A stretch of DNA of 64,000 bases from a virus. Below, piece after piece: positions 1 to 64,000 of the stretch. The notes beneath the pieces are model-generated. The model did no database searches. It saw nothing but the letters and a program-made list of their open reading frames with translations, and had not been told where the DNA came from. The position numbers and the translations under genes are program-made. The stretch covers positions 64,001 through 128,000 of IMG/VR virus record IMGVR_UViG_3300045996_000852. One strand, given 5' to 3'. How positions within the stretch are numbered: the first letter of the stretch is position 1; each line of letters begins with the position of its first letter.

Positions 1-906
1 ATTCAAAGAAGTATCAGCAACTATGTATTGCATCGGAACTATCTCATAATCACTATATTGATCTTCAATATGGGAGAAATAGTATTTGGCTGCTAACCAA
101 TAAAAAGCTTGTTGAATGTAGTAATAATATTTAAGATAACCATAAGTAAATCCTTCGTTATCCCAAGTACACTTCAAATCATATAGATAAATCTTCTTCT
201 TTTTATGGTCAATTTTGAACAGGTCAAGTTCTGATTTACATTTCGTTTGAGTACAGTCTACATTATCATAAAGCCATTCTATAGGAAAGCTTGTGTGTAA
301 AGTATCCTTGCTACCAAGGAAAATATGAGAAGTATTCTCATCCCTTAGAACTGATTGACCAACAAACTTTCCTTTGTCAAGCATTACAGGGGTAACCATA
401 ATCTTACCAATATTGGCAATTCTGGACTTATAATAATCCTGACCATTCTTTTCGAAATCATCCCACACTTTATCAATATCCTTTCCTTTGTATTTATCCT
501 GAGCCTTGACACGATTGAAAGCCTCGTCAAACATATCAGCCATAGCCATAGTACAAATACCTTCCTCATTTGTGTTCTCTTCTGTTACATCGAACAAATG
601 GTCACAAAGGATAAATACCTGTCCTGTACCTAACTCATAGTCTAATTGAGCAAACTTTTCATCAATCCTATTGTCAAATTCTCGTTCATCACCATGACAA
701 TCCAACACAAAAAAGTGGGCTATATCACCCACTGTTGTAGACATGGAAGGTTTTGACTTCCTAGTCTTACCTAGTTTGTATTGATCGAAGAATAATGAAG
801 GATTTTCATCCCATACTTTAAGCATGGAATAGTTTAAAGAGGTAAGTTTTCTGTACTCTACCTGTGGTTTAACCAATTGGGTTTGTTTTACTTTTCCTGT
901 AATCAT
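1..906 (-). CDS. PD-(D/E)XK family nuclease, 3' end cut by window edge
   Basis: The 302 visible codons start at the ATG that overlaps the stop of the upstream gene (ATGA). The core is seen late in the protein: S-E-L-D at residues 225-228, then a hydrophobic strand and D243-L-K245-C-T. This is the D...(D/E)xK signature of RecB/Cas4/YqaJ-type nucleases. Just after it comes an aromatic helix with Q-Q-A-F-Y-W-L, which is like the Q-x3-Y motif of RecB-type exonucleases. A role as a recombination or DNA-processing exonuclease is an inference. No stop codon occurs before position 1, so the C-terminus is missing. Phage RecB-like nucleases often partner an annealing ATPase; a Sak4-like one lies at 25.4-26.3 kb. 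Confidence 0.75.
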   Translation of the reverse strand, partial: MITGKVKQTQLVKPQVEYRKLTSLNYSMLKVWDENPSLFFDQYKLGKTRKSKPSMSTTVGDIAHFFVLDCHGDEREFDNRIDEKFAQLDYELGTGQVFILCDHLFDVTEENTNEEGICTMAMADMFDEAFNRVKAQDKYKGKDIDKVWDDFEKNGQDYYKSRIANIGKIMVTPVMLDKGKFVGQSVLRDENTSHIFLGSKDTLHTSFPIEWLYDNVDCTQTKCKSELDLFKIDHKKKKIYLYDLKCTWDNEGFTYGYLKYYYYIQQAFYWLAAKYYFSHIEDQYSDYEIVPMQYIVADTSLN

Positions 907-1409
907 GGTTGTATATTTGCTTTAATTCCGAATAGCCACCTTACAAAGGTAGGTATCTTTTTATATTTCTCATAGTTCTGTTGGATTAAATGTTCAATTT
1001 TTCCCTCTCTCTTTGTTAATATTTCTAACTTAACCTTTTGTTCTTCTTCATTTTTAAATTCCCATGTTTTAAGGTCATCAGTGGTTAACAAAGTTATTTT
1101 TTCAAAGTGTCCCCGAGGAACCGAAAGTAAGTCACTTTGGATATTTCGGAATACTCTCTCCCTATCATAATCCATTAATACTTCATAACTACCTGCCATA
1201 TCCATATTAATAGTACCTATTTGCTCTTGATACTTATAATCCCTATAATGTCTATGTAAAGATAAAGTAATTGTTAACTTTTTCTTCTCTATTTCTTCTT
1301 CAAGTTGTTGGGTTAAGATTTTATTTCTTTCCTCCAAAAGCTTATAATGATTTTCCCATAAATCATAATCTATGGAAACATACTTTTCATGTGTTAGTTT
1401 ATTATCCAT
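903..1409 (-). CDS. conserved phage protein with coiled coil, unknown function
   Basis: The product has 168 residues from the start chosen (M-D-N-K-L), which sits just after the stop of the upstream gene. An upstream in-frame ATG at 1433 would overlap that gene by 20 nt. Residues about 15-45 are a charged heptad-like stretch (LLEERNK, QQLEEEIEKKK) that predicts a coiled coil. The rest is mixed charged sequence with no motif I recognise. It overlaps the PD-(D/E)XK nuclease gene by ATGA, so the two are translationally coupled and may act together. Confidence 0.6.
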   Translation of the reverse strand: MDNKLTHEKYVSIDYDLWENHYKLLEERNKILTQQLEEEIEKKKLTITLSLHRHYRDYKYQEQIGTINMDMAGSYEVLMDYDRERVFRNIQSDLLSVPRGHFEKITLLTTDDLKTWEFKNEEEQKVKLEILTKREGKIEHLIQQNYEKYKKIPTFVRWLFGIKANIQP

Positions 1410-1413
1410 TATT

Positions 1414-1701
1414 TTACTTATTAAGATTAACAAGTGTTCCGTCTTGAATTGCTTTCCTTATCCATCTCATGAATGTGATAGCCTTATCTGTAGCTAACAG
1501 AGTAGCAGTTCCTATGTCATCCAAGGGAACTGGAAACTGTAAAGTTTCAGAATTGGCTTTTCTAGCTTCATTCTCAGCAAGAGGAGTTGGGTCTTGAGGT
1601 ACTGCATAATTTTCAATCTTATAATAAAAATGTCCTTGTCTGTAGCTATCAAACCTAACATGGTTATTTTTAACTAGTTGTGTGATGTTTATATTTTCCA
1701 T
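1414..1701 (-). CDS. small protein, unknown function
   Basis: A 95-residue product, neutral to slightly basic. It carries a proline-rich middle (Y-A-V-P-Q-D-P-T-P-L-A) and a C-terminal amphipathic helix around F-M-R-W-I-R-K-A-I. I recognise no family. Its ATG shares one base with the stop of the GIY-YIG endonuclease gene, so it belongs to the same operon. Confidence 0.65.
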   Translation of the reverse strand: MENINITQLVKNNHVRFDSYRQGHFYYKIENYAVPQDPTPLAENEARKANSETLQFPVPLDDIGTATLLATDKAITFMRWIRKAIQDGTLVNLNK

Positions 1702-2132
1702 TAGTTGTGTATTTTACCTTTATAAAATCTTGACATAACATGACCATTCCAACAATCGTCCCGGAATAGTACATTATTCTGAATAAGTACTGCTGTTTCC
1801 CAATAAGTAAGTGAGCTTCTATTTTCACATAGTTTAATGATTTCTCTAGTAAATCCCTGTGTTCCACCACGTTGAGTAATATACTCAGTTAATGGTTTAC
1901 AAGAACCCCAATAGGATAACCATTTGGAATCTACCTGTTCCACTTTGATTCTCCTACGAGTTCCTACTCTTGCTTTCTTACTTAATCGAGTTTTCTTCTT
2001 ATGAGTAAATGCTTTCTTTCCCCAATAGTGATTCCCTTCATCATCTATGATGTGATAGATAAATCCATAAAATCCTTCAGGGGGAGTTTCTAAGCACTTG
2101 CCTTGATAAATCCAGCAATTACTTTTTAACAT
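1701..2132 (-). CDS. GIY-YIG endonuclease, SegE-like
   Basis: The protein has 143 residues. The N-terminal nuclease motif is variant: G-F-I-Y-H-I (23-28) for GIY and H-Y-W-G-K-K (35-40) for YIG. A basic stretch follows, then the S-K-W-L-S-Y-W-G-S region, and F-T-R-E-I-I-K-L-C with E112 in a Y-W-E-T-A helix. That order of motifs matches the free-standing GIY-YIG nucleases of T4-like phages (SegE group). These cut DNA and promote their own inheritance, or damage competitor DNA. Nothing indicates that it sits inside an intron. The family call is firm; the target is unknown. Confidence 0.8.
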   Translation of the reverse strand: MLKSNCWIYQGKCLETPPEGFYGFIYHIIDDEGNHYWGKKAFTHKKKTRLSKKARVGTRRRIKVEQVDSKWLSYWGSCKPLTEYITQRGGTQGFTREIIKLCENRSSLTYWETAVLIQNNVLFRDDCWNGHVMSRFYKGKIHN

Positions 2133-2403
2133 CAGGTTTCTTTTTGATAATAATAGTTTTTAATTTGATGAAATCTAATTTGGCCTTTACAGGAATCCAG
2201 CCTCTCTCTTCTGACTTAACAAGACAGGAGATACCACCATCTTCCATGATCTTTAAACGAGCACCCTCACCATTTTTGAATTTAACCCCAAGTAGGGTAG
2301 TAAATTGAAATTCAACGATTGTTCTCTTAGGGAGTTCTTTCTTTTTACCTGACTTTGGTGTTAGCTCCTGCTTGTTCTTGATTCTCTTTTTACTTTGTTT
2401 CAT
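2119..2403 (-). CDS. basic small protein, unknown function
   Basis: A 94-residue, very lysine-rich product (N-terminus KQSKKRIKNKQ, C-terminus IIIKKKPDVKK). The middle section (V-E-F-Q-F-T-T-L-L-G-V-K-F) is likely a small beta domain. The strong positive charge suggests nucleic acid binding, which is an inference only. Its end overlaps the start of the GIY-YIG gene by 14 nt. Confidence 0.55.
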   Translation of the reverse strand: MKQSKKRIKNKQELTPKSGKKKELPKRTIVEFQFTTLLGVKFKNGEGARLKIMEDGGISCLVKSEERGWIPVKAKLDFIKLKTIIIKKKPDVKK

Positions 2404-2417
2404 CCAGTTAGATTATT

Positions 2418-2657
2418 TCACAAACTTACTATATTATCAATAGATATTCCTTTTTCTTCAAGTTTATTTAACAAATCATAATACTTAGTGTAGTATTCAA
2501 TCTCTTTTTGTTTCAATTGAATACATAATTCTCTAAGTGTTTCTTTATCAGCCAGTTCTATCTCATTAGGCCGAATTTGTCTACCTAAATAAACTATGTC
2601 ATTAATCGTCTTGGGGAATTCCATATTGTAGAATTCACCCTGAATTTTGTTACTCAT
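2418..2657 (-). CDS. small protein, unknown function
   Basis: A 79-residue product from the start M-S-N-K-I-Q-G-E-F, preceded by GGAGC about 10 nt upstream. An earlier ATG at 2684 would run deep into the previous gene. It is mostly helical with a C-terminal heptad pattern (LCIQLKQKEIEYYTKYYDLLNKL), consistent with a short coiled coil. No family is recognised. Confidence 0.55.
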   Translation of the reverse strand: MSNKIQGEFYNMEFPKTINDIVYLGRQIRPNEIELADKETLRELCIQLKQKEIEYYTKYYDLLNKLEEKGISIDNIVSL

Positions 2658-3615
2658 ATGTTTTGCTCCCCGGGTTTTTATCAAGTTTTACCACCTTTCT
2701 TTTACAAGTTTGAGGGGATATAGGAACCAGAACAGCTACATATTCACCCCTCTTCCTTCCAACAACTCTACCTTTACTTCTCTCTGCTATAATCTGAGCA
2801 TTCTCTTCTCTGACCCATCTGGTAGCCATATGACCAGACCTTTCCCATTCTGACACCAGATAATTCAAGTTGAATTTCCTTGGAGTATAATTCTCAGGAA
2901 GGTCTACAACATACCTGTAGAAAGGAGTCCTCTTCGATTTCTTAGCTTCTTTTCTATCAGAAGCCTTCATTACTCTATCTTGTGTAATTCTAGTAATCAG
3001 AATCTCTTTATCGAGCAATGAGAGATAAGCATTAGTTGCTATTGTTGAAATAATTTGCGTTTTGATAACACTTCTGAAATATTCTTCGGAAACTTTGATT
3101 CTCCAAGCCTCAGTATCAGGTTCTAAATCAGGAAACTCCTTACTAACTGATTGAATTATAGGAAGCATTTGAGATATTCCTAAACGTTGATTCTCAAATT
3201 CATTTGCTATATGATCTATAGCTAATTTCTGATTATAGGTTCCTTCCAAGACTGTGTATTTAGTATTGGTATCACATTCTACTTTACAGAGAATCTCTGA
3301 AGTGTTATAGGGGTTAGTGGAAAATGGATTAGAAACATATACTGATAACTTAAGTGTTCCAAAATCGGTAAACTCAAAAGGATAATTACGAATATTTTCA
3401 TTTGGTCCCTTATGTTTAATAACTATGACACCTTTATTCAGGAATTTTATGAATCCTCTCTCTGATAGTCTTTGACATACCTTACGTAAATCATCCTGAC
3501 CATCACCTCCTGTTTTACCAGTCATCCAGTTAATCATTTTGATCTGAGTATCGGCAGTAATCTCTATTAAATCCCTTCCTTTGAATTTTTCCCGGACGTA
3601 TTGTAATTCATTCAT
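2650..3615 (-). CDS. conserved hypothetical protein, possibly DNA binding
   Basis: A 321-residue product. Residues about 25-60 (M-I-N-W-M-T-G-K-T ... L-R-K-V-C-Q-R-L-S-E-R-G-F-I-K-F-L-N-K-G) read like a winged-helix region with a turn and a wing. The C-terminal third is basic (R-S-K-G-R-V-V-G-R-K-R-G-E-Y). I do not recognise the family. A DNA-binding or replication-accessory role is an inference from charge and pattern. It ends inside the start of the next gene and follows two tiny genes. Confidence 0.6.
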   Translation of the reverse strand: MNELQYVREKFKGRDLIEITADTQIKMINWMTGKTGGDGQDDLRKVCQRLSERGFIKFLNKGVIVIKHKGPNENIRNYPFEFTDFGTLKLSVYVSNPFSTNPYNTSEILCKVECDTNTKYTVLEGTYNQKLAIDHIANEFENQRLGISQMLPIIQSVSKEFPDLEPDTEAWRIKVSEEYFRSVIKTQIISTIATNAYLSLLDKEILITRITQDRVMKASDRKEAKKSKRTPFYRYVVDLPENYTPRKFNLNYLVSEWERSGHMATRWVREENAQIIAERSKGRVVGRKRGEYVAVLVPISPQTCKRKVVKLDKNPGSKTYE

Positions 3616-3616
3616 A

Positions 3617-3757
3617 TTACTTGATTTTTACTATTGTATAAGGTCTGTTCCAGCAAAGAGATAACCACTCTTTAGCTTTTTTGATACTAGGAAATTCATC
3701 AGTAAGGATTTCCTTACAGCTCCCGTGGAGTCTGATTCTACATCTTTGAGCTTTCAT
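3617..3757 (-). CDS. tiny basic protein, unknown
   Basis: A 46-residue reading frame (M-K-A-Q-R-C-R-I-R-L-H-G-S-C...) that fills the gap between its neighbours. It stops two bases before the ATG of the 321-residue protein. It is rich in Lys and Arg with three cysteines. The fit into an otherwise empty slot in a gene-dense operon supports it; nothing is known of function. Confidence 0.45.
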   Translation of the reverse strand: MKAQRCRIRLHGSCKEILTDEFPSIKKAKEWLSLCWNRPYTIVKIK

Positions 3758-3761
3758 ATTT

Positions 3762-3923
3762 TTAATTTGTATTGTCAGCTTCTTCTTTTTCCTTTAACCT
3801 TTTCTGAATCTCTTCATCAATACTTTGAGAAGAGAATATATGATATAAATTGGATTTACCATGTCTTCTTTTCATAACTAATAGTTCTTGAAAAGTATAG
3901 AGATGAATTTCATTTTCAATCAT
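3762..3923 (-). CDS. tiny protein, unknown
   Basis: A 53-residue frame that begins by ATGA overlap with the stop of the upstream glycosylase-like gene, which is the usual gene junction in this genome. It has a hydrophobic N-terminal helix (L-Y-T-F-Q-E-L-L-V-M) and a charged C-terminal helix (E-E-I-Q-K-R-L-K-E-K-E-E). No family is recognised. Confidence 0.5.
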   Translation of the reverse strand: MIENEIHLYTFQELLVMKRRHGKSNLYHIFSSQSIDEEIQKRLKEKEEADNTN

Positions 3924-4522
3924 ATTCTACGTGGTTTAATTTTTCTCCAAGTAAGCCATAAAAGACTCTGCATTTCAGATGGTAACATCTTATTCTCAGT
4001 AGCATATTCTTGAAGAACTTGTTTAAGAAATAAGTATTGTTTATTAGTAGCTGTTTTGTAGGTAAAATCACCGGACATAAGCTGACACATATGAGAATCT
4101 AAAGTAACATATTCAGGATTCTCAGGTTTAGTTATATTCATAAAGAAATTAACAGTCTTCTGTCCGTTAAGAATTCCTTCCGTTAATGTCATAATATTTG
4201 TATCATAACAATCTCTTATAAAATAAATAGCTTTTGCCTTTTCTACCTGCTGTCCTGTATGTCTACATGTTTCACCTCTACTCTTCAGGAAATCTTCTGT
4301 AAGAACCATGTTATGAAACCAGTTCTTTTGAGGAGATAAACAACTTATTAATCCTGAAACAATTATAGGATTTACATTGTATTGTTTTCCTAAAGTTTGT
4401 GCAAATTGATTAGCTTTAGGAAACCATTCCTTTGCTTCTTTTCGAGTGGCTAAGTCTGTCTGAATTAAGACATCTTCCATATTTGACTTTACAAATTCGG
4501 TATTGTATATTGCTTTCATCAT
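3920..4522 (-). CDS. helix-hairpin-helix glycosylase-like phage protein
   Basis: A 200-residue product. The order V-S-G-L-I-S-C-L-S-P-Q-K-N-W near residue 57, then L-N-G-Q-K-T-V-N-F-F, then Y-V-T-L-D-S-H near residue 143 resembles a family of phage proteins built on a HhH DNA glycosylase-like fold. In that fold a short loop is followed by an invariant Asp in V-T-L-D. The likely role is recognition or removal of a modified base, but I place it by pattern only and the catalytic Asp is not proven. It sits in an operon with a zinc-ribbon protein (4519-4791) and is not adjacent to the two UDG-like genes. Confidence 0.4.
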   Translation of the reverse strand: MMKAIYNTEFVKSNMEDVLIQTDLATRKEAKEWFPKANQFAQTLGKQYNVNPIIVSGLISCLSPQKNWFHNMVLTEDFLKSRGETCRHTGQQVEKAKAIYFIRDCYDTNIMTLTEGILNGQKTVNFFMNITKPENPEYVTLDSHMCQLMSGDFTYKTATNKQYLFLKQVLQEYATENKMLPSEMQSLLWLTWRKIKPRRI

Positions 4523-4791
4523 TCAAAGTGTTTTGAGTTATTTCTATTCTTATGACATGTAGGACAATGTATTCCTATATGTCCAAATACTTCAGATGAA
4601 GATTCTCTCCATCCTTCTTTGTAAGCCTCTTTCGCCAGTTCTGCCTGAATATTCTCTACTTTGTCATCACTGCTATCAAAGTCTTCTTTTTCTAACGTTA
4701 TTTTGTTTTCACATACAACACATTCAAGTTTTAAATTGAGTACAACTTCAGCGTTGGATGTGAGTCTCTGTATTTGTGCTATTTTACTCAT
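4519..4791 (-). CDS. zinc-ribbon-like protein, unknown function
   Basis: A 90-residue product beginning M-S-K-I-A-Q-I. An upstream ATG at 4830 is rejected because the rIIB terminator hairpin lies across that stretch. Two cysteine pairs, C-V-V-C and C-P-T-C-H, flank a charged helical middle, which is the layout of a small zinc ribbon. It overlaps the downstream glycosylase-like gene by ATGA. Role unknown. Confidence 0.6.
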   Translation of the reverse strand: MSKIAQIQRLTSNAEVVLNLKLECVVCENKITLEKEDFDSSDDKVENIQAELAKEAYKEGWRESSSEVFGHIGIHCPTCHKNRNNSKHFE

Positions 4792-4806
4792 ATAAAGTGT
4801 TTTAAA

Positions 4807-4838
4807 TAAAAAAAGAGGGAGCCTAGACAAGCTCCCTC
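4807..4838 (-). terminator. intrinsic terminator after the rIIB-like gene
   Basis: On the minus strand an 8-bp perfect stem GAGGGAGC/GCTCCCTC with an 8-nt loop is followed directly by a run of T. It ends the rIIB transcript; the next gene starts 16 nt further on. Confidence 0.9.
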
Positions 4839-4867
4839 GGTTAATATATGCTACAAACGATAAAAGA

Positions 4868-6337
4868 CTACTGGATAGCTACAATTCTATCATTCAACTG
4901 CTCCTTAAGCTGGTCCATGATGTTCACAACTATCTCTTCTGCTTCCTCTTCTTTACCAAGATTAGCAGGAATAATTCTCTGTTCTGTTAATTCCTTAACA
5001 GTAAGATTCTCGGCATCTTGGACTAACTCTTCAATTTTACCTTTGAAGTAATCTTCCATGAGGTGTAAACCTTCATCATTTACTACAAAGTTAGAATCAT
5101 CTTCCTCCCTGTTAAGAACAGCCAAAGGTAAGTATTTGCAACACCTGAACTTACTTTCCCTGTAAGGTACAGAAACTATGTCTCTTGGACAAATAGCTAT
5201 GATAATCTTAGTATCACCATTACCAGAGTGGTCATTGATATTAAATGCTGCATGTAAACCTCTTGAGCACGAAGCACTTGATTCATCACACGCCCTTCTT
5301 GGCATTGATACTTCCTTACCTATTCTAATATCCATTGTTCCTGTATGTCCGTCAGTATAAGATTGCTTTGTTTGCAATTCATTAATCTTATCGTACATTT
5401 CTCCTACCATACCAATGAAGTTATGATTAGGATGTTCCTCAGTATTTACCTTTTTACCAAGTCCTCTAGCTACAAGGAAATATTCCTTGCTATCCAAATT
5501 CTCATAAATATCAAAGTTATTTAACCCTTTCTTAGCCTTCTTGACCTTAGTCCAAGAATTAGATATAAAGTTAATAAGTTTAATATTATCTGCTGGTTTA
5601 CCTACAGAACGTACCCAACGATAAGCAAGAACGAATCCTTCTTTGGTAATAGGTACTCTGTATTTTTCCATAAGAGCATAGAATTCCTCTGTAGCTCTTG
5701 GGTTTGGATTGAGTACTATCCACCTCCAAAAATTCTTCAATCCTTCATAATGAAGTTTAGCATCTTCATCTTCCCTTCCTGCAAGTTCTGATAGTCTCTG
5801 AATTAAATTACGAGGTATACTCCTCTTAATTCCCTTCATAACCACTGAGTTACCTTGAATTTCAAAGTCCCCATTATTTACAAGAATAGCTACCTGACCA
5901 AGGGTTTCTAAAATCTGAGACTCTACCTTGTTAGTATCAGCTTCAGCAATTTCCTTTTCTACAATTTCTGTAGGAGTTGGTGGAAGATCAGGATTTAACA
6001 TCCTTTTAATTCCTAAAACATCCTTAGCTTCTCTTAGTTCAATAAGCTTCTTGAAGTTCTCTTCGTTAACATCCTCAGAATTTGCGTATAGTATTTCCTT
6101 TCCGTCAATTACAACGAATAAATCTTTACCCGGAGAGAAATGAATCCTTACTTTCTTCTTGGATTCTTCTTCTTTCATTAAACTTTCTGCTTCCTGTGCT
6201 TTCCTTCTCCACTCTTGTTTCTCTTCTTCTGCTTCCTTTTTTCCCTGCTCGTAATCTTTCTTGAGGCTTTCCACCTCTTTTATTAAATCCTCTAACTTGT
6301 CTGTTTTAAGACGTTTCCAAAAGTTGTACCATGCCAT
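4868..6337 (-). CDS. rIIB-like: rIIB-like protein
   Basis: The product has 489 residues, longer than T4 rIIB. Residues about 13-60 form a strongly charged coiled coil (KEEVESLKKDYEQGKKEAEEEKQ type). The C-terminal half has the rIIB family landmarks: G-F-V-L-A-Y-R-W-V, then M-P-R-R-A-C-D-E-S, C-S-R-G-L-H-A-A, I-A-I-C-P-R-D-I-V-S-V-P, and F-R-C-C-K-Y. In T4, rIIA and rIIB act together at the host membrane and protect against RexAB exclusion; their biochemistry is still unclear. The matching rIIA-like gene lies at 12.3-15.3 kb, about 6 kb upstream in transcription order, rather than adjacent as in T4. A strong terminator follows the gene. Confidence 0.85.
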   Translation of the reverse strand: MAWYNFWKRLKTDKLEDLIKEVESLKKDYEQGKKEAEEEKQEWRRKAQEAESLMKEEESKKKVRIHFSPGKDLFVVIDGKEILYANSEDVNEENFKKLIELREAKDVLGIKRMLNPDLPPTPTEIVEKEIAEADTNKVESQILETLGQVAILVNNGDFEIQGNSVVMKGIKRSIPRNLIQRLSELAGREDEDAKLHYEGLKNFWRWIVLNPNPRATEEFYALMEKYRVPITKEGFVLAYRWVRSVGKPADNIKLINFISNSWTKVKKAKKGLNNFDIYENLDSKEYFLVARGLGKKVNTEEHPNHNFIGMVGEMYDKINELQTKQSYTDGHTGTMDIRIGKEVSMPRRACDESSASCSRGLHAAFNINDHSGNGDTKIIIAICPRDIVSVPYRESKFRCCKYLPLAVLNREEDDSNFVVNDEGLHLMEDYFKGKIEELVQDAENLTVKELTEQRIIPANLGKEEEAEEIVVNIMDQLKEQLNDRIVAIQ

Positions 6338-6338
6338 G

Positions 6339-6857
6339 TTATTTCAGTTTAAGATTAAAACCTTGTGATTGCAAATATAGTAAAGCTTCTCCATTTCCTA
6401 TAGCATCATTTACAGGATTGTGGTCGTGATTTGTTTTCCTATGTCTTTTCCACTGATAATGCATATCATTGTAGAATCCACAGAATAAATCAGCTATCCT
6501 TCTGGAAGACCATCCGAAAGGATTAGAACCATAATACACATGGAAATAAAAGTTAATCCATGAAGCATCATATCCATTATTATCGGATATGAGAATAGGC
6601 TGACCTTGTGAATGAAGTTTGAGATAATCAGCAAACTTTTTCATAACTAAATGAGGGTCATCAAATTGTTCATGTTCTTGCCTTGTAAATCCACTAACTG
6701 CTAAAGCATCAGGATTATACCCCTGTTGAATGGGTTTAGTTTTACCATAAAATGTTTTGTCTAAATATTTATCTACCTTAACAGCACCAAAACAAACCAT
6801 ACTGTTAACACCTACTATTGGTCCATCGGACTCAACATCTACTACAAAGAGTGACAT
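6339..6857 (-). CDS. DEDDh 3'-5' exonuclease, DnaQ-like
   Basis: A 172-residue protein with the exonuclease motifs in order: D7-V-E9 (Exo I), S-D-N-N-G-Y-D97-A-S-W (Exo II) and H146-N-P-V-N-D151-A (Exo III, h type). Such proteins remove 3' nucleotides from DNA or RNA and in phages serve proofreading, recombination or RNA turnover. The polymerase B here has its own exonuclease domain, so this is a separate trimming enzyme. It is followed after one base by rIIB. Confidence 0.85.
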   Translation of the reverse strand: MSLFVVDVESDGPIVGVNSMVCFGAVKVDKYLDKTFYGKTKPIQQGYNPDALAVSGFTRQEHEQFDDPHLVMKKFADYLKLHSQGQPILISDNNGYDASWINFYFHVYYGSNPFGWSSRRIADLFCGFYNDMHYQWKRHRKTNHDHNPVNDAIGNGEALLYLQSQGFNLKLK

Positions 6858-6859
6858 AT

Positions 6860-7270
6860 TTAAAATTTAGGTACTGATAGTTCAGCAATATTATTGAATT
6901 TGAATTCTTCCAACAGTCTATTACACAAGTATAGAAATGTACGGGGACAGGATTGAATCATTCCTGCTCTACCTGTACCAATTCCATATTTAGGAAATAC
7001 AACACTGTTGTATCTCTTTGCTCTTGTTTTAAGGGTTGTAATATCCATTTCAATTCTCATACAATTCTGAGAAAAATTTAAGTCTACCCAAGGTTTTCCG
7101 ATTTCTTCTAATGTACAGAATCCAAAGGCATTTTCAAAAGGTCTGATGATAGCTTGTCCACCACCTTTGCTTTTGGAACCTTGCTGTCTTTCATTTTCTC
7201 CGAATACATATAGTTTATCAGGATTGCTCAGACATTCTTGTTCTGAGTAAATTTCTAATACTTGTGTCAT
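6860..7270 (-). CDS. conserved phage protein of the VFGDN/GGQAxIR type, unknown function
   Basis: The protein has 136 residues. The stretches Y-V-F-G-E-N, G-G-G-Q-A-I-I-R, N-A-F-G-F, and F-P-K-Y-G-I-G-T-G-R-A occur in a small family common in phages and bacteria, described as a domain of unknown function. The glycine-rich loop and G-I-G-T-G-R-A suggest binding of a nucleotide or ADP-ribose-like ligand, but that is inference. It sits just upstream of the DnaQ-like gene. Confidence 0.6.
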   Translation of the reverse strand: MTQVLEIYSEQECLSNPDKLYVFGENERQQGSKSKGGGQAIIRPFENAFGFCTLEEIGKPWVDLNFSQNCMRIEMDITTLKTRAKRYNSVVFPKYGIGTGRAGMIQSCPRTFLYLCNRLLEEFKFNNIAELSVPKF

Positions 7271-7285
7271 AAAAATAGGGTTTAT

Positions 7286-7307
7286 AGGACTCCCTTTCGA
7301 GAGTCCT
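7286..7307 (-). terminator. probable terminator hairpin
   Basis: A 7-bp stem AGGACTC/GAGTCCT with an 8-nt loop lies 6 nt after the stop of the 291-residue gene. The tail is ATAAACCC, not a T run, so termination may be partial. Confidence 0.55.
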
Positions 7308-7312
7308 TGTTA

Positions 7313-8188
7313 CTAAAAATAATCCTTATACTTCTCCATAAGGTCTTCTACTTCTTTAGCTTTTTGGTTCCTGATGCCATTATCACTTCTTACATTATCA
7401 GGGTCCATCATTAGAGATTTCATTGCAGTGTAAATCTCATTGATTGCAGGGTCATTAGTTACATTCAGCCTTGGTAGAACTCCAATAAGTTCTTCAAGAT
7501 TACCAAATAAACTATCACGGAAGATAGAGTCCTTCTCTGATAATTTCTGTTTCATTGGCTCAAGAATATTTCTAATCCTTGTCCATATATCTTTCATGGC
7601 ATCCTTTAACCTTTCTTGAATCTCTATTTGGGCTGCTGTCTTCAATTTCTCAGCTTCACCAGCAGACAAACCACTAATCCTGAAATCCGTTTCAGGTACA
7701 GGCATGAATGCAGGTTTAACACCAAACTTATATTCAATCTCGGCTTTTGTAGGATAATCAGACTCTCGAAACATATCTCCTAGTCTTGTTCGTGCTTCTT
7801 GTACATAGCTATCATAGTTTGCTACGAACTCCCTTGTTGCATCATCAAATGATTTTCTTAATTCATTTAATTCGGCTACATAATTTAGATAATTTGCAGC
7901 AGGAAGTAATCTCTCTCCATTATCATTCCACGGTAGCGTGTTAAGGTAGTGAAAAGTTCTTAATTTACTGATAGCTTTTTGTACATCTTTTAAAGACTCC
8001 TTGGAAACCAGCATCTTATTATATCTCCCGGCATCCTTAGCATTATGCTTATCATCTACCTCTTTAGATACCTGAGCATCATACTTACGTGCTGTCCATT
8101 GAGAAATCCTCAAATTAATAGTCATAGCCTTATCATTCAGGGCTACTGCTGGTGCTGCTGTCTTTTGTAATTCCGTTACAGTTTCCAT
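7313..8188 (-). CDS. conserved phage protein, possibly DUF3150-like
   Basis: A 291-residue, mostly helical protein. It has alternating charged helices, including T-F-H-Y-L-N-T-L-P-W-N-D-N-G and L-G-D-M-F-R-E-S-D-Y-P-T followed by P-V-P-E-T-D-F. Proteins of this general kind (helical, about 300 residues) are often found near MoxR/VWA pairs in phage and bacterial genomes, and here such a pair lies 1.2-4 kb upstream. I am not sure of the family. A substrate-adaptor role for that module is conjecture. Confidence 0.5.
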   Translation of the reverse strand: METVTELQKTAAPAVALNDKAMTINLRISQWTARKYDAQVSKEVDDKHNAKDAGRYNKMLVSKESLKDVQKAISKLRTFHYLNTLPWNDNGERLLPAANYLNYVAELNELRKSFDDATREFVANYDSYVQEARTRLGDMFRESDYPTKAEIEYKFGVKPAFMPVPETDFRISGLSAGEAEKLKTAAQIEIQERLKDAMKDIWTRIRNILEPMKQKLSEKDSIFRDSLFGNLEELIGVLPRLNVTNDPAINEIYTAMKSLMMDPDNVRSDNGIRNQKAKEVEDLMEKYKDYF

Positions 8189-8361
8189 ATTTCTTCTGTT
8201 TTAAATGTTATTCCTTTATCATAATAATTCTTCATAAAAGAAAGGACTTCTTCCATGTTATTGAAAGTTTTTGCATTCTCTATGTGAAGAGCTATATGAT
8301 TATATTCCTGAACATAATAACTACTACCACTTATAAATACTTTTATAACTAAATACTTCAT
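8176..8361 (-). CDS. small protein, unknown
   Basis: A 61-residue product starting by ATGA overlap with the RNase H stop. It has an N-terminal beta hairpin pattern (K-Y-L-V-I-K-V-F-I) and a helix (M-E-E-V-L-S-F-M-K-N-Y-Y). The end overlaps the next gene by 13 nt. No family is recognised. Confidence 0.55.
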   Translation of the reverse strand: MKYLVIKVFISGSSYYVQEYNHIALHIENAKTFNNMEEVLSFMKNYYDKGITFKTEEIWKL

Positions 8362-8807
8362 AAACAATTTATTTGTACGTTACATAAATCATCAACGTAA
8401 TTATTAAACTTGTTATCTGCATGTCCTTTGGTCCACTGATACTCAATTTTTAACTTGTCTTGTAATGCAAGTAAGGTAACCCAAAGTTCTCTGTTTTTTA
8501 CGGGTTCTTTCTTAGCTGTTTTCCAATTCTTAGCTTCCCATGTATGAATCCAATCAGTGATTCCCTTCATTACATATGTACTATCTACTATTGCTGTGAT
8601 TTCAGCCTTAGGATAAAATGAAGAACAATAAGTAAGTCCCATAATAAGAGCCTGTAGTTCCATCCTGTTATTTGTAGTATCCTTTTTACCTTCTGAATTA
8701 GAATGTACTACTTTCCCATTCTGAACTATAGCATAAGCCCAAGCTCCTTTGTTGGTAACTTTACCATTTCCACGACAGCCGCCATCTGTATACAATTCTA
8801 TCTTCAT
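8358..8807 (-). CDS. rnhA: ribonuclease H1
   Basis: The protein has 149 residues, the normal length for a bacterial RNase HI. All catalytic landmarks are present: Y-T-D8-G-G-C-R-G-N-G, the N-N-R-M-E50 motif, V-D75-S-T-Y-V, W-T-K-G-H129-A, and Y-V-D139-D. The enzyme degrades RNA in RNA-DNA hybrids and would remove primers or R-loops during phage replication. It overlaps both neighbours by ATGA-type junctions. Confidence 0.95.
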   Translation of the reverse strand: MKIELYTDGGCRGNGKVTNKGAWAYAIVQNGKVVHSNSEGKKDTTNNRMELQALIMGLTYCSSFYPKAEITAIVDSTYVMKGITDWIHTWEAKNWKTAKKEPVKNRELWVTLLALQDKLKIEYQWTKGHADNKFNNYVDDLCNVQINCL

Positions 8808-9127
8808 AGATTCATCAGTTTATTTTTAATTTCCTTATTGAATACAGTTATAAAATTGAAATCACCACATTGATCTACTCTTTCAGGTAGAACATCCCCG
8901 TATTTTACAGCTACTATACATTGTCTTTCCATGTCACTGTATTTCCCGGTATGAATAACTTCATTAAATCCCATTTCAACATGCTCTACTTTAGCTAGTC
9001 CAGAATATACCTTTACTTCATAACCTAATTTAGTTAAGAATATTTGTACTTCCTCAATAGTAAACTCAGGGATTCTAAAATTACCAACACAGTTGGTTAT
9101 GTCATAATATTGTTTGTGTGTTATCAT
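8804..9127 (-). CDS. small protein, unknown
   Basis: A 107-residue product. Residues 20-50 (T-I-E-E-V-Q-I-F-L-T-K-L-G-Y-E-V-K-V-Y) look like a compact alpha/beta unit. No motif is recognised. It is translationally coupled to RNase H by an ATGA overlap. Confidence 0.6.
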   Translation of the reverse strand: MITHKQYYDITNCVGNFRIPEFTIEEVQIFLTKLGYEVKVYSGLAKVEHVEMGFNEVIHTGKYSDMERQCIVAVKYGDVLPERVDQCGDFNFITVFNKEIKNKLMNL

Positions 9128-9417
9128 AACTCTTCAATTTGTTCGACTACAGATTTTAGTTGCCTTTCAAGTTCCGTTTTGATGACATTAAGTAATTCCC
9201 AATTACCCTGATAACGACATAAATCTGCTTTTACACCACTTCCATCTTTATGTTCAGAAATACTTAGCCAATATACTCCATCATCAAAATATCTCTTCTC
9301 TCTTTTATTAAGAGGTCTTTGTTTAGCTAGAAGATTATCAATCTCTATTATCGCTTTCTCGGTAACTTTCTTAATTTCAAAAAGTTCGTTACCCTTTTCA
9401 ATTTGTTCTTGTGTCAT
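9124..9417 (-). CDS. small helical protein, unknown
   Basis: A 97-residue, highly charged product with N-terminal and C-terminal helices (Q-E-Q-I-E-K-G-N-E-L-F-E and L-E-R-Q-L-K-S-V-V-E-Q-I-E-E-L) that could pair as a coiled coil. It overlaps the next gene by ATGA and starts 3 nt after the VWA metallopeptidase stop. Function unknown. Confidence 0.6.
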   Translation of the reverse strand: MTQEQIEKGNELFEIKKVTEKAIIEIDNLLAKQRPLNKREKRYFDDGVYWLSISEHKDGSGVKADLCRYQGNWELLNVIKTELERQLKSVVEQIEEL

Positions 9418-9419
9418 AA

Positions 9420-10538
9420 TTATTCAATTACATTTACTACTTCTCCAAACGGAGGATTAAATTCTCTCTTGCCATATGTAGCCCAAAGTACAGGATAATC
9501 TGGAATTTCAGGGAATGAATTACACTCACCATCAGTAAAATAAACTACTGCTTTTGGTTTAAGATCATGTGCATCAATCCACTCAAATCCCGGTTTGAAA
9601 TCTGTTCCACCACCACCAGAAGGATGTAAATCTACTGGTCCATCAGGTTCGACATATTCATGTGATTGTACCTTAGCATCTACATAAACTACAGTAAACC
9701 CTTTACCGAAAGTATTTACTACTTCCTGCATTTCTCCACCAAACTTATTTAACAGTACTTGATTAATACTCATTGATGTATCAACAATCATTATAATATC
9801 ACCTACTGTTTCATTATATAAAGACGGTAAGAAAAATCCAGTATGTATATACCTCATATTAGGTCTCCTGAATGAATAGTCATCCCTTACTGCTTCAGAA
9901 AGGAATCTTGCCAATACTTCCTTCCAGTCTACTTGGGGTTTTAGAGCTTCATCAATGTGTCTAGCTAAGAATCCGGGTAATCTACCTTGCTTCTTTGCAT
10001 TGTTTATAGCCTGACTAACCATTTCCCTAACTTCCTGTTCTTCTTTTTCCCTTTCAGCTTCACCCTTGTTATCAGATGGGTCTATTCCTCCACATCCACC
10101 CGGGTCACTATCTGCATCAGGGTCATCATCTTCAGGTTCATCAGGTAATTCATTGTAGATTTCTTCTGCTGGTTTATCCCGGAATCTGTCATCTAGCAGG
10201 ACATCTTTTGGTAATTTCAAACCACATTCAATGATTATAGGATTTATAGCATAATCTGCTGCCTTATTCCATTTTCTGTGATTTCTCAAACCTTGTCTAG
10301 TATGGTGAAGATTCGTAATGTGCAGAACTTCATGAGCTAATACCCCGGATAATTCATCCAAAGGAGTTTTCTCTACGAAGTCTGGATTATACTTTATGTT
10401 CTTCCCATTAGTGGACATTGTTTTTGTTTTACCAGAAGTATCCTCTACATAATCCAATCCCATAGCTACGGAAGCAAAGAAAGGCTCACTAAGAATCATT
10501 AATGTCTTAGCTTTGCTGAATTTCTCTTCTACTTTCAT
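9420..10538 (-). CDS. VWA-like metallopeptidase (DUF2201 type)
   Basis: A 372-residue protein with two parts. The N-terminal part carries a zinc peptidase motif, A-H69-E70-V-L-H73 with a further T-N-L-H-H. The C-terminal part is a von Willebrand A domain with the MIDAS residues D-T-S-M-S and later G-G-G-T-D-F and Y-F-T-D-G-E. Between them is an acidic linker (E-D-D-D-P-D-A-D-S-D-P). Proteins with this layout usually partner a MoxR-type AAA+ ATPase, found here at 11179-12210. The pair likely remodels or cuts a metal-bound or protein substrate; the target in a phage is unknown. Confidence 0.85.
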   Translation of the reverse strand: MKVEEKFSKAKTLMILSEPFFASVAMGLDYVEDTSGKTKTMSTNGKNIKYNPDFVEKTPLDELSGVLAHEVLHITNLHHTRQGLRNHRKWNKAADYAINPIIIECGLKLPKDVLLDDRFRDKPAEEIYNELPDEPEDDDPDADSDPGGCGGIDPSDNKGEAEREKEEQEVREMVSQAINNAKKQGRLPGFLARHIDEALKPQVDWKEVLARFLSEAVRDDYSFRRPNMRYIHTGFFLPSLYNETVGDIIMIVDTSMSINQVLLNKFGGEMQEVVNTFGKGFTVVYVDAKVQSHEYVEPDGPVDLHPSGGGGTDFKPGFEWIDAHDLKPKAVVYFTDGECNSFPEIPDYPVLWATYGKREFNPPFGEVVNVIE

Positions 10539-10884
10539 TATTGATAATATTTATGTAGTTACAGGTTACTTTCCAAACTTCGTAACAATTGAATGTTGCT
10601 AAAGCTGTTCTCATATCATCCCTTCCACTTACGAAAGGATTTACTTCTTCGTAGGCTTTATGAGCAGCTTCCATTAGCCAATCAAATGAATCATGGAACT
10701 TTAACATTTCAATGGTTATTGCATCACCTAGTCTTATAGCTAATCTGTCTCTCCTATATCTTTTAGCAACCTCACCATACCAAGCCCAAGTTTCACTCTT
10801 CTGAACTACCCAAGCAATTCTTACTTCACCTCCGAGAAATTCAGCAATTAACTTATTTCCCTGTATTATCTCTTCCTTTGTCAT
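10507..10884 (-). CDS. small phage protein, unknown
   Basis: A 125-residue product starting M-T-K-E-E-I-I-Q-G-N-K-L-I-A-E-F-L-G-G, an opening I recognise from many small phage proteins of unknown function. It contains S-F-D-W-L-M-E-A-A-H-K-A. It overlaps the VWA metallopeptidase gene by 32 nt and lies between that gene and the MoxR ATPase, so it may belong to the same module. Confidence 0.6.
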   Translation of the reverse strand: MTKEEIIQGNKLIAEFLGGEVRIAWVVQKSETWAWYGEVAKRYRRDRLAIRLGDAITIEMLKFHDSFDWLMEAAHKAYEEVNPFVSGRDDMRTALATFNCYEVWKVTCNYINIINNESRREIQQS

Positions 10885-11182
10885 CTTTTTGTTCTTTAGG
10901 TAATCTTAATGGAAGAACTCCTTTCTTTGTTCCACTGAAGTTCTTCTTTATCTTTTCTGTGATAGGCTCTGAACTGGTAAGCTGATAATATATCAACCTG
11001 TCCTTTCCTATAATGGTCAATTTCATTCTTCCGTCAGCTAAAATATCTTCTGAGAATACAACCGAATGTTCATCCCCATTAAATACTTTATCCACGGAAT
11101 CATATGCTTCCTGATAGGATTTCAGGTCCACTTCATCTTCAACTTCTTTTCCAGATAGCCTGTGTTTCCTATTGTATATCAT
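10853..11182 (-). CDS. small protein, unknown
   Basis: A 109-residue product with a beta-rich middle (S-V-V-F-S-E-D, M-K-L-T-I-I-G-K-D-R-L-I-Y-Y-Q-L) and a basic, disordered-looking tail (K-E-Q-K-D-D-K-G-R-D-N-T-G-K). It overlaps the MoxR stop by ATGA and the next gene by 32 nt. Function unknown. Confidence 0.55.
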   Translation of the reverse strand: MIYNRKHRLSGKEVEDEVDLKSYQEAYDSVDKVFNGDEHSVVFSEDILADGRMKLTIIGKDRLIYYQLTSSEPITEKIKKNFSGTKKGVLPLRLPKEQKDDKGRDNTGK

Positions 11183-12210
11183 ATGTTTAGGAGTTCTTGA
11201 TGTTTAACTGACCAATTTATAAAGCCTTTTGTGTTACAAACCTCTGGTTTTCTGACACTTATGTCTTTTACACAAGCTACAGAGAACTCAGGTTTCAGTC
11301 TATCCAGATAAGTTATGATATTATCTACATTTACCTCACTTGCTCTATTCGCCAATCCAGCACAGATAGCATAGGTCTGACCCCCACTTCCGTTACCTGT
11401 TGGAACCTTAGCACCTGTAGGATTGAGAATAATCTCATCCAAGGTTGGTAAATCTCTCATTAACTTAAGGAAAGCTGTATATTCAGCAGCAAAAGCCTCA
11501 CCTGCTATCCCCTTAAATGCTTCATGCTCAAAGCCTTGTGGTAATCCAGCGTTTTGAACTTTACCTACCGAACTTATAGTTCTTGGTGATGCAGTATTTA
11601 TTATATCCTTTGTAGGTACAGAATTCTCCAACATACTTGGTTTGAACCTTATAAAGGATATTAGCTCCAATGGCATATTTCCATCATTTAAAGCCCATTT
11701 AACCCAATCATTACTATCTATGTCAAATTCTATGATACCTCCGGTAAAACGGCTTTTTACAGGCTCTAACATCCCCGTAACAGCAGCTTTGTCCTCTTTC
11801 CGGTTGGTAGCTGCCACAATACTTACATTATCTGAGATTTTATGACCATTTATCTCCCTAGCCAGCAATATCTGCATAATAGCAGCTTGTACAGATGCAG
11901 GAGCTTGTCCCAAATCATCAATAAACCATGTTATAGGTTCTGTAGCTTCCAATAATTGCCTTAAATCACTAAAAGGTAAAAACTCTGCTTTCGGAGTTGA
12001 ACCATTCTTCGGAGTAAATGCAAAAGGTAATCCTTTGAAGTCTGTAGGGTCTGATACTACCGGATGACTAAGGATAACTTTCCTTCCAGCCCCCTTGCTT
12101 GCGGAAATAAGTACATCTGTTTTACCTACCCCGGGTTTACCCTTTACCAGCAAATTAAAGTTGTTCTCAATACAGAACTTAGCATACTCTTTTAATTGTG
12201 TTGCTTTCAT
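11179..12210 (-). CDS. MoxR-type AAA+ ATPase
   Basis: The product has 343 residues from the start M-K-A-T-Q-L-K. Earlier in-frame ATGs are rejected because they would read through the rIIA terminator. Walker A is G-K-P-G-V-G-K-T (24-31) and Walker B is W-F-I-D-D-L (95-100). They are followed by A-A-T-N-R-K (sensor 1 region) and the arginine-containing P-V-K-S-R-F. MoxR ATPases act as chaperones that insert cofactors or drive remodelling together with VWA proteins. The VWA metallopeptidase is two genes downstream. Confidence 0.85.
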   Translation of the reverse strand: MKATQLKEYAKFCIENNFNLLVKGKPGVGKTDVLISASKGAGRKVILSHPVVSDPTDFKGLPFAFTPKNGSTPKAEFLPFSDLRQLLEATEPITWFIDDLGQAPASVQAAIMQILLAREINGHKISDNVSIVAATNRKEDKAAVTGMLEPVKSRFTGGIIEFDIDSNDWVKWALNDGNMPLELISFIRFKPSMLENSVPTKDIINTASPRTISSVGKVQNAGLPQGFEHEAFKGIAGEAFAAEYTAFLKLMRDLPTLDEIILNPTGAKVPTGNGSGGQTYAICAGLANRASEVNVDNIITYLDRLKPEFSVACVKDISVRKPEVCNTKGFINWSVKHQELLNI

Positions 12211-12221
12211 CGTTTTTAAAT

Positions 12222-12248
12222 TAAAAAGGGAGTCCGAAGACTCCCCTT
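12222..12248 (-). terminator. intrinsic terminator after the rIIA-like gene
   Basis: A perfect 7-bp stem GGGAGTC/GACTCCC with a TTCG loop is followed by TTTTT on the minus strand. It sits right after the rIIA stop and 12 nt before the MoxR start, and it decides that start. Confidence 0.9.
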
Positions 12249-12253
12249 TGTGA

Positions 12254-15253
12254 TTAATACTCTTTATGCCATTCGAGACTTTCTTCAACAGAAGGTAATT
12301 CAGTATCACCATTTGATAACACTGGTTCACCTACATCATCGGGATTAGACTCTATTTCTACCTTATCTTCCCCTGTATTAGGGTCTTCCATGTTATTAAT
12401 AGGAACACTTACCTCAGAAGAATCATTATCTCCTGATGGTTCCTGAATTTCTTCAACTTCAGGTGTTTCTTCAATCTCAACATGAACCATTTGTTCTTCT
12501 TCATTAGACATGGTTGTTTCTTGGTTATCTTCCTCATCATCATCCTGTGTTTCGTTTTCATCGAAGTCATCCTCATCTACTTCCCCTGATTCATCAAATT
12601 CTTCATCATCATCATCGTCTGAATCATCATCTTCATCAGATTCTTCCTCATCTAATTCTAATTCTTCCTCTTCCTCTTCCTCTTCCTCTTCTTCAGGGTC
12701 AGGTAATGGGTCTTGAACATCTGGTTCTTTAATATCATCCTGCCTTAATGCTACAGGAATACAATTAGGATATTCTTCCAGAAGTTTCTCTTTGGATAAC
12801 CATACATATTCTTCATCAAGAGAATGGTCTTCATGACCAATCATTTGACCAAGGAAATCATGCTTAGGCTTCCAATAAGCTATTTCTTCTTCAGGAACCA
12901 CATCTTCTATTACAGGAACAAGACGATAATTCTGAGTAATAGTACAATCTACATTCTTAGCTTTAAGAATTGTGTAGATTAGATTCCTTACAGCTTTCTT
13001 TTGTGCTGCATTAGCATGTCTAGGAGCTTCTAAGAATTTCAGGAAGTTGAAATCTTCCATTATTTTCTTAAATGTTTCTAATGTAGGATAAATCTCAGGG
13101 TCAACTTGATTGTTTTGAAGAGCAAGTTGTTTCAACTCCTGATATAATTCATCACTACCATTCTGCTTGTTGGCACTTTTGTATCTACGTAAAGAATCTC
13201 TCATTTCCTTATACTTAGGAAATGCATCAGCTATCATGTCTTCGTGACCAGCAGGAATCATATCCAGATAATCACTAATTAAATTTGCAGTAACGTATCT
13301 TTGAAGAGGTTTTGTAAACATAACTTTAACGGTTTCATTTAGTTCATTAAATACTTTCTTTCCTTTAAGGAATTCTTCTTTGGTTTTCCAATTTTTCAGA
13401 TGTTTAACGTGTTTGACTTCACGATCATTAAGCCATACAATATCAATATCCTGACTTATAACATTACCTTTACTGTCTTTCTTTGAGAAAGCCATCAAAG
13501 TATTATAAATAAAATCAGGTCCATCTTCCCTTGTGTCATTGTAAGCCTCATCTTTTGTAAAGTAAATAGTCAAACGATTCTTTTGGGAAAGTTCTTGAAT
13601 TTTCATCTTTCCTTTATCGAAGACTACTTTACCACCAAATTTATATTCCCTAGCATTATTGATTGTAATTTCACCTTTCTCTTTGTTAAGAGCTTTGTAA
13701 TTAGAACTATAAGAACCAGTACTTCTATTGGCTTTCATCTCTTCTTTCTTCATCTCAATCCATTCTGTGAATTCTTCCGAGCCTTCCAGTTCCTTACCAT
13801 CTTCAAATTTACTAAATACAGTTTCCTGTACATGCTGCCACTCTTTAATGTGCTCTCTCCAAGACTCCCTTGGGACATCACCTAATAATAGGATGTTGTA
13901 ATAAGAATTTTCTTTATATTTACCATAAGCTCCCAAAGTTCTTTTATTCCTTCTTACTACAAACAAAGTATCATCATTATACTTTTCCCTTAAGAAACTT
14001 TTAAACCTACCAGTTGGTGTTGATTTAAGTTCTACAATAGTAGTTCTCTTATCATCTGTTAAGATTTTTGACATTTCAGGCATGTATTTTTTAGCCCATG
14101 CTCCATTCTTACCAAGATATGAAACTTTATCATATTCAAAGAACATCTTGTCGAACTTCTCTTTGTACCAACTTGGCTTCCTGTACTTTACACCATCTAA
14201 TTCTACTTCTCTTACAGTAAGTTTGGCAAATTTGAGTAAATCGTTAATCTTTATCTGAGTCTCCTCAATCTTAACGTATTTATTCTTTCCACCAATAGCC
14301 TCCCATGCATCTACCAAGTTAGGGAATGCTTCTACTGTATTATCATATTTCTCTTTAAACCAATGAGCAACCTTTGTGATTTTATCCTTGAACAATTTAA
14401 TTGTTTCATCGGTATACATAATTGCTTCTCTGGAAGGTGTAGGCATGATACCATCTTGTAATCCAAATCTTAAACATATAGGTGAGAATATTTCATCAAT
14501 TCCCAAATGTTCAAAGTTAATTGCATAGTATACATCCTTGAGAGAAAAGTGTAGACTGTTATTGTGGTTAAGAGTAGACCACTGGAAGTCTTCAGCACGA
14601 TAGATTGTGTTATCTACAACATCACCATCAATTGACAGTATAACATTATCATAATAGCACAACTTCTGCCTAGCTTTCTTAACAAACTTATCTTTATCCC
14701 AATAGTCCTTAATTGGGACAATTACTGTTACACCATTACCTTCTTTTGTTTCTACTTCAGTCAGCTTATCATACTCAAGGAACACTGGTCCTTTGTAGCA
14801 AAGAAAAGTTCTTTGAACTCCATCTTTTGTACAGATGAATGTAGCATTTCTACTTACTGAGCACCAAGACTTAGCTCCAATTCCAAATGCACCAATTACA
14901 TCATCACTATCCTCTTTTGTTGAGGTAAGATAGTTCATTACTACATTCTCGAATTCAGATTCATCAAGTCCTAGTCCATTATCAACTATTCTTAGTTGAT
15001 ACTTTCCTCTTCCGTCTGCCTCAATATACACATAAACTGGATTCTGCATTGGGTCTTTACCAGCTTGAATAATTGAGTCTAAGGCATTATTGGTAAGTTC
15101 TACAATTGTACTACCTACACCATCTGAATAGAGACCATTGGTGAGCAAGTATTGTAGTTTAGCCAGCTTTGCCTGATTAATCTTTGCTGTCTTAGGTGCT
15201 GAGTCACCAACAACAATGACGTTTTCGTTTGCATTTTTGTTTTCTAATTTCAT
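12254..15253 (-). CDS. rIIA-like: rIIA-like GHKL ATPase with acidic tail
   Basis: The protein has 999 residues, longer than T4 rIIA. The N-terminus is a GHKL ATPase: V-E-L-T-N55-N-A-L-D-S (N box), I-V-D91-N-G-L-G-L (G1 box), and G-A-F-G-I-G-A-K-S (121-129, G2 box). This matches the rIIA branch of the Hsp90/MutL superfamily. From about residue 840 to the end the protein is extremely acidic, with long Glu and Asp runs, and probably disordered. In T4, rIIA with rIIB counters RexAB and affects the host membrane. The ATPase call is firm; the acidic tail is unusual and may bind cations or basic proteins. Confidence 0.85.
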   Translation of the reverse strand: MKLENKNANENVIVVGDSAPKTAKINQAKLAKLQYLLTNGLYSDGVGSTIVELTNNALDSIIQAGKDPMQNPVYVYIEADGRGKYQLRIVDNGLGLDESEFENVVMNYLTSTKEDSDDVIGAFGIGAKSWCSVSRNATFICTKDGVQRTFLCYKGPVFLEYDKLTEVETKEGNGVTVIVPIKDYWDKDKFVKKARQKLCYYDNVILSIDGDVVDNTIYRAEDFQWSTLNHNNSLHFSLKDVYYAINFEHLGIDEIFSPICLRFGLQDGIMPTPSREAIMYTDETIKLFKDKITKVAHWFKEKYDNTVEAFPNLVDAWEAIGGKNKYVKIEETQIKINDLLKFAKLTVREVELDGVKYRKPSWYKEKFDKMFFEYDKVSYLGKNGAWAKKYMPEMSKILTDDKRTTIVELKSTPTGRFKSFLREKYNDDTLFVVRRNKRTLGAYGKYKENSYYNILLLGDVPRESWREHIKEWQHVQETVFSKFEDGKELEGSEEFTEWIEMKKEEMKANRSTGSYSSNYKALNKEKGEITINNAREYKFGGKVVFDKGKMKIQELSQKNRLTIYFTKDEAYNDTREDGPDFIYNTLMAFSKKDSKGNVISQDIDIVWLNDREVKHVKHLKNWKTKEEFLKGKKVFNELNETVKVMFTKPLQRYVTANLISDYLDMIPAGHEDMIADAFPKYKEMRDSLRRYKSANKQNGSDELYQELKQLALQNNQVDPEIYPTLETFKKIMEDFNFLKFLEAPRHANAAQKKAVRNLIYTILKAKNVDCTITQNYRLVPVIEDVVPEEEIAYWKPKHDFLGQMIGHEDHSLDEEYVWLSKEKLLEEYPNCIPVALRQDDIKEPDVQDPLPDPEEEEEEEEEEELELDEEESDEDDDSDDDDDEEFDESGEVDEDDFDENETQDDDEEDNQETTMSNEEEQMVHVEIEETPEVEEIQEPSGDNDSSEVSVPINNMEDPNTGEDKVEIESNPDDVGEPVLSNGDTELPSVEESLEWHKEY

Positions 15254-15255
15254 AC

Positions 15256-15501
15256 TTATAAGTATTTTTGTAAAGCCTTAATAAATTCGGGTAAATGTTC
15301 TGTAGGTATCTCAATCCTACATCTTCCAGCTAATTTCCTACTGGTTAATGGTTCGATTTCAATATAAGGATTTCCTGTACTAACGTGGTTATTCCAATTA
15401 TTAATTTGAACACCTGTAGATTGAAATGTTCCATTCCTTCCAAGGAATTCTACAGTATCCTTAAAATCAATATTTTGTGTATGTCTTTCTTTGTAATTCA
15501 T
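15256..15501 (-). CDS. small protein, unknown
   Basis: An 81-residue product (N-terminus MNYKERHTQNIDF) with a beta-rich centre and a C-terminal helix (H-L-P-E-F-I-K-A-L-Q-K-Y-L). It lies two bases upstream of rIIA and overlaps the Rieske-like gene by ATGA. No family is recognised. Confidence 0.6.
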   Translation of the reverse strand: MNYKERHTQNIDFKDTVEFLGRNGTFQSTGVQINNWNNHVSTGNPYIEIEPLTSRKLAGRCRIEIPTEHLPEFIKALQKYL

Positions 15502-16058
15502 ATAACTAATTTTCCTGTGTTAACGTTCCATTGTAAACCATGCATAGGACAAGTAACAATTCCATCAATCACCTGACAGCTTTTCATATCATAATTATGA
15601 TGAGGACATTTCATATTCTTCATTTGAACATCCTTCATAATATCTTTCAGAGTATTAAAACCTTGAGATTGAGGAAATTCTCTAAAATGTCTCTTATATA
15701 ATAATGGAATATACTCTTCTTTAACTACTTCAGTTTCCATAACAGGGGCAAAGTAATGTAAATTCTCAGCATCTTGGAATCTAGGATAAAGATGTTTGAA
15801 TGCTCTTTCCTGAGCTTCTATATGTTGCTCCAATACAAATCTCCAATCAACATGATAATGGGAATTGGGTTGACCATAGATACCATCTTTATGAGCTATA
15901 TCCAATACTGGAAACCAACAATCTTGTCTATCATATGTTTCTATAACATAATCTTCCCGGTTAGCTGGTCTTTCATTCCATCTTTTAGTAAGTACACATT
16001 TTACGAGATAGTGTTGTCCTATTTGAGGATTACAAACATCCTCAATTTTGTACATCAT
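15498..16058 (-). CDS. Rieske-type [2Fe-2S] protein
   Basis: A 186-residue protein whose C-terminus has both Rieske cluster motifs: C151-P-H153-H and C170-P-M-H173-G-L, 16 residues apart. They are followed by Q-W-N-V-N-T-G-K, the usual post-cluster strand with T-G. Such domains carry a [2Fe-2S] cluster and transfer electrons. Residues 1-140 have no recognised domain, but W-R-F-V-L-E-Q-H-I and Y-I-P-L-L-Y-K-R-H-F-R-E-F appear helical. No oxygenase catalytic domain is present, so the redox partner is unknown. The motif is clear; a phage role is inference. Confidence 0.75.
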   Translation of the reverse strand: MMYKIEDVCNPQIGQHYLVKCVLTKRWNERPANREDYVIETYDRQDCWFPVLDIAHKDGIYGQPNSHYHVDWRFVLEQHIEAQERAFKHLYPRFQDAENLHYFAPVMETEVVKEEYIPLLYKRHFREFPQSQGFNTLKDIMKDVQMKNMKCPHHNYDMKSCQVIDGIVTCPMHGLQWNVNTGKLVI

Positions 16059-16279
16059 ATTTCAAGTTTTCCTTGTATGAAACTATCTTGTTCAGATTCC
16101 AAATCCTTAAGTTCAGATTCATACATGGCTTTGAGCAATTTAATAACTTCATCGTTTGTACCTTTTCGAGCATTAAGTCTTGCATTCATAGCCTCATTCA
16201 GAACTTGAGAGCTACCTTCCATTTCTAGGACTTTCAGCTTATTCTTTACTCTTTTTATATTGTTGGTCAATTGGCTCAT
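16055..16279 (-). CDS. small coiled-coil protein, unknown
   Basis: A 74-residue, almost entirely helical product with heptads in N-N-I-K-R-V-K-N-K-L-K-V-L and Y-E-S-E-L-K-D-L-E-S-E. It overlaps the neighbours on both sides by ATGA. Function unknown. Confidence 0.6.
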   Translation of the reverse strand: MSQLTNNIKRVKNKLKVLEMEGSSQVLNEAMNARLNARKGTNDEVIKLLKAMYESELKDLESEQDSFIQGKLEI

Positions 16280-16575
16280 TTTGGAAAATGTGTTTTAAGT
16301 AATTCAAATCTTAGAGCAGTACTCATCTTCCAGTCATCTTTAGATAATGATTCTGCTTTCTGAATGAATTGTGTGAAAAAATCCTTATTCTTTTCAATAT
16401 ATTCACAATCAATAACAGTTTCAGAAGATAATATAGCTTCTACATCTTGAGAACTTAGAGTTTCCATGTTATCAAGAATGACTATATGAGCTTCGTTTAT
16501 CCTATCATTATTATAATGTGTAATATATTCTGTGAATTTATCCCATTCCATATCACTTAAAATGGTGCTCCCCAA
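16276..16575 (-). CDS. small acidic protein, unknown
   Basis: A 99-residue product, net acidic and mostly helical (W-D-K-F-T-E-Y-I-T, V-E-A-I-L-S-S-E-T-V). The first codons overlap the UDG-like gene by 19 nt. Function unknown. Confidence 0.55.
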   Translation of the reverse strand: MGSTILSDMEWDKFTEYITHYNNDRINEAHIVILDNMETLSSQDVEAILSSETVIDCEYIEKNKDFFTQFIQKAESLSKDDWKMSTALRFELLKTHFPK

Positions 16576-17303
16576 TCAGCAGAATCCCACTGAATTGCTG
16601 GATATATACCATTATTTTCGTTAAGAATTTTGTTTATCTTGGTAAATATACCATCTGAATTCCAATCCCTACGAGTGTGTTCAGCAGCAGCCGGATGTTC
16701 AATCTCAAAGACATAGTTACCAAGTTCATAAATGTACTTCCTCATTCTCTTTGATGATTTACCACACAATACATAAATTATTCCTGTGTAGTCACTCATT
16801 ATATGAGTAAGGAAGAATTTCTGAAATGGTTCCCAAAGCTTCTCATGACTAGCTGTTTTGTTCAACTTGCAAGTAAGGTCTGTATTAAGCATCATAACTC
16901 CTTGTTCCAGAAGATAATTCAAAGATGCTTCTTGATTTACCTGTTTACCAACTTCTTTTGAAATAGCTTCATAGAATTTGATTAATGAAGGTTGAAGCTT
17001 CTTATCCGGTGTGTTAGAACAATCCATAGCTATTCCTGTAGCTTGATAGCTCTTATTCCTGTATCTTCTTGGATAAGGGTCCATCAGGTAGAATATTACC
17101 TTCAAATCCTGAGGTCTGGTCTTCTGGAATACTTTAAATGTATCCTCTGGTTTAGGAACTATGATTTCTTTATTCACCCGGGAATCATGCTTTAATACCT
17201 GATAAATATCATAGAACTCTTTGCTTTCAATAAAGGGCTTGAATTTCTCAGCCCAATCACCGAATAAAGGAGCAAAATCCTCATAAATCATTCTATTTTC
17301 CAT
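16557..17303 (-). CDS. ung-like: uracil-DNA glycosylase family 1-like
   Basis: A 248-residue protein. Motif 1 reads L-M-D75-P-Y-P in place of the canonical GQDPYH, keeping the catalytic Asp. The next landmark is G-V-M-M-L-N140-T-D-L-T (canonical LLLNxxLT). The third is E-H203-P-A-A-A in place of HPSP, keeping the His. With these substitutions it is a divergent member and may have a changed base preference. UDGs excise uracil from DNA and are known in other Bacteroidota phages. A second UDG-like gene is at 51880-52308. Confidence 0.75.
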   Translation of the reverse strand: MENRMIYEDFAPLFGDWAEKFKPFIESKEFYDIYQVLKHDSRVNKEIIVPKPEDTFKVFQKTRPQDLKVIFYLMDPYPRRYRNKSYQATGIAMDCSNTPDKKLQPSLIKFYEAISKEVGKQVNQEASLNYLLEQGVMMLNTDLTCKLNKTASHEKLWEPFQKFFLTHIMSDYTGIIYVLCGKSSKRMRKYIYELGNYVFEIEHPAAAEHTRRDWNSDGIFTKINKILNENNGIYPAIQWDSADWGAPF

Positions 17304-17304
17304 A

Positions 17305-17676
17305 TTAGTCTAAATTTATATCTCTTTCGAAAGCTGACCCTTTTTGTTCTGATTCTTGATCTGCTACAGTAATAGGATTAATCATTACCCTTTCAAAAGT
17401 AATTTCATATTCTTCCAGATTCCCATCTTGAACTACTTCATTATACTCAGCAAACTCCAAGAATGCAAAATCATCTTCTTCAAGTTCTGTTCTAAAGAAA
17501 TCTTCAATTGCGTCAATCTGTTCCGTACCTTGATGCCATTTTATTGATTTCCAATACCAATATTTAGCTTTATCAGTCTCATGAGTTCTATCAGCATCAG
17601 ACATTGCATCCCGCACATTGTCAGGAATGTCTATTCCTTTACGAATAGCTATAATTACTTCACTTCTGCTTGACAT
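17305..17676 (-). CDS. acidic protein, unknown
   Basis: A 123-residue product with acidic clusters (F-R-T-E-L-E-E-D-D-F-A-F-L-E-F-A-E). It precedes the UDG-like gene by one base. Small acidic proteins beside UDG genes can be DNA mimics, but here there is no sequence match, so this is only a thought. Confidence 0.55.
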   Translation of the reverse strand: MSSRSEVIIAIRKGIDIPDNVRDAMSDADRTHETDKAKYWYWKSIKWHQGTEQIDAIEDFFRTELEEDDFAFLEFAEYNEVVQDGNLEEYEITFERVMINPITVADQESEQKGSAFERDINLD

Positions 17677-17679
17677 ATG

Positions 17680-17835
17680 TTAAGGTTTATAAGTTTCTAC
17701 ACCAATTTTCTCTAATTCTTCTTTTTCCTTATCTGTAATATTTACCTCTATTGTATCATTACCATTAGATTCTTCAGGACATATTGTTAGAATCCAATTC
17801 TTTCCGTTGTGGTACATTTCATTTAATGTTGTCAT
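17680..17835 (-). CDS. tiny acidic protein, unknown
   Basis: A 51-residue frame (M-T-T-L-N-E-M-Y-H-N-G-K-N-W-I-L) filling the gap between the terminator of the 108-residue gene and the acidic gene at 17676. It has a beta N-terminus and a Lys/Glu helix at the C-terminus. Supported only by position and composition. Confidence 0.5.
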   Translation of the reverse strand: MTTLNEMYHNGKNWILTICPEESNGNDTIEVNITDKEKEELEKIGVETYKP

Positions 17836-17841
17836 AGTTGT

Positions 17842-17875
17842 AAAAATAATAAAGCCCCGGGATTACCGGAGCTTT
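17842..17875 (-). terminator. intrinsic terminator
   Basis: The stem AAAGCUCCGG/CCGGGGCUUU (10 bp with one G-U pair, loop UAATC type) is followed by ATTATTTTTA on the minus strand. It lies 25 nt after the stop of the 108-residue gene. Confidence 0.75.
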
Positions 17876-17899
17876 AGGTTAATAAATGATGATTAAAGT

Positions 17900-18226
17900 T
17901 TAAGCAACTCTCCACACACGCATCAGAACTTTCACATGTTTGTCATTTTCACTTTTTTCTTGAGTAACAGGGTCTATGTTTACCGTAAACTTCCTGTCAC
18001 CAAGACTCTCTTTCTTCTGAATATCATGTATTCTTGTCCTTTGAGCATTAAGAGTTTGCTCGTTATATTCCACATTGATTACTCTACTTTCCAAAGGTTT
18101 CATTCTCTTCAAATCTTCCACTAAGTCATTCTTAGCTGGCATCTTTGTGTACTTTGGGAGTGGAATGTTTCTTTCAATCTTAATCTTAGATACTCTAGGA
18201 GTTCTCTCAAGTGTTTTTGTAGGCAT
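17900..18226 (-). CDS. basic protein, own transcription unit, unknown
   Basis: A 108-residue, strongly basic product (P-R-V-S-K-I-K-I-E-R-N; R-T-R-I-H-D-I-Q-K-K). The N-terminus is proline-rich and probably extended; the C-terminus has a beta pattern (K-V-L-M-R-V-W-R-V-A). It stands alone between a structured leader (18282-18335) and an intrinsic terminator, so it is likely separately regulated. A basic protein of this size in its own unit could bind nucleic acid. Function unknown. Confidence 0.6.
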   Translation of the reverse strand: MPTKTLERTPRVSKIKIERNIPLPKYTKMPAKNDLVEDLKRMKPLESRVINVEYNEQTLNAQRTRIHDIQKKESLGDRKFTVNIDPVTQEKSENDKHVKVLMRVWRVA

Positions 18227-18281
18227 TGTTCGACTTTTATTGGTTTTTGTAATTGTGTTTGTTCTTATATCTTATCAAGCA

Positions 18282-18335
18282 CCGTACCAAACTGAAAATG
18301 AACTGTGAAACAGTACGTTTAGTTCCTCTATACGG
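18282..18335 (-). promoter_or_regulatory. structured 5' leader hairpin
   Basis: Three nested helices: outer CCGTA/TACGG (18331-18335 with 18282-18286), middle AACT/AGTT, and inner ACTGT/ACAGT with a UUC loop. They are separated by near-symmetric internal loops, and the element starts 56 nt before the ATG of the 108-residue gene. It may be a binding site for the gene's own basic product or a translational control element. Two copies of TTTGTGGAAT lie further upstream (about 18357-18378). Confidence 0.5.
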
Positions 18336-18392
18336 TATGTTACTGTAGAAATTCCACAAAAATATTCCACAAAGTCTCTCAATTTGGGGTAA

Positions 18393-18656
18393 TTAATCAA
18401 GCTTTACAGCCTTATGAGGTACTTGCTTTTCCGTACCTGTATTGGTTCTTACGTAGAACCCATGAACATTTACTCCTATTATTCTACCCTTTGTAGTATG
18501 CTGAGGTTCTCTAGGACTGTTCTCTGTCCATTTAAGGTCTATAAGAACCCTATTTCCTACCCGAGGTAATGGGAAGTTTATCTCATTGATAATCTTCTGA
18601 TTCGCTTCCTTTAGTTTTTCAACATGCGATTTTTGCTTCTCTTGTTCTTCTTGCAT
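18393..18656 (-). CDS. small protein with coiled coil and beta barrel-like end, unknown
   Basis: An 87-residue product. Residues 1-28 are a charged helix (Q-E-E-Q-E-K-Q-K-S-H-V-E-K-L-K). The rest alternates strands (R-V-L-I-D-L, G-R-I-I-G-V-N-V-H-G-F-Y-V-R-T) like a small SH3 or KOW-type barrel. Its first 38 nt overlap the next gene. Function unknown. Confidence 0.55.
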   Translation of the reverse strand: MQEEQEKQKSHVEKLKEANQKIINEINFPLPRVGNRVLIDLKWTENSPREPQHTTKGRIIGVNVHGFYVRTNTGTEKQVPHKAVKLD

Positions 18657-19236
18657 TTGTTATAATTTCTTCGTTAAGTTCACTGAGTACGTATATACCA
18701 CCTTCAACAAACCTATCAGCTAATGGTCCTTGACCATGCCAAGTATTAAATATCTTATCTAATGTAATTACTTGATGTACAAGGTCTTCTTTAGCATGTA
18801 GTTCTAGCCATAATTCGTTGAGTGTAGGAAATCCGTAATCTGAAATAAGTTTCCAGCTACACCATTCTAAAAATTTATCCTTTTCTTCTTCATCAAATCC
18901 GTTATCTTCAAAATCATAATCAGGACTAGCTGATGTATGACCACAAAGGTAAGTAGTTATCCACATTTTAATTATATTCTCTGAGGTTTGTTCAACCATA
19001 GATTTAACATAAGGTATATGTTTATCAGCTACTTGTTTGTAATTATACACATGCTCCCATATAATTCTCACTTTTGTAACAGGAATAGTTTTGTAAGTAA
19101 GACTTGGATTACCTGATCTGAATTCAAAGAATATTTCCTGTGTAATTTCATCTACCAGTTCATTATATTTGCAATAAATATCATATCTTTCATCCTCTGT
19201 TAGAGAATCGAATACTGGTGATACTACTTTTTTCAT
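18619..19236 (-). CDS. conserved hypothetical protein
   Basis: A 205-residue helical protein with E-I-F-F-E-F-R-S-G-N, I-I-K-M-W-I-T-T-Y-L-C-G-H-T and F-L-E-W-C-S-W-K-L. Strongly acidic patch at F-E-D-N-G-F-D-E-E-E. I recognise no family. It is coupled by ATGA to the 76-residue gene upstream. Confidence 0.55.
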   Translation of the reverse strand: MKKVVSPVFDSLTEDERYDIYCKYNELVDEITQEIFFEFRSGNPSLTYKTIPVTKVRIIWEHVYNYKQVADKHIPYVKSMVEQTSENIIKMWITTYLCGHTSASPDYDFEDNGFDEEEKDKFLEWCSWKLISDYGFPTLNELWLELHAKEDLVHQVITLDKIFNTWHGQGPLADRFVEGGIYVLSELNEEIITNARRTREAKIAC

Positions 19237-19463
19237 ACTTCTTCTGCTTCAGTGATACCAAAATGTTTAATTACCTCATCTTTACCTATTGTTTCAAGTA
19301 TATCACTTGTACCATGAGCATCAATAAAAGTTTGGATGGGTATTTCCTCTGCTATAGATTTATCGTCAAGGTCATCAGTATCAATATCTTCTAAAGACAC
19401 TGTTATTTTCTTATAACCTACAGGGTCAATTTCTACTCTTGCTGCCGTAATTGTGATGTCCAT
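19233..19463 (-). CDS. small acidic protein, unknown
   Basis: A 76-residue acidic product (S-L-E-D-I-D-T-D-D-L-D-D-K-S). The C-terminus ends in a helix and I-T-E-A-E-E-V. It follows the AEP-like gene by 10 nt. Function unknown. Confidence 0.55.
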   Translation of the reverse strand: MDITITAARVEIDPVGYKKITVSLEDIDTDDLDDKSIAEEIPIQTFIDAHGTSDILETIGKDEVIKHFGITEAEEV

Positions 19464-19472
19464 ATTAAGTTT

Positions 19473-20195
19473 TTATAATGTGATAAAATGTGGAGTAAAT
19501 CCACCTTGATAAGTACCGGGAACAGGAATCATTTGGTCTCCTACTTGGTCCACATGTACTATTGAACTTATCCCTTGGTAGAACTTATTTTTAAACTGTT
19601 GTTCTACTTTTTGTACATTTACAAGGATGTGATAACCACCTCTGGTTTTTAATAAATTCACTGCTTCTGGATTAACAACTTTTCCTAATGTATCCATTAG
19701 AATTTCTGTGTTAGTACTATATCCTTCAGGGAAATCCATATCAAAATCTACAAAGTGAGTAGTTCCTTTTGTTCTCTGGATTTCAGAAAGTACTTCCTGA
19801 TGTGGATTACCTAGATTATTTGTATCTCTGATACATTGAGCAAGCTTAACCAAGGAGTTAGCCGTAGCTTTCCATAAATCTCTAGGGTTTGGAGTAATAT
19901 ACAGAGCCAATGCTTCCTGAGGAATTGCTATATCCTTTTGTCTGTATGCTCCAATCTCTACTTCCAACTGCTTGATTTTCCAGTACATTCGTTCCTTATC
20001 TGATACGAATCTTTTTAATTGAGCCTTGTCAGACTTAATATGAGCTATACCATTCTTACCTTCTGCATCTTTGGTATATTTACTCCGGGCGAATAAACAC
20101 ATATAATATTTCTCTGTTGGCCTGAGTTCAGGTAACCATTCAATGAACGCCTTGAGTTTCTCCTCGTCTGTTATAATTTGATAATTCATCATCAA
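19473..20195 (-). CDS. archaeo-eukaryotic primase (AEP)-like protein
   Basis: A 240-residue protein. The C-terminal half shows the three AEP motifs in order. Motif I is F-V-D150-F-D-M-D154, motif II is K-T-R-G-G-Y-H189-I-L-V, and motif III is V-H-V-D216. They are followed by I-P-V-P-G-T, the short turn that precedes the end of many primase-polymerase catalytic domains. The N-terminal half is a charged helical region. It would bind nucleotides and may synthesise primers. I recognise it by motif order only. It lies in the replication block near a DnaG-like primase, so it may have another role. Confidence 0.55.
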   Translation of the reverse strand: MMMNYQIITDEEKLKAFIEWLPELRPTEKYYMCLFARSKYTKDAEGKNGIAHIKSDKAQLKRFVSDKERMYWKIKQLEVEIGAYRQKDIAIPQEALALYITPNPRDLWKATANSLVKLAQCIRDTNNLGNPHQEVLSEIQRTKGTTHFVDFDMDFPEGYSTNTEILMDTLGKVVNPEAVNLLKTRGGYHILVNVQKVEQQFKNKFYQGISSIVHVDQVGDQMIPVPGTYQGGFTPHFITL

Positions 20196-20460
20196 TATTT
20201 TTTATTTTATCTTTTAATTTCTTGGTTATAAATTCGATAAATTCTATTTGACTAATTTCAAATTTTTCCAGATTTATCAAGAATGGATAATCATGATACA
20301 TACCTGTATTTACTCTAGCTGCTATCTGTATTCTCACTTCGCTATTAGGATTGCCATCTTTATCTAAGAATAGTGTAAGATGTTGGCTAATTCCATCCTT
20401 ATTTTGAATTAATGATGTTATTCTTCGAGCATCATCATCTGTTATTTTATGATTATTCAT
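20140..20460 (-). CDS. small protein, unknown
   Basis: A 106-residue product with L-T-L-F-L-D-K-D-G-N-P and a C-terminal charged helix (I-T-K-K-L-K-D-K-I-K-N-I-D-D-E). It overlaps the AEP-like gene by 56 nt. No family is recognised. Confidence 0.5.
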   Translation of the reverse strand: MNNHKITDDDARRITSLIQNKDGISQHLTLFLDKDGNPNSEVRIQIAARVNTGMYHDYPFLINLEKFEISQIEFIEFITKKLKDKIKNIDDELSNYNRRGETQGVH

Positions 20461-20717
20461 TTCAATAATTCATTTTTCTTGTTAATTACTACTGCTTGTA
20501 ATTCATTTGTCTTGATATTACATTCTCTGACCATTGTAATTATTTCCTCATGAATTTTCCTACCTTTAGCTAGAGGGAATAACTTTATAGGTGTAAACTT
20601 CATTCCTCTATATCCTTTTACAGTTACATCACCATCAGCTTTGAGTTCTTCTACTTCTCCCCCTAAGACATATGGGAATATATCATATCCCCAAAATGCA
20701 AATAATTTTTGACTCAT
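20457..20717 (-). CDS. small protein, unknown
   Basis: An 86-residue product with start M-S-Q-K-L-F-A-F-W-G-Y-D, just after the stop of the upstream gene. An earlier ATG at 20747 would overlap it by 29 nt. It has a beta N-terminus (Y-V-L-G-G-E-V-E-E-L-K-A-D-G-D-V-T-V-K-G) and a C-terminal helix. Function unknown. Confidence 0.55.
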   Translation of the reverse strand: MSQKLFAFWGYDIFPYVLGGEVEELKADGDVTVKGYRGMKFTPIKLFPLAKGRKIHEEIITMVRECNIKTNELQAVVINKKNELLK

Positions 20718-20718
20718 A

Positions 20719-21291
20719 TTATCTTTGTTGAAATCTGTATTTATCAATCCAAATAATCATAAGCTTTTCACCCTCACTAGGTTTTATTGATTGGAGCATA
20801 ACATTATACCCTGCATCAATTATCTTATTGATTATTTGATTCCGTACTTCATCTGAATAATTATACTCTTCCTTATCTTCCAAGTCCAGATATGGTAATT
20901 TCTGATGAAAATATCTTACTAATATTTTATCCATTCTATCAGAATGTGAAATATCAGAAGATTTTTCATCTTTTGTGAAATTAACATACTTCTCATTCTT
21001 GAAATATATTTCATTAGCAGTCTGTACTGTATCTACTAATTGTTCCCACATTGCTTCCTTGGCTTCTGAGTATTCTGTATAGATATGTGGAATCTGTTTA
21101 AGATATGTAGGTATATGAAGACCCATCCCTTGAGATACATCAGCATCACTTATGAACATTTGATAATTCTCACATCCGGGAGCAGGATTTGGTCCTACGT
21201 AATACCAACCTCTTATCTTATGATGTTGGACAAAATAGAGCTTAGTACCTAATGGTATCTTCTCTAGTCCTTCTTTTGTTTGTATTAACAT
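20719..21291 (-). CDS. conserved phage protein, unknown
   Basis: A 190-residue product. It opens with L-G-T-K-L-Y-F-V-Q-H-H-K-I-R-G-W-Y-Y-V-G and continues with a helical acidic middle. The C-terminus has I-N-K-I-I-D-A-G-Y-N-V-M-L-Q. No motif is recognised. Confidence 0.55.
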   Translation of the reverse strand: MLIQTKEGLEKIPLGTKLYFVQHHKIRGWYYVGPNPAPGCENYQMFISDADVSQGMGLHIPTYLKQIPHIYTEYSEAKEAMWEQLVDTVQTANEIYFKNEKYVNFTKDEKSSDISHSDRMDKILVRYFHQKLPYLDLEDKEEYNYSDEVRNQIINKIIDAGYNVMLQSIKPSEGEKLMIIWIDKYRFQQR

Positions 21292-21297
21292 ATTCTT

Positions 21298-21543
21298 TTA
21301 ATTTCTGTTTGGTACAAAAGCAACCTCAAGGTAAATTACCTGAAGATTATTACTGAAATCAGTATACATATCCTTATCAATGTAGCGTTCTGCTAATTCT
21401 TTATTTGAATTAGCTTGTGGAGTAGTTCCATAGAATAAAGCTTTTTTAGGGTCACCATTCTCACACATCCAATAAGAGGGACCGTATACTACTAGTCCGG
21501 GTTTCGGAGTAGACACATCTCGAAAATTGAATTTCCAGTTCAT
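21298..21543 (-). CDS. small protein, unknown
   Basis: An 81-residue product that starts by ATGA overlap with the primase stop. It contains G-L-V-V-Y-G-P-S-Y-W-M-C-E-N-G. Function unknown. Confidence 0.55.
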   Translation of the reverse strand: MNWKFNFRDVSTPKPGLVVYGPSYWMCENGDPKKALFYGTTPQANSNKELAERYIDKDMYTDFSNNLQVIYLEVAFVPNRN

Positions 21544-22568
21544 AAAAAGTTTTTATATTTTAACAAATCTTCTACCGCCCTAAGACCATTTTCTTTAGCT
21601 AGTCCGTAGAAGTCATTAATATCTGGTAATAATCTTTTATCAGGATTTACCCAATTCCAGCCTGTCTGAGCAGTTACTTTTTGAGATTTAGCTACTCCAT
21701 CAGGGTCAGAACCAAATGCCATCCATACATTTTTGAATAGTTTACCTACCTTCTCTATCGTGTGGGGAGAAAGGAATAGTTTGGATTGTTCATTCTGTGA
21801 AGCTATTACCTTGTCTGTAATAAGCGTGGTTACGAGTAAATCTTTCATACTTTTCTGGATGATACCCTTTTCACAAGGTTCATCACCACATTTTTGTAAA
21901 AGATTATCATAATTCCAAAGATGGTTACCAGAAACGTTATTCCTGAACTTAGGATTCCATTCATCATATCCTCTTTCCGGGAAATAGAGCTTTACAGCAT
22001 CTTCCTCAGGACAATAGTAAGCCCAAACCACTTCGTTTGGTTTTAACTTGAATATCCTACGTTTAATAGCACAACTCTTTACAGCGTATGTATTGTACTT
22101 CTCACAATGGGGAGGTGTTACTTCAGTGCCTTCCCAAAATTTATAATGTTCCTTCTTCCAAGGTTGGTAAGTAAAGGATATTTTAACATAGTTTTTATCT
22201 TCCTCGGTAGGTTCATCCCAAGTAATAATAGGAGATTTAGAGGCTACTTGCTTTCCTTTCTGAGGTCTAAGCTGAAAGTCCCAAATTATCTTAGCACAAG
22301 CATCCCCAAAGGATAGATTAAAGTACTTTTCCACGAATTGTATGGCACTACCAGCCTCTTCTGTGGCTTGATCTTTCCACATCCATATACCATTATAGGG
22401 AAATATGCCCCATGATAGCTTCTTTTCTTTCTTTCCCCAAGGTCTTTGCATTATCCGGGATACTTTCCCGAGATAGTACATATAAATATCATATCCACCA
22501 GTGGTCCTATCAAGGATGTCATCTGAGGTTATGAGTCCTGTGTCTTTTTTCTTGATTCCTGTAACCAT
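21540..22568 (-). CDS. DnaG-like phage primase
   Basis: A 342-residue protein of the phage primase type. The N-terminal part has W-G-I-F-P-Y-N-G and A-I-Q-F-V-E-K-Y-F-N-L-S-F-G-D-A, as in the region after the DnaG zinc domain, but the zinc-binding cysteines are absent. The C-terminal half has a Toprim-like pattern: K-S-M-K-D-L-L-V, A-S-Q-N-E-Q, F-G-S-D288-P-D290-G-V-A-K, and P-D-I-N-D-F. It would make RNA primers for the polymerase B and DnaB-type helicase in this block. Confidence 0.7.
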   Translation of the reverse strand: MVTGIKKKDTGLITSDDILDRTTGGYDIYMYYLGKVSRIMQRPWGKKEKKLSWGIFPYNGIWMWKDQATEEAGSAIQFVEKYFNLSFGDACAKIIWDFQLRPQKGKQVASKSPIITWDEPTEEDKNYVKISFTYQPWKKEHYKFWEGTEVTPPHCEKYNTYAVKSCAIKRRIFKLKPNEVVWAYYCPEEDAVKLYFPERGYDEWNPKFRNNVSGNHLWNYDNLLQKCGDEPCEKGIIQKSMKDLLVTTLITDKVIASQNEQSKLFLSPHTIEKVGKLFKNVWMAFGSDPDGVAKSQKVTAQTGWNWVNPDKRLLPDINDFYGLAKENGLRAVEDLLKYKNFL

Positions 22569-22717
22569 AGTTCTACTTTATCAGGTCTTAATAATCTTAT
22601 TAATTTCAGCTTAACCGCTTCTACAGGGATTACCTTATCCTTGAGATTGAGTCCAAATTCACTAAGGTCTATACCGTCTTCATCAAGTTCTTTAAATATT
22701 TCTTCCAATAGATTCAT
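22529..22717 (-). CDS. small acidic protein, unknown
   Basis: A 62-residue product (M-N-L-L-E-E-I-F-K-E-L-D-E-D-G-I-D-L) with two amphipathic helices. It overlaps the primase start by 40 nt and follows the terminator of the ssDNA-binding candidate. Function unknown; could be a primase partner. Confidence 0.5.
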   Translation of the reverse strand: MNLLEEIFKELDEDGIDLSEFGLNLKDKVIPVEAVKLKLIRLLRPDKVELWLQESRKKTQDS

Positions 22718-22730
22718 AAGTAATGGTTTT

Positions 22731-22763
22731 AAAAAAAGGGCTTCACGGATGGAAGCCCTTTTA
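22731..22763 (-). terminator. intrinsic terminator
   Basis: The stem AAAGGGCTTC/GAAGCCCTTT with a 7-nt loop is followed by TTTTTTT on the minus strand. It ends the ssDNA-binding candidate gene. Confidence 0.9.
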
Positions 22764-22786
22764 TTTTATGGAAACAGAAAACAGGG

Positions 22787-23755
22787 TTAGTACTTACTGT
22801 TGTTATCTGTAACTTCTGCATCTGCTTTAGTCTTATCAGATGTAGCCAAATCCTCTTCAGGATTGTACTCCCTGATAGCTTCCAGAGCATAAGCACCTCT
22901 AACACCATAATCAGCTTCAGCTTCTTTCATGAATCTGTCCCATACACTTTGAGTAAATGTATTTGGCATTTTGCATCCATTGTTAATGAATTTCATGAAA
23001 TTAGCAGGAAGTGTTTTCTTGAATACCTTCTGGTATTGTTTGTCCGGGTCTGTTTCATCTACCTCTACATTTGCAAGATATACACAAGGTACATCGAATT
23101 CACCATTCACCTGTCCAGACAGTTCCTTAAAGTTTCCTGCAAACAACTTCTTGGTATCAAGAAGAATGCTTGTTCCAGAGTCTTTAAAGTCCAGTTTTCC
23201 AAGCCATGATTTAAGAAACTCAGCCAGTTCTTCCTCACCATACAGAGCAGGGCGGAAAGTTTTATCACCGAGAATTTCTGTTTCATTAGCTTTAGCACCT
23301 TGCTCATACTTGTCTACAATATCACCGTTAGGTAATTTCCAGTTAAGTACTTTTACAAAGTGACGGAAGCTGTCAAATGTTGAATTTGCATCATAATTAC
23401 CATCATCATCTATCTCAACCCATGCTGTTTCACCAACAGAGTTAATAAGTTGAATCTTGTCTTCCAGTTTGTTCTTCCTGATGTCATTCCTGAGAATGAT
23501 ATTGTAAGGAATATACAAACCTTCTTTACCATCAACTTCCAGATAGAAAGTAATTTTTACTGTATCATTACCATCCTTTTCACCTGTGTATTTTACTCGT
23601 TTGTCTTTGTCCTCATCAATCTCTTCACCAAGTAATTTACCAAGGTCTGTAGCATTAGGAGATACAGATACGACTCTTCCTTTAAAGAATCCTACATACT
23701 TTGGACCAGTTTCAAAGTTGACTGGTTCTCTTTTTTTACCACCAATTCCTGACAT
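22787..23755 (-). CDS. probable single-stranded DNA-binding protein
   Basis: A 322-residue protein. The N-terminus is a likely OB-type beta region (K-Y-V-G-F-F-K-G-R-V-V-S-V-S, V-K-I-T-F-Y-L-E-V-D). The C-terminus is acidic and disordered-looking (A-D-A-E-V-T-D-N-N-S-K-Y). That architecture, together with its own strong promoter and terminator and its place in the replication block, is what is expected of a phage SSB. I have no direct family match, so other DNA-coating roles remain possible. Confidence 0.5.
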   Translation of the reverse strand: MSGIGGKKREPVNFETGPKYVGFFKGRVVSVSPNATDLGKLLGEEIDEDKDKRVKYTGEKDGNDTVKITFYLEVDGKEGLYIPYNIILRNDIRKNKLEDKIQLINSVGETAWVEIDDDGNYDANSTFDSFRHFVKVLNWKLPNGDIVDKYEQGAKANETEILGDKTFRPALYGEEELAEFLKSWLGKLDFKDSGTSILLDTKKLFAGNFKELSGQVNGEFDVPCVYLANVEVDETDPDKQYQKVFKKTLPANFMKFINNGCKMPNTFTQSVWDRFMKEAEADYGVRGAYALEAIREYNPEEDLATSDKTKADAEVTDNNSKY

Positions 23756-23777
23756 AATTTTCTGTTTTTAGTTTTTA

Positions 23778-23809
23778 CAAATTTAGTCTACTTCTTATAT
23801 CCTTCCAAA
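23778..23809 (-). promoter_or_regulatory. Bacteroidota-type promoter for the SSB candidate
   Basis: On the minus strand a -33 TTTG (23806-23809) and a -7 TAAATTTG (23778-23785) are 20 nt apart, matching TTTG-N19-21-TAnnTTTG. The expected start lies about 15 nt before the ATG at 23755. Confidence 0.7.
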
Positions 23810-24430
23810 TTATTTTACTTCATACTTAACACCTTTAACAATTAACCAATTAATAGTCCGTGGGTCTACTAACCTGTGTCTTGCATCATATGTAGCTGAA
23901 GATTTAGTTGTATCAGCCAGCATATCAGTAAAATGAATCCTTCCAAACTCATCAGTAGATGCACTGTGCCTTCCTACCATTGTTCTTTCTTCACCTTCCA
24001 GAGCTTTCTTAATTGTAGCTTTGAATGCTTTCTCCACATCTTTTGGTGCTGTGTTAGTATGAGCATCCAGAATTTCCTTAAGTACATCAGCCTGTTTAAC
24101 TTGTTTATTAAAGTTAACAGTCATAGCTGTATAAGGATGAGTCAAGAAAATCTGAATAACTTCAGTTCTCGAAAGTTTCCTTGTTTCCAAGAATTGAGAA
24201 GCTGAATTCACACAACTTTCAATGTAAGCTTCATCTACATTGATAGCTTCACCTGTATCATTAATAAGTGATACAAGATTAATAGTTTTGCCTCTTTCAT
24301 CCTTTTGGGTAAATTTGTCACCTACAGTATAAAACTGAGTCTCTGATAAAACATCGCCTTTCTTAAGGTCTCTGAATGATGCACCTACTACTGGTTTAGC
24401 CTGAACCACCGGGGCTGTTGTTGTTGACAT
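23810..24430 (-). CDS. conserved phage protein, unknown
   Basis: A 206-residue product. It has V-N-F-N-K-Q-V-K-Q-A-D-V-L-K-E-I-L and a conserved-looking R-H-S-A-S-T-D-E-F-G-R-I-H-F-T-D-M. I recognise no family. It lies between the SSB candidate and a VWA protein and so probably belongs to replication or recombination. Confidence 0.6.
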   Translation of the reverse strand: MSTTTAPVVQAKPVVGASFRDLKKGDVLSETQFYTVGDKFTQKDERGKTINLVSLINDTGEAINVDEAYIESCVNSASQFLETRKLSRTEVIQIFLTHPYTAMTVNFNKQVKQADVLKEILDAHTNTAPKDVEKAFKATIKKALEGEERTMVGRHSASTDEFGRIHFTDMLADTTKSSATYDARHRLVDPRTINWLIVKGVKYEVK

Positions 24431-24455
24431 AATGATTATTGATTTAAGTGATTAA

Positions 24456-25334
24456 TTAAACATTTGTTGCTTTTCTCTTATAAAATCCACCTCTTACATC
24501 TTCACCTTTAGCTACTCTTGATGCATAAGTTTTAGTAGCATCTGCTGACATAGCAAAAGATTTAATAACACCACCTCTTGTATTGTCATGCACCAAAGTA
24601 TTATCCTCACGGATATTGTAATTAGCGATAGCCTTTTGTACATCTGATTTTACACCAACAAATGTAATAGTGAAGCCCTTGTCTTCACAATTGGCTATCA
24701 TCTTTTTCACTTGAGTAGGTTGATATAACTTACTGTCATTCTCTCCACCATCAGTAAAGATTTTGATAAGAACCTTCTCTCCATTCTTAACTTTTGTTAA
24801 CAATACATCTAAAGTTCTACCAATTGCATCATTTAAAGCTGTCATATCTCTACCTCTCATATTTACTACTTTAGCTTGAGAGATAGGAACAAGCATTTGT
24901 TCAATTTTATAATCATTAGAACCTGAGAAGTGAACAAATGTATTGGTATAATCTACAGTATTATCCTTCTTAAGAAGTGATATTTCTTCATTAATACCAT
25001 CACAAGCTACTCTGATTTTATCACCACTGTTCATGCTACCAGAAGCATCCAGAATATGAACATTATGAATAGTAGGTTTACTTACAAGTGTAGGAGTGGT
25101 TGTTAATACTTTTACTACTTCAGTAATTTTAAGCTCTTTCTTGGGAGATTTCTTTGATGTTACCTTTTTTTCTTTTTGTGGAACAATTCCGGCCTTCTTT
25201 TCAAGGAATGCTTTATAAGCATCTGCTGATGGTTGACCAGCTTCCTTAGCTAATTTTTCTTTTCTGTCTTTATTGGACCTTTTGAAATTCTCCAATAATG
25301 CTTGATAAGCTTGGGCTAATGAATTTTTACTCAT
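24456..25334 (-). CDS. von Willebrand A domain protein
   Basis: A 292-residue protein. The C-terminal VWA domain has the MIDAS set: H-I-L-D96-A-S98-G-S100-M, later D-M-T-A-L-N-D, and I-F-T-D-G-G-E-N. Residues 1-50 contain two related helix units (A-Y-Q-A-L-L-E-N-F and A-Y-K-A-F-L-E-K-K), then a lysine-rich linker. It would bind a partner through Mg2+ at the MIDAS site. It lies directly upstream of the 206-residue gene and after the Sak4-like ATPase. Confidence 0.8.
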   Translation of the reverse strand: MSKNSLAQAYQALLENFKRSNKDRKEKLAKEAGQPSADAYKAFLEKKAGIVPQKEKKVTSKKSPKKELKITEVVKVLTTTPTLVSKPTIHNVHILDASGSMNSGDKIRVACDGINEEISLLKKDNTVDYTNTFVHFSGSNDYKIEQMLVPISQAKVVNMRGRDMTALNDAIGRTLDVLLTKVKNGEKVLIKIFTDGGENDSKLYQPTQVKKMIANCEDKGFTITFVGVKSDVQKAIANYNIREDNTLVHDNTRGGVIKSFAMSADATKTYASRVAKGEDVRGGFYKRKATNV

Positions 25335-25357
25335 TTGGTTTTCTGTTTTGGGGATTA

Positions 25358-26323
25358 TTAAAATTTGATTTCGGGATAAATTTCTTGCCAGTAACTTTTA
25401 GGTAATAAACCAGCTTCAAGGTCTTTATCAGAAACCAAATCAGCTATTTTAATTACTTTATTTGCAAGGTGTGTAGGTCTACTTCCAAGGTCTGTCTCTT
25501 CTTTCTTGGAGAAATCAAGGAAACAACCATTCTCATTCCTATAGAATGTAGCTACTGCATCAGCTTTACTGGTGAATGTTGTACTCATTAATCCTTCCAA
25601 TGCAATATCTAGTGCTGTTATATCCTCATCATCTTTCTTCATTACTTTCTTCTTCTGACCAACGTGACCATGAAACTGAATAAATGGAGCAGCATTCTGT
25701 TCAATAAAAGCTTTAATTTCACTAAACTTATTTCTAATGTACTTTACTCCACCATAGTCATCTACTTTCTTAATGTCAACCTTAGGATTCCTGACATTTT
25801 GATTGTACTCGTAAAGAGCAGCCTTATTCGAAAGTTCTGTAACGGATGTGATAGTATCAATAGCCAATATAGGAAAAGGCATGTTATTGATAAACACAAC
25901 AAGGTCTTCGTACATTTTCTTTCTTACTTGTGGGTCTCTTTCCTTTTCCATTGCTGTATACATCTTCCAGTATTCAGTCATGTTATTAGCTTTATCAAGC
26001 TCTGTAACAAGATCGAAAAGGGTTTGAGGAATCCAGCCGTACTTCTTGGTTTCCACATACTTATCTGCAACATCTTCATCCAGAAGGTTAGTCACATTGT
26101 CAGCATTGAAATATTTAGTACCTCTTTCAGCATCAGCTATCAAAACTTTGGGTACATTACAAAGTGATAATGTTCCTCCACTCTTAGGATATTTTACTAT
26201 CAAAAGATTGGTAGGTGATTTTAGCAACGGACCTTTCTTAATGAGTTTACCATTTGAATCTAATGGTAGTCGTTTAAACTCTGGTTTCTTGATTGTTGGT
26301 TCAATTTGTTTTACTTCAGCCAT
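25358..26323 (-). CDS. Sak4-like RecA-fold ATPase with degenerate P-loop
   Basis: A 321-residue protein with start M-A-E-V-K-Q; the longer frame to 26374 overlaps the upstream gene and is not used. The layout is L-L-I-V-K-Y-P-K-S-G-G-T-L-S (Walker A position, 40-52), then V-L-I-A-D-A-E-R-G-T-K-Y, and F-P-I-L-A-I-D-T-I-T-S (Walker B). This matches the AAA_24/Sak4 group used in phage single-strand annealing. The expected G-K-T/S is G-G-T here, so hydrolysis may be weak or altered. The C-terminus has the family-like T-F-T-S-K-A-D-A-V-A-T region. Confidence 0.6.
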   Translation of the reverse strand: MAEVKQIEPTIKKPEFKRLPLDSNGKLIKKGPLLKSPTNLLIVKYPKSGGTLSLCNVPKVLIADAERGTKYFNADNVTNLLDEDVADKYVETKKYGWIPQTLFDLVTELDKANNMTEYWKMYTAMEKERDPQVRKKMYEDLVVFINNMPFPILAIDTITSVTELSNKAALYEYNQNVRNPKVDIKKVDDYGGVKYIRNKFSEIKAFIEQNAAPFIQFHGHVGQKKKVMKKDDEDITALDIALEGLMSTTFTSKADAVATFYRNENGCFLDFSKKEETDLGSRPTHLANKVIKIADLVSDKDLEAGLLPKSYWQEIYPEIKF

Positions 26324-26325
26324 AA

Positions 26326-26694
26326 TTATTGATTTATTGGTAAAGGGGAATCCTTTATTGTTTTTGCTTCCCACTTTTGTCTAATCAAATCTTTCTTTTC
26401 CCAAACTCTTTGTAACTCAGTCATTGCACATTCTTCCAAACTTACATCATGAGCAGAACATAAACCTGATAAAGTTACCATAGTTCCTCCAACTTCTTGC
26501 TTTAATTCTCCTACAGGACGATTAAACACATAATCAACCAGTTGTAGAGCTTGTTCCTTTGTACATCCTGCCGCTTGGACTAATTCTAAGGCTTCTTCAA
26601 GGAATCTATAATTCCTTTCTAACTTACTGATGGCTACTGATTCACCGAAACAGTGAGTGAGCCATTCTTTTACTTTTTGTTGATAGTGATTCAT
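26326..26694 (-). CDS. MazG-like NTP pyrophosphohydrolase-related protein
   Basis: A 122-residue helical protein. The sequence R-F-L-E-E-A-L-E-L-V-Q-A-A-G, R-P-V-G-E-L-K-Q-E-V-G-G-T-M-V-T-L-S-G-L-C and the ending D-S-P-L-P resembles the phage-common MazG-like family. In classic MazG proteins the second metal motif is E-x2-D, here E-V-G-G, so catalytic activity is uncertain. Family members hydrolyse nucleoside triphosphates or clean up altered dNTPs. Confidence 0.65.
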   Translation of the reverse strand: MNHYQQKVKEWLTHCFGESVAISKLERNYRFLEEALELVQAAGCTKEQALQLVDYVFNRPVGELKQEVGGTMVTLSGLCSAHDVSLEECAMTELQRVWEKKDLIRQKWEAKTIKDSPLPINQ

Positions 26695-26707
26695 ATAAAG
26701 TGGGTTA

Positions 26708-26715
26708 CAAATATA
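26708..26715 (-). promoter_or_regulatory. possible -7 promoter element
   Basis: TATATTTG on the minus strand about 13 nt before the ATG of the MazG-like gene (26694) fits the TAnnTTTG consensus. No TTTG is found at the -33 position, so support is weak. Confidence 0.35.
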
Positions 26716-26730
26716 CAAACTATTTTAAAA

Positions 26731-27507
26731 TTATTTAATAGAATAAACTACTTCTTTATCTGCCGAGCCTCCTTCGTGCTGAATTAACACTTTCTTATCA
26801 TCCCAATCACCCAAGTCCCTATATTTAACTAAGTTCTCTGGAACTGTAATATAAAGAGCTTCGGTATCAGGATGTTTTATGTCAAGTGCATTTTCTACGA
26901 AGTCAGAATGACATGGACGAGCAAATAACAACATAGCTTTACCTCCAAGAGCTTTAAGAATATCACCGCATTCTTCCACTCTTCTAGGCATTACATTTAT
27001 AATCCCAAGACCATATTTAAGATTCTCTACGTTGAAATTAATAAGGTCTTCAGCTTGAAGAAAGGGTTCAATACCTACTACTTTGGCTCCTGCTTTCCTG
27101 AGTTGTTGTAATAACCAACCTGTACCAGACCCAACATCAATAATAACTCTTCCATTTGCATATTCTACTAACCATTTTATCATATTGTCATAAGGTCTGA
27201 AGAATAACATATTCATTACATTTCCTCTCCTATGACTTTCTGCTCTGAATTCTCCATGATTTGTATAAGCTTCGAGAACATTTAGTTGACCTTCGGAAGG
27301 TGGATACATTACATCCCCCAAAGTTAGTTTACGATCATCGGGATGAGATTTTAGATACATTTCTCCACAACACATTCCTACTTCTTTAAATGAGTACATA
27401 TAGACCCTTGTTAATTTATTGAAGGTTGAACTTTCAACTGTATATGGTCCCTGTATCTCACTTCCATTTCCAAAGTCTAAATATACTGTTTCCTCATTTC
27501 CATACAT
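26731..27507 (-). CDS. SAM-dependent methyltransferase-like protein
   Basis: The product has 258 residues from the start M-Y-G-N-E-E-T. A longer frame to 27585 is possible but its extra part reads out of frame through the upstream gene. The core Rossmann signature is V-I-I-D-V-G-S-G-T-G-W-L-L, followed by A-K-V-V-G-I-E-P, matching motif I and the acidic end of strand 2 in class I methyltransferases. The substrate is unknown. F-A-R-P-C-H-S-D-F is not the DPPY/NPPY catalytic motif of DNA N6-methyltransferases, so RNA, protein or small molecules are possible. Confidence 0.65.
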   Translation of the reverse strand: MYGNEETVYLDFGNGSEIQGPYTVESSTFNKLTRVYMYSFKEVGMCCGEMYLKSHPDDRKLTLGDVMYPPSEGQLNVLEAYTNHGEFRAESHRRGNVMNMLFFRPYDNMIKWLVEYANGRVIIDVGSGTGWLLQQLRKAGAKVVGIEPFLQAEDLINFNVENLKYGLGIINVMPRRVEECGDILKALGGKAMLLFARPCHSDFVENALDIKHPDTEALYITVPENLVKYRDLGDWDDKKVLIQHEGGSADKEVVYSIK

Positions 27508-27517
27508 AGGTGTTCTT

Positions 27518-28114
27518 TTAGTACCCTCTCTTGGCTTTTCTGTCAAGTTCTTCTTGTTCGTCTTCGATTTGGTTTTTGAGGTCATAATATCTGTTTTCAA
27601 TGTAGAATAAATCATGTTCATCAGAGTATTTAAGTTCAAAAGGAATCATTTTAGCTCTACCATGTAGATTCTGCTCATCCTCTGAAATAAATAAGGATTG
27701 AAGTTTATTCAATCCATCCATAATATCCTGTTTACCATCAGGGTCTTCTCTAAAGTCATAGATTTTGAAACCTTTCTTTAATACCTGTTTGATTTTGTCA
27801 AACAAAGCTTTTTCTTCTCCCCATCCACGCTTCCATTCATTAAGTCTGTATAATAATGTATGAACATAGATTGTCTTTAAAGGGAATTCAGGTTTCAGGA
27901 AAGCATCCAGATAATCTTCTACTTGATCTTTGTACATAAAAGTAGTAGCTACAATAATAGCATCACTTTTTAATACAGTTTCAACTATTTCCTCTTGTCT
28001 GTGTTGAGCAAAGGTAAATTCCTTTACTTCTGTGAATAATTCAGGATTATCCTTGACAAATGCTTTTACAGCATTATCCACATCGTATTCATTCTCAATG
28101 ACTACTGCTTTCAT
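27518..28114 (-). CDS. hypothetical protein, Rossmann-like N-terminus
   Basis: A 198-residue product. It has alternating strands and helices (K-A-V-V-I-E-N-E-Y-D, S-D-A-I-I-V-A-T-T-F-M-Y, L-K-T-I-Y-V-H-T-L-L). The C-terminus is a charged helix ending E-E-L-D-R-K-A-K-R. No catalytic motif is recognised. It resembles the 42 kb gene at 41827 in general layout, but I cannot claim homology. Confidence 0.5.
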   Translation of the reverse strand: MKAVVIENEYDVDNAVKAFVKDNPELFTEVKEFTFAQHRQEEIVETVLKSDAIIVATTFMYKDQVEDYLDAFLKPEFPLKTIYVHTLLYRLNEWKRGWGEEKALFDKIKQVLKKGFKIYDFREDPDGKQDIMDGLNKLQSLFISEDEQNLHGRAKMIPFELKYSDEHDLFYIENRYYDLKNQIEDEQEELDRKAKRGY

Positions 28115-28503
28115 AAAATGTTGTCATTTGAAGCCCAACTAACATTATAAATCTGATCTGTTGGAGCTTTGGTTATTACAATTTTGTTTTCCTTTAATAG
28201 TTCAAGATAGAAATTAGATTTCTCTATCAATTCTCTATCCCTATAACCTAATAGATGCTGAGGTTCTAATGATAAACGTGTCTGAGCACAATCCTTGATA
28301 AATTCGAACATTCTTTTCAAAATATCCAAACCGTGAATTTCATCATTAGCCAAGAACATTATATTTATCTCGACATATTTCTCATGAAGATGATTATCAT
28401 AAGAACTAAAATGCCATAATTCTTTACCACCTTCATAAATAAAACTCCTCCTGTCATCCCCACTACCTCCGGTAGCATAGAATGTTACGGGATTGTTCAT
28501 CAT
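28111..28503 (-). CDS. small protein, unknown
   Basis: A 130-residue product with a glycine-rich N-terminus (Y-A-T-G-G-S-G-D-D-R-R) and a helix containing L-L-G-Y-R-D-R-E-L-I-E-K. It overlaps both neighbours by ATGA. Function unknown. Confidence 0.55.
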   Translation of the reverse strand: MMNNPVTFYATGGSGDDRRSFIYEGGKELWHFSSYDNHLHEKYVEINIMFLANDEIHGLDILKRMFEFIKDCAQTRLSLEPQHLLGYRDRELIEKSNFYLELLKENKIVITKAPTDQIYNVSWASNDNIL

Positions 28504-28736
28504 AAATTATTCTCATTTAAAAAGTCACAAATTGCCTTCATTCTTTTATTGTTCTCTTTTACCCAAGCATTTTGTTGTTTCTCTGTCATCTTCGCTAACT
28601 CTTCATCAGTAGGTAGGAATGTTTCAATTACACCTACAGTATACCCCTTAGTATCTGTAGTTCTAGCAATCTGAGTAACTACACCTGATATTTTCACAGG
28701 AGTATACTTAGAAGGGGAGTTTGTTTTCTTGGTCAT
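28500..28736 (-). CDS. small protein, unknown
   Basis: A 78-residue product with start M-T-K-K-T-N-S-P-S-K. The longer frame overlaps the helicase C-terminus. It has a beta N-terminus (V-K-I-S-G-V-V-T-Q-I-A-R-T-T) and a helical C-terminus with M-T-E-K-Q-Q-N-A-W. Function unknown. Confidence 0.5.
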   Translation of the reverse strand: MTKKTNSPSKYTPVKISGVVTQIARTTDTKGYTVGVIETFLPTDEELAKMTEKQQNAWVKENNKRMKAICDFLNENNL

Positions 28737-30264
28737 CTTCTTTCCTTCTTTTAATGAATGGATGTTCTTTCTTTTTACCTTTAATACCACCTCCCATATC
28801 AGAATAGATATTTCTAATATCCGGGTTAGCTGATATTGTTTTAAGCTTCGGTGGTCCTGATGGTTCGAGTGATTTAGCCTGAGGAAGTAGCTTATTATCG
28901 AAATATTTCTGAAGTTCCCTCCTTATGTGTATATCTTCAGGTGAGAATTTAAAATCTGTCAATAACCACTTCTTATACCAATCAGGAACTTCCTTGCTTA
29001 CAGCATTCTTACCACTGAATTTACCAAAATGAAGTATTGGCTCTTTATATCTAGGTGGTACTACATCAGGGTCAAAGTATAATCCTATTTTATGAATAGG
29101 AATCCCTGTTAATAACTTACCTCCTGAACCATAAAGCTTCCACTCTCCTTCTTGATATTTAAAGTAGAGTTCCTCAATCTTACCAAATTTACCAACATTT
29201 CCTACAAAGTCTATAATTAGGCAGTCTTCTTTTGTAGGGAAAGGTCTTGTACCTCTACCAGCAGCTTGATAAAACCAAGCAAGTGAGGCTGTAGGACGAG
29301 CCATTATAATACAGTCTATCTCTGGATAGTCAAATCCAACAGATAGAATGTTTACATTGAATACTGCTTTGATTTCTTTAGCCCGGAACTTTCGAATTAC
29401 TTCTTCTCTTTCTTTCTTTGGCATATCTGAATATACAGCAGCAGAATTAGGAACTTTAGAACTCAAGTCAATAGCTTCACTAATGGAAGGTACAAATACA
29501 AGAATACTCTTTCTTGAGTCTTCAAGGTCTGCAATTCTGTTCACCACTTTACTCCCTATTTCCTGATTTTCATAAGCTGCTATTACTGATTCATCTGTAT
29601 ACTCAGCTTTGGTACTATTGTACTGTAAATCCTTCGTACTGAAATCATGTTCCTCATACTTCAATTTAGCCCAATAATTCCTATCAAGCATTTCTTTAAT
29701 CTGAGTAACATGAAGAATCTTCTTGTAGAATTGACCATGTTTGTTCCTTGTGGTCAACATTACTAGTTGAGAATACGTACCGCCATCTTCCATATCAGTA
29801 TAATTCTGAAGTTTGAAAGGTGTGGCAGTAAGTCCAAGTACGGATTTTATCCCCATAGTCTTCATGAAATTCCCAAGCATAGAAGTACTACTCCTTGGAT
29901 ATAAGTGTAACTCATCAATAATGAGGTACTTATAGCCTTTTTCTTTAAAGGTTCTTCCCATATCTTTGATAGAACCTATAGTAGCATATGTTATATGACC
30001 AAATTCCTTTGTATTAAAGGATGCAGAATATATACTAGCTTCCACTCCAAGAGCAGTAACTTTACTATAATTCTGTTCCAATAATTCCTTTGATGGTTGA
30101 AGTACCAACACACCTTGTTTCAGGGTTTTAGCTATATATGCTACTAACAGGGATTTACCAAAAGCAGTAGGGGCTACTATTATCGAGGGTTCCTTTGAAC
30201 CACTCAGAAAATAGGTAACCCCTACATCTACAGGTTTAACCTGATAATCTCTTAAGTCAAACAT
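28708..30264 (-). CDS. SF2 DNA/RNA helicase
   Basis: A 518-residue superfamily 2 helicase. The motifs are in order: Q-like R-D-Y-Q near residue 5, A-P-T-A-F-G-K-S (motif I, 31-38), V-L-Q-P-S-K-E-L (Ia), D117-E-L-H (motif II), G-L-T-A-T-P (motif III, near 145) and Q-A-A-G-R-G-T-R-P (motif VI). That set is found in UvsW/RecQ/XPB-type phage and bacterial helicases, which remodel forks or recombination intermediates. No extra nuclease domain is visible. Confidence 0.85.
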   Translation of the reverse strand: MFDLRDYQVKPVDVGVTYFLSGSKEPSIIVAPTAFGKSLLVAYIAKTLKQGVLVLQPSKELLEQNYSKVTALGVEASIYSASFNTKEFGHITYATIGSIKDMGRTFKEKGYKYLIIDELHLYPRSSTSMLGNFMKTMGIKSVLGLTATPFKLQNYTDMEDGGTYSQLVMLTTRNKHGQFYKKILHVTQIKEMLDRNYWAKLKYEEHDFSTKDLQYNSTKAEYTDESVIAAYENQEIGSKVVNRIADLEDSRKSILVFVPSISEAIDLSSKVPNSAAVYSDMPKKEREEVIRKFRAKEIKAVFNVNILSVGFDYPEIDCIIMARPTASLAWFYQAAGRGTRPFPTKEDCLIIDFVGNVGKFGKIEELYFKYQEGEWKLYGSGGKLLTGIPIHKIGLYFDPDVVPPRYKEPILHFGKFSGKNAVSKEVPDWYKKWLLTDFKFSPEDIHIRRELQKYFDNKLLPQAKSLEPSGPPKLKTISANPDIRNIYSDMGGGIKGKKKEHPFIKRRKEDDQENKLPF

Positions 30265-30503
30265 TGTCCAAATTTAGTGTCATAATGTTGAAAAAGCTTC
30301 ATCACACACGAACCGTATGTGACTTTTTTGTAATCACTCTGCTTTGTATAGACATTGGGTTCCTGTGAACACATTCTTGAAAAATAGTTAGAAAAGGACA
30401 TATAATCCCTTATAACTCCACCCATTTCTAGGTAAAATTCAAAGAATACAGCTACAGGAATTTCTTCCATCTGTCTTACAATACACCAGTTATCTCTTGT
30501 CAT
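30252..30503 (-). CDS. small protein, unknown
   Basis: An 83-residue product, aromatic and cysteine containing (D-N-W-C-I-V-R-Q-M-E; M-C-S-Q-E-P-N-V). It overlaps the SF2 helicase by 13 nt and touches the DnaB-like gene by one base. Possibly a helicase loader by location only. Confidence 0.5.
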   Translation of the reverse strand: MTRDNWCIVRQMEEIPVAVFFEFYLEMGGVIRDYMSFSNYFSRMCSQEPNVYTKQSDYKKVTYGSCVMKLFQHYDTKFGQCLT

Positions 30504-31678
30504 TAGTTGTCATCTAAAAAGTAAGCACCATTACGAATACCTTCATAGTCTTTATCAGTCATACCTGTACCAACACTGTTCTTAGGTGGTTTAGGCATAG
30601 CTTTAATCGAACCAGTAAAGGGATAGAAAGCAACACCAATAGCAATACCTTCAGCATCAAAGCTGTTCTTTAGGATATGTAAACTACGGTAGAACTTAAC
30701 TCCTTCATCATTCTTTAGCTGTCCCAAATCATAACCAATAAGGTCTGTGGTAGCACCTTCCTGTAAGTATCTATAAGGGTCAAAGATTGCTACAACCACA
30801 TCAGCATCCCTTGCTAAGTCAGAAGTGTCAGCAATATCCGATAATTTAGGTTTTACATCGTTCAATTTCAACCTATCTGTACCGGAAACTGACCTGTTAA
30901 GCTGTTGGATATTGATTGGAGAAAATCCAAACAAGTCCCTAGCTTTTCTCATAGTTTCTGAATATTTGTCTAGTTTCTGCTTTTTCATCCCTGTAGTTGC
31001 ATCCTTCTCAGCATCAATAATACCCACATAGTCAGTCACTATCATAACTATGTGATTATCATGGTGGGGAGTGTAAGTCTGCTTTCTTAAAGGATTTCCA
31101 TCAGTCTTATCCAAAGCTGTCAGAGTACCATGCTTATCAGCAAAAGCCCTGATGAACTTGTCTATACCTGTTGCATTGTGAGTACCTTCAATACATGTGA
31201 ATACATCATCCTGCTCCCACATATCGAAAATAGCTGCATAATCCTCAACAAGTTTTAACTCCTTCTCAGTTAACATATCTATTTCCTTGGTCAATTTACC
31301 TGTAGTAGGGTCTTTCTTTCTCTTTCTGCCAAGAATTTTCTTAACAGGGATAAGAGTACCTGTTTTCAGATAAATCATCCTACTTACCCATTTGGCTGAG
31401 TACATATACAACTTCCTTTCCATACCAAAGTACAGAATGGAGAGTTTCAAGTCATCTGTCTTTTCATATACGTTCTCATAATACCAATCTAATACATTCA
31501 AGATTAAGTCCTGAGCTATGGTAGATTTACCCGAACCAGTATCACCTACAAGAAGATAGTTAGTATTTTTAGCTATCTCAATGTAGTTATCTAGTTTAGC
31601 TACAGGAAAAGGGATAGAACCATTCTTTCCCTTTAGTCCATTACGGACTTCCTTCATTAAGTTTTCTCTTATACTCAT
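30503..31678 (-). CDS. DnaB-like replicative helicase
   Basis: A 391-residue protein. The Walker A G-D-T-G-S-G-K-S-T (45-53) is followed by L-Y-F-G-M-E-R, then V-M-I-V-T-D-Y-V-G-I-I (Walker B) and I-N-I-Q-Q-L-N-R-S (the Gln/Arg-containing H4 motif). These are the RecA-core motifs of DnaB. The usual N-terminal domain is short or missing. It would unwind DNA ahead of the primase and polymerase in this block. The next gene starts by ATGA overlap. Confidence 0.8.
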   Translation of the reverse strand: MSIRENLMKEVRNGLKGKNGSIPFPVAKLDNYIEIAKNTNYLLVGDTGSGKSTIAQDLILNVLDWYYENVYEKTDDLKLSILYFGMERKLYMYSAKWVSRMIYLKTGTLIPVKKILGRKRKKDPTTGKLTKEIDMLTEKELKLVEDYAAIFDMWEQDDVFTCIEGTHNATGIDKFIRAFADKHGTLTALDKTDGNPLRKQTYTPHHDNHIVMIVTDYVGIIDAEKDATTGMKKQKLDKYSETMRKARDLFGFSPINIQQLNRSVSGTDRLKLNDVKPKLSDIADTSDLARDADVVVAIFDPYRYLQEGATTDLIGYDLGQLKNDEGVKFYRSLHILKNSFDAEGIAIGVAFYPFTGSIKAMPKPPKNSVGTGMTDKDYEGIRNGAYFLDDN

Positions 31679-32289
31679 ATATACGTATCTCCTACATTTT
31701 TACCCTCTGTAGATAATTCTTCTATATTATCTAAATCAGTAACAAGCTGAGATTTGCCATCTTTGAAAATGTAATAGTAAATCACTGGAAACCAATTCCT
31801 TGCTCTATTACAATCTTCTACATGTTTGAGTAAAGCAGATTCGATTGAGTCTATATGTCTTGAATCAAGTTTGTATAGCTTAATAACTTTCTGCAAGTTC
31901 TTCCCTAGGTCTGTTGAGTTACATAGGAAAGAGTAAGATTTACCCTGAATTTTATCACGGACTTGGATTTTACCAGTAAGGTCCATTATTTTGTTCTGAA
32001 TCTTACCGTGTAATGCTAATACCCAATCATTATAGTTGAAGTTTCCTTCAACCACTGTTGTTGTGGTAGTTGTACTACTCAGGTAAACTTCGTCCTGTAC
32101 CAAATCTATTGCCTGTTCTGTGAGAATTCCTTCTAAGAGGTATCCTTTCATTGTCAAATAGTTGAAAAATCCCTTAATCCTTTTCAGGTTAGGTAATTTA
32201 TCTCCTCTATATATACAAGAAAGGACATGATAATGGTCTAAAGACAAGCCATTTGTAAGAAGCTTCTCATACTTTTCCGTACTTATCAT
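31675..32289 (-). CDS. conserved phage protein, unknown
   Basis: A 204-residue product. The N-terminus (L-T-N-G-L-S-L-D-H-Y-H-V-L-S-C-I) could be helix-turn-helix-like. The middle carries a Thr run S-S-T-T-T-T-T-T-V. It sits between the DNA polymerase side and DnaB, a place often held by helicase loaders or replication accessory proteins. I do not recognise it. Confidence 0.5.
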   Translation of the reverse strand: MISTEKYEKLLTNGLSLDHYHVLSCIYRGDKLPNLKRIKGFFNYLTMKGYLLEGILTEQAIDLVQDEVYLSSTTTTTTVVEGNFNYNDWVLALHGKIQNKIMDLTGKIQVRDKIQGKSYSFLCNSTDLGKNLQKVIKLYKLDSRHIDSIESALLKHVEDCNRARNWFPVIYYYIFKDGKSQLVTDLDNIEELSTEGKNVGDTYI

Positions 32290-32296
32290 AGTTAAT

Positions 32297-32494
32297 TTAT
32301 TTTCTTATATCCAAAGGTACAAAGTTTCCGTTAATTTCAAAACCTTCAAGAACAATTCTTGTAAGTCTTGTAACTGACTTTCTCAAAGCAATTGCTGTTT
32401 CCTGTCCAGAACCAGACATGATAAATCTTTCTCTTTTCTGAGTCCTGATTTCTGTACAAACAAATACACTGTTAATAGTGTTGATTGGTGTCAT
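32297..32494 (-). CDS. small protein, unknown
   Basis: A 65-residue product with a beta N-terminus (V-F-V-C-T-E-I-R-T) and a basic helix (R-K-S-V-T-R-L-T-R-I-V-L). It may start at the later M-S-G-S-G. It occupies the 200 nt between polymerase B and the 204-residue gene. Confidence 0.5.
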   Translation of the reverse strand: MTPINTINSVFVCTEIRTQKRERFIMSGSGQETAIALRKSVTRLTRIVLEGFEINGNFVPLDIRK

Positions 32495-32515
32495 TTTCTT
32501 TCAATTTGGGGGTGA

Positions 32516-34660
32516 TTAAAATAAAGTTGGTTGTTCTACTTTTGTTTTCTTCGTGAGGAGTTCTTTTCTGAAAGCTTTCAACTTTCCGGTCTTTTCGATG
32601 TCATCTATTATTCGTAAAGTTTCACAAATATAGTAATTATAATTAACATCGTAATCATTAAAGTTTTCACAAACAAATGGGTCATTAAAATATGTTACCA
32701 AAGGTTGCCCTAGTTCAGGAGAATGTTTGGGAATAGCAAAACAATGATTATTCATTGGGTTACCTTCATTATTCAATCCTCTCTTCATTAGAATCTTTCC
32801 CTTGTTAGATATATAAATTACCACAAGTTTCTTATGCTTATTAACCTGAACCTTTCCAGCTTCATCAGTCCATTCCTCTTCATAGTGCATCTTTCCGGCA
32901 GCTTTTAAACCAATAGTAAAGTCATTAATATCCTTATGGTTCCTTATGAACTCAATCGGGTCTTTACCATCAATAAAATAAGCTTCCAATGCAAGAGGTG
33001 TGATTCTTTCTGATTTGTTTTTATTTAATTCACAACCCGGACTTCCAAAAGTTGTTACGAACTTACCCTTCTTCTTAACCTTGATATTACCTTTCTCATC
33101 AATATACTGACCTATGTAGTGATTGATGTTCATTTGATACATCTTTAAATAATCTACATACTCCAATTTACCGAGGATATGGTTACCAACTGTATCTTCC
33201 CACCATTTACAAATTTCTTTGTATTTTTCTACCTTGTCAGCAGGGAATAATGTAGTGAAACCATCAGTATTTCCTGAAAGTACTTGGAAACCTTCTTGTT
33301 CCATAGCTTCAATAGCCATAAGAATTTCAATCTGGTTACCCATACATACTTTCAACAAACCATCAGGGAACTCTAACCATGACCCTTTTTGACCTAACTT
33401 TCCATAGTATCCACCATTGAGACATAGTTTCAATAGACCTTGGATAGATTCAAATTTCCTAGCTTCAAGAGTAAGATTTTTAGACTTAAATTCCTTAGCT
33501 TGGTTTTTATAAGTAATTCTTAATTCAATCTTTCCCTTATACTGTTCTAGTACAAGTTTCTTCAAGTGAGGAGCATAAATCTCCAACTTAACAATTGAAT
33601 TCGGATACTGAGAACCTACGTCTGCATCCCTGTAGATATATCCCGGTGGCGTAATAATAGCTCTGTTCTTCTCTGTAGAGTGTATTCCCCCTTTTGCAAT
33701 AGTGTACTTAGTTTTGCCTATTACAATAGGAAATTCCTGTTTTTCAGCAAGAACGAACTGTTCTCCCAAATCTTTTATGAACTCCTTGAGAGCAGGAGTT
33801 TTGAATTTCATAGTCTTAGGAAAGAATTGTTTGAACTTCTTTCCATAAGGATACACGACTTTAGTAGGGAATGTATGTTTCTCTTCCGTAATCCCCATTG
33901 CTTTCATGTAATCCAGTCTATTCCACTCTTCACCAATTTTTACATCAGACCAGTTAAGACATTTTAATCCAGTTTCACTGTTAACGTCAAAACGATCTTG
34001 TAGTTTATTCATCCCTTTATAATCCGATAAGTGAGGAACTGGTATTCCACCATTTACTTCCATAACTCTGTCAGGTTGACCTAAGGTAATGTGTAACATT
34101 CCCAAAGTAGCCATAACGTCATGTCTACGATATGAAATTACCTCGTCCATTTCTTCATCAGTAAGATTTCTCTTATGAAATGGTACAGAACATTCCTCTA
34201 CCTTCATGTTCATCATGAACTCACACCACTTCAAAGATGTATACTTAGCCTCATTATCAAAGTGGTTGATTCTGAATAGATCAATAGGAAATATAGGAAA
34301 TTCATACTCTTTATATCGAGCAGGAATACCATATTTTCTATTGTCAAAGTGCCTCTGGACAAACTGATATACAAGGGCAGCAATTTCTTCTCCCTTTAGG
34401 TCATACCAGCTATCATGATGTTTGAGTATATAGTGAAGTACATTCTGGTCAAATTCAATATTATTATATCCTACCAGATACATGTACTTATTGGAAGTAT
34501 AGAAGCGTACAAATTTATCTGTATCATTCTTCCTTCTACTAATCTCAAATTCTATCCATTCTTTCTTGTCCGGGTCATAGAAACCAATATCTACCATTTC
34601 TGGTAGAGTCTCAATATCATTAATGACCAAAGGGACATCAATTCCGTGTGCTAGTTGCAT
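32516..34660 (-). CDS. DNA polymerase, family B
   Basis: A 714-residue protein with both catalytic parts. The exonuclease part has N-D15-I-E17-T (Exo I), G-Y-N-N-I-E-F-D71 (Exo II) and Y177-x3-D181 (Exo III). The polymerase part has D-A-D-V-G-S-Q-Y-P-N (motif A), C-L-N-G-G-Y-Y-G-K (motif B) and G-N-T-D-G-F (motif C). Spacing is compact, close to the shorter phage B-family enzymes. It replicates the phage genome together with the primase and helicase genes downstream. Confidence 0.9.
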   Translation of the reverse strand: MQLAHGIDVPLVINDIETLPEMVDIGFYDPDKKEWIEFEISRRKNDTDKFVRFYTSNKYMYLVGYNNIEFDQNVLHYILKHHDSWYDLKGEEIAALVYQFVQRHFDNRKYGIPARYKEYEFPIFPIDLFRINHFDNEAKYTSLKWCEFMMNMKVEECSVPFHKRNLTDEEMDEVISYRRHDVMATLGMLHITLGQPDRVMEVNGGIPVPHLSDYKGMNKLQDRFDVNSETGLKCLNWSDVKIGEEWNRLDYMKAMGITEEKHTFPTKVVYPYGKKFKQFFPKTMKFKTPALKEFIKDLGEQFVLAEKQEFPIVIGKTKYTIAKGGIHSTEKNRAIITPPGYIYRDADVGSQYPNSIVKLEIYAPHLKKLVLEQYKGKIELRITYKNQAKEFKSKNLTLEARKFESIQGLLKLCLNGGYYGKLGQKGSWLEFPDGLLKVCMGNQIEILMAIEAMEQEGFQVLSGNTDGFTTLFPADKVEKYKEICKWWEDTVGNHILGKLEYVDYLKMYQMNINHYIGQYIDEKGNIKVKKKGKFVTTFGSPGCELNKNKSERITPLALEAYFIDGKDPIEFIRNHKDINDFTIGLKAAGKMHYEEEWTDEAGKVQVNKHKKLVVIYISNKGKILMKRGLNNEGNPMNNHCFAIPKHSPELGQPLVTYFNDPFVCENFNDYDVNYNYYICETLRIIDDIEKTGKLKAFRKELLTKKTKVEQPTLF

Positions 34661-34991
34661 AATTCCTTACTTTTAGTTCATTATTAGGAAGTACTTTAAG
34701 TACAATTAAACTCTGTCCACTCGAATCCAATTTGATAATATCCCCTTTCTTGAAAGGATTATTATTAAGTTTTATACGAAATGGTCTAGTGTAACCGGAC
34801 CACTTGATAAAGTTAATGATATTCATTATAATTAGTACAACATCCAAAGCAATCATCCCATAGACTTCTTTCTGAAAGGCTACAATCATAAAAAGAATTG
34901 CACCTATTCCTGCTACTACCCATCCCCATCTGTTTTTTCTGCCTGTTAGATATACACTAAATATAACAAACGCTGCTGCTATCCAATCCAT
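34638..34991 (-). CDS. PnuC-like small membrane protein with C-terminal beta domain
   Basis: A 117-residue product. Residues 1-66 hold about three hydrophobic segments around K-N-R-W-G-W and V-L-I-I-M-N-I-I-N-F-I-K-W. This pattern is like the conserved half of PnuC-type nicotinamide riboside transporters. Residues 67-117 form a soluble beta unit (G-D-I-I-K-L, S-L-I-V-L-K-V-L). It is shorter than full PnuC, so transport is an inference. It overlaps the polymerase gene by 23 nt. Confidence 0.5.
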   Translation of the reverse strand: MDWIAAAFVIFSVYLTGRKNRWGWVVAGIGAILFMIVAFQKEVYGMIALDVVLIIMNIINFIKWSGYTRPFRIKLNNNPFKKGDIIKLDSSGQSLIVLKVLPNNELKVRNYATSTRN

Positions 34992-34997
34992 ATGTAT

Positions 34998-35171
34998 TTA
35001 ATTTAAAAAGAACGGTTTATGGAACCACTCATTATTCATAGCATTAGTATACTTTACTTTACTATGTACCTTTTGACAAGGTGTACACTCGAAAAGTATA
35101 AACATACCATTTACCTCCTGATACCGGATGTATTTTCTTAGGTAAATTGAATATTGAGGTTCTGTTGTCAT
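34998..35171 (-). CDS. tiny protein, paralog of the next upstream gene
   Basis: A 57-residue frame. Its ends match those of the neighbouring 65-residue protein: Q-Y-S near the start and N-x2-F-H-x-P-F-x-L-N at the C-terminus, with A-M before it. This suggests a tandem duplication. A C-T-P-C motif in the middle is not shared. Function unknown. Confidence 0.5.
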   Translation of the reverse strand: MTTEPQYSIYLRKYIRYQEVNGMFILFECTPCQKVHSKVKYTNAMNNEWFHKPFFLN

Positions 35172-35368
35172 TAATTTAACACAAATGGTTCATGGAATGA
35201 CTTATTAGCCATAGCTGATATAAGTCCTGTATTACCTATCTTTCTTCCAGATGGAATATATCTCTTTAATTCAAAGAATATAGACCATTTGAAACTTCTT
35301 ACAATGTCATTAAGAAATGGTGAATATTGAGATTCACTAATATGACAATCATGAATATTATTATTCAT
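35171..35368 (-). CDS. tiny protein, paralog of its neighbour
   Basis: A 65-residue product starting M-N-N-N-I-H-D-C (an earlier ATG at 35389 would overlap the ATP-grasp gene). It ends A-M-A-N-K-S-F-H-E-P-F-V-L-N, matching the 57-residue gene that follows. Function unknown. Confidence 0.5.
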   Translation of the reverse strand: MNNNIHDCHISESQYSPFLNDIVRSFKWSIFFELKRYIPSGRKIGNTGLISAMANKSFHEPFVLN

Positions 35369-36146
35369 TGTTTCCAAATTTAGCTTCAAGTGCTTGAATT
35401 AATTTACTCATGTTTCCATCATAAAAACCAGAGCAATTGATACAGTTTATTTCTACAACTTTATAATCATCATTGTATAAACATATATCAAGAACAAAGG
35501 CATCAGCAGGACAGTAGAGTTTAGCCATTTGAGTAGCAAATATTACAGCTTCCTCATTGTGGTCCATGTTAAGATAGTTAACCCGACTTCCAATCTTGTA
35601 TTGGGATATTGTAACAGGTTTACCATTTACTATCCAGCAACGAATTTCCTGTTGAATAGTCTTTAATGGAGCAACAACAATCTCTGTCTCTTTACTCAAT
35701 AATCTAAATACTTCTTCATCTTGGACTACTTTGTCAATCCACTCTTTCCATGAGTCTTTAGTGAAGCACTGTCCTGAGAAAGATTTTGTATCATGAGTAG
35801 GTCGAGCAAAGAATGCATATGGAAGAGATTCTGGTAATGGTTCACCTACTTTAAGAATGATACCATCACTGTTAAGCATGTTATCTCCGTAGTGTTTTCC
35901 ATATACGTTTACATCATGATTCTCATTATACATTGAACCCGGAGACCAATTGTATTTCTTTGCTGCAAAGGCCATATTAACAGAACCAAAGCACCATACA
36001 TCCTTCCTATCCGTCTTGTGTTGTATTTCATGTACAAATGGTACATATTTTACCACTTCATAACCAAGCTTATATCTTTCCAAATATTCTCTTAAGGTAT
36101 TGAAGTGATATTCTTTAAACAGGTTCTCCTGTATAACGTAGTACAT
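35361..36146 (-). CDS. ATP-grasp ligase, R2K-type (DUF4343-like)
   Basis: A 261-residue protein. Late-acting ATP-grasp elements are visible: Q-Q-E-I-R-C-W-I-V-N-G-K-P-V, the F-V-L-D-I-C strand and K-V-V-E-I-N-C-I-N-C-S-G-F-Y. The order E-x-N with an adjacent Asp strand fits the R2K clade of ATP-grasp enzymes found in phages. Members form an amide bond using ATP and are thought to tag peptides or proteins. The target is unknown. It is the last gene before the tandem paralogs. Confidence 0.65.
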   Translation of the reverse strand: MYYVIQENLFKEYHFNTLREYLERYKLGYEVVKYVPFVHEIQHKTDRKDVWCFGSVNMAFAAKKYNWSPGSMYNENHDVNVYGKHYGDNMLNSDGIILKVGEPLPESLPYAFFARPTHDTKSFSGQCFTKDSWKEWIDKVVQDEEVFRLLSKETEIVVAPLKTIQQEIRCWIVNGKPVTISQYKIGSRVNYLNMDHNEEAVIFATQMAKLYCPADAFVLDICLYNDDYKVVEINCINCSGFYDGNMSKLIQALEAKFGNNE

Positions 36147-36147
36147 G

Positions 36148-36519
36148 TTAAAATAAATTTAAGAATGCAAGAATTAAAGTTTTTCTACGAACACTATTAT
36201 CAATAGGTTCACTATTTCCGAAAGCAAATAAGTCTTTAAATCCAATTATATAATAATCCGATACATCTATTTTGGATATACTCTTATCTTCTGAATTTAG
36301 ATATAGGCTTCTGAACAAATCAAAGTCTTCCCTTGTTACAGTTTCACCTACTCTACATCCATTCGAAAAGACAGGAATACCTTTCCTATGGTCACTAGTA
36401 AGATAGATATTCCCGTCTTTTGAGTACCCTATAAATGCTCTGAATTCATCCTTACTTTCCCATCTTTCCATGAGATTAAATTCGTAAGGGTTAGTCTTTT
36501 GTTTGGTTGTAAATAGCAT
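36148..36519 (-). CDS. small protein, unknown
   Basis: A 123-residue product. It has W-E-S-K-D-E-F-R-A-F-I-G-Y and ends with a hydrophobic helix (R-K-T-L-I-L-A-F-L-N-L-F). It starts a transcription unit with a consensus promoter at 36567-36597 and leads into the ATP-grasp gene one base later. Confidence 0.6.
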   Translation of the reverse strand: MLFTTKQKTNPYEFNLMERWESKDEFRAFIGYSKDGNIYLTSDHRKGIPVFSNGCRVGETVTREDFDLFRSLYLNSEDKSISKIDVSDYYIIGFKDLFAFGNSEPIDNSVRRKTLILAFLNLF

Positions 36520-36563
36520 GGGGTAACTTATTTGGTGATTGAATTACTATACTTGCTATAGTT

Positions 36564-37028
36564 TTACAAATATAGTGTGTTTTCAATAGTTACCAAATTT
36601 TTCTTCTCAGATATAAGTTTGTGAGCTTCCAATATCCTCTCTGAAGTTATTGGTATTAATCTTCCACTTTCATCATACCTAGTGAAGGAACACTTGTAAC
36701 CCAAATAGTTACGAATTTCTCTTACGATTTCCTCGATTGTTTTACCTGTCTTTTCTACCATCTTTTTTAGTTTAAAGTTTAAATCTGATATGGTATCCCT
36801 AAATGATAAGGGTTTACCATAAATTGTTATAATTCTCTTTCTAACTGATTGGGACAATATAGCATATTCCACCTGCACTTTTGCTCTGATAATATCTATC
36901 AACTCATCATCCTCGGTGGCAACATTATGGTGATAAGTCTTTCCAAATACCATTACTTCTGATTTGCCGGGAGCAGCAGAACATATTGGGTTCAGCTTCC
37001 TCAGGTCTTTGAGATTGTTAGTTTTCAT
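36564..37028 (-). CDS. hypothetical protein
   Basis: A 154-residue product. The N-terminal part (D-L-R-K-L-N-P-I-C-S-A-A-P-G) is followed by a helical, basic section with V-R-K-R-I-I-T-I-Y-G-K. It begins just after an intrinsic terminator of the tiny-gene pair, so it has its own start. No family is recognised. Confidence 0.55.
   Translation of the reverse strand: MKTNNLKDLRKLNPICSAAPGKSEVMVFGKTYHHNVATEDDELIDIIRAKVQVEYAILSQSVRKRIITIYGKPLSFRDTISDLNFKLKKMVEKTGKTIEEIVREIRNYLGYKCSFTRYDESGRLIPITSERILEAHKLISEKKNLVTIENTLYL
36567..36597 (-). promoter_or_regulatory. Bacteroidota-type promoter
   Basis: The -33 TTTG (36594-36597) and -7 TATATTTG (36567-36574) are 19 nt apart on the minus strand. The site lies about 48 nt before the ATG at 36519. 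Confidence 0.75.
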
Positions 37029-37050
37029 CGTAGTGTAGTTTAAAGTAATA

Positions 37051-37072
37051 AAAAATGGGGTCTATTGACCCC
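37051..37072 (-). terminator. intrinsic terminator
   Basis: A perfect 6-bp stem GGGGTC/GACCCC with an AATA loop is followed by ATTTTTT on the minus strand. It ends the 40-residue gene. Confidence 0.85.
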
Positions 37073-37100
37073 AATATTAACATCTTTGTGTATTTATGCC

Positions 37101-37223
37101 TTAATATCCGTATCCTGTGTGGAAATCTGGATAATCCTCTTCCTGTCTATTTTCGCTTGATTGTGAATTAGTTTCTCTTCTTTTGAAGAGCTTCTTGAAT
37201 TTTTGGAATAGCTTTTGTAACAT
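37101..37223 (-). CDS. tiny basic-to-acidic protein, unknown
   Basis: A 40-residue frame. The N-terminal half is basic (L-Q-K-L-F-Q-K-F-K-K-L-F-K-R-R) and amphipathic, the C-terminal half acidic. It is followed by an intrinsic terminator 25 nt after the stop, which supports its being a real unit. Confidence 0.45.
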   Translation of the reverse strand: MLQKLFQKFKKLFKRRETNSQSSENRQEEDYPDFHTGYGY

Positions 37224-37228
37224 GGCGG

Positions 37229-37390
37229 TTAATTCATACAGAAGATAAAGAATTCGAGGTGTTCCTCGTTTGTGTTAATAGTAGATTCTTCCATGAAAGT
37301 TCTAGCAAGAATCTCTCTATTACTGGACTCTAAAAGGACAGCTTCTCTAGCAGAAGTTTGGTCAAATACCAAGAAATCAATTTGTGTCAT
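37229..37390 (-). CDS. tiny acidic protein, unknown
   Basis: A 53-residue frame (M-T-Q-I-D-F-L-V-F-D-Q-T). It stops 5 nt before the 40-residue gene. Acidic C-terminus with E-E-H-L-E-F-F-I-F. Function unknown. Confidence 0.5.
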   Translation of the reverse strand: MTQIDFLVFDQTSAREAVLLESSNREILARTFMEESTINTNEEHLEFFIFCMN

Positions 37391-37521
37391 AATGGTGTAG
37401 TGGTTTGGTTACGAACTAATTGTCAAAGGGGCTGTAATTTACAACAGCCTACCACTACTTTCCAAATTATGTTGATAACTCCATCATATTTAATCCATTT
37501 TTAACATACTGTCGCTTCATT

Positions 37522-38145
37522 TTAATGGAAATGTGAGCATGGACCTTGTATTTTAATGGTTTTCATACCCTTCCACCCACAATATTTCTCTACTGTTGCC
37601 CTTCCCCATCCTTCCCAAGGTGGATTTTCTGATATATAGAATTCTACCATATTATCATCAAATTCCTGCCCTTCCTTCACATAAGGTAAAGCATCAGGTG
37701 ATATTTCTCCTATGACTTTAAACCACCCCTCTTTAGAAGCAACAGTTGCCATATCCTCAAACTTAACTTCATGTTCGAGTTTTATTCCTGTGGGCGTATA
37801 AATTTCTCTATCACCTACCTGTATATCTCTACTACAGAGAAATAATTTAGCTGGTTGAAAATTACCGTTTTTAAGCACCTCAAGATGAAAGGAACTTGAA
37901 ACTAGATCAGCCTTATTGTGTTGCTTATTCCAGTACATTCCTCCTACAGTTAACATATTACTGTCTTCCGGTAGATATTTAGCAAAGAATGTAACTTTGT
38001 TTACTTCTTTCATCATTTCTATAGCACATGGTTCACATTGAACGGCTCTTTTATCACCTGTAAACTGTTTACCACAGGTAGAGCATTTACAGGTATAGCT
38101 TCCGGGTGCATAACCACCTATAGGGTATTTTCTTTCTTCACTCAT
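37522..38145 (-). CDS. zinc-ribbon protein, unknown function
   Basis: A 207-residue protein starting M-S-E-E-R-K. It has four cysteines in C-K-C-S-T-C-G-K ... C-E-P-C that form a zinc ribbon near the N-terminus. The rest is a beta-rich domain with V-G-D-R-E-I-Y-T-P-T-G-I. The C-terminus ends G-P-C-S-H-F-H. Many phages carry such proteins, roles unknown. A weak hairpin with GGCTGT/ACAGCC sits downstream (about 37430-37450). Confidence 0.55.
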   Translation of the reverse strand: MSEERKYPIGGYAPGSYTCKCSTCGKQFTGDKRAVQCEPCAIEMMKEVNKVTFFAKYLPEDSNMLTVGGMYWNKQHNKADLVSSSFHLEVLKNGNFQPAKLFLCSRDIQVGDREIYTPTGIKLEHEVKFEDMATVASKEGWFKVIGEISPDALPYVKEGQEFDDNMVEFYISENPPWEGWGRATVEKYCGWKGMKTIKIQGPCSHFH

Positions 38146-38155
38146 ATTAATTTTT

Positions 38156-38410
38156 TTACCAATTAGATATTTCCTCAAACCATTCTTGTTGACTTATCCA
38201 ATAAAGTAGATACCAAAGAATTAATCCTGTGAAAATATAAGCCCAATGTAAGGATAGAGCTAACAATATTGGTAAGAATAAGAGGACAACAGGGAGTATA
38301 ACACTTATTATAAATATTATAATCATTGCTAATACTCCTCCTATGATAATACCTATTATTTCAGGAATCTTCTTAATGAATTTCCAATAATCAGAGAATA
38401 TATTATTCAT
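38156..38410 (-). CDS. small membrane protein
   Basis: An 84-residue protein. Three hydrophobic stretches (I-I-G-G-V-L-A-M-I-I-I-F-I; V-I-L-P-V-V-L-L-F-L-P-I-L-L; I-F-T-G-L-I-L-W-Y-L-L-Y-W-I) suggest two or three transmembrane helices. It may act at the inner membrane of the infected cell. Role unknown. Confidence 0.6.
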   Translation of the reverse strand: MNNIFSDYWKFIKKIPEIIGIIIGGVLAMIIIFIISVILPVVLLFLPILLALSLHWAYIFTGLILWYLLYWISQQEWFEEISNW

Positions 38411-38609
38411 GATATACCTCCTTTAATTCTACAAGAAAATCGGTAGACTTTACTGCCCTTTCTAACTGTTCGGAAAGTCCATTGTCCTCAGGACTTCCCA
38501 CTTGGACAGGGCTGAATTTAGTGGCGTATAATTCACCATAGAATCCACCTCTACCGACTGACCAGTATCCTCCAAGTTGTTGACAATATATTACTGTTGA
38601 TTTTTTCAT
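38403..38609 (-). CDS. small protein, unknown
   Basis: A 68-residue product with Q-Q-L-G-G-Y-W-S-V-G-R-G-G-F-Y-G-E and an acidic helix. It overlaps the membrane-protein gene by 8 nt. Function unknown. Confidence 0.55.
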   Translation of the reverse strand: MKKSTVIYCQQLGGYWSVGRGGFYGELYATKFSPVQVGSPEDNGLSEQLERAVKSTDFLVELKEVYHE

Positions 38610-38611
38610 AA

Positions 38612-39034
38612 TTACTCATTTGTAATAACTACAAACTCCAAAGTTTTAGTAAATTGTTCGTAGCTATTCTTTAACCGATATAGAGCCGTACTCTTTACTC
38701 TTGAATCACCAGATAGTTTCTGAGGTACTTCTCCTCTTCCTGTGGGTCTTCCATTTTCATCCCTGTCCTGTACTGTCCAGAAAGGATGAAAACCTTGTAC
38801 AATATGAGAATGACATCTACAGAACATACTGATGTAATTAAGGTAATGACTTTCTATAAACTCAGAAATAGTATATCTAGGTAAGAAATCTTTCAGTGTT
38901 TCCTCTGTCCAGAATACTGAATATTCCTTACCTCCTTTCATGAACATATATAATTTGTCATATTCCTTGACCTCCATTACAACTTTGTAGAAATCATTAG
39001 GTTGTACCTTGATTGGTTCAATATCAATTATCAT
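38612..39034 (-). CDS. hypothetical protein
   Basis: A 140-residue product. It has L-K-D-F-L-P-R-Y-T-I-S-E-F-I and C-R-C-H-S-H-I-V-Q-G-F-H. The Cys/His group could bind a metal, which is inference. No family is recognised. Confidence 0.55.
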   Translation of the reverse strand: MIIDIEPIKVQPNDFYKVVMEVKEYDKLYMFMKGGKEYSVFWTEETLKDFLPRYTISEFIESHYLNYISMFCRCHSHIVQGFHPFWTVQDRDENGRPTGRGEVPQKLSGDSRVKSTALYRLKNSYEQFTKTLEFVVITNE

Positions 39035-39043
39035 AAATGTAGT

Positions 39044-39721
39044 TTAAACGTACTTGGATTTGTTTTTACTCCACCAATCATCCCAACCTTGAAGTGTGTT
39101 ATTCCCGGGAGAATTGTACCACTTGTAGAAGAAATCCGTAGCTATCTTCTTTAATTTCTCTTCATCCACTATAACAAATTTCTTATCCTTAAGAAATGTA
39201 TCATAATCTTCCAAAGCTGTAACAAATTCATGATTGTGTGGTATGCTGAATCTTTCCTGAAAGTATTGATTTACAAGGGGGTTATTACTAACCTTAATAA
39301 GCTTGTACATATGTCTTAATTCCTCAGGAATATCTTCTATAGTTCTTACAGGAGTAGCAGTTTGAATTTTAGCCACTTTACCATCAGGTGTATTAAATTC
39401 CTCAAAATCTACTTCGCTATATAAGAAAGCTAAAGCCCAATCCCATTGTTGAGGTAGAATACGTAAACTTTTGTGAATAATAGGATAAGCAGAAGATGGT
39501 GCAATATCATCATATTCTATTACTAACTGTTGTAATTCCGAAAGTTCACAACCTCCAATACCATTATTATGAGGGTTATCTTTAATCTTTAAATCAAAGA
39601 GTCCAAAATTCTTATGATGTTTTTCTATAGTACAAACATAATATCTATCTGTAATATATCGAATTACATCCAATCCCTCTTCAGGATTTTTAGTACTGTA
39701 TAATTTTACTTTACCTTTCAT
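39044..39721 (-). CDS. hypothetical protein
   Basis: A 225-residue product. N-terminal beta section (K-G-K-V-K-L-Y-S-T-K), then a helical C-terminal half (F-Q-E-R-F-S-I-P, I-A-T-D-F-F-Y-K-W-Y). It overlaps the 66-residue gene by 11 nt. No family is recognised. Confidence 0.55.
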   Translation of the reverse strand: MKGKVKLYSTKNPEEGLDVIRYITDRYYVCTIEKHHKNFGLFDLKIKDNPHNNGIGGCELSELQQLVIEYDDIAPSSAYPIIHKSLRILPQQWDWALAFLYSEVDFEEFNTPDGKVAKIQTATPVRTIEDIPEELRHMYKLIKVSNNPLVNQYFQERFSIPHNHEFVTALEDYDTFLKDKKFVIVDEEKLKKIATDFFYKWYNSPGNNTLQGWDDWWSKNKSKYV

Positions 39722-39911
39722 TTCTGTAATTTATTTCTTGTTGTAGATCACCAAGCTTTTGACGTTCTGTTCGAGAACCATTTTCTTTGGCTTTTTCAAT
39801 ATCTTTTTCAAGCTCCTTATCAGAACGACCTGTTCTTGTATCACCAGTAATATCGTTGAATTTCTCTTCATCAGAAGGTTCATCCTTCCATTGGCTTCCT
39901 ATAATACTCAT
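39711..39911 (-). CDS. small hydrophilic protein, unknown
   Basis: A 66-residue, highly charged product (D-E-E-K-F-N-D-I, E-L-E-K-D-I-E-K-A-K-E-N). Likely disordered or a short coiled coil. Confidence 0.5.
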   Translation of the reverse strand: MSIIGSQWKDEPSDEEKFNDITGDTRTGRSDKELEKDIEKAKENGSRTERQKLGDLQQEINYRNER

Positions 39912-40168
39912 ACCAGACCGACCTCCTTACGGTTTACATTTTCAAATTTACGTAGTTCCTGAAGTTTCTCTAGCTTTTTAACAATTATCCTTTCATATTC
40001 TTCTCTCTCATCACTAATCGTAGTACTTAAGTCTTTAAGAAGAAGTAGTTGTTGTTCACAACTATAGATTTCAGCCTCTATAGTACATGCTTCTGAAATG
40101 CGAATAGTTTTATGTTGACAATCATTGATTGCTTGCAACATTCTTTGTTTTAAGTCTTGGTCTATCAT
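39908..40168 (-). CDS. coiled-coil protein, unknown
   Basis: An 86-residue product. It is helical with repeated charged heptads (L-L-L-L-K-D-L-S-T-T, E-E-Y-E-R-I-I-V-K-K-L-E-K-L-Q). Overlaps both neighbours by ATGA. Confidence 0.55.
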   Translation of the reverse strand: MIDQDLKQRMLQAINDCQHKTIRISEACTIEAEIYSCEQQLLLLKDLSTTISDEREEYERIIVKKLEKLQELRKFENVNRKEVGLV

Positions 40169-40404
40169 TTTCCAGATTTTATTAATTCGCTTAATCTTAA
40201 TTCTTTTTCTTCAGTCATAATTTGTTCACATTCTCTAAGGAATTTCTCAGCATTTTCATGTAACGAAAAGTATTTAACGGTACTCTTACCTTTCATATTA
40301 AATACTACAGGTTTTATTTCACCTAAGTAATTCACATACCAGATAAGAGCACCTGTTTTTACTGTAATACCATCTTCTGTTTTCATTGCACTTGGGATAG
40401 CCAT
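40165..40404 (-). CDS. small protein, unknown
   Basis: A 79-residue product with a beta N-terminus (G-A-L-I-W-Y-V-N-Y-L-G-E-I-K-P-V-V-F) and a helical C-terminus (E-K-F-L-R-E-C-E-Q-I). Function unknown. Confidence 0.55.
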   Translation of the reverse strand: MAIPSAMKTEDGITVKTGALIWYVNYLGEIKPVVFNMKGKSTVKYFSLHENAEKFLRECEQIMTEEKELRLSELIKSGK

Positions 40405-40673
40405 GATTTTAGATTTTTCTTGATTATCTCTAATTCAGTTGTATCTGTTGCAATATAATCAGCCCCTATATTATCTAAGAATGATAATATTCTTGTTACT
40501 AATTCGTTTGTTTCATCAGATATAACCTCATCACCTACTACTATTCCATCTTGACATTCATCAGCTTCAGCTTGAGCTTCTTCCAGAGTATCGAATATTT
40601 TATTCTCTCCATCTTCGTCAGTTACTACAGTGGCATATCTCCAACCATGCCCTCGTTCTATTACTATAAACAT
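40383..40673 (-). CDS. small acidic protein, unknown
   Basis: A 96-residue product starting M-F-I-V-I-E-R-G-H-G-W (an earlier ATG overlaps the upstream gene). Residues 13-40 read V-V-T-D-E-D-G-E-N-K-I-F-D-T-L-E-E-A-Q-A, a pattern of small domains often found in phages. It overlaps the neighbour by 22 nt. Confidence 0.5.
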   Translation of the reverse strand: MFIVIERGHGWRYATVVTDEDGENKIFDTLEEAQAEADECQDGIVVGDEVISDETNELVTRILSFLDNIGADYIATDTTELEIIKKNLKSWLSQVQ

Positions 40674-40674
40674 A

Positions 40675-40935
40675 CTATACCTTTTTAAAGTTATAATCAG
40701 CAAACCAATGAATACGATTCTTGAATTTACTCATAAAATAATCAAATTCCTGTCTTGGGTACTTGAATTTTCTAGGGAGATTTTGCCTAATACTCCATTT
40801 GACCCAACTCCATCTTATTGATTTCCAATTAAAAGGATTGATTAATTGAAGTAACCAAGGAAGGAAATAATAAGATGGTCCATTCCTGTAACATACAAAA
40901 TTTCTCATATAGAAGTTATTTATTACCACATCCAA
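40675..40935 (-). CDS. small basic protein, unknown
   Basis: An 86-residue product, basic and aromatic (S-I-R-W-S-W-V-K-W-S-I-R-Q-N, R-K-F-K-Y-P-R-Q). Function unknown. Confidence 0.5.
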   Translation of the reverse strand: MDVVINNFYMRNFVCYRNGPSYYFLPWLLQLINPFNWKSIRWSWVKWSIRQNLPRKFKYPRQEFDYFMSKFKNRIHWFADYNFKKV

Positions 40936-41570
40936 CTATCACCTATTGATATAACTGTAGATGGAATCTTTTTTAAATTACCTTTTTTCTGAGAATGAAA
41001 GAATTCAGTGAATGCTTTCTCCAATTTATCTACTGTAGCTCTACGATCAATCTCATAATGAGTGCTTCCACATGAATCACATTCACTACTATAACCTTTA
41101 GGAGTTGTCTCAAAAGGTAAATAAGCAATCCCAAGTCTGTTACTGAGTTTTTCTTCTCCCCATGAAGGATACCAGTTTCTTATGAACGGACCTATGTAAT
41201 TATTCAAGAATGAATTAATTGCATAATTGTAACCTTTGTTCTCAAATATCATTAATCCTTGAATTATCTGTTCAACATTAATAGGTATATTACATAGCTC
41301 ATTTAAACAATCCTTGTAGGGTTCTGTTGGTGATTCATGGTCATACCATTTGTTATTAATGGTACAATGATGAGTACCCTTCACTCGGGATAAATGTCCT
41401 GCCCTTAAAGCTCTTATTTGACCCATGAATTTTTCCTTGCTTATTTTATGTGTATAATATAAGCAAATAAGGACAAAAAGAATGGCATATTTATTATCTA
41501 TGTCATACCAAAGCCTATGTTTTATCTCCTGAGGATTAATATGAATATTACTTAGCTTGTTCATTTCCAA
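40923..41570 (-). CDS. hypothetical protein with cysteine pair
   Basis: A 215-residue product. It contains S-E-C-D-S-C-G-S, a single Cys-x2-Cys motif that may be half of a zinc site, and a helical N-terminus (Y-A-I-L-F-V-L-I-C-L-Y-Y). The first Met may be M1 or M3. Function unknown. Confidence 0.5.
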   Translation of the reverse strand: MEMNKLSNIHINPQEIKHRLWYDIDNKYAILFVLICLYYTHKISKEKFMGQIRALRAGHLSRVKGTHHCTINNKWYDHESPTEPYKDCLNELCNIPINVEQIIQGLMIFENKGYNYAINSFLNNYIGPFIRNWYPSWGEEKLSNRLGIAYLPFETTPKGYSSECDSCGSTHYEIDRRATVDKLEKAFTEFFHSQKKGNLKKIPSTVISIGDSWMW

Positions 41571-41830
41571 TATTTTTTAACGTGATTGACCCAAGGAGTT
41601 TTATCTACACATCCTTCCTGCCAGTAATTATATATTTCCCACATTGTCATAGCTGAACCTGTAGGATTGGTAGGGTAACCGTTCTTAGCAAGACTACCTT
41701 GCCAAAACTGATAAGCAATCATATCTACTTTTGTCTCGTAAATATGATTCTCTACCTTTTCCTTATGAGATTGGAGAATAAAAGCATGTAGGAAAACTAT
41801 TATAAACCAGCAAATTATAAATGTTATCAT
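41561..41830 (-). CDS. single-pass membrane protein, unknown
   Basis: An 89-residue product. Residues 2-19 (I-T-F-I-I-C-W-F-I-I-V-F-L-H-A-F-I) form one transmembrane segment or uncleaved signal. The rest is soluble with Trp-rich Y-N-Y-W-Q-E-G-C and W-V-N-H-V-K-K-Y-W-K. It may face the periplasm. Confidence 0.55.
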   Translation of the reverse strand: MITFIICWFIIVFLHAFILQSHKEKVENHIYETKVDMIAYQFWQGSLAKNGYPTNPTGSAMTMWEIYNYWQEGCVDKTPWVNHVKKYWK

Positions 41831-42285
41831 TGGTCAAAGTTGTTTTTGTAATCCCAATAAGGTTTATTACTCAATTTATAGAAACTCTCTGTTTCTTTGT
41901 CAGGTTCCCCCCATTGAACCATACATTTGTATATGTATATTTCATGAGGTACATCATCAGGTTGATAATACCAAGTAGGGTCTCCAAGATAACACTGTAC
42001 TACAATCTTTTTCTTCTTCAAAGACCTCATGTATTCAGAGATAGTCTTTGATATTGGATATACCCATTGAGTCATAAATACAATACCATCATGCTTCTGG
42101 ATTTGTTTCTTTATTTCCTCCAAAGGTTGCTCACTCAGATTAAACATGACTGTATGTTTTATCCCGGCTCTCTTAATAATATTGTGAAATTCTTGTACAG
42201 AGCTACTGAAGGAGTTATCATTTTCTATAAATAGTAAATTCTTATCCTTGAAGCTATTTACTATATTTTGTTCGGGTGTGTTCAT
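41827..42285 (-). CDS. hypothetical protein, Rossmann-like
   Basis: A 152-residue product with start M-N-T-P-E-Q-N-I-V. It has the alternating pattern N-L-L-F-I-E-N-D, H-T-V-M-F-N-L, D-G-I-V-F-M-T-Q-W-V and K-I-V-V-Q-C-Y-L-G-D. This is a doubly wound alpha/beta fold with no catalytic motif seen. The overlap with the next gene's stop is avoided by this start. Confidence 0.5.
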   Translation of the reverse strand: MNTPEQNIVNSFKDKNLLFIENDNSFSSSVQEFHNIIKRAGIKHTVMFNLSEQPLEEIKKQIQKHDGIVFMTQWVYPISKTISEYMRSLKKKKIVVQCYLGDPTWYYQPDDVPHEIYIYKCMVQWGEPDKETESFYKLSNKPYWDYKNNFDQ

Positions 42286-42292
42286 GATTAAG

Positions 42293-42502
42293 TTATTGAA
42301 TTTCAAAGAATTGTCCCTCATAACTGTTATCCCGGGAGTTGGATAATCTCTCATCTGTAGCTAAACATGTAATATAGCTATCACCATGTTTCTTCAAGTC
42401 GTTGTGTTTTGACTTAGTAAAAGCATCAAATCCTTCTTTTCTGAACCATTCAGAGAAGTTCTTAGCTGCTTGTTTATCAGGTACTACTATTTGTATTTCC
42501 AT
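42293..42502 (-). CDS. small protein, unknown
   Basis: A 69-residue product (M-E-I-Q-I-V-V-P-D-K-Q-A-A-K-N-F). Beta-alpha-beta layout like a small RNA-binding or ferredoxin-type fold. Function unknown. Confidence 0.5.
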   Translation of the reverse strand: MEIQIVVPDKQAAKNFSEWFRKEGFDAFTKSKHNDLKKHGDSYITCLATDERLSNSRDNSYEGQFFEIQ

Positions 42503-42504
42503 GA

Positions 42505-42768
42505 TTATCCTTTAAAAGTTTGAACAATGTATTGAATTTGACCATATACAGAATGGGAGTTTCTCTGAGGTCTATACCATTCCCTTATGAATTGACACCA
42601 AAGGGATTCTACCGTATTTGCATAAATGAAATCTCCTGACATATTTGGTACAGGAATTCTGTAATTTCCAAGCTGTACTAGATCAGGTTCTCCCATTATA
42701 TTACGAGCTTCCTCTACATAAAAAGCCCAAGCTTCGGGATGTAGTTCTGAGTTAGACTGTGATTCCAT
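42505..42768 (-). CDS. small protein, unknown
   Basis: An 87-residue product. It has W-A-F-Y-V-E-E-A-R-N-I and W-C-Q-F-I-R-E-W-Y-R-P. Overlaps the upstream gene by 17 nt. No family is recognised. Confidence 0.5.
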   Translation of the reverse strand: MESQSNSELHPEAWAFYVEEARNIMGEPDLVQLGNYRIPVPNMSGDFIYANTVESLWCQFIREWYRPQRNSHSVYGQIQYIVQTFKG

Positions 42769-43120
42769 TTTGTAATTCTTTTAGCATATTTTCTGCACTT
42801 GATAAAGCTATTCTACAGGACCAAGCTTGTCTCTCAAGAATTGATTCTCTTCTTTTTGTACGAGAGATAAATCCTTGCAAAGCTCCCTCTTTTGTAGGAT
42901 AAGCATACCTTTTTCTTGATGTTTTGGATACCCATCTAGCTTGACTTCTCAAACTATCAGAATCCATACTCCCATATCCTATCCAGTAACCTTTTGGAGT
43001 TTCTTTATATAGATTGAACTCCCTTAATACTACTGAAGGATTAGGTATAGGTGAGGATACAAAATCTCCATCATGACCTATTGTTGCATATTCGACTATT
43101 TCGTATCTGTAAAAGTTCAT
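42752..43120 (-). CDS. hypothetical basic protein
   Basis: A 122-residue product. N-terminal beta (Y-E-I-V-E-Y-A-T-I-G-H-D-G-D-F-V) and a basic C-terminal half (S-R-T-K-R-R-E-S-I-L-E-R-Q). Family not recognised. Confidence 0.55.
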   Translation of the reverse strand: MNFYRYEIVEYATIGHDGDFVSSPIPNPSVVLREFNLYKETPKGYWIGYGSMDSDSLRSQARWVSKTSRKRYAYPTKEGALQGFISRTKRRESILERQAWSCRIALSSAENMLKELQNGITV

Positions 43121-43269
43121 ATAATGAGGTTGTAAGAGTTATTAATAGGTTTTACTTTGTAACCTATATATTCCAGAGCAGCTATTTCATAGGAGAAAAG
43201 AAAACCAACTGTAGTAGTTGAATTAGGCTCTTTGGATGATACCTGAATGAGTATTTGAATCCATCTCAT
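43117..43269 (-). CDS. tiny protein, unknown
   Basis: A 50-residue frame starting M-R-W-I-Q-I-L-I-Q-V; its longer extension to 43335 lies over the next gene in another frame. It overlaps the downstream gene by ATGA. Supported by position only. Confidence 0.4.
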   Translation of the reverse strand: MRWIQILIQVSSKEPNSTTTVGFLFSYEIAALEYIGYKVKPINNSYNLII

Positions 43270-43459
43270 TGTTATAGAATTTACAAAGTTTTTCAATCTC
43301 TTTATCAGCTTCTTTCTTTTTAAAAGCATGACCAAAAGCTAGGATGAAGTCCCTTTTTTCAATAATACGTCCATCACTACCTTGATGTTCAAAGATTCCA
43401 AGTAGAGCATTTCCCGAGTGTTTTCTCTGCTCAATCTCGAATCGGATATATTTTTCCAT
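43223..43459 (-). CDS. small protein, unknown
   Basis: A 78-residue product (M-E-K-Y-I-R-F-E-I-E-Q-R) with a beta N-terminus and a charged C-terminal helix (F-K-K-K-E-A-D-K-E-I-E-K-L). Function unknown. Confidence 0.5.
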   Translation of the reverse strand: MEKYIRFEIEQRKHSGNALLGIFEHQGSDGRIIEKRDFILAFGHAFKKKEADKEIEKLCKFYNNEMDSNTHSGIIQRA

Positions 43460-43590
43460 CTGGATTTAGTTAAATAGTTTTTATCATTCCTTAATAGGAA
43501 ATATTGCCAATAATTCTTAGTACCTCTCTTGATAATTCTCATACCAGTATGATACCATTCGAGTCTAAGCTCTTTTAGTTGTGGCTTCAT
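43339..43590 (-). CDS. uncertain small basic frame
   Basis: An 83-residue frame starting M-K-P-Q-L-K-E-L-R-L-E-W. Its last third overlaps the 78-residue gene by 121 nt in another frame, which is more than usual here. It nevertheless fills a 105-nt gap that no other frame covers. It may be a broken or overlapping gene. Confidence 0.3.
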   Translation of the reverse strand: MKPQLKELRLEWYHTGMRIIKRGTKNYWQYFLLRNDKNYLTKSRWKNISDSRLSRENTREMLYLESLNIKVVMDVLLKKGTSS

Positions 43591-43771
43591 CCCTATTTCT
43601 TTGAACGTGTTGAAATACATCTGAACTTCTGAAACTACCTTGAGCAGCACTCATTCCAGATTTACCAGACAGGATAATTCCATGTCCCATATTTAACCAT
43701 CTTTTGTATAGTAATTCTCCATTCATATAGACATAGAGTTCATTACCGTGTACTTCTTTATGTACTGCCAT
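43565..43771 (-). CDS. small protein, unknown
   Basis: A 68-residue product (M-A-V-H-K-E-V-H-G-N-E-L-Y-V-Y-M). Beta N-terminus, glycine- and serine-rich middle. It starts just after the terminator of the 128-residue gene. Function unknown. Confidence 0.5.
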   Translation of the reverse strand: MAVHKEVHGNELYVYMNGELLYKRWLNMGHGIILSGKSGMSAAQGSFRSSDVFQHVQRNRDEATTKRA

Positions 43772-43783
43772 AAAAACAAGTTT

Positions 43784-43813
43784 AAAAAAGGGTACAGTGG
43801 TTAGCTGTACCCT
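43784..43813 (-). terminator. intrinsic terminator
   Basis: The stem GGGTACAG/CTGTACCC with a 7-nt loop is followed by TTTTTT on the minus strand. It ends the 128-residue gene. Confidence 0.9.
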
Positions 43814-43839
43814 TAAGATTTACTACTTAAACTACACTA

Positions 43840-44226
43840 TTATTGCAGCATTGCTGTAAGTTCCTCAATGCTCTTGTTTTGTAATTCACCTTCTTTCTTA
43901 GCTTGGATAAGTTCCATAATCTTTTGATTATGCTCTTTCTTCTGCTTCTCATCACGTAAAGCCTTAGCTTCTTCCTGCTTAGTAACATAAATATCCTTTG
44001 CAATGTCGAAACGGAGTTGGTTCTCTGCATCTACTTTTGTAGGAATTGTGTCACTCAGGAAGCTCAGTTCATCATCCAAGTTAGAACTTTTCAGTTCAGT
44101 TTTGATAGAACGAACCAGCGTAGCAAGCTGAGTCTGGTTCAAATCCCATAATTGTTCTACTGACAATACACCTTTGTTTGTGTTGAATCTCAGTTTCAAC
44201 TGACTGGCTTTTTTAAAGTTGTCCAT
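43840..44226 (-). CDS. conserved phage protein, helical, unknown
   Basis: A 128-residue product. The N-terminal half (L-R-F-N-T-N-K-G-V-L-S-V-E-Q-L-W-D-L) is followed by a long charged helix (E-A-K-A-L-R-D-E-K-Q-K-K-E-H-N). It is transcribed with the 729-residue protein and ends at a strong terminator. The opening resembles a family common in phages of Gram-negative bacteria. Role unknown. Confidence 0.6.
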   Translation of the reverse strand: MDNFKKASQLKLRFNTNKGVLSVEQLWDLNQTQLATLVRSIKTELKSSNLDDELSFLSDTIPTKVDAENQLRFDIAKDIYVTKQEEAKALRDEKQKKEHNQKIMELIQAKKEGELQNKSIEELTAMLQ

Positions 44227-44258
44227 TTTTGACTTTTTAAATTGTTAGAATTTTGATT

Positions 44259-46448
44259 TTATATTGTGTTTGCTAAGGCTTTCTTCTTAGTCTCAGATTT
44301 GGTATCCAATCCCTCGAATCTAACCTTAACTACCCTCTTGTGAGTTCCCTGTAACCTGAGAATTACTTCATCTTTTACAGTGGCATTGAAACCTAAGCCT
44401 GATAATTGCTTACCAGTAGGCTCTACCATTGTCTGTGTTCCTAATACTTCCATTACCTTACGGTGTGCAAGTAATTCAGGAATCAGGTTCTCATTGTGGA
44501 AACTTCTGATAGAAAGAGGTGATTTAGCACCTTCCAACATGAAGAAGTAATGTTTGTTACCAACATTATTACCTTCCCAATGGTTAGGAGACAGGCACAC
44601 CAGATTCACCTTATGGAATTCATTAGAAGGTAATCCATAGATTTCCTTCTGTGCTCCCAATCCCTCATTTACAGAAACAGTAGAACCGTGTTCAATGGTA
44701 AATCTACCATCTTTATGAGTGACAGTTGCTATCAGGACTTTACCTGAAACAGGTCTGTTGTACTCATAGTTGTAAATTTCTCCGTCAAATTCAATCTCAG
44801 CTTTGAAACCCTGAGAGTTTCTTGCAGAGAATTGATTCACGTAGAACTTATACACACCATTTTTCAACTCTCTCTGACTCCTGAAGTAGATATTCTCTAC
44901 AGCAAGTCTACCACTTGGACTGGTATTATCCAAATCCAATTGACCACCACAAGAAGTAAATGCACCTCCACGATCTTTCCTGTAGCCTGTGTTATATCCT
45001 ATTTGGACATTATCAGGCTGTGTACACCATGCATCCAAATCAGAATTATCACGACCATCACCATCATTCCATATCTGAGAGAATCTGAGTACACCTTCTA
45101 CATTACCACCTCTGGATTTAACAGCCTCTTTAATCTGTGATTTACCAGCCAAATTACCATTAAATGTCCAAGAGAAATTGTTATTCCACTTGAATATAGG
45201 CTTGGAATTAGGATTGTTAGCTGTCGTCAGAGATACCATGTTTCCTTCCTGCTGAGAAGTGAGGAAAGCCTCAATTCCAGTACAGGTAGGTAGTATATCC
45301 TTCATAAACTTCTCAATACTAACCTCTTCCACCTTATCAAATTCACTCCTCTTATGTCTGGTAGATGTAGACTTCACATTGTCAAATACAGAAACTTTCT
45401 TAAGTTTACCATCCCCTGTATTAGCATGAAGTATCTCATTTACTTTAATATCATCTATTGTAGCAAATCTCCTGTCGAATGATTCTTCATAACCATTCTC
45501 TTCCACGAACTTCTTAGCTTCTTCAATTTGCTTCTTAGTGATAGGAGCAATGGCTTTCATGTAATTAGCAGGGTCAACCCTTTTGTTCCATGCCTGACAA
45601 GCATCATTTAGTTCCTTACCTTCAGAAAGCTCCGAGCATAGTACACCAATCAGTTCATTTTTGAACTTGGCGAATGGTAATTTGTAACTGTTATTCCAGC
45701 ACCAGTTATCCCTGTCTTTCTTAGCAAGCTCATCATACTCTTTCTTCAAAGGGATGAATTGCTCTACTTTGTAAAGATGGGTAGTACCATCCAACAAACT
45801 ACCTTGGTTAATCAGGTCTTTTACCAGATATAATGTATCCAAAGAGATTTCTTCCATAGCTCTTTGAAACACATTCTTGGCATCCCTGTATTCACCCATG
45901 ATAGACTCTACAGATTTACCCGTTTGGTCCACGAATGAGGTAGGTATATCAACATGAAGGTGGTCGAAGGTTCTGATCTCTCCCTCTTTAACAACACCAA
46001 ACTTCTCAGCCTCTTCTTTATTATACTGCTTGTGATTCTTGTCTATACCAAGACGGAATACAGTATTTGTTTTCTTACATTTCTCGTAATTGAGTCCGTT
46101 AAGTTCAGTGAAAGTTTCGAAGAATACATCCTGAATCTTTGCAGCTTTCAGTTTGGCTGATATAGCTGCTACTACAGGCTTGAATTCTCCTTCTATTTCC
46201 ACATCCCAAATTGTCATAATCTTATTATCAGGAGATATAGCAACGATGTTACCATACCTACGAATAAAATTATTACACAAATTACAATTGTGTGTAGTGC
46301 TGTTTGGGTCACGGAAGATAGGGTCATCCTCGAAAGATTCCAGATATGTCTTCCATACCTCAGAACCCGGAATGCTACTTCTGAACAGCTTATTAGTTGA
46401 AGCCATCTGCTGCAACTGTTTCTGAATTTTCTTTTGTAAATCCTTCAT
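44259..46448 (-). CDS. large conserved phage protein with YfaP-like beta domain
   Basis: A 729-residue protein. Residues about 50-70 hold C-N-L-C-N-N-F-I-R-R-Y-G-N-I-V, a cysteine pair that may bind metal. Around 470-560, the order D-N-S-D-L-D-A-W-C, G-G-Q-L-D-L-D-N-T, V-E-N-I-Y-F, N-G-V-Y-K-F-Y-V-N-Q-F-S-A-R resembles the YfaP/DUF2135 beta-sandwich domain. The rest is helical. The family is widespread in large phages as a protein of unknown function. Length suggests a multidomain adaptor; a role is not established. Confidence 0.6.
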   Translation of the reverse strand: MKDLQKKIQKQLQQMASTNKLFRSSIPGSEVWKTYLESFEDDPIFRDPNSTTHNCNLCNNFIRRYGNIVAISPDNKIMTIWDVEIEGEFKPVVAAISAKLKAAKIQDVFFETFTELNGLNYEKCKKTNTVFRLGIDKNHKQYNKEEAEKFGVVKEGEIRTFDHLHVDIPTSFVDQTGKSVESIMGEYRDAKNVFQRAMEEISLDTLYLVKDLINQGSLLDGTTHLYKVEQFIPLKKEYDELAKKDRDNWCWNNSYKLPFAKFKNELIGVLCSELSEGKELNDACQAWNKRVDPANYMKAIAPITKKQIEEAKKFVEENGYEESFDRRFATIDDIKVNEILHANTGDGKLKKVSVFDNVKSTSTRHKRSEFDKVEEVSIEKFMKDILPTCTGIEAFLTSQQEGNMVSLTTANNPNSKPIFKWNNNFSWTFNGNLAGKSQIKEAVKSRGGNVEGVLRFSQIWNDGDGRDNSDLDAWCTQPDNVQIGYNTGYRKDRGGAFTSCGGQLDLDNTSPSGRLAVENIYFRSQRELKNGVYKFYVNQFSARNSQGFKAEIEFDGEIYNYEYNRPVSGKVLIATVTHKDGRFTIEHGSTVSVNEGLGAQKEIYGLPSNEFHKVNLVCLSPNHWEGNNVGNKHYFFMLEGAKSPLSIRSFHNENLIPELLAHRKVMEVLGTQTMVEPTGKQLSGLGFNATVKDEVILRLQGTHKRVVKVRFEGLDTKSETKKKALANTI

Positions 46449-46474
46449 GATTATTACAATTTTAAAAGGTTATT

Positions 46475-46648
46475 TTAGGCAGCTTCTAGTAATTCATCTG
46501 CATGTTCTTCACATTGTCGTTTTGTACCATCGTAAATCTTGGTCATTCGATTATTCTCTACCATTGTGAGATAATCTGTATACTCTACTGATTTTTGACT
46601 AACTACATAGCATTCTTGTGAAGTTACGTCTTGAAATACTGAATACAT
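46475..46648 (-). CDS. small protein, unknown
   Basis: A 57-residue product with start M-Y-S-V-F-Q-D-V. The longer frame overlaps the upstream gene. Contains Y-D-G-T-K-R-Q-C-E-E-H-A-D-E. Function unknown. Confidence 0.45.
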   Translation of the reverse strand: MYSVFQDVTSQECYVVSQKSVEYTDYLTMVENNRMTKIYDGTKRQCEEHADELLEAA

Positions 46649-46667
46649 AATATTGGGGGAGTTTTGG

Positions 46668-46832
46668 TTAAGAATGTTGATTATCAATAACTATCGTGTA
46701 TAAATTTACTAAATCTGATAGAGACATCTGGTATGGTTCTTTTCCGATATTAGAAAAACTGATATTGTTTTGAGTCATTTCGTCTAATTTCTTCCACCAG
46801 TCCCATGCTTTTTCTATTTCTTCAATTTCCAT
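46668..46832 (-). CDS. tiny acidic protein, unknown
   Basis: A 54-residue frame (M-E-I-E-E-I-E-K-A-W-D-W-W-K-K-L-D-E). It follows the gene at 47090 closely and fits the gap. Tryptophan-rich acidic N-terminus. Function unknown. Confidence 0.5.
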   Translation of the reverse strand: MEIEEIEKAWDWWKKLDEMTQNNISFSNIGKEPYQMSLSDLVNLYTIVIDNQHS

Positions 46833-46835
46833 AAT

Positions 46836-47090
46836 TTAGTAATTTATGGTTGCCTTTTCTATGCTTCTTGACATAGCTTTAAATCCAGAAAACTTCTTCA
46901 AGTGGATACTGTCATCTTTTGTTACCAAAGATAAAGTGTAATCACTATTATCAACATCTACTTCATAACGTAGCTTGTTTTTAATAAGTTTATAATATAC
47001 ATTATCTGAAAACATTCGATTACTTGTATCTTCCTTCTTAAATTTATTACGTTTGAGCTTGTCTACAAGCTCTTTTCTTCTTTTGTCCAT
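46836..47090 (-). CDS. small basic protein, unknown
   Basis: An 84-residue basic product (D-K-R-R-K-E-L-V-D-K-L-K-R-N-K-F-K). A beta middle (Y-E-V-D-V-D-N-S-D-Y-T-L-S-L-V) follows. Function unknown. Confidence 0.55.
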   Translation of the reverse strand: MDKRRKELVDKLKRNKFKKEDTSNRMFSDNVYYKLIKNKLRYEVDVDNSDYTLSLVTKDDSIHLKKFSGFKAMSRSIEKATINY

Positions 47091-47101
47091 ATGTATAATT
47101 T

Positions 47102-47129
47102 AAAAAGGGCTACCTTTCGATAGCCCCTT
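47102..47129 (-). terminator. intrinsic terminator
   Basis: The stem GGGGCTA/TAGCCC with an 8-nt loop is followed by TTTTT on the minus strand. It ends transcription from the membrane protein gene upstream. Confidence 0.85.
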
Positions 47130-47138
47130 GTGAGTGAT

Positions 47139-47213
47139 TCATTCAACACCTTCATCCTCTGAAGGTGGTCTACCTGAAGTTTCAGGCTGTTGGGGTTTCT
47201 GTACAGGTTCCAT
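47139..47213 (-). CDS. possible 24-residue proline-rich peptide
   Basis: A 24-codon frame (M-E-P-V-Q-K-P-Q-Q-P-E-T-S) between the 321-residue membrane protein and the terminator. Its proline/glutamate content and the fit before the terminator suggest a real micropeptide, but the length makes chance likely. Confidence 0.3.
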   Translation of the reverse strand: MEPVQKPQQPETSGRPPSEDEGVE

Positions 47214-47234
47214 AGTTGATTGTTTTATGTATAG

Positions 47235-48200
47235 TTAGTCTTCCCACTTGATTGCAGGACATTCATTCTTAGCCATTTGAAATAGCAAAGCGAAAAATCC
47301 ACCTATCTTATTACCAATCTTATTCAGGAAAGCACCAGCATTCTTAAAGAATCTCTTGATTGCTTTCTTCTGTTCACATGATAATCCCGGTAATGATATA
47401 CTTAAATCTAATGTGTTTAACCATTTGAAAAACAATACAATAAGGATTATACCAATTATTACAATTAGTGTAAGTCCACCATAGGTTCCAATTTTAACCC
47501 ATTGAGAGGCTGTAAGATTTGCAAGTCCTACTACTCCAAGGTAAACAAGATACAAAACGAATAAAGCCGTAGCTGTAATAGCTACTCCCAATAGGAATTT
47601 TCCTATAGGTTTTGCTATTTTATTGATTTTGTTAATTCTTTCTTTACGAGCAATAGCTAATTGTTTTCTTTTCTCTTCCAAAGCTTCTTGTTCAGCTAGT
47701 AAAGACAAATATCTATCTCTTTGTGCTTGTCTTACTTCCTCTCGATATTTTCTGAATTGTTCAACTAAATCAGAGTCGAAATCCCAACCATAATCTAATC
47801 TTTCATAAAAATTATAGTAGTCTTTCTCGACACATACATTGTCAATTCCCCTCTTTCTGTCTGCATAATGACGGTTCCAAATAATCTTACCTATGACACT
47901 CTTAAAGAAGTCAGGGTCGGTCTTTGCTCTCGTAGCAAATTCTTTCTTTTTGGTTTCCCATTTGGAATCTTCTTTATACCTCTTATTTCTTGCCTTCTCT
48001 TTTAACCTGTCATTAAGTCCAGAGAATAATCTTCCTATCTGCCTAGCAGGGAATACTATCAAAATAAGGAAATGATTGAAAACTGACAACCAGAAATAAG
48101 GACACATATGAGAGAAATCTCTATGGTCCATATCCCATATATAATTCATCATTTTTACATGATAAGCACTCTTTTTGAGTGTAAATACATCTTTGAACAT
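47235..48200 (-). CDS. membrane protein with coiled coil, unknown
   Basis: A 321-residue protein. Hydrophobic segment near residue 40 (F-L-I-L-I-V-F-P), then a basic coiled-coil region (E-E-K-R-K-Q-L-A-I-A-R-K-E-R). Two further transmembrane spans follow (F-L-L-G-V-A-I-T-A-T-A-L-F-V-L-Y; L-T-L-I-V-I-I-G-I-I-L-I-V-L-F-F). It may sit in the inner membrane with the basic loop inside. No family is recognised. Confidence 0.6.
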   Translation of the reverse strand: MFKDVFTLKKSAYHVKMMNYIWDMDHRDFSHMCPYFWLSVFNHFLILIVFPARQIGRLFSGLNDRLKEKARNKRYKEDSKWETKKKEFATRAKTDPDFFKSVIGKIIWNRHYADRKRGIDNVCVEKDYYNFYERLDYGWDFDSDLVEQFRKYREEVRQAQRDRYLSLLAEQEALEEKRKQLAIARKERINKINKIAKPIGKFLLGVAITATALFVLYLVYLGVVGLANLTASQWVKIGTYGGLTLIVIIGIILIVLFFKWLNTLDLSISLPGLSCEQKKAIKRFFKNAGAFLNKIGNKIGGFFALLFQMAKNECPAIKWED

Positions 48201-48215
48201 AGTAGTGTAGTTTAA

Positions 48216-48242
48216 GGGTACTGATATTTCTACCAGTACCCA
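48216..48242 (-). terminator. probable terminator
   Basis: The 8-bp stem GGGTACTG/CAGTACCC with a 10-nt loop has a TTAAA tail on the minus strand. It lies 8 nt after the stop of the SPFH protein. The short T run makes it moderate. Confidence 0.65.
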
Positions 48243-48249
48243 TAATGAA

Positions 48250-49059
48250 TTATTGAGTATTCTTCAGTAATGTTACTGGCATATTACCATATAAAGGTGT
48301 CTTACCATCCCATTTCTGAATGAATTGTTGCTGAAGGAGTTGTGGAGTAATACCTCTTGAGATAATAAGATTCTCCTGTGTTTGTAGTTCAGCAAGTTCA
48401 TTCCTTTTCCTCTGTTCTATAATTTGCTGGTCTAGTACAGACACGTTAGTATTTACTTCATTCCTTGTATCAATCTTTTGCTTTACTTTATCAGAGAAAT
48501 CAAGCTGTGCAGTAAATGTGATAAGTCTTAAACCTTTTTCTTCAAATGCTTTTGCGACTTGATCTCTTACAGCATTTTCAAACTTAAGAGAACCACCAGA
48601 CATCATTAAAGTATCAGTAATATATTTACGAGATTCATCCTTCATCAAGTCATATATTTTTGCTTCAAGGATGTTATTTTCTAATGCTCTCATAAAATCA
48701 TCACCAGAACCTAGATGCTTATTCTGAAATACTACATCTACAGCCCTACTTTCTACTACTTGATAAGAGTAAGAAGGCTTAGAAGTGAATTCAGTATTAT
48801 CTGCTGCTTTTAAATGTAATATACCGGGGTCTGTTTCAGCAGTATTACCAGCAAAAGATGCTCTCTGTTCCCAAAGTGGCACTTGGAACAATTCTGTTCC
48901 CCATCCCCATGTGCTAACCCTTCCTTTTACAAGAGAAAAGTCTGACTTACCATTCTTACCATAGTCCTCCATAAGGACTCCTTGATAATTAGGTGCTACT
49001 CTTTCTCCACATGAAGAAAGCATAAATACTACTGAGATTGCAAGAATTAAATTTTTCAT
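48250..49059 (-). CDS. SPFH/Band 7 domain lipoprotein
   Basis: A 269-residue protein. The N-terminus is a lipoprotein signal (M-K-N-L-I-L-A-I-S-V-V-F-M-L-S-S-C17), so it should be anchored in the inner or outer membrane facing the periplasm. The body reads like an SPFH domain: E-L-F-Q-V-P-L-W-E-Q-R, Y-S-Y-Q-V, V-R-D-Q-V-A-K-A-F-E-E-K-G-L-R, then a long helix. Family members build large membrane-bound scaffolds (stomatin, prohibitin, HflK/C). A phage copy might affect host proteases or membrane stability during infection; this is inference. Confidence 0.7.
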   Translation of the reverse strand: MKNLILAISVVFMLSSCGERVAPNYQGVLMEDYGKNGKSDFSLVKGRVSTWGWGTELFQVPLWEQRASFAGNTAETDPGILHLKAADNTEFTSKPSYSYQVVESRAVDVVFQNKHLGSGDDFMRALENNILEAKIYDLMKDESRKYITDTLMMSGGSLKFENAVRDQVAKAFEEKGLRLITFTAQLDFSDKVKQKIDTRNEVNTNVSVLDQQIIEQRKRNELAELQTQENLIISRGITPQLLQQQFIQKWDGKTPLYGNMPVTLLKNTQ

Positions 49060-49082
49060 TTCTGTTTTGTTTTTGGTTTGTT

Positions 49083-49274
49083 TTAAAAATTTCTGTTTCT
49101 GTTGATAGCTTTTTTGATTCTACTTTCGGTAAAAGCTATAATACCTACAAATAGTGCAACTGCAAGACCTATAGGAATCCACGGAGTTCCAAAGGTGTTG
49201 TTGTTAAATACTCTTATCAATACTTGAATAATTACAAGTAAAGATAATCCATAAACGAGTGCTCTGGTAATCAT
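49083..49274 (-). CDS. small membrane protein
   Basis: A 63-residue protein with two hydrophobic helices (V-Y-G-L-S-L-L-V-I-I-Q-V-L; I-P-I-G-L-A-V-A-L-F-V-G-I-I-A-F) and a basic end. It precedes the SPFH lipoprotein and may be its partner. Confidence 0.6.
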   Translation of the reverse strand: MITRALVYGLSLLVIIQVLIRVFNNNTFGTPWIPIGLAVALFVGIIAFTESRIKKAINRNRNF

Positions 49275-49507
49275 ACTCTTGTTTTGAGGGTTTGTAATTC
49301 TTTTTCAATTCGACTTCTGTCAAAATCAGTAAGTGGTTCTGTACTTACATTTTCTTTAAAAGCTACATTAATAATAGCACCATCACCTGATTTTGTAGGT
49401 TTAGTACCACTCTGTAACTGAGCTTCTAATCTTTTGATAACTGTCTCTCTCCGAGACCTTTGTGCAGGTGCTCCACCTCTTCTGCTTGTGTGAATTCTAG
49501 GCTTCAT
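49271..49507 (-). CDS. small basic protein, unknown
   Basis: A 78-residue product with a very basic N-terminus (R-I-H-T-S-R-R-G-G-A-P-A-Q-R-S-R-R). It overlaps the small membrane protein by ATGA. Function unknown. Confidence 0.5.
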   Translation of the reverse strand: MKPRIHTSRRGGAPAQRSRRETVIKRLEAQLQSGTKPTKSGDGAIINVAFKENVSTEPLTDFDRSRIEKELQTLKTRV

Positions 49508-49530
49508 TGCTTGTTTTTTATTATTAATAA

Positions 49531-49950
49531 TTATTCAGAATCATACTTTCTTTCACTTCCCTCATCATCACCTATAGGATTTTCAAAACCATACTTGACA
49601 GCAGTGGCTTTAAACAGTGGTAATCCATACATAGGATATTCATCAAAATCTTCTAATCCTTCCTCAAGAACCCAATTCCACATCTGAACTACACTGTACA
49701 TTAATCCAGATGAAATACCTCTCTGATTGAGGGCTTTTTCGAATCCAAAAGCAACATCTTTTTCTAACTGCTTGAGGATATTTTCTTTAGTAAAAGGGAC
49801 AGGCTGATGTTTCCCTTTGTACTCCTCTTTCAATTCCATTCCCATACTGGTTATTTGTTCTTCAGTAAGGAATTGTAATAATCGTGAAATATCTCTACCA
49901 TCAAGAGTCTGACTCTTATACTGAGAGATAATTGTTTCAATTGATTTCAT
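49531..49950 (-). CDS. hypothetical protein
   Basis: A 139-residue product starting M-K-S-I-E-T-I-I; the ATG is 16 nt after the -7 element at 49966. Acidic C-terminus (D-D-E-G-S-E-R-K-Y-D-S-E). It contains E-E-G-L-E-D-F-D-E-Y-P. No family is recognised. Confidence 0.6.
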   Translation of the reverse strand: MKSIETIISQYKSQTLDGRDISRLLQFLTEEQITSMGMELKEEYKGKHQPVPFTKENILKQLEKDVAFGFEKALNQRGISSGLMYSVVQMWNWVLEEGLEDFDEYPMYGLPLFKATAVKYGFENPIGDDEGSERKYDSE

Positions 49951-49965
49951 GTTGTTTTGATTTAG

Positions 49966-49995
49966 CAAATATAGGAAAATAGTTTAAATACCAAA
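49966..49995 (-). promoter_or_regulatory. Bacteroidota-type promoter
   Basis: The -33 TTTG (49992-49995) and -7 TATATTTG (49966-49973) are 18 nt apart on the minus strand. The site follows the terminator of the RNA locus and drives the gene at 49950. Confidence 0.65.
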
Positions 49996-49998
49996 ATT

Positions 49999-50033
49999 AA
50001 AAAAGGGACCACCCGATTCTCACGGATGACCCC
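49999..50033 (-). terminator. intrinsic terminator of the RNA locus
   Basis: On the minus strand GGGGTCATCCG pairs with CGGGTGGTCCC over 11 bp (three G-U pairs), with a 7-nt loop, followed by TTTTTT. It closes the tmRNA and structured-RNA transcript. Confidence 0.85.
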
Positions 50034-50575
50034 TTTCACAGCACTGGTACAGGCGGCTGGTTAGCCTTAGTAAATGGCAATATTTACGAACTTAAAAATC
50101 ATCTTTATCTTCCTTAAAGTAAAAGTTTATAGACCAGAATAGTATCCCTATTTTTAATAACCAATAGGGATGATACCAAGATATGCATCCCGGAATATAA
50201 CATTCTCTATCTTGTCTTAACTGTACTTGAAAAGAATATAATTTTGATTTCATAATGATAAAATGAATTTACTACAGGGTTGCATGGGTTTTCATACGAA
50301 TAGGCTTTACTTCCATGTTATCAACTCCGGGTGTGAATTACTTCACTCCTTTCGTTTCTCAGCTTTTAGAGTCCTGTAGCAAATAAGTTTTAAAAAGAAG
50401 ACAGAGCAGTATGTTTATTTGATTCTGCTATGTATTACTTTAGCACTGCCTTTAGTCATACTTCTTTCGAAGGTTCTCAGGCACTACTCTGTCTTCTCAA
50501 TGCCTTACCCACGGATGAACAGGTAAAGAACTACAGGTCTATCTCCCTGCTTGTTAGGCATCCGTTCATATTTTT
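50001..50575 (-). ncRNA. large structured noncoding RNA downstream of tmRNA (candidate ROOL/GOLLD-type)
   Basis: About 575 nt with no convincing protein gene but many helices. Reading 5' to 3': an H-type pseudoknot (50560-50565 with 50511-50516, and 50553-50559 with 50502-50508); an 11-bp closed domain (50487-50497 with 50396-50406) holding a CUUC-GAAA-GAAG hairpin; a 12-bp closed domain (50373-50384 with 50267-50278) holding GUGAA-GUAA-UUCAC; a 9-bp hairpin (50163-50171 with 50144-50152); GUAAAU hairpin and terminator. Multi-branch layout, GNRA loops, length and location beside an RNA gene in a phage resemble the giant phage RNAs ROOL and GOLLD. That identity is inference. Confidence 0.5.
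50092..50253 (-). CDS. doubtful 53-residue frame inside the structured RNA
   Basis: A frame M-K-S-K-L-Y-S-F-Q-V with a hydrophobic stretch (L-L-K-I-G-I-L-F-W-S-I-N-F-Y-F) lies after the 12-bp closed RNA domain. It could be a small membrane protein under a leader RNA. A strong 9-bp hairpin inside it and the structured surroundings argue against coding. Confidence 0.25.
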   Translation of the reverse strand: MKSKLYSFQVQLRQDRECYIPGCISWYHPYWLLKIGILFWSINFYFKEDKDDF

Positions 50576-50582
50576 CCGGGTG

Positions 50583-51039
50583 TGGAGGTGATCGGGGTCG
50601 AACCGATGTCCAAACATAATAATCAGTCGAGAGTTACGTGTGTGACTAGCTTTATCATCCCTGTCTTGGATTATCTCAGTTGTGAACTGGAAACTGTGCC
50701 TGTTTGCATAGTTATACTGTACACTCCACAGGCTGACTTCTAACAGTTACCTTTCTAAACCTCAGGTGGGTTCGGGAACTAGACTAATTCTAATTCTTCT
50801 TCTGCCACTACCTCAGCAGGGAACAGAGAAGTTAAGAAAGAATCAAGGTTTCCATCTTCTCCTACAGTCACGTTAGACTTAGCAGGAGAGTTTGCTTCAA
50901 CATTAACACTGTTAACATTAGAAGCGGCAACATTTGTGTTTGCGTTTATTTTTTGAATATTCAGATTATAGACCTAATTATCCAACGGTCTACACGCCCT
51001 CTTCCCATTACCCATGCTGTCAAAACCAAGTACACCCCC
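50583..51039 (-). ncRNA. ssrA: tmRNA with unusually long tag
   Basis: A complete tmRNA of 457 nt. The acceptor stem 5' GGGGGUG (51033-51039) pairs with 3' CACCUCC (50584-50590), with a G-U at pair 3 as in alanine tRNA. The T arm is AUCGG-UUCGACC-CCGAU. A 5' hairpin/pseudoknot PK1 pairs UAGACC with GGUCUA (50988-50993 with 50969-50974). CCA is not encoded: A73 is followed by CACCC. The tag frame resumes at GCA (50943) and runs 54 codons to UAG (50779-50781), starting A-N-T-N-V-A-A-S and ending A-E-E-E-L-E-L-V. Tags are usually 8-35 residues and end in LAA or similar. Confidence 0.9.
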
Positions 51040-51053
51040 GGGTAAATAAAGTA

Positions 51054-51085
51054 CAAATATACTAAAATATCTGTACTTTACCAAA
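51054..51085 (-). promoter_or_regulatory. Bacteroidota-type promoter for tmRNA
   Basis: On the minus strand -33 TTTG (51082-51085) and -7 TATATTTG (51054-51061) are 20 nt apart. The predicted start is about 5-8 nt before the mature tmRNA 5' end. Confidence 0.8.
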
Positions 51086-51090
51086 TTTAT

Positions 51091-51456
51091 TTACAAATTT
51101 GACCTATAACTGTCAGGATGGATAAAATCAATAATATCCTTGGCCTCTTTTAATCCCAAGCCTGTGATTTCCTTCATTACCTTTACTGCATTCAATTTAG
51201 AATTTCCTACCATATATTCTTTGATATGATTTATGTCCCATCTGCTAATCCTCTTAAAATCAACAGGTTGCATAATTCTTCTCAATTCTTGAGTAAATGG
51301 GTCGGAATAATCTACATCATGCTTTTTAACTTCAGTGGTATTAGCACCAAGCTCTTCCTTGAGAATCTTTATAAGTGCTGTATTGTGACCAATTTCTCTA
51401 TCAGTCTTTGGTTCTTCTATGAACATATTTAATATGCTCTTGACTTTCAATCTCAT
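51091..51456 (-). CDS. protein with bL12 C-terminal-like segment
   Basis: A 121-residue product. Residues 86-111 (S-K-L-N-A-V-K-V-M-K-E-I-T-G-L-G-L-K-E-A-K-D) match the ribosomal protein bL12 C-terminal domain at its most conserved stretch, the helix-turn-helix that contacts translation factors. The rest of that domain is missing. The N-terminal 80 residues have no match. Because the segment is the factor-binding part, the protein may touch EF-G, EF-Tu or the ribosome stalk. It sits between a structured RNA (51470-51642) and the tmRNA promoter. Confidence 0.65.
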   Translation of the reverse strand: MRLKVKSILNMFIEEPKTDREIGHNTALIKILKEELGANTTEVKKHDVDYSDPFTQELRRIMQPVDFKRISRWDINHIKEYMVGNSKLNAVKVMKEITGLGLKEAKDIIDFIHPDSYRSNL

Positions 51457-51469
51457 AAGAAATGTTTAA

Positions 51470-51642
51470 AATATAGCAAACAGAGACCGTGACTTAACTT
51501 GCCTGTCAATTCAGGCTAACATATGTAGGTTTGGGACACGCTGGTACTACATACGCACATGTGATGTTTAACTTCACTATTAGGGTTGCCTTCAACGTTT
51601 ACACGGTATGTAACCCACAAGCTTCACTCTGTTTGCTATATT
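51470..51642 (-). ncRNA. structured RNA closed by a 16-bp stem, leader of the bL12-like gene
   Basis: A perfect 16-bp inverted repeat (51470-51485 with 51627-51642) encloses 141 nt. Inside are GUGA/UCAC, GUUG-AAGG-CAAC, UACAUAC paired with GUAUGUA, and GCCUG-AAUUGA-CAGGC. The closing stem ends 13 nt before the ATG of the bL12-like gene and starts 8 nt after the stop of the upstream gene. It may be a riboswitch-like or protein-binding leader, a processed RNA, or an elaborate terminator. No known class is recognised. Confidence 0.6.
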
Positions 51643-51650
51643 ATTAATGA

Positions 51651-51845
51651 TTATTGTACCTGTATAGAATATCCACAATAATTCCTGAGGAAATCTATCT
51701 TTCCACGGGAACCGATACCCACATCCCCTTTGGAGTTACCACCTTGATTCCAGATGATTCTCTTACCAGAAATGTTAATGTCATTCTTCTTGCTTAATTG
51801 AGAGAGTACTCTTGATTCTGAGTAACCTTTGTTTTCTTTGCTCAT
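51651..51845 (-). CDS. small basic protein, unknown
   Basis: A 64-residue product (M-S-K-E-N-K-G-Y-S-E-S-R). Glycine-rich middle (W-N-Q-G-G-N-S-K-G-D-V-G-I-G-S-R-G). A -7-like element lies at 51868-51875. Function unknown. Confidence 0.55.
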   Translation of the reverse strand: MSKENKGYSESRVLSQLSKKNDINISGKRIIWNQGGNSKGDVGIGSRGKIDFLRNYCGYSIQVQ

Positions 51846-51867
51846 TTGTGTTGTAGTTTAAGTTTTA

Positions 51868-51901
51868 CAAATATAAGAACTATTTTAAGAATTCCCTCAA
51901 A
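51868..51901 (-). promoter_or_regulatory. possible Bacteroidota-type promoter
   Basis: -7 TATATTTG (51868-51875) with TTTG at 51898-51901, 22 nt apart, slightly long. It would serve the 64-residue gene. Confidence 0.45.
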
Positions 51902-52308
51902 GGGTCCAAAATTTTGTTTCTGTTACTATGATACCTTTCGTAATTCATACGGGATGGATGCATAAGGTATAGGATTGGCTGAGTCCTACTTCTCCAAGAA
52001 GGGGTATCGTTTTCCAAGAAATGTTTAGCTACATTACCAAGTACTATTATCTTTTTGGAATTCAATATCTTTTCAGATAATACTTGATGATAATGTAATA
52101 ACATATCTGCTGTAGAAGGTACTTTATGTCCACCTCCCTTAGCTTTACCGGGAAAATTAGCTGATACAGCTTCGAATTCAAACATTTCCTGAGCTTGTTC
52201 TTTGGATATACCACATTCTTCCAGCCATTCATATAACATTGTAGTATCATAAGGAACCTTTTGTTCCTGTGCAGGTGGAGCTTGTCCTATGATAAGTATT
52301 TTACTCAT
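51880..52308 (-). CDS. UDG-superfamily protein
   Basis: A 142-residue product starting M-S-K-I-L-I-I-G-Q-A-P-P; an earlier ATG overlaps the upstream gene. The motif G-Q-A-P-P near the start and L-M-H-P-S-R-M-N near the end are the two active-site loops of the uracil-DNA glycosylase superfamily. The rest follows the fold (K-I-I-V-L-G-N-V-A). It lacks the clear catalytic Asp of family 1, so it may be of the family 4/5 or MUG type or bind without cutting. Confidence 0.65.
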   Translation of the reverse strand: MSKILIIGQAPPAQEQKVPYDTTMLYEWLEECGISKEQAQEMFEFEAVSANFPGKAKGGGHKVPSTADMLLHYHQVLSEKILNSKKIIVLGNVAKHFLENDTPSWRSRTQPILYLMHPSRMNYERYHSNRNKILDPLREFLK

Positions 52309-52501
52309 TCTCTTCAATTTTACTGATAATGTAACCTTGTCCCAAATCATGAATATTTCCAGAGCCATCCTTTATTTTTAAAAGGAAAGGCTTTACCTTG
52401 TCAAATTCTCCATTCTGACCTATTATTTCTCCCTTAGATTCACCTATTGAGGGAATAATAAATTTAACCTTGTCCCCCTGAAAGTACTTCTGTTTTGGCA
52501 T
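52301..52501 (-). CDS. small basic protein, KOW/SH3-like
   Basis: A 66-residue product starting M-P-K-Q-K-Y-F-Q-G-D-K-V-K-F-I. The sequence G-D-K-V-K-F and S-K-G-E-I-I-G fits a small beta barrel. It overlaps the UDG-like gene by 8 nt. Confidence 0.5.
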   Translation of the reverse strand: MPKQKYFQGDKVKFIIPSIGESKGEIIGQNGEFDKVKPFLLKIKDGSGNIHDLGQGYIISKIEENE

Positions 52502-52802
52502 TCTTAGAGTTTTTAGCTTGATGAATAATAGCATCCATTACAGGAACAAAGAATGATGGATACTGCAATACTTGCATTTTTTCTCCATCTTCTTCTATTT
52601 CTACCCTTTTAACATGCTTGTACTTCATTTCACTCTCAAAGAATTTCTTAACTATAAGACTTCCTAAATCTCTTTTCTCTTCGAGAGTAAAAGGGATTTC
52701 CTGATTCTTATCCGTAAATATATTCTTCAGTCTGTCATTGAGGGTCTGAGGTGTATTACGTATCTTCTTGATTTTTACTTGTTTTTCTTTAATACTATTC
52801 AT
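52464..52802 (-). CDS. hypothetical basic protein
   Basis: A 112-residue product. Basic N-terminus (K-E-K-Q-V-K-I-K-K-I-R) and helical middle with T-L-E-E-K-R-D-L-G-S-L-I-V-K-K-F-F. Function unknown. Confidence 0.5.
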   Translation of the reverse strand: MNSIKEKQVKIKKIRNTPQTLNDRLKNIFTDKNQEIPFTLEEKRDLGSLIVKKFFESEMKYKHVKRVEIEEDGEKMQVLQYPSFFVPVMDAIIHQAKNSKNAKTEVLSGGQG

Positions 52803-53347
52803 TTTTTGAGTTTTTTCAAATGTTCAATATCTTGGGGTGTACCAGCAAAGTTAATCATTTCAAACCATGCAATCTTAGCATCATCTGAAACTCTTTCATT
52901 AGGATAGTCAAATCCTATATTTGAAGTTATAGATTCATAAAAATCACTCTGAAGATAAGGGTGTAAATCATCAAAGAAATATAATTTACCTTTCCAATCT
53001 ACAGAGAATTCGTTATCTATAAAAGATATAAGAGTTGTTAATCTTTGCTTACCATCAATAACTTGATAAATGTAATCTCTTCTTTCCCTATGTGCATCTG
53101 TTGGGAAGTGTTTTAGTACAGATATATTTGGTAATTTTAACCCCTTGAATATAGAGTATACCAATTGTTCTTTTTGAAATTCTGTCCAAACTAAAGGTCT
53201 TTGTAAATTTATACCTTTAGAAGGTAAATATACATCAAAATCAAAGTCATTTTTCTCGTTTCTTCTAAGAGAAATATCCCCCATTCCATAATTTATACGA
53301 AATGGGAGTTCTGGTCTAACTTCTTTTACAGTCAAGAGGTTTTTCAT
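52799..53347 (-). CDS. DUF262 (GmrS-like) domain protein
   Basis: A 182-residue protein. L-Q-R-P-L-V-W near residue 48 and I-D-G-K-Q-R-L-T-T-L near residue 97 are the two hallmarks of the DUF262 fold, which is found in the GmrSD type IV restriction system and binds nucleotides. No DUF1524 HNH nuclease domain follows, so it is a stand-alone N-terminal half. It could be an antagonist of such a system or a ParB-like NTPase. Confidence 0.8.
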   Translation of the reverse strand: MKNLLTVKEVRPELPFRINYGMGDISLRRNEKNDFDFDVYLPSKGINLQRPLVWTEFQKEQLVYSIFKGLKLPNISVLKHFPTDAHRERRDYIYQVIDGKQRLTTLISFIDNEFSVDWKGKLYFFDDLHPYLQSDFYESITSNIGFDYPNERVSDDAKIAWFEMINFAGTPQDIEHLKKLKK

Positions 53348-53621
53348 CTTTATCCTTTATTATATTTAATACTCTAAGGAATCTATAGGCTTTAAAAACA
53401 CCAGTTGTAACTTTAGCAGTCATACTTTCCTTAGGATACCAGTTTATATCATCATTCCATATTACAACTCTTCCTACATTGGAATCTATAGTAAGTAATG
53501 AATCAGCATGTTTCCACCCTTTTTCATCAAACTCACCTATATGAGTTACCTGAACATCAGTATATTCCAGATGATTCGCTATTATCTTTATTAACTGCTG
53601 TGCTTGGATTTTTGTTATCAT
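53316..53621 (-). CDS. hypothetical protein
   Basis: A 101-residue product starting M-I-T-K-I-Q-A-Q-Q-L. Beta-rich centre (S-L-L-T-I-D-S-N-V-G-R-V-V-I-W-N). Overlaps both neighbours. Function unknown. Confidence 0.5.
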   Translation of the reverse strand: MITKIQAQQLIKIIANHLEYTDVQVTHIGEFDEKGWKHADSLLTIDSNVGRVVIWNDDINWYPKESMTAKVTTGVFKAYRFLRVLNIIKDKDEKPLDCKRS

Positions 53622-54168
53622 AAAATGTGGTCTTTGCTGCTTCAATAATAGTAGGTGAATGACCTAATCTTTTCTTTGTTTGGTGAAAGGATTGATTCCA
53701 TAATAAATCATATACAGAATTCTTAATACTTCCACACCATGCATGAGCAAGATGAAGAATACCTTTCCATCCTACCTTTGCATAGTGGGAAGTATTAAGT
53801 TTTCTAGTATACATCAGCATAGGTACTGGTGCTTGTCTGGTTTTTACATGGGAATCAGGTCCGAAGTATTGTACCCATGATACTCCTTCATCACAGTTTA
53901 TTCTAAGACCAATGGTAGTATCAGAGGTATATTCAGTAAAGAATCCAAGTGTGTAAGCCCAACTTGTAACCTTGTATATATCCCAATCTTCAGGGAATAT
54001 AATTGATACCACACAACCTTCTAATTGGTCGAATAATCTTTTTACTTTCCATTCATTATGGTCATAGAAATTCCATTCTATACAATCAGGGTTCTTGGCA
54101 AACAAGGTAGCAAATACACAACCTGTATTACCCTTTGCTATCCACTCAAGGTTTCTTTCTGCTATCAT
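53557..54168 (-). CDS. hypothetical protein
   Basis: A 203-residue product. N-terminal F-A-T-L-F-A-K-N-P-D-C-I-E-W-N-F-Y-D and W-A-Y-T-L-G-F-F. Basic C-terminus with S-T-A-V-N-K-D-N-S-E. I do not recognise the family. Confidence 0.5.
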   Translation of the reverse strand: MIAERNLEWIAKGNTGCVFATLFAKNPDCIEWNFYDHNEWKVKRLFDQLEGCVVSIIFPEDWDIYKVTSWAYTLGFFTEYTSDTTIGLRINCDEGVSWVQYFGPDSHVKTRQAPVPMLMYTRKLNTSHYAKVGWKGILHLAHAWCGSIKNSVYDLLWNQSFHQTKKRLGHSPTIIEAAKTTFYDNKNPSTAVNKDNSESSGIY

Positions 54169-54337
54169 TGTATTTTATTAATGCGGTTTTATAAATTTCA
54201 GTGTTTTTAGCCCAACCAACATCATGAGGTAATCCACCCCAAATGGTTAAACATACTTCTTTATATGTTTCGTATTCTCCATCCTTAAATTTATAAGGCT
54301 TAGGTTTACCATTTTCGGTGAAATAGAATTTACTCAT
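54146..54337 (-). CDS. small basic protein, unknown
   Basis: A 63-residue product (M-S-K-F-Y-F-T-E-N-G-K-P-K-P-Y). It shares ATGA with the coiled-coil gene and overlaps the next by 23 nt. Confidence 0.5.
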   Translation of the reverse strand: MSKFYFTENGKPKPYKFKDGEYETYKEVCLTIWGGLPHDVGWAKNTEIYKTALIKYNDSRKKP

Positions 54338-54543
54338 AGTCGTTGTTCAATTTTACGTACTTCAATAGCCATTTTTCTTATTTCTATGGCATCAGTACGA
54401 AGTTTATCAAGATAATCAGTCTTCCAATCATTTTGTTTCTCATCAGCTAATCTTTCCATAGCTTCGGCAGTTTCGATGAGAATATTTCTTGCCTCAATAG
54501 CCTTATCTTTGGCTCTCTGTTCATTTTCACTTGTGTAGCTCAT
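54334..54543 (-). CDS. small coiled-coil protein
   Basis: A 69-residue product, helical (R-A-K-D-K-A-I-E-A-R-N-I-L-I-E-T-A-E-A-M) with heptads. Function unknown. Confidence 0.55.
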   Translation of the reverse strand: MSYTSENEQRAKDKAIEARNILIETAEAMERLADEKQNDWKTDYLDKLRTDAIEIRKMAIEVRKIEQRL

Positions 54544-54570
54544 GACAGTAGTTTTAGTTTTGTGATAAAA

Positions 54571-54598
54571 AGAAAAGGGAGCAATAAAGCCCCCTTTT
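54571..54598 (-). terminator. intrinsic terminator
   Basis: The stem AAAAGGGGGC/GCTCCCTTTT with a 6-nt loop is followed by CTTTTT on the minus strand. It ends the VWA gene upstream. Confidence 0.85.
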
Positions 54599-54617
54599 CA
54601 TAATAATGATACGTGTT

Positions 54618-55310
54618 TTAGAAATTAACAACAGCTTGTTGACTGCTGGAAGAAACACTTTGAGATACTACTCCCATTTGTTTCCTGATCTCAGAACCAG
54701 AAGCACCTACAGTTACAAGGCACTTGGTTGGGTCTAATCCCATAGCAACACATGCAGCCTCAAAGTTTGCAGCATTACCAACACCCAACATGTTGATTGT
54801 AAAAGAGTTAGCCCATGCTTCATTCCTCTTCAGGTCTTCAACAATAGCCTTTACTCTCTTATCAGCACCTCTGGAAGAAGAGTTATCCTCACCATCAGTA
54901 ATGATAAAGATATTTGTCCTTACCTCGATACCTTGGTCTTCCAAATCTTGTCTGTACTTTACCACATTTTCCAATGTTTCTTGTACAGCCTGATATAATG
55001 CTGTTCCACCACCAGTAGGTGCTGAATCCAGATAATCATCGGGGAGATTCAGGATTGGAGTAAAGCCCGATACGTGCTCTACTCTTTCACAGAACTTCAC
55101 ACATTTGATAACAATATCATTCTTCCTGTGTGAGTTCTTGAGTTCTTTCATAAATACTTCCCGGGCAGCATCATTCATTACATGTACGTAACTGTTGATG
55201 GATGGAGAAACGTCAACCACTACACCAAACATGATTACTGTTGATGTTTGATTTGCTAAAGCATTAGGGTCAAAGTTCTGCATGTTCAAATTAACGAAAC
55301 CTTCGTTCAT
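54618..55310 (-). CDS. VWA domain protein, TerY-like
   Basis: A 230-residue product starting M-N-E-G-F-V-N. The single VWA domain has D33-V-S-P-S37 (MIDAS), G-G-G-T-A-L, and F-I-I-T-D-G-E-D-N-S-S. In length and motif layout it is close to TerY-type VWA proteins of tellurium-resistance/phosphorylation modules. A kinase and a PP2C phosphatase follow upstream in the same operon, strengthening this reading. Confidence 0.75.
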   Translation of the reverse strand: MNEGFVNLNMQNFDPNALANQTSTVIMFGVVVDVSPSINSYVHVMNDAAREVFMKELKNSHRKNDIVIKCVKFCERVEHVSGFTPILNLPDDYLDSAPTGGGTALYQAVQETLENVVKYRQDLEDQGIEVRTNIFIITDGEDNSSSRGADKRVKAIVEDLKRNEAWANSFTINMLGVGNAANFEAACVAMGLDPTKCLVTVGASGSEIRKQMGVVSQSVSSSSQQAVVNF

Positions 55311-55340
55311 ATTAGTAGTTTTTGTAGTTAACACTTTTGT

Positions 55341-56138
55341 TTAGAAGTCAGTACTTTTTTGAATCCTTACTCCTTTTGCTTGTGCATCAGCGTAAATGTT
55401 ATTTACACCAACGTAGAAGTCAGAAGGTAAGCCCGGAACGTCACTCATACAATCTTCCAGAACAATCAGCTTCGGAGCTAATTGCGGAGCTATATCCAAC
55501 AATTGTCTCATTGAATTAGCAACACAGTGACTCCTTGCCTGTCCTGCAAGATAGATTGTATCATGGTCATTCAGCAATTGGAATATTGCCTGATTAACCT
55601 GAGTTGCAGGGTCAGAAGGAAGAGGAACATTTGCCCGGAATATACCGAAATGCTCAGTGAATGGATTTACTCCTTTGGTAATGAAGTTAACCCAACGTGA
55701 ATTCTTGTTCATCCACTCACGGATAGAATCAAAGAATACGGGATGGAATGCATGACCATTACTACCCATGAGGCAGTGTTCAGGCCATATGAAATGGTTG
55801 AATTCACCATTCTTTTCCAAGTCTTCTACATATTGCAGAGACATTGCAGGTTGAATTCTTGCAACATACTTACCATTCTTAATATCATCTGCACTGATAG
55901 GTGTGAATGGAGTTACGAGGTTACCTCTTGCATCAATCCACCATGCAGGATGTGCAATGTCCAGAGAATAGTGAGAATCCTGAGAGGCTAATATCCTGCT
56001 CGGATTCAGTTTCTTGATGAAGTCAGCCAGTCTCTCGGTATCTTTTACTGCACCTGCAACAGGTAAAGCAGCACCGGGAACATCATGGAAATCAATTTGA
56101 GCATCAATAACGAGTAATGCATCGTTGTTCTTGTTCAT
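55341..56138 (-). CDS. pncA-like: nicotinamidase/isochorismatase family enzyme
   Basis: A 265-residue protein. I-D12-A-Q-I-D16-F holds the catalytic Asp; D54-S-H56 and H63 are the metal ligands; W-P-E-H-C is the typical nicotinamidase loop; K in I-T-K-G; and C in G-Q-A-R-S-H-C-V is the nucleophile. Nicotinamidases turn nicotinamide into nicotinic acid, the first step of NAD+ salvage. In a phage this could help replace NAD+ used by host defences. It sits between the VWA gene and the kinase. Confidence 0.85.
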   Translation of the reverse strand: MNKNNDALLVIDAQIDFHDVPGAALPVAGAVKDTERLADFIKKLNPSRILASQDSHYSLDIAHPAWWIDARGNLVTPFTPISADDIKNGKYVARIQPAMSLQYVEDLEKNGEFNHFIWPEHCLMGSNGHAFHPVFFDSIREWMNKNSRWVNFITKGVNPFTEHFGIFRANVPLPSDPATQVNQAIFQLLNDHDTIYLAGQARSHCVANSMRQLLDIAPQLAPKLIVLEDCMSDVPGLPSDFYVGVNNIYADAQAKGVRIQKSTDF

Positions 56139-56155
56139 GTTATTTGGTTTAAAAT

Positions 56156-57772
56156 TTATGAAGCTTTGTTTAAGAGATAAAGTGTGTTGGATTCTAACAT
56201 AAGGATACCAGCATCAGTCATATATAACCTTGAATCCCTAGTACAAATAGATAAATCCATTCGTGCTATTTCTGTTCCAAGCTGATAAATTGCAATATGT
56301 CCATTCTCAGGAACAAATACGTTATCACCTTTAGAGCAGAAATGTGGTAAATAATCAAGATCAATAGAACTTGTTGGACTCATTGGATTGTAAATGGTAT
56401 ATTCTATTCTGGACTTTGTTTTTACTTCAGTACCCAAGTATGGACCTGCATAGAATGCATTCTTTAATCCTTTGGGAACTTTAACCAGATTATACCTGTT
56501 CATCTGAGGTAAATTCAGGTATACACTACCACCAAAATTCTGTATAGGTGTATCTCTGAGGATGATTGACTTGGTAAATACTACAGTACTTGTAGAATCT
56601 ATACCAAATTGTTGTTTATAAAGGTCAATATTCCTCTGTTGATCTGTAGCATAATCAAATACTACCAGTGAACCATTGTGATAATAAAATTGTGGCTGAT
56701 AAAAGGATAACTTCTGATTATTAGAGAATATCAAGTCATTACCTTTTACAAGAGCAAAGTTGGTTCCAGCAGGGTATAACTGGTCAGCATCCATTGACTT
56801 TAGGAAGCTTATCTGACCCCCTATAGCACAACTTATTAATAACCAGCTACCATCCTTGATATTCCTTACGGCAACACTGTTTGTACAAGCATTGATATGA
56901 GAAATGTCATGAGATATTTCTCTTACTGTAAGAGATGTAGAGGCTATTTTCTGTTTAACTACAGTAGATACAGGAACATGTACACCACCAAAATCTACCA
57001 TATACCGTCTTCCTGAGAATATATCCCTGAATTGTTTCTCAATCTCACCTTTTGGTGGTTGATACAATGCAGGTATTTTTATCCCGGGGATGTTAGATAG
57101 ATATGATTTGTGAGACTTTACCCTTTGTTCAAGTGATTCTTTATTACCCGGAATCACCCATTTGAAAGGATGACAATACGTTGTGGTCCAGAAGGCCAAT
57201 ATATCATAAGCCCAAGCATCAGTACTCTTATTAATCATGGCAGTGGTCCAATCTCTTATCTCATCAAGTAGTACACCTGAATGAGGCTGAGAATCAGTCT
57301 GGTAGCTATCCACATCAACAAACAATACTTTACCTGTTTTGCCTACAAATATATTGTACATATTCAAGTCACCAATAACAATATTATTCTTATGTAATTC
57401 TTCCAACGAAGCTTTAAGAAATGCTAAAATCTTAAGTTTCAATGAATCTGTAATGTTATTTGAATTACAAAAGCCCTTATTGAATAAGTTATTGAATAAC
57501 CAGTAGTCATTAAAGTTTACATAATCCATATCAAAACCAGCAACATTACCTTTATCATCAAAATATATCTCTTTAGGAGCTACAAATGAATCTTTATTAA
57601 GGCTAGATAATGTTTCTAAATGTTTAGCAAAACTTGCCTTCCTTGGACTGTGATAGATTTTAACCACTCTGGATTTATCAGTAGGATGTTCAAGTATTCT
57701 GCCTTCCCCACCAGATGCTATTTCCTTAGCTTTGGTTAGATTCAGAGTTTTCCCTGATTTGGTCTTGTACAT
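56156..57772 (-). CDS. protein kinase-like enzyme with C-terminal beta domain
   Basis: A 538-residue protein. The kinase fold is clear: S-G-G-E-G-R (20-25) as the glycine loop, V-V-K38 as the Lys, I-G-D135-L-N-M-Y-N140 as the catalytic loop, and F-V-D153-V-D as the metal-binding motif (DFG-like). The later half (residues about 270-538) is beta-rich with repeated short strands and may be a propeller or sensor. It probably phosphorylates a protein or small molecule, with the downstream VWA and upstream PP2C as partners. Confidence 0.75.
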   Translation of the reverse strand: MYKTKSGKTLNLTKAKEIASGGEGRILEHPTDKSRVVKIYHSPRKASFAKHLETLSSLNKDSFVAPKEIYFDDKGNVAGFDMDYVNFNDYWLFNNLFNKGFCNSNNITDSLKLKILAFLKASLEELHKNNIVIGDLNMYNIFVGKTGKVLFVDVDSYQTDSQPHSGVLLDEIRDWTTAMINKSTDAWAYDILAFWTTTYCHPFKWVIPGNKESLEQRVKSHKSYLSNIPGIKIPALYQPPKGEIEKQFRDIFSGRRYMVDFGGVHVPVSTVVKQKIASTSLTVREISHDISHINACTNSVAVRNIKDGSWLLISCAIGGQISFLKSMDADQLYPAGTNFALVKGNDLIFSNNQKLSFYQPQFYYHNGSLVVFDYATDQQRNIDLYKQQFGIDSTSTVVFTKSIILRDTPIQNFGGSVYLNLPQMNRYNLVKVPKGLKNAFYAGPYLGTEVKTKSRIEYTIYNPMSPTSSIDLDYLPHFCSKGDNVFVPENGHIAIYQLGTEIARMDLSICTRDSRLYMTDAGILMLESNTLYLLNKAS

Positions 57773-58223
57773 AATCTGATAAGTATTTGTTATAAGGTAA
57801 AAGTGTTAATGAACAACCTTCTTGGCACATAAGGTCTGTTAACCATTCATCCCAAGATAAATGTATAAGGTCAATAAATTCTTGTGGACTACCTCTTTGT
57901 TTAAATCTTTCAACAAATACTTCTTTGGCTTTATCTGTAGCCATAGGAATAACAAGATGGAATCCTATTTGTTCTTCATATAAAGCAGACCTTACTACTT
58001 TATGTGTAGAAACAAGGATATAATCATATTTTCCCATATTCTCTTTGATGTGTTGAATGTAATTTTCAGGAAATTCTCGATTCCTTACTTTCTTACCTTC
58101 ATCATTTGTACTCCAAGAGAAATCAGAAGAATCACTGTCTAGTATTTTGAGATCACCACAATTCTTATGTAGATGGGTCTTTCCCATCCCCGGAAATGCT
58201 GCTATAATCTTTGTCTTAATCAT
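57726..58223 (-). CDS. P-loop kinase-like protein
   Basis: A 165-residue product. A-F-P-G-M-G-K-T (9-16) is a Walker A loop of small kinases; L-D-S-D-S-S-D-F-S-W follows as the second acidic site. The layout resembles nucleotide or polynucleotide kinases. It overlaps the protein kinase gene by 47 nt and may act on a nucleotide product of this operon. Confidence 0.7.
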   Translation of the reverse strand: MIKTKIIAAFPGMGKTHLHKNCGDLKILDSDSSDFSWSTNDEGKKVRNREFPENYIQHIKENMGKYDYILVSTHKVVRSALYEEQIGFHLVIPMATDKAKEVFVERFKQRGSPQEFIDLIHLSWDEWLTDLMCQEGCSLTLLPYNKYLSDYVQDQIRENSESNQS

Positions 58224-58831
58224 ATTCTTAATCCTTTAAAGTTTACACCAAAATGTATAAAATCTCCAATACTTTCTCTTCCAGTTGGTAAAGCAAAATA
58301 CCTTGAGCCATCTCTTCTGTATTCTACATTCATTCCATACTCTTCACATTCCTGAAATCTAGGAGGTGAACCGAATAGCTTTAAATGTAATTTATCAATA
58401 GACTTATCAGAACGCACATCAAATTCAGTGGGTCTAACCATTCTTAGATGAGGCTCACTAACAGTAAAAGATACATTGTTTCTTTTTACTGTTAATATTC
58501 CTTTATACTTAACCATTTGAGTTCCGTCCTTTAGAGATTTAAAATATTCATCTTTGGTAGCACATATTCGCATAATGGAATCAAACTGTTTCCAGCTAAC
58601 CCATTGGAATAATTCTAAGAATGTTAATATACTTCTTGCATAATTTTTAACACTCTCAGTATATATACTATCAAATAGAACATCTGATATTTTATCAATA
58701 AATTCAGGATACTCATTACCAATTTGATTAATAGTTATCCAACTATTATTTCTGGAAGATGGTCCTTCCTCAAGAAGAACCCATATTGTCCCCTTCTTGA
58801 TGTACTTGGACTGGTTCACTATCTTGTACAT
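58220..58831 (-). CDS. hypothetical protein of the kinase/phosphatase operon
   Basis: A 203-residue product. It has N-terminal K-G-T-I-W-V-L-L-E-E-G and C-terminal R-D-G-S-R-Y-F-A-L-P. It overlaps the PP2C gene by 62 nt in another frame and the P-loop gene by ATGA. No family is recognised. Confidence 0.55.
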   Translation of the reverse strand: MYKIVNQSKYIKKGTIWVLLEEGPSSRNNSWITINQIGNEYPEFIDKISDVLFDSIYTESVKNYARSILTFLELFQWVSWKQFDSIMRICATKDEYFKSLKDGTQMVKYKGILTVKRNNVSFTVSEPHLRMVRPTEFDVRSDKSIDKLHLKLFGSPPRFQECEEYGMNVEYRRDGSRYFALPTGRESIGDFIHFGVNFKGLRI

Positions 58832-59489
58832 AACTTATGATTGAAAGGTCATCTGCAATAGTCCATGAATCTCTCTTTAATATATTCCATTGTCTTTGGA
58901 GATAGTTCTCTCCTGTAGGTGGATGTAATAAAAGAGATAATGGGTTTGAGCATTTTGGTTGTGAGTCAATGAGTTGTGGTCTATCAATAGACCTTATACC
59001 ATCTGAGCATATCTGGAACTTATTTACATTCTGATATGTTTTTGTGGTATACATCTTCAAGAATACTGGTAAAGCATCATCCCTCATGACATATGCTAAA
59101 TAGTCAGGTTGATTATTCTGCTCTATTTCATATTCTATATCATTCACATAATAATAACCATCACCGAAAGCTCTTACCTTCAATTCTTTGGTTAATTGAT
59201 TATATGAGAATAATATACATGTAGAAAGCATACTCATCTCAGTTATCCCAAGCATTATGGCAAGCATCTTCAGGCTATTATAAACCTCTGAAGCTCGTAG
59301 ATTGGTAGTTGGGTCTTGAAATCCCTTAGCAAATAAATATGCTAAGGTTTGTGAAGCCCAATGAGATTTATATCCAGAGGAGCACCCATCGAATACTCCT
59401 CCGTATATAAAATCATCAACTTCCTGCCAATAGATAGAATCTTCACATGAATTGTGAGTTCCACCTCGAACATTTAAAGTTGCTATCAT
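58770..59489 (-). CDS. PP2C-type protein phosphatase
   Basis: A 239-residue protein. The PP2C motifs are E16-D17-S, F-D34-G35-C-S-S-G, F-G-D-G (near 120), C-S-D-G-I (near 178) and D-D-L-S-I-I (near 213). These are Mn2+/Mg2+-dependent phosphatases that remove phosphate from Ser/Thr. Together with the kinase and the VWA protein it forms a phospho-signalling set. Confidence 0.8.
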   Translation of the reverse strand: MIATLNVRGGTHNSCEDSIYWQEVDDFIYGGVFDGCSSGYKSHWASQTLAYLFAKGFQDPTTNLRASEVYNSLKMLAIMLGITEMSMLSTCILFSYNQLTKELKVRAFGDGYYYVNDIEYEIEQNNQPDYLAYVMRDDALPVFLKMYTTKTYQNVNKFQICSDGIRSIDRPQLIDSQPKCSNPLSLLLHPPTGENYLQRQWNILKRDSWTIADDLSIISYVQDSEPVQVHQEGDNMGSS

Positions 59490-59671
59490 ACTATTATTTG
59501 TTGATGAATGATGAGTGTTGATGAAGTGATAAGAATAATAGGACTTTGGTTATATTCCCTTATCCTACTGTCCATTTCAAGTTGCTCTTCAATTTCTCTG
59601 AGTCTCTCTTGAATAAAATACTTTTCCTCTATAAGAGTTCTTCTCTCATCGTTGCTTAAGAGTTGGTTCAT
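59486..59671 (-). CDS. small protein with coiled coil
   Basis: A 61-residue product starting M-N-Q-L-L-S-N-D-E-R. A charged helix (I-Q-E-R-L-R-E-I-E-E-Q-L) is followed by a hydrophobic end. It overlaps the nucleotidyltransferase by 26 nt. Confidence 0.5.
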   Translation of the reverse strand: MNQLLSNDERRTLIEEKYFIQERLREIEEQLEMDSRIREYNQSPIILITSSTLIIHQQIIV

Positions 59672-60137
59672 TTGATGATGATTTAAGAAATTCACGAATT
59701 TCTGTTGTGGAATTAAATCTGAGAACATCAGGAATAATAACAAGGTCAACACCTTCTACACGAATAGCAGGTTTACCATAGATTATATCACTATTCTTGA
59801 AGTTCTTGATTTTGTTTTTTGAGGTATCTAAAGCTTTCAACATTTTCTCCACATGATGTATCTCATTGATAATCATTGTACAATCCACACATTTGATATT
59901 ATCAGCCATAAAAGCTCTATCTACCTCATTGATATAAGGACTTCTTTTCTTGTTCCTGAAGGTTAAGAAATCCGAATCCAGTTGTACAAGTAATATATCA
60001 CATTCCCTTTTACATTTTGTTAAATATAATATGTGCAAAGGATGTAATAGATCATAACAACCAGAAGTAACACCTATTACTTTGCCTTCGAAAGCATTTA
60101 GGTATTGAGCAGCTTGTTTAATGTCGTAGAATGTCAT
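59646..60137 (-). CDS. nucleotidyltransferase, HIGH family (cytidylyltransferase-like)
   Basis: A 163-residue product starting M-T-F-Y-D-I-K. T-S-G-C-Y-D-L-L-H-P-L-H (24-35) is the G-x-F-D-x2-H-x-G-H-type motif of the superfamily that includes HldE, TagD and NMN adenylyltransferases. Y-I-N-E-V-D-R fits the second loop. It would join a nucleotide to a sugar-phosphate or to NMN. Next to a nicotinamidase and a MESH1-like hydrolase it could belong to NAD or alarmone metabolism. Confidence 0.7.
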   Translation of the reverse strand: MTFYDIKQAAQYLNAFEGKVIGVTSGCYDLLHPLHILYLTKCKRECDILLVQLDSDFLTFRNKKRSPYINEVDRAFMADNIKCVDCTMIINEIHHVEKMLKALDTSKNKIKNFKNSDIIYGKPAIRVEGVDLVIIPDVLRFNSTTEIREFLKSSSNEPTLKQR

Positions 60138-60139
60138 GA

Positions 60140-60568
60140 TTAATCTTTGAGATATTGATAAGCAACACAATATTTTTCAAGCCTGTCGAAATCTTTCTTC
60201 CTTAATCCTTTCAATCTACTAACCTTGGTGTTGTGTTCAAGGTCAGCTATTTTTACGGCTTTACAGTCCGGGTCCAAAGCAATCCTTTTGATATAATCAT
60301 TCTGATAATCTTCATTATTCAGTCTGGTAAGTATCCTGAGTTTGCTAACTATTGGTTGATAAAATCCCATTTCTAATAGCTTATCAAACCATTGTTCACC
60401 TTTATCTTCTGGTAAATCATGTAATAGAGCAAGAATCTTTCTGATGTCTGTAGTTTGCTTACTCATTACATACAAAAGATGCATGATGTAAGGTTCCCCA
60501 CCCTTATCAAAATCATTCTTAAACTCTTCAGCTACAATAGCAAATGCTAAGGCTAATAGTTTCTTCAT
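60140..60568 (-). CDS. MESH1-like HD hydrolase
   Basis: A 142-residue product. G-G-E-P-Y-I-M-H30-L, A-L-L-H50-D51-L-P-E-D and V-K-I-A-D108-L-E-H-N-T are the HD-domain metal and catalytic residues of small (p)ppGpp hydrolases (SpoT-type, MESH1). It would remove a starvation alarmone or a related nucleotide, keeping host growth on. Confidence 0.8.
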   Translation of the reverse strand: MKKLLALAFAIVAEEFKNDFDKGGEPYIMHLLYVMSKQTTDIRKILALLHDLPEDKGEQWFDKLLEMGFYQPIVSKLRILTRLNNEDYQNDYIKRIALDPDCKAVKIADLEHNTKVSRLKGLRKKDFDRLEKYCVAYQYLKD

Positions 60569-61245
60569 ACTGTTGTCCTTTTTCTTTTGAGATAATTGTG
60601 TACTTTCTCTCTGAATGAATCAGAAGGGTAGCCGTAAATCTCAGCATGATTCTTGAATCTTCTGATTATTTCTTCAGCTTCATCTGACTTTCTTATAAAA
60701 CTCCATACTATTTCACCTTCAGAATTTACTTTGTAGGTACTATACTTACCAGTAGGGTCATTAAATTCTTCTATTTCCATATCTAGCATCACTTCCCATA
60801 TACCTTGTTCTCTTACAAATGCTTCAATGAAGTCTGTTCCAATTTTATGAATACCAGAAGGACTGTCCTTATAGACAGCAACTTTCATTAAATCCTGACT
60901 ATAGTGAGAGAATTTAGATGTCTTCCATAATATAGGATTATTACTGGCTACTACTTTACTCCAATATTTCCAATCTGATACAGAGAATGTATCATCTTTG
61001 ATTTGGTATAAAGTATCCCCATTTTTATTAATAACCCATGTACCTGTTTCAGGCTTTTCTGTTATCTCTTCATTTGAAGTAAGATAGAGATAATTAAATT
61101 CGTAACCTCGGTTTACAGCATCCTCTAATATTTGAGTATGACACTCCCAAGGATTACCATGTTCAGGCTTGAACTTGTATATATTCTTTATAAGACAAGT
61201 TTTGCTTTCGGTTGGTAAAGCATAAACCATTGCTGGACTTTTCAT
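60565..61245 (-). CDS. hypothetical protein
   Basis: A 226-residue product. N-terminal N-I-Y-K-F-K-P-E-H-G-N-P-W-E-C-H-T, and a repeat of W-S-K-V-V-A-S-N-N-P. No family is recognised. It is coupled to the paralog pair at 61242 by ATGA. Confidence 0.5.
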   Translation of the reverse strand: MKSPAMVYALPTESKTCLIKNIYKFKPEHGNPWECHTQILEDAVNRGYEFNYLYLTSNEEITEKPETGTWVINKNGDTLYQIKDDTFSVSDWKYWSKVVASNNPILWKTSKFSHYSQDLMKVAVYKDSPSGIHKIGTDFIEAFVREQGIWEVMLDMEIEEFNDPTGKYSTYKVNSEGEIVWSFIRKSDEAEEIIRRFKNHAEIYGYPSDSFREKVHNYLKRKRTTV

Positions 61246-61643
61246 GTTGATAATCTTTCAATGATGTAATTGGCAAATTGTTTCTGGACATTTGTCGCTT
61301 CCTCAGGAGACATTTGTAAAGCATTCTCACTACTTCCTGTCATATAACCCCAACCTCTTATAATGATAAATACTTGACTACCAATGCATATTGTAGTATC
61401 TTCCTCGTCATAATATAAACCTTCGAACCTTACTCCATTCTCTATTCCATTGAGTTTGTCTACTATTGAATTTTTTTGATCTTCCTCTAGTGTATATAAT
61501 GTCTTACCCGGGAACATATTACTCATCATACTGAAGGTAAAATCAAAAGCCATATTGAAACCAGAGTCAAAAACTTTTGTAGTTCTCATTCTTTTGAGAG
61601 GGAGTTTATATACTTCCTGAAAACTTATTGTTTCATTGTTCAT
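61242..61643 (-). CDS. paralog with GWGY motif, unknown
   Basis: A 133-residue product. Its C-terminal half aligns with its upstream neighbour: I-V-x-K-L-N-G, I-x2-G-x-x-F-x-I-I-R-G-W-G-Y-M-T-G, Q-x2-F-A-x-Y-I-I-x-x-L-S. The neighbours arose by duplication. Function unknown. Confidence 0.6.
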   Translation of the reverse strand: MNNETISFQEVYKLPLKRMRTTKVFDSGFNMAFDFTFSMMSNMFPGKTLYTLEEDQKNSIVDKLNGIENGVRFEGLYYDEEDTTICIGSQVFIIIRGWGYMTGSSENALQMSPEEATNVQKQFANYIIERLST

Positions 61644-62011
61644 TTGGAAAGTGTTTGAATTATGAACTGAGCAAATTCATTTTGTAATCTTACAGCTTCG
61701 TCTACTGGCAGAGCTAATCCACCACCTGTACCTGTTAGGTAACCCCAACCACGAATAGTACAGAATATTTTACCCTCACAAAGGATATTAGCTTCATTGC
61801 CATCCCATATAAGAGTTAAAGCAGGTAAATCTGTTTGTTTACCATTAAGTTTATTCACTATTTTCTGATACATTGCTGAGTGTAACATTAACTCATCATC
61901 ACTACCAAAAATGGGAAAGTCCATAGCTCTACCATTATTAGCAGTCCATACTATATCAGCACTCTCATCAAATCTGAGAGGAAATAGATAAACATCATTA
62001 AATTTTTTCAT
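61640..62011 (-). CDS. paralog with GWGY motif, unknown
   Basis: A 123-residue product. It ends I-R-G-W-G-Y-L-T-G ... Q-N-E-F-A-Q-F-I-I-Q-T-L-S-K, paralogous to the downstream gene. Two such genes in tandem suggest a dimer or a pair. Function unknown. Confidence 0.6.
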   Translation of the reverse strand: MKKFNDVYLFPLRFDESADIVWTANNGRAMDFPIFGSDDELMLHSAMYQKIVNKLNGKQTDLPALTLIWDGNEANILCEGKIFCTIRGWGYLTGTGGGLALPVDEAVRLQNEFAQFIIQTLSK

Positions 62012-62330
62012 CTGGTTCTGATTGAGGATGTAATGTAATTCTTATACCCACTCCTTTAGTAATATACTCGGGTAGTGACTCTCCGGGCTTAGAATTTTTT
62101 AGGAATACGAATCTAGCTAATACTTGATTGAACGTACCTTCTTTAAAACCCATACTCTTACGGATATAGGTTCCCCATTTTGTTTCTCTGATTACTTGAG
62201 CATTCAAATCCAAGGGTTCTCCTGTAGGAACAAAAAAGTGCTGTTCCATCCAAATATCTCCATTCTGGTCATCTATGCCAATGTACACTTTTACATTTCT
62301 TCTATTTTTAAACCCATATCCACCTATCAT
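61998..62330 (-). CDS. small protein, unknown
   Basis: A 110-residue product with beta N-terminus (V-K-V-Y-I-G-I-D-D-Q-N-G-D-I-W-M-E-Q-H) and basic middle. It overlaps the paralog gene by 14 nt. No family is recognised. Confidence 0.55.
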   Translation of the reverse strand: MIGGYGFKNRRNVKVYIGIDDQNGDIWMEQHFFVPTGEPLDLNAQVIRETKWGTYIRKSMGFKEGTFNQVLARFVFLKNSKPGESLPEYITKGVGIRITLHPQSEPDEKI

Positions 62331-62345
62331 AGAGTTAATTTTAAA

Positions 62346-62413
62346 AAGTCAGCATAGGCTTTTACAAACAGTATAACCACATATTGTTAATAAATAATTA
62401 CCTATGCTGACTT
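62346..62413 (-). terminator. 13-bp inverted repeat with large loop
   Basis: A perfect 13-bp inverted repeat (62346-62358 with 62401-62413) encloses 42 nt and ends in a run of five T on the minus strand. It sits 5 nt after the stop of the CCA-adding enzyme. The loop is long for a terminator, so it may also be a control element for the gene at 62330. Confidence 0.6.
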
Positions 62414-62418
62414 ATTGA

Positions 62419-63984
62419 TTAAGGAAATGATTCACTGTGACTACAATGATTACATACATACTTCTGAGTTCCTTGAGGAGATACAAAACCTTCAGGTATC
62501 ATTTCACCCTCTGAACAATCAGGACATGGAAATTCTCTTTCATCCACTTTAGGATATAGTTTATTCCATGCATCAAGTACAGGTTTGTGAGCACCCTTCA
62601 GAACTTTAAACCAGTTATCCTTGTTTAATGTTCCTCTGTCTTGTAGTTCCAGAGCATGATTGATTATTTCTCCCATATGTGTTCCCGGCTCAATACCTAT
62701 TTCCATAAGTTTCTTACCAGTTACAATAGGTTGCATATCACCATTTTCCATGAGTTTCATAGCATGAACAACATACATTATCCTTGCTACATCCACAAAA
62801 CTAGGTGCAGGTTTAGGTGGTCTACCTGCTAAATCACAACGTACAACCTCGATGAGTTCGGTATATAATATACCATAATGCATCAATTCTCTCAGAGTCC
62901 TACGAACAATTTTGTCATAGTTCTTAGGAGTAATTGATTTATTTCTCATATGTAATCTTACTAAACAGGCAATCTTCCTGATTGTAGCATGATTATCAAA
63001 TGATATACGTTGTAATAAATTACGGGTGAGTTCTACACCTGTTTCTTCATGACCAGCAGATGATATTTTACTATCCTTATCCTTATGAGATACTACATCA
63101 TCATATATCAGGTCTTTCCAGTTCTGACCACCAATTGTAGTGGATACAGCTTTGCCTAAATCATGACAAAGCATTACTGCTCTTGTGAATGGGTCATTTG
63201 CTGCATCCATACATAACATTGTATGAGTGTAAGCATCACCTTCTGGATGATATTCTCTTGGTTGAGGTACTCCAATTAAGTCATTTAACTCTTTGAAATG
63301 ATGTCCCAACCAATTTATCTTCTTGAGGAAGTTAAAGAACTTAGAAGGCTTGTTTGATTGTTCAAACAGTTTCCTTAGTTCCATACCAACTCTCTCATTA
63401 GATATATCATCTGGTTTTAATATTTCACACATTTGAACCAATTCCTCAGATGCAGTAAGATCAAAACGTGCAATGAATCTTGCAGCACGATATACCCGGA
63501 GTGTATCTTCAGCAAAAGCTACAGATGTAGGATGAGCAAGTCCCATAATAATATGTCGTATACCATTAAAAGGGTCTATCATTTCATCTGTAAGGACATT
63601 CTTTGCTATAGCATTGATGGTCAAGTCTCTACGTCTTAAATCCTCAGTAATGGTAACATTGTTTACCTCACATTCAAATTCAGTACGTGTCTGACCTGAT
63701 TTCTTCTCAGTACGAGCCATAGCAAATTCATACTTCTTACCATCTACTTCTACAATCCAGATAGGAAATGAACCAAATACTGTAGTTACACCATTAATGT
63801 ATCCATTGGTTTTCATTATTTCCAGAAGTTTACCAACATTCTGTGCAGTATTACCACCAACAATACAAATATCAATGTCTTCAGGCTCATTACCCATTAC
63901 CCAATCACGTACACAACCACCAACATAATAGAGTTGTATACCATGACCTGATAACCATTGAGCTAATTTTATGATCTTCTCCAT
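62419..63984 (-). CDS. cca: CCA-adding enzyme with HD domain and zinc-ribbon tail
   Basis: A 521-residue protein. Y-Y-V-G22-G23-C-V-R26-D27 and E-D36-I-D38 are the nucleotidyltransferase head; R-R-R-D-L-T-I-N-A the neck motif; L-C-H-D-L-G-K (about 268) an HD phosphohydrolase motif; and C-P-D-C-S-E ... C-N-H-C a C-terminal zinc ribbon. The enzyme adds CCA to tRNA 3' ends. The phage tmRNA lacks encoded CCA, so it is a possible substrate. The zinc ribbon is an unusual addition. Confidence 0.85.
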   Translation of the reverse strand: MEKIIKLAQWLSGHGIQLYYVGGCVRDWVMGNEPEDIDICIVGGNTAQNVGKLLEIMKTNGYINGVTTVFGSFPIWIVEVDGKKYEFAMARTEKKSGQTRTEFECEVNNVTITEDLRRRDLTINAIAKNVLTDEMIDPFNGIRHIIMGLAHPTSVAFAEDTLRVYRAARFIARFDLTASEELVQMCEILKPDDISNERVGMELRKLFEQSNKPSKFFNFLKKINWLGHHFKELNDLIGVPQPREYHPEGDAYTHTMLCMDAANDPFTRAVMLCHDLGKAVSTTIGGQNWKDLIYDDVVSHKDKDSKISSAGHEETGVELTRNLLQRISFDNHATIRKIACLVRLHMRNKSITPKNYDKIVRRTLRELMHYGILYTELIEVVRCDLAGRPPKPAPSFVDVARIMYVVHAMKLMENGDMQPIVTGKKLMEIGIEPGTHMGEIINHALELQDRGTLNKDNWFKVLKGAHKPVLDAWNKLYPKVDEREFPCPDCSEGEMIPEGFVSPQGTQKYVCNHCSHSESFP

Positions 63985-64000
63985 TATTGCAGGATTTTGG

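Follow-up and report, generated by a model that had tools for sequence, protein, structure and literature searches.

What does a protein that ends in a Rieske cluster motif do in a phage, and is it the iron-sulfur electron carrier for which it was taken when the locus was first read? Rieske clusters are known to be inserted into a single type of base domain and are used in respiration, in oxygenases and in ferredoxins. The window in which the gene was noticed is a stretch of 64,000 nucleotides, covering positions 64001-128000 in a virus record of 165,392 bp (IMGVR_UViG_3300045996_000852). This record encodes crAss ring-2 and muzzle proteins, a terminase and a portal protein and shares homologues common to crAss-like phages, and can hence be assigned to a crAss-like phage, corroborating that the protein is phage-encoded.

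A Rieske-motif gene in a phage operon

The open reading frame (table) has an ATG start and a TGA stop and encodes a 186-aa protein in which the 13 residues after H173 form the C-terminal end. As originally predicted, a C-x-H-x16-C-x2-H motif closes the protein, and the Pfam Rieske profile (PF00355) is matched with 25.3 bits, above the curated cut-off of 20.3, over profile positions 39-75 of 88 only. With respect to membership in PF00355, the ligand pattern and a score above the cut-off are thus present, whereas a subdomain set in a Rieske base domain is not. The pattern C.H.{15,17}C..H is found a single time in the window versus 0.03 occurrences expected from composition-shuffled open reading frames, while for the stricter CPH..CPxHG form the expectation in the shuffled frames of the window is 0.00. 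From the overlaps with both neighbours, the gene can be deduced to belong to a translationally coupled operon. It had been placed right upstream of rIIA; an additional small gene intervenes, however, making the Rieske-motif gene the second one upstream of the RIIA homologue. RIIA is followed by equally oriented genes for a MoxR-like AAA ATPase and for a protein with VWA/metallopeptidase domain (window 9420-12330, minus strand), resembling a chelatase-type pair.

Table. Features of the Rieske-motif locus, with positions given in the window.
Feature	Position	Strand	Basis
Gene for the 186-aa Rieske-motif protein (phrog_10072 family)	15498..16058	-	Open reading frame; Pfam Rieske 1.4e-5; phrog_10072 7.3e-8
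Rieske cluster-binding motif C151-P-H153-x16-C170-P-M-H173, residues 151-173	15540..15608	-	Invariant ligands and superposition on Rieske structures
Second invariant motif H56-x-D58 ... H67-x-H69-x-D71-x-R73-F74, residues 56-74	15837..15893	-	Conservation; candidate second metal or active site (putative)
74-aa gene upstream of the Rieske-motif gene	16055..16279	-	4-bp ATGA overlap; no named family
81-aa gene downstream, between the Rieske-motif gene and RIIA	15256..15501	-	4-bp ATGA overlap; no named family
RIIA homologue, 999 aa, next in the operon	12254..15253	-	phrog_612 RIIA 4.1e-41; HATPase_c_3 1.6e-8
Gene farther upstream in the same operon	16557..17303	-	phrog_12143 1.8e-32; crAss-like homologues annotated as uracil-DNA glycosylase (tblastn in phages)

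A search for redox partner genes in the rest of the genome had been proposed. Among 59 open reading frames of the window and 73 others, together most of those in the 165-kb record, scanned with Pfam at the thresholds used and leaving out the frames of 3,958 and 1,677 aa (L056:17-16983) as well as small ones, no ferredoxin reductase, plant-type ferredoxin, thioredoxin-family protein or oxygenase was found. Partners might still be supplied by the host. The assignment as electron carrier is thus unproven, and the additional invariant His/Asp motif points to a role beyond the mere transport of electrons.

Invariant ligands and inseparable halves in the phrog_10072 family

Residues 46-184 of the window protein align with profile positions 23-165 of 178 of phrog_10072 (PHROGs v4, function unknown). 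This cluster already existed, with name and function absent and neither motif noted in the entry as shown. The original prediction of a novel N-terminus is therefore only partly borne out, as this half is unnamed and has no counterpart in PDB or BFVD but is conserved and common to an existing unannotated phage family. All 22 members scanned match both phrog_10072 and Pfam Rieske (E<0.1). In total, 48 relatives were gathered, of which 46 are distinct, from lytic crAss-like, Mu-like and rhizobial temperate phages, phage-plasmids and a few other replicons, with GC contents across the loci ranging from 33 to 74%. By tblastn against plasmid records, members were found on a 41-kb phage-plasmid of Rhizobium rhizoryzae, here annotated as 'Rieske 2Fe-2S domain-containing protein', on the Methylorubrum AM1 megaplasmid, on Leptospira pLiSL34 and on Oscillatoria pOSC7112.01. 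When four members of the family served as tblastn queries on 50,697 phage records, no isolate phage was matched, and a locus search with poorly conserved peptides yielded no relatives. In the open-access literature, no report on phage Rieske proteins was found.

Scanning IMG/VR for CPxHG-[hydrophobic]-x-WN from the Rieske half retrieved relatives that share the N-terminal half. When employing the N-terminal motif HYHxDWRF alone on 2.9 million viral contigs, all 12 stretches obtained encode the two-part protein with the Rieske motif. The same number of contigs scanned with WP..GPxHxD alone gave 29 stretches, comprising 3 known and 22 new members plus 4 spurious short frames, and each of the 22 new members carries the Rieske motif. 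With HFHxDWRF, 3 true members and 5 stretches with short spurious frames only were found. Spurious short frames aside, the N-terminal half was not found separated from the Rieske half by these N-terminal motif scans; the two halves are inseparable.

For analyzing conservation, 49 sequences were aligned, forming 47 clusters at 70% and 27 at 50% identity. All four Rieske ligands are invariant (49/49), and ligand loss in relatives, which had been named as an observation that would speak against the Rieske assignment, is not seen in any of them. The prolines of both Rieske loops are conserved in 48-49 of the 49 sequences, the ligand pairs are spaced by x16-17 in 46/49 (x16 in the window protein), and 10-43 residues (median 20) follow the last ligand. 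In the N-terminal half, P50, H56 and D58 are equally invariant (49/49), and H67, H69, D71, R73 and F74 are found in all 48 sequences retaining this segment; His and Asp residues may also be conserved for structural reasons. At position C121, 42 of the 49 sequences have Cys, with Tyr in the window protein. One member (L086:286-762), flanked on one side by a methyltransferase-like gene and on the other by a truncated gene for a helicase-methyltransferase, shows in-frame loss of the HxHxDxRF segment and is possibly a decaying copy.

Predicted structure and relation to known Rieske proteins

Two AF2 models obtained with different query sequences and containing no metals show mean pLDDT values of 86.9 and 89.3 and pTM values of 0.81 and 0.84. 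When the models were compared with PDB structures by Foldseek, Rieske ferredoxins and oxygenases could be superposed at 1.2-1.7 Å over 29-37 residues. The E-values of these matches are close to 1, and the superposition is a local one; neither search of the predicted models gave a PDB or BFVD match reaching E 0.001. As only the cluster-binding subdomain superposes, this part can be regarded as Rieske-like and the scaffold as unrecognised. Hence, the classification as Rieske-type is valid for the cluster-binding subdomain in the models but not for a full Rieske fold, the base domain being replaced by an unmatched scaffold. By this scaffold and the second motif, the family departs from known proteins of the Rieske kind. 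According to the DSSP strings, H56-D58 and H67-H69 are located on two adjacent strands (48-58/63-70 and 25-38/44-51 in the two models, respectively), and if the strand ends pair, H56, D58, H67 and H69 would face one side of a hairpin in both models. For the N-terminus, Foldseek gave weak matches to ribosomal chains (prob ≤0.1), which were ignored. Residues 73-167 also matched beta subunits of ring-hydroxylating dioxygenases weakly in phmmer (E 0.07-1), but this match was discarded, as it was not recovered with the family profile.

With Rieske-type ferredoxins (T4moC of toluene 4-monooxygenase, 1vm9; toluene dioxygenase ferredoxin, 3dqy; CarAc), the family shares the pattern C-x-H-x16-17-C-x2-H and the CPxHG..W/F..TG loops, superposing at 1.2-1.4 Å over 36-37 residues. 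In contrast to these ferredoxins, a recognisable base domain as well as an adjacent oxygenase or reductase are lacking, and an extra scaffold of ~130-150 residues with an invariant H/D motif is present.

In Rieske oxygenases, a reductase supplies electrons that reach a mononuclear iron by way of the Rieske cluster, and the Rieske non-heme iron oxygenases form a C3-symmetric oligomer (PMC12445004). Like the latter enzymes (SxtT/GxtA, 6wn3/6wnc; dicamba monooxygenase, 3gb4), the family combines a Rieske site with a second His/Asp set, and the best PDB match of the family profile is the Rieske domain of SxtT (5.4e-6). However, the median length of 188 aa is about half of that of the oxygenases (>300), and the His/Asp set precedes the Rieske motif in the family, whereas it follows in the oxygenases. 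Moreover, the catalytic domain of Rieske oxygenases, which holds the mononuclear iron (2-His-1-carboxylate), is absent by Pfam in the window protein and 22 members and by Foldseek in both models, in line with the earlier observation that an oxygenase domain is missing. Membership in the Rieske non-heme iron oxygenases fails for this reason.

Genomic neighbours and possible role

In a survey based on Pfam and clustering, a DNA methyltransferase gene was found nearby at 17 of the 48 loci, 16 of them independent (L061 and L087 are the same element). Among these neighbours are a helicase-N4/N6 methyltransferase fusion (7 loci), a methyltransferase-like protein with NPPY motif identified by sequence reading (7 loci), MT-A70 with ParB-like proteins, assigned by inference (4 loci), and also C5 methyltransferases, and an annotated cytosine methyltransferase is encoded directly upstream of the Leptospira member. 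Among the families listed, at least 11 methyltransferase family matches, where one protein could match two families, fall to 52 near proteins compared to 1 in 85 far proteins from a control covering the first 25 of 41 families (Fisher 1e-4; 0.004 if three more are placed in the far set). This control is imperfect, as far genes are mostly structural or involved in integration and the loci are related. Methyltransferases are common in early regions of phages, and in the window phage itself none adjoins the Rieske-motif gene. Other early DNA neighbours in the family are Mor, primase, sliding clamp and DnaA-like genes as well as GemA, which is found within one or two genes of the member in three Mu-like phages and adjoins a member on a Burkholderiales MAG contig. 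On the cyanobacterial Oscillatoria plasmid (L064, 5857-12396), the family member is located ~3.5 kb from DISARM drmD.

The best explanation, which may well be correct but could just as well turn out wrong, is a compact two-site redox protein, probably binding a [2Fe-2S] cluster, that belongs to an early programme of DNA or nucleotide metabolism. In such a protein, a Rieske-type cluster-binding subdomain, probably with [2Fe-2S], would have been grafted onto a new scaffold of ~130-150 residues, whose invariant HxD...HxHxDxRF motif most likely forms a second metal or active site. Host reductants might load the cluster, electrons would then pass from the cluster to the N-terminal site, and this site might act on an early DNA or nucleotide substrate in the course of modification, protection or replication, the nucleic-acid substrate being suggested by the genomic setting. 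Cluster-binding loops alone on an unrelated scaffold, combined with a strictly conserved His/Asp set, would represent a new cofactor architecture.

By analogy with the oxygenases, a more specific version of this two-site protein can be envisaged, albeit as a rather improbable one. Here, the N-terminal HxD...HxHxD motif would bind a mononuclear iron that receives its electrons from the C-terminal Rieske cluster, either within one subunit or from a neighbouring one, and the enzyme would oxidise bases or methyl groups of phage nucleic acids, with DNA methyltransferase genes lying nearby in several phages. If true, this would open a route to DNA hypermodification or anti-restriction that is driven by a Rieske cluster. 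Should the second site be catalytic, the protein would be the smallest Rieske enzyme known to us, and its position among methyltransferase and replication genes would then lead to the specific hypothesis that phage DNA is modified oxidatively, one accessible in rhizobial temperate phages kept in culture.

Alternatively, the protein might be a plain Rieske-type ferredoxin shuttling electrons between host or phage enzymes, with the N-terminal domain serving as docking module. T4moC, CarAc and the ferredoxin subunit of methanesulfonate monooxygenase are indeed among the best PDB profile matches, NCBIfam models of ferredoxin subunits match weakly, the protein is small, and the lack of the bc1-type conserved disulfide pair fits the low-potential class. 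Nevertheless, we consider this unlikely, as a docking module leaves seven invariant His/Asp/Arg/Phe positions at 22-48% identity unexplained, the ferredoxin base domain is missing, with 29-37 residues aligning only, and a reductase or oxygenase partner is not encoded among the phage frames scanned with Pfam.

Similarly doubtful is a merely structural Cys2His2 site, binding zinc or a non-redox cluster, in a family of DNA- or protein-binding regulators or anti-restriction proteins. The CxH/CxxH pairs could bind zinc, redox partners were not found in the Pfam scan of the phage frames, and methyltransferases, GemA/Mor and replication genes adjoin family members. On the other hand, the loops are Rieske-like in sequence (CPHRG..CPxHGLxWN..TG) and in their superposition on Rieske sites (1.2-1.7 Å), both carry the conserved proline, and Pfam Rieske is matched above threshold by the window protein and recovered in every member scanned.

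Although Rieske ferredoxins are common in bacteria, capture of a host Rieske ferredoxin gene by phages as auxiliary metabolic gene is largely refuted and most improbable because cellular relatives are lacking, a single scan with a conserved C-terminal peptide across 84,980 species genomes revealing only 2 full-length relatives (on Spirosoma and Burkholderiales MAG contigs) and a profile search of 399 genomes from the order of the Burkholderiales MAG one further match, a 44-residue partial, and because the family possesses a conserved N-terminal half of its own and occurs in phages that are not related to each other.

Apart from the Rieske-motif locus, the crAss-like genome harbours the 3,958-aa frame at L056:17-11890 and, in the window, a tmRNA gene at 50580-51039 (minus strand), detected both by ARAGORN, which gives the tag AEEELELV, and by Rfam (RF00023, 82.9 bits, E 1.2e-30). 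Directly upstream of this tmRNA gene lies an ORF whose product contains the C-terminal domain of ribosomal bL12 (51091-51456, minus strand; PF00542 at 1.2e-8 in one window ORF; sequence LNAVKVMKEITGLGLKEAKDIIDF), the two possibly constituting a translation-targeting pair.
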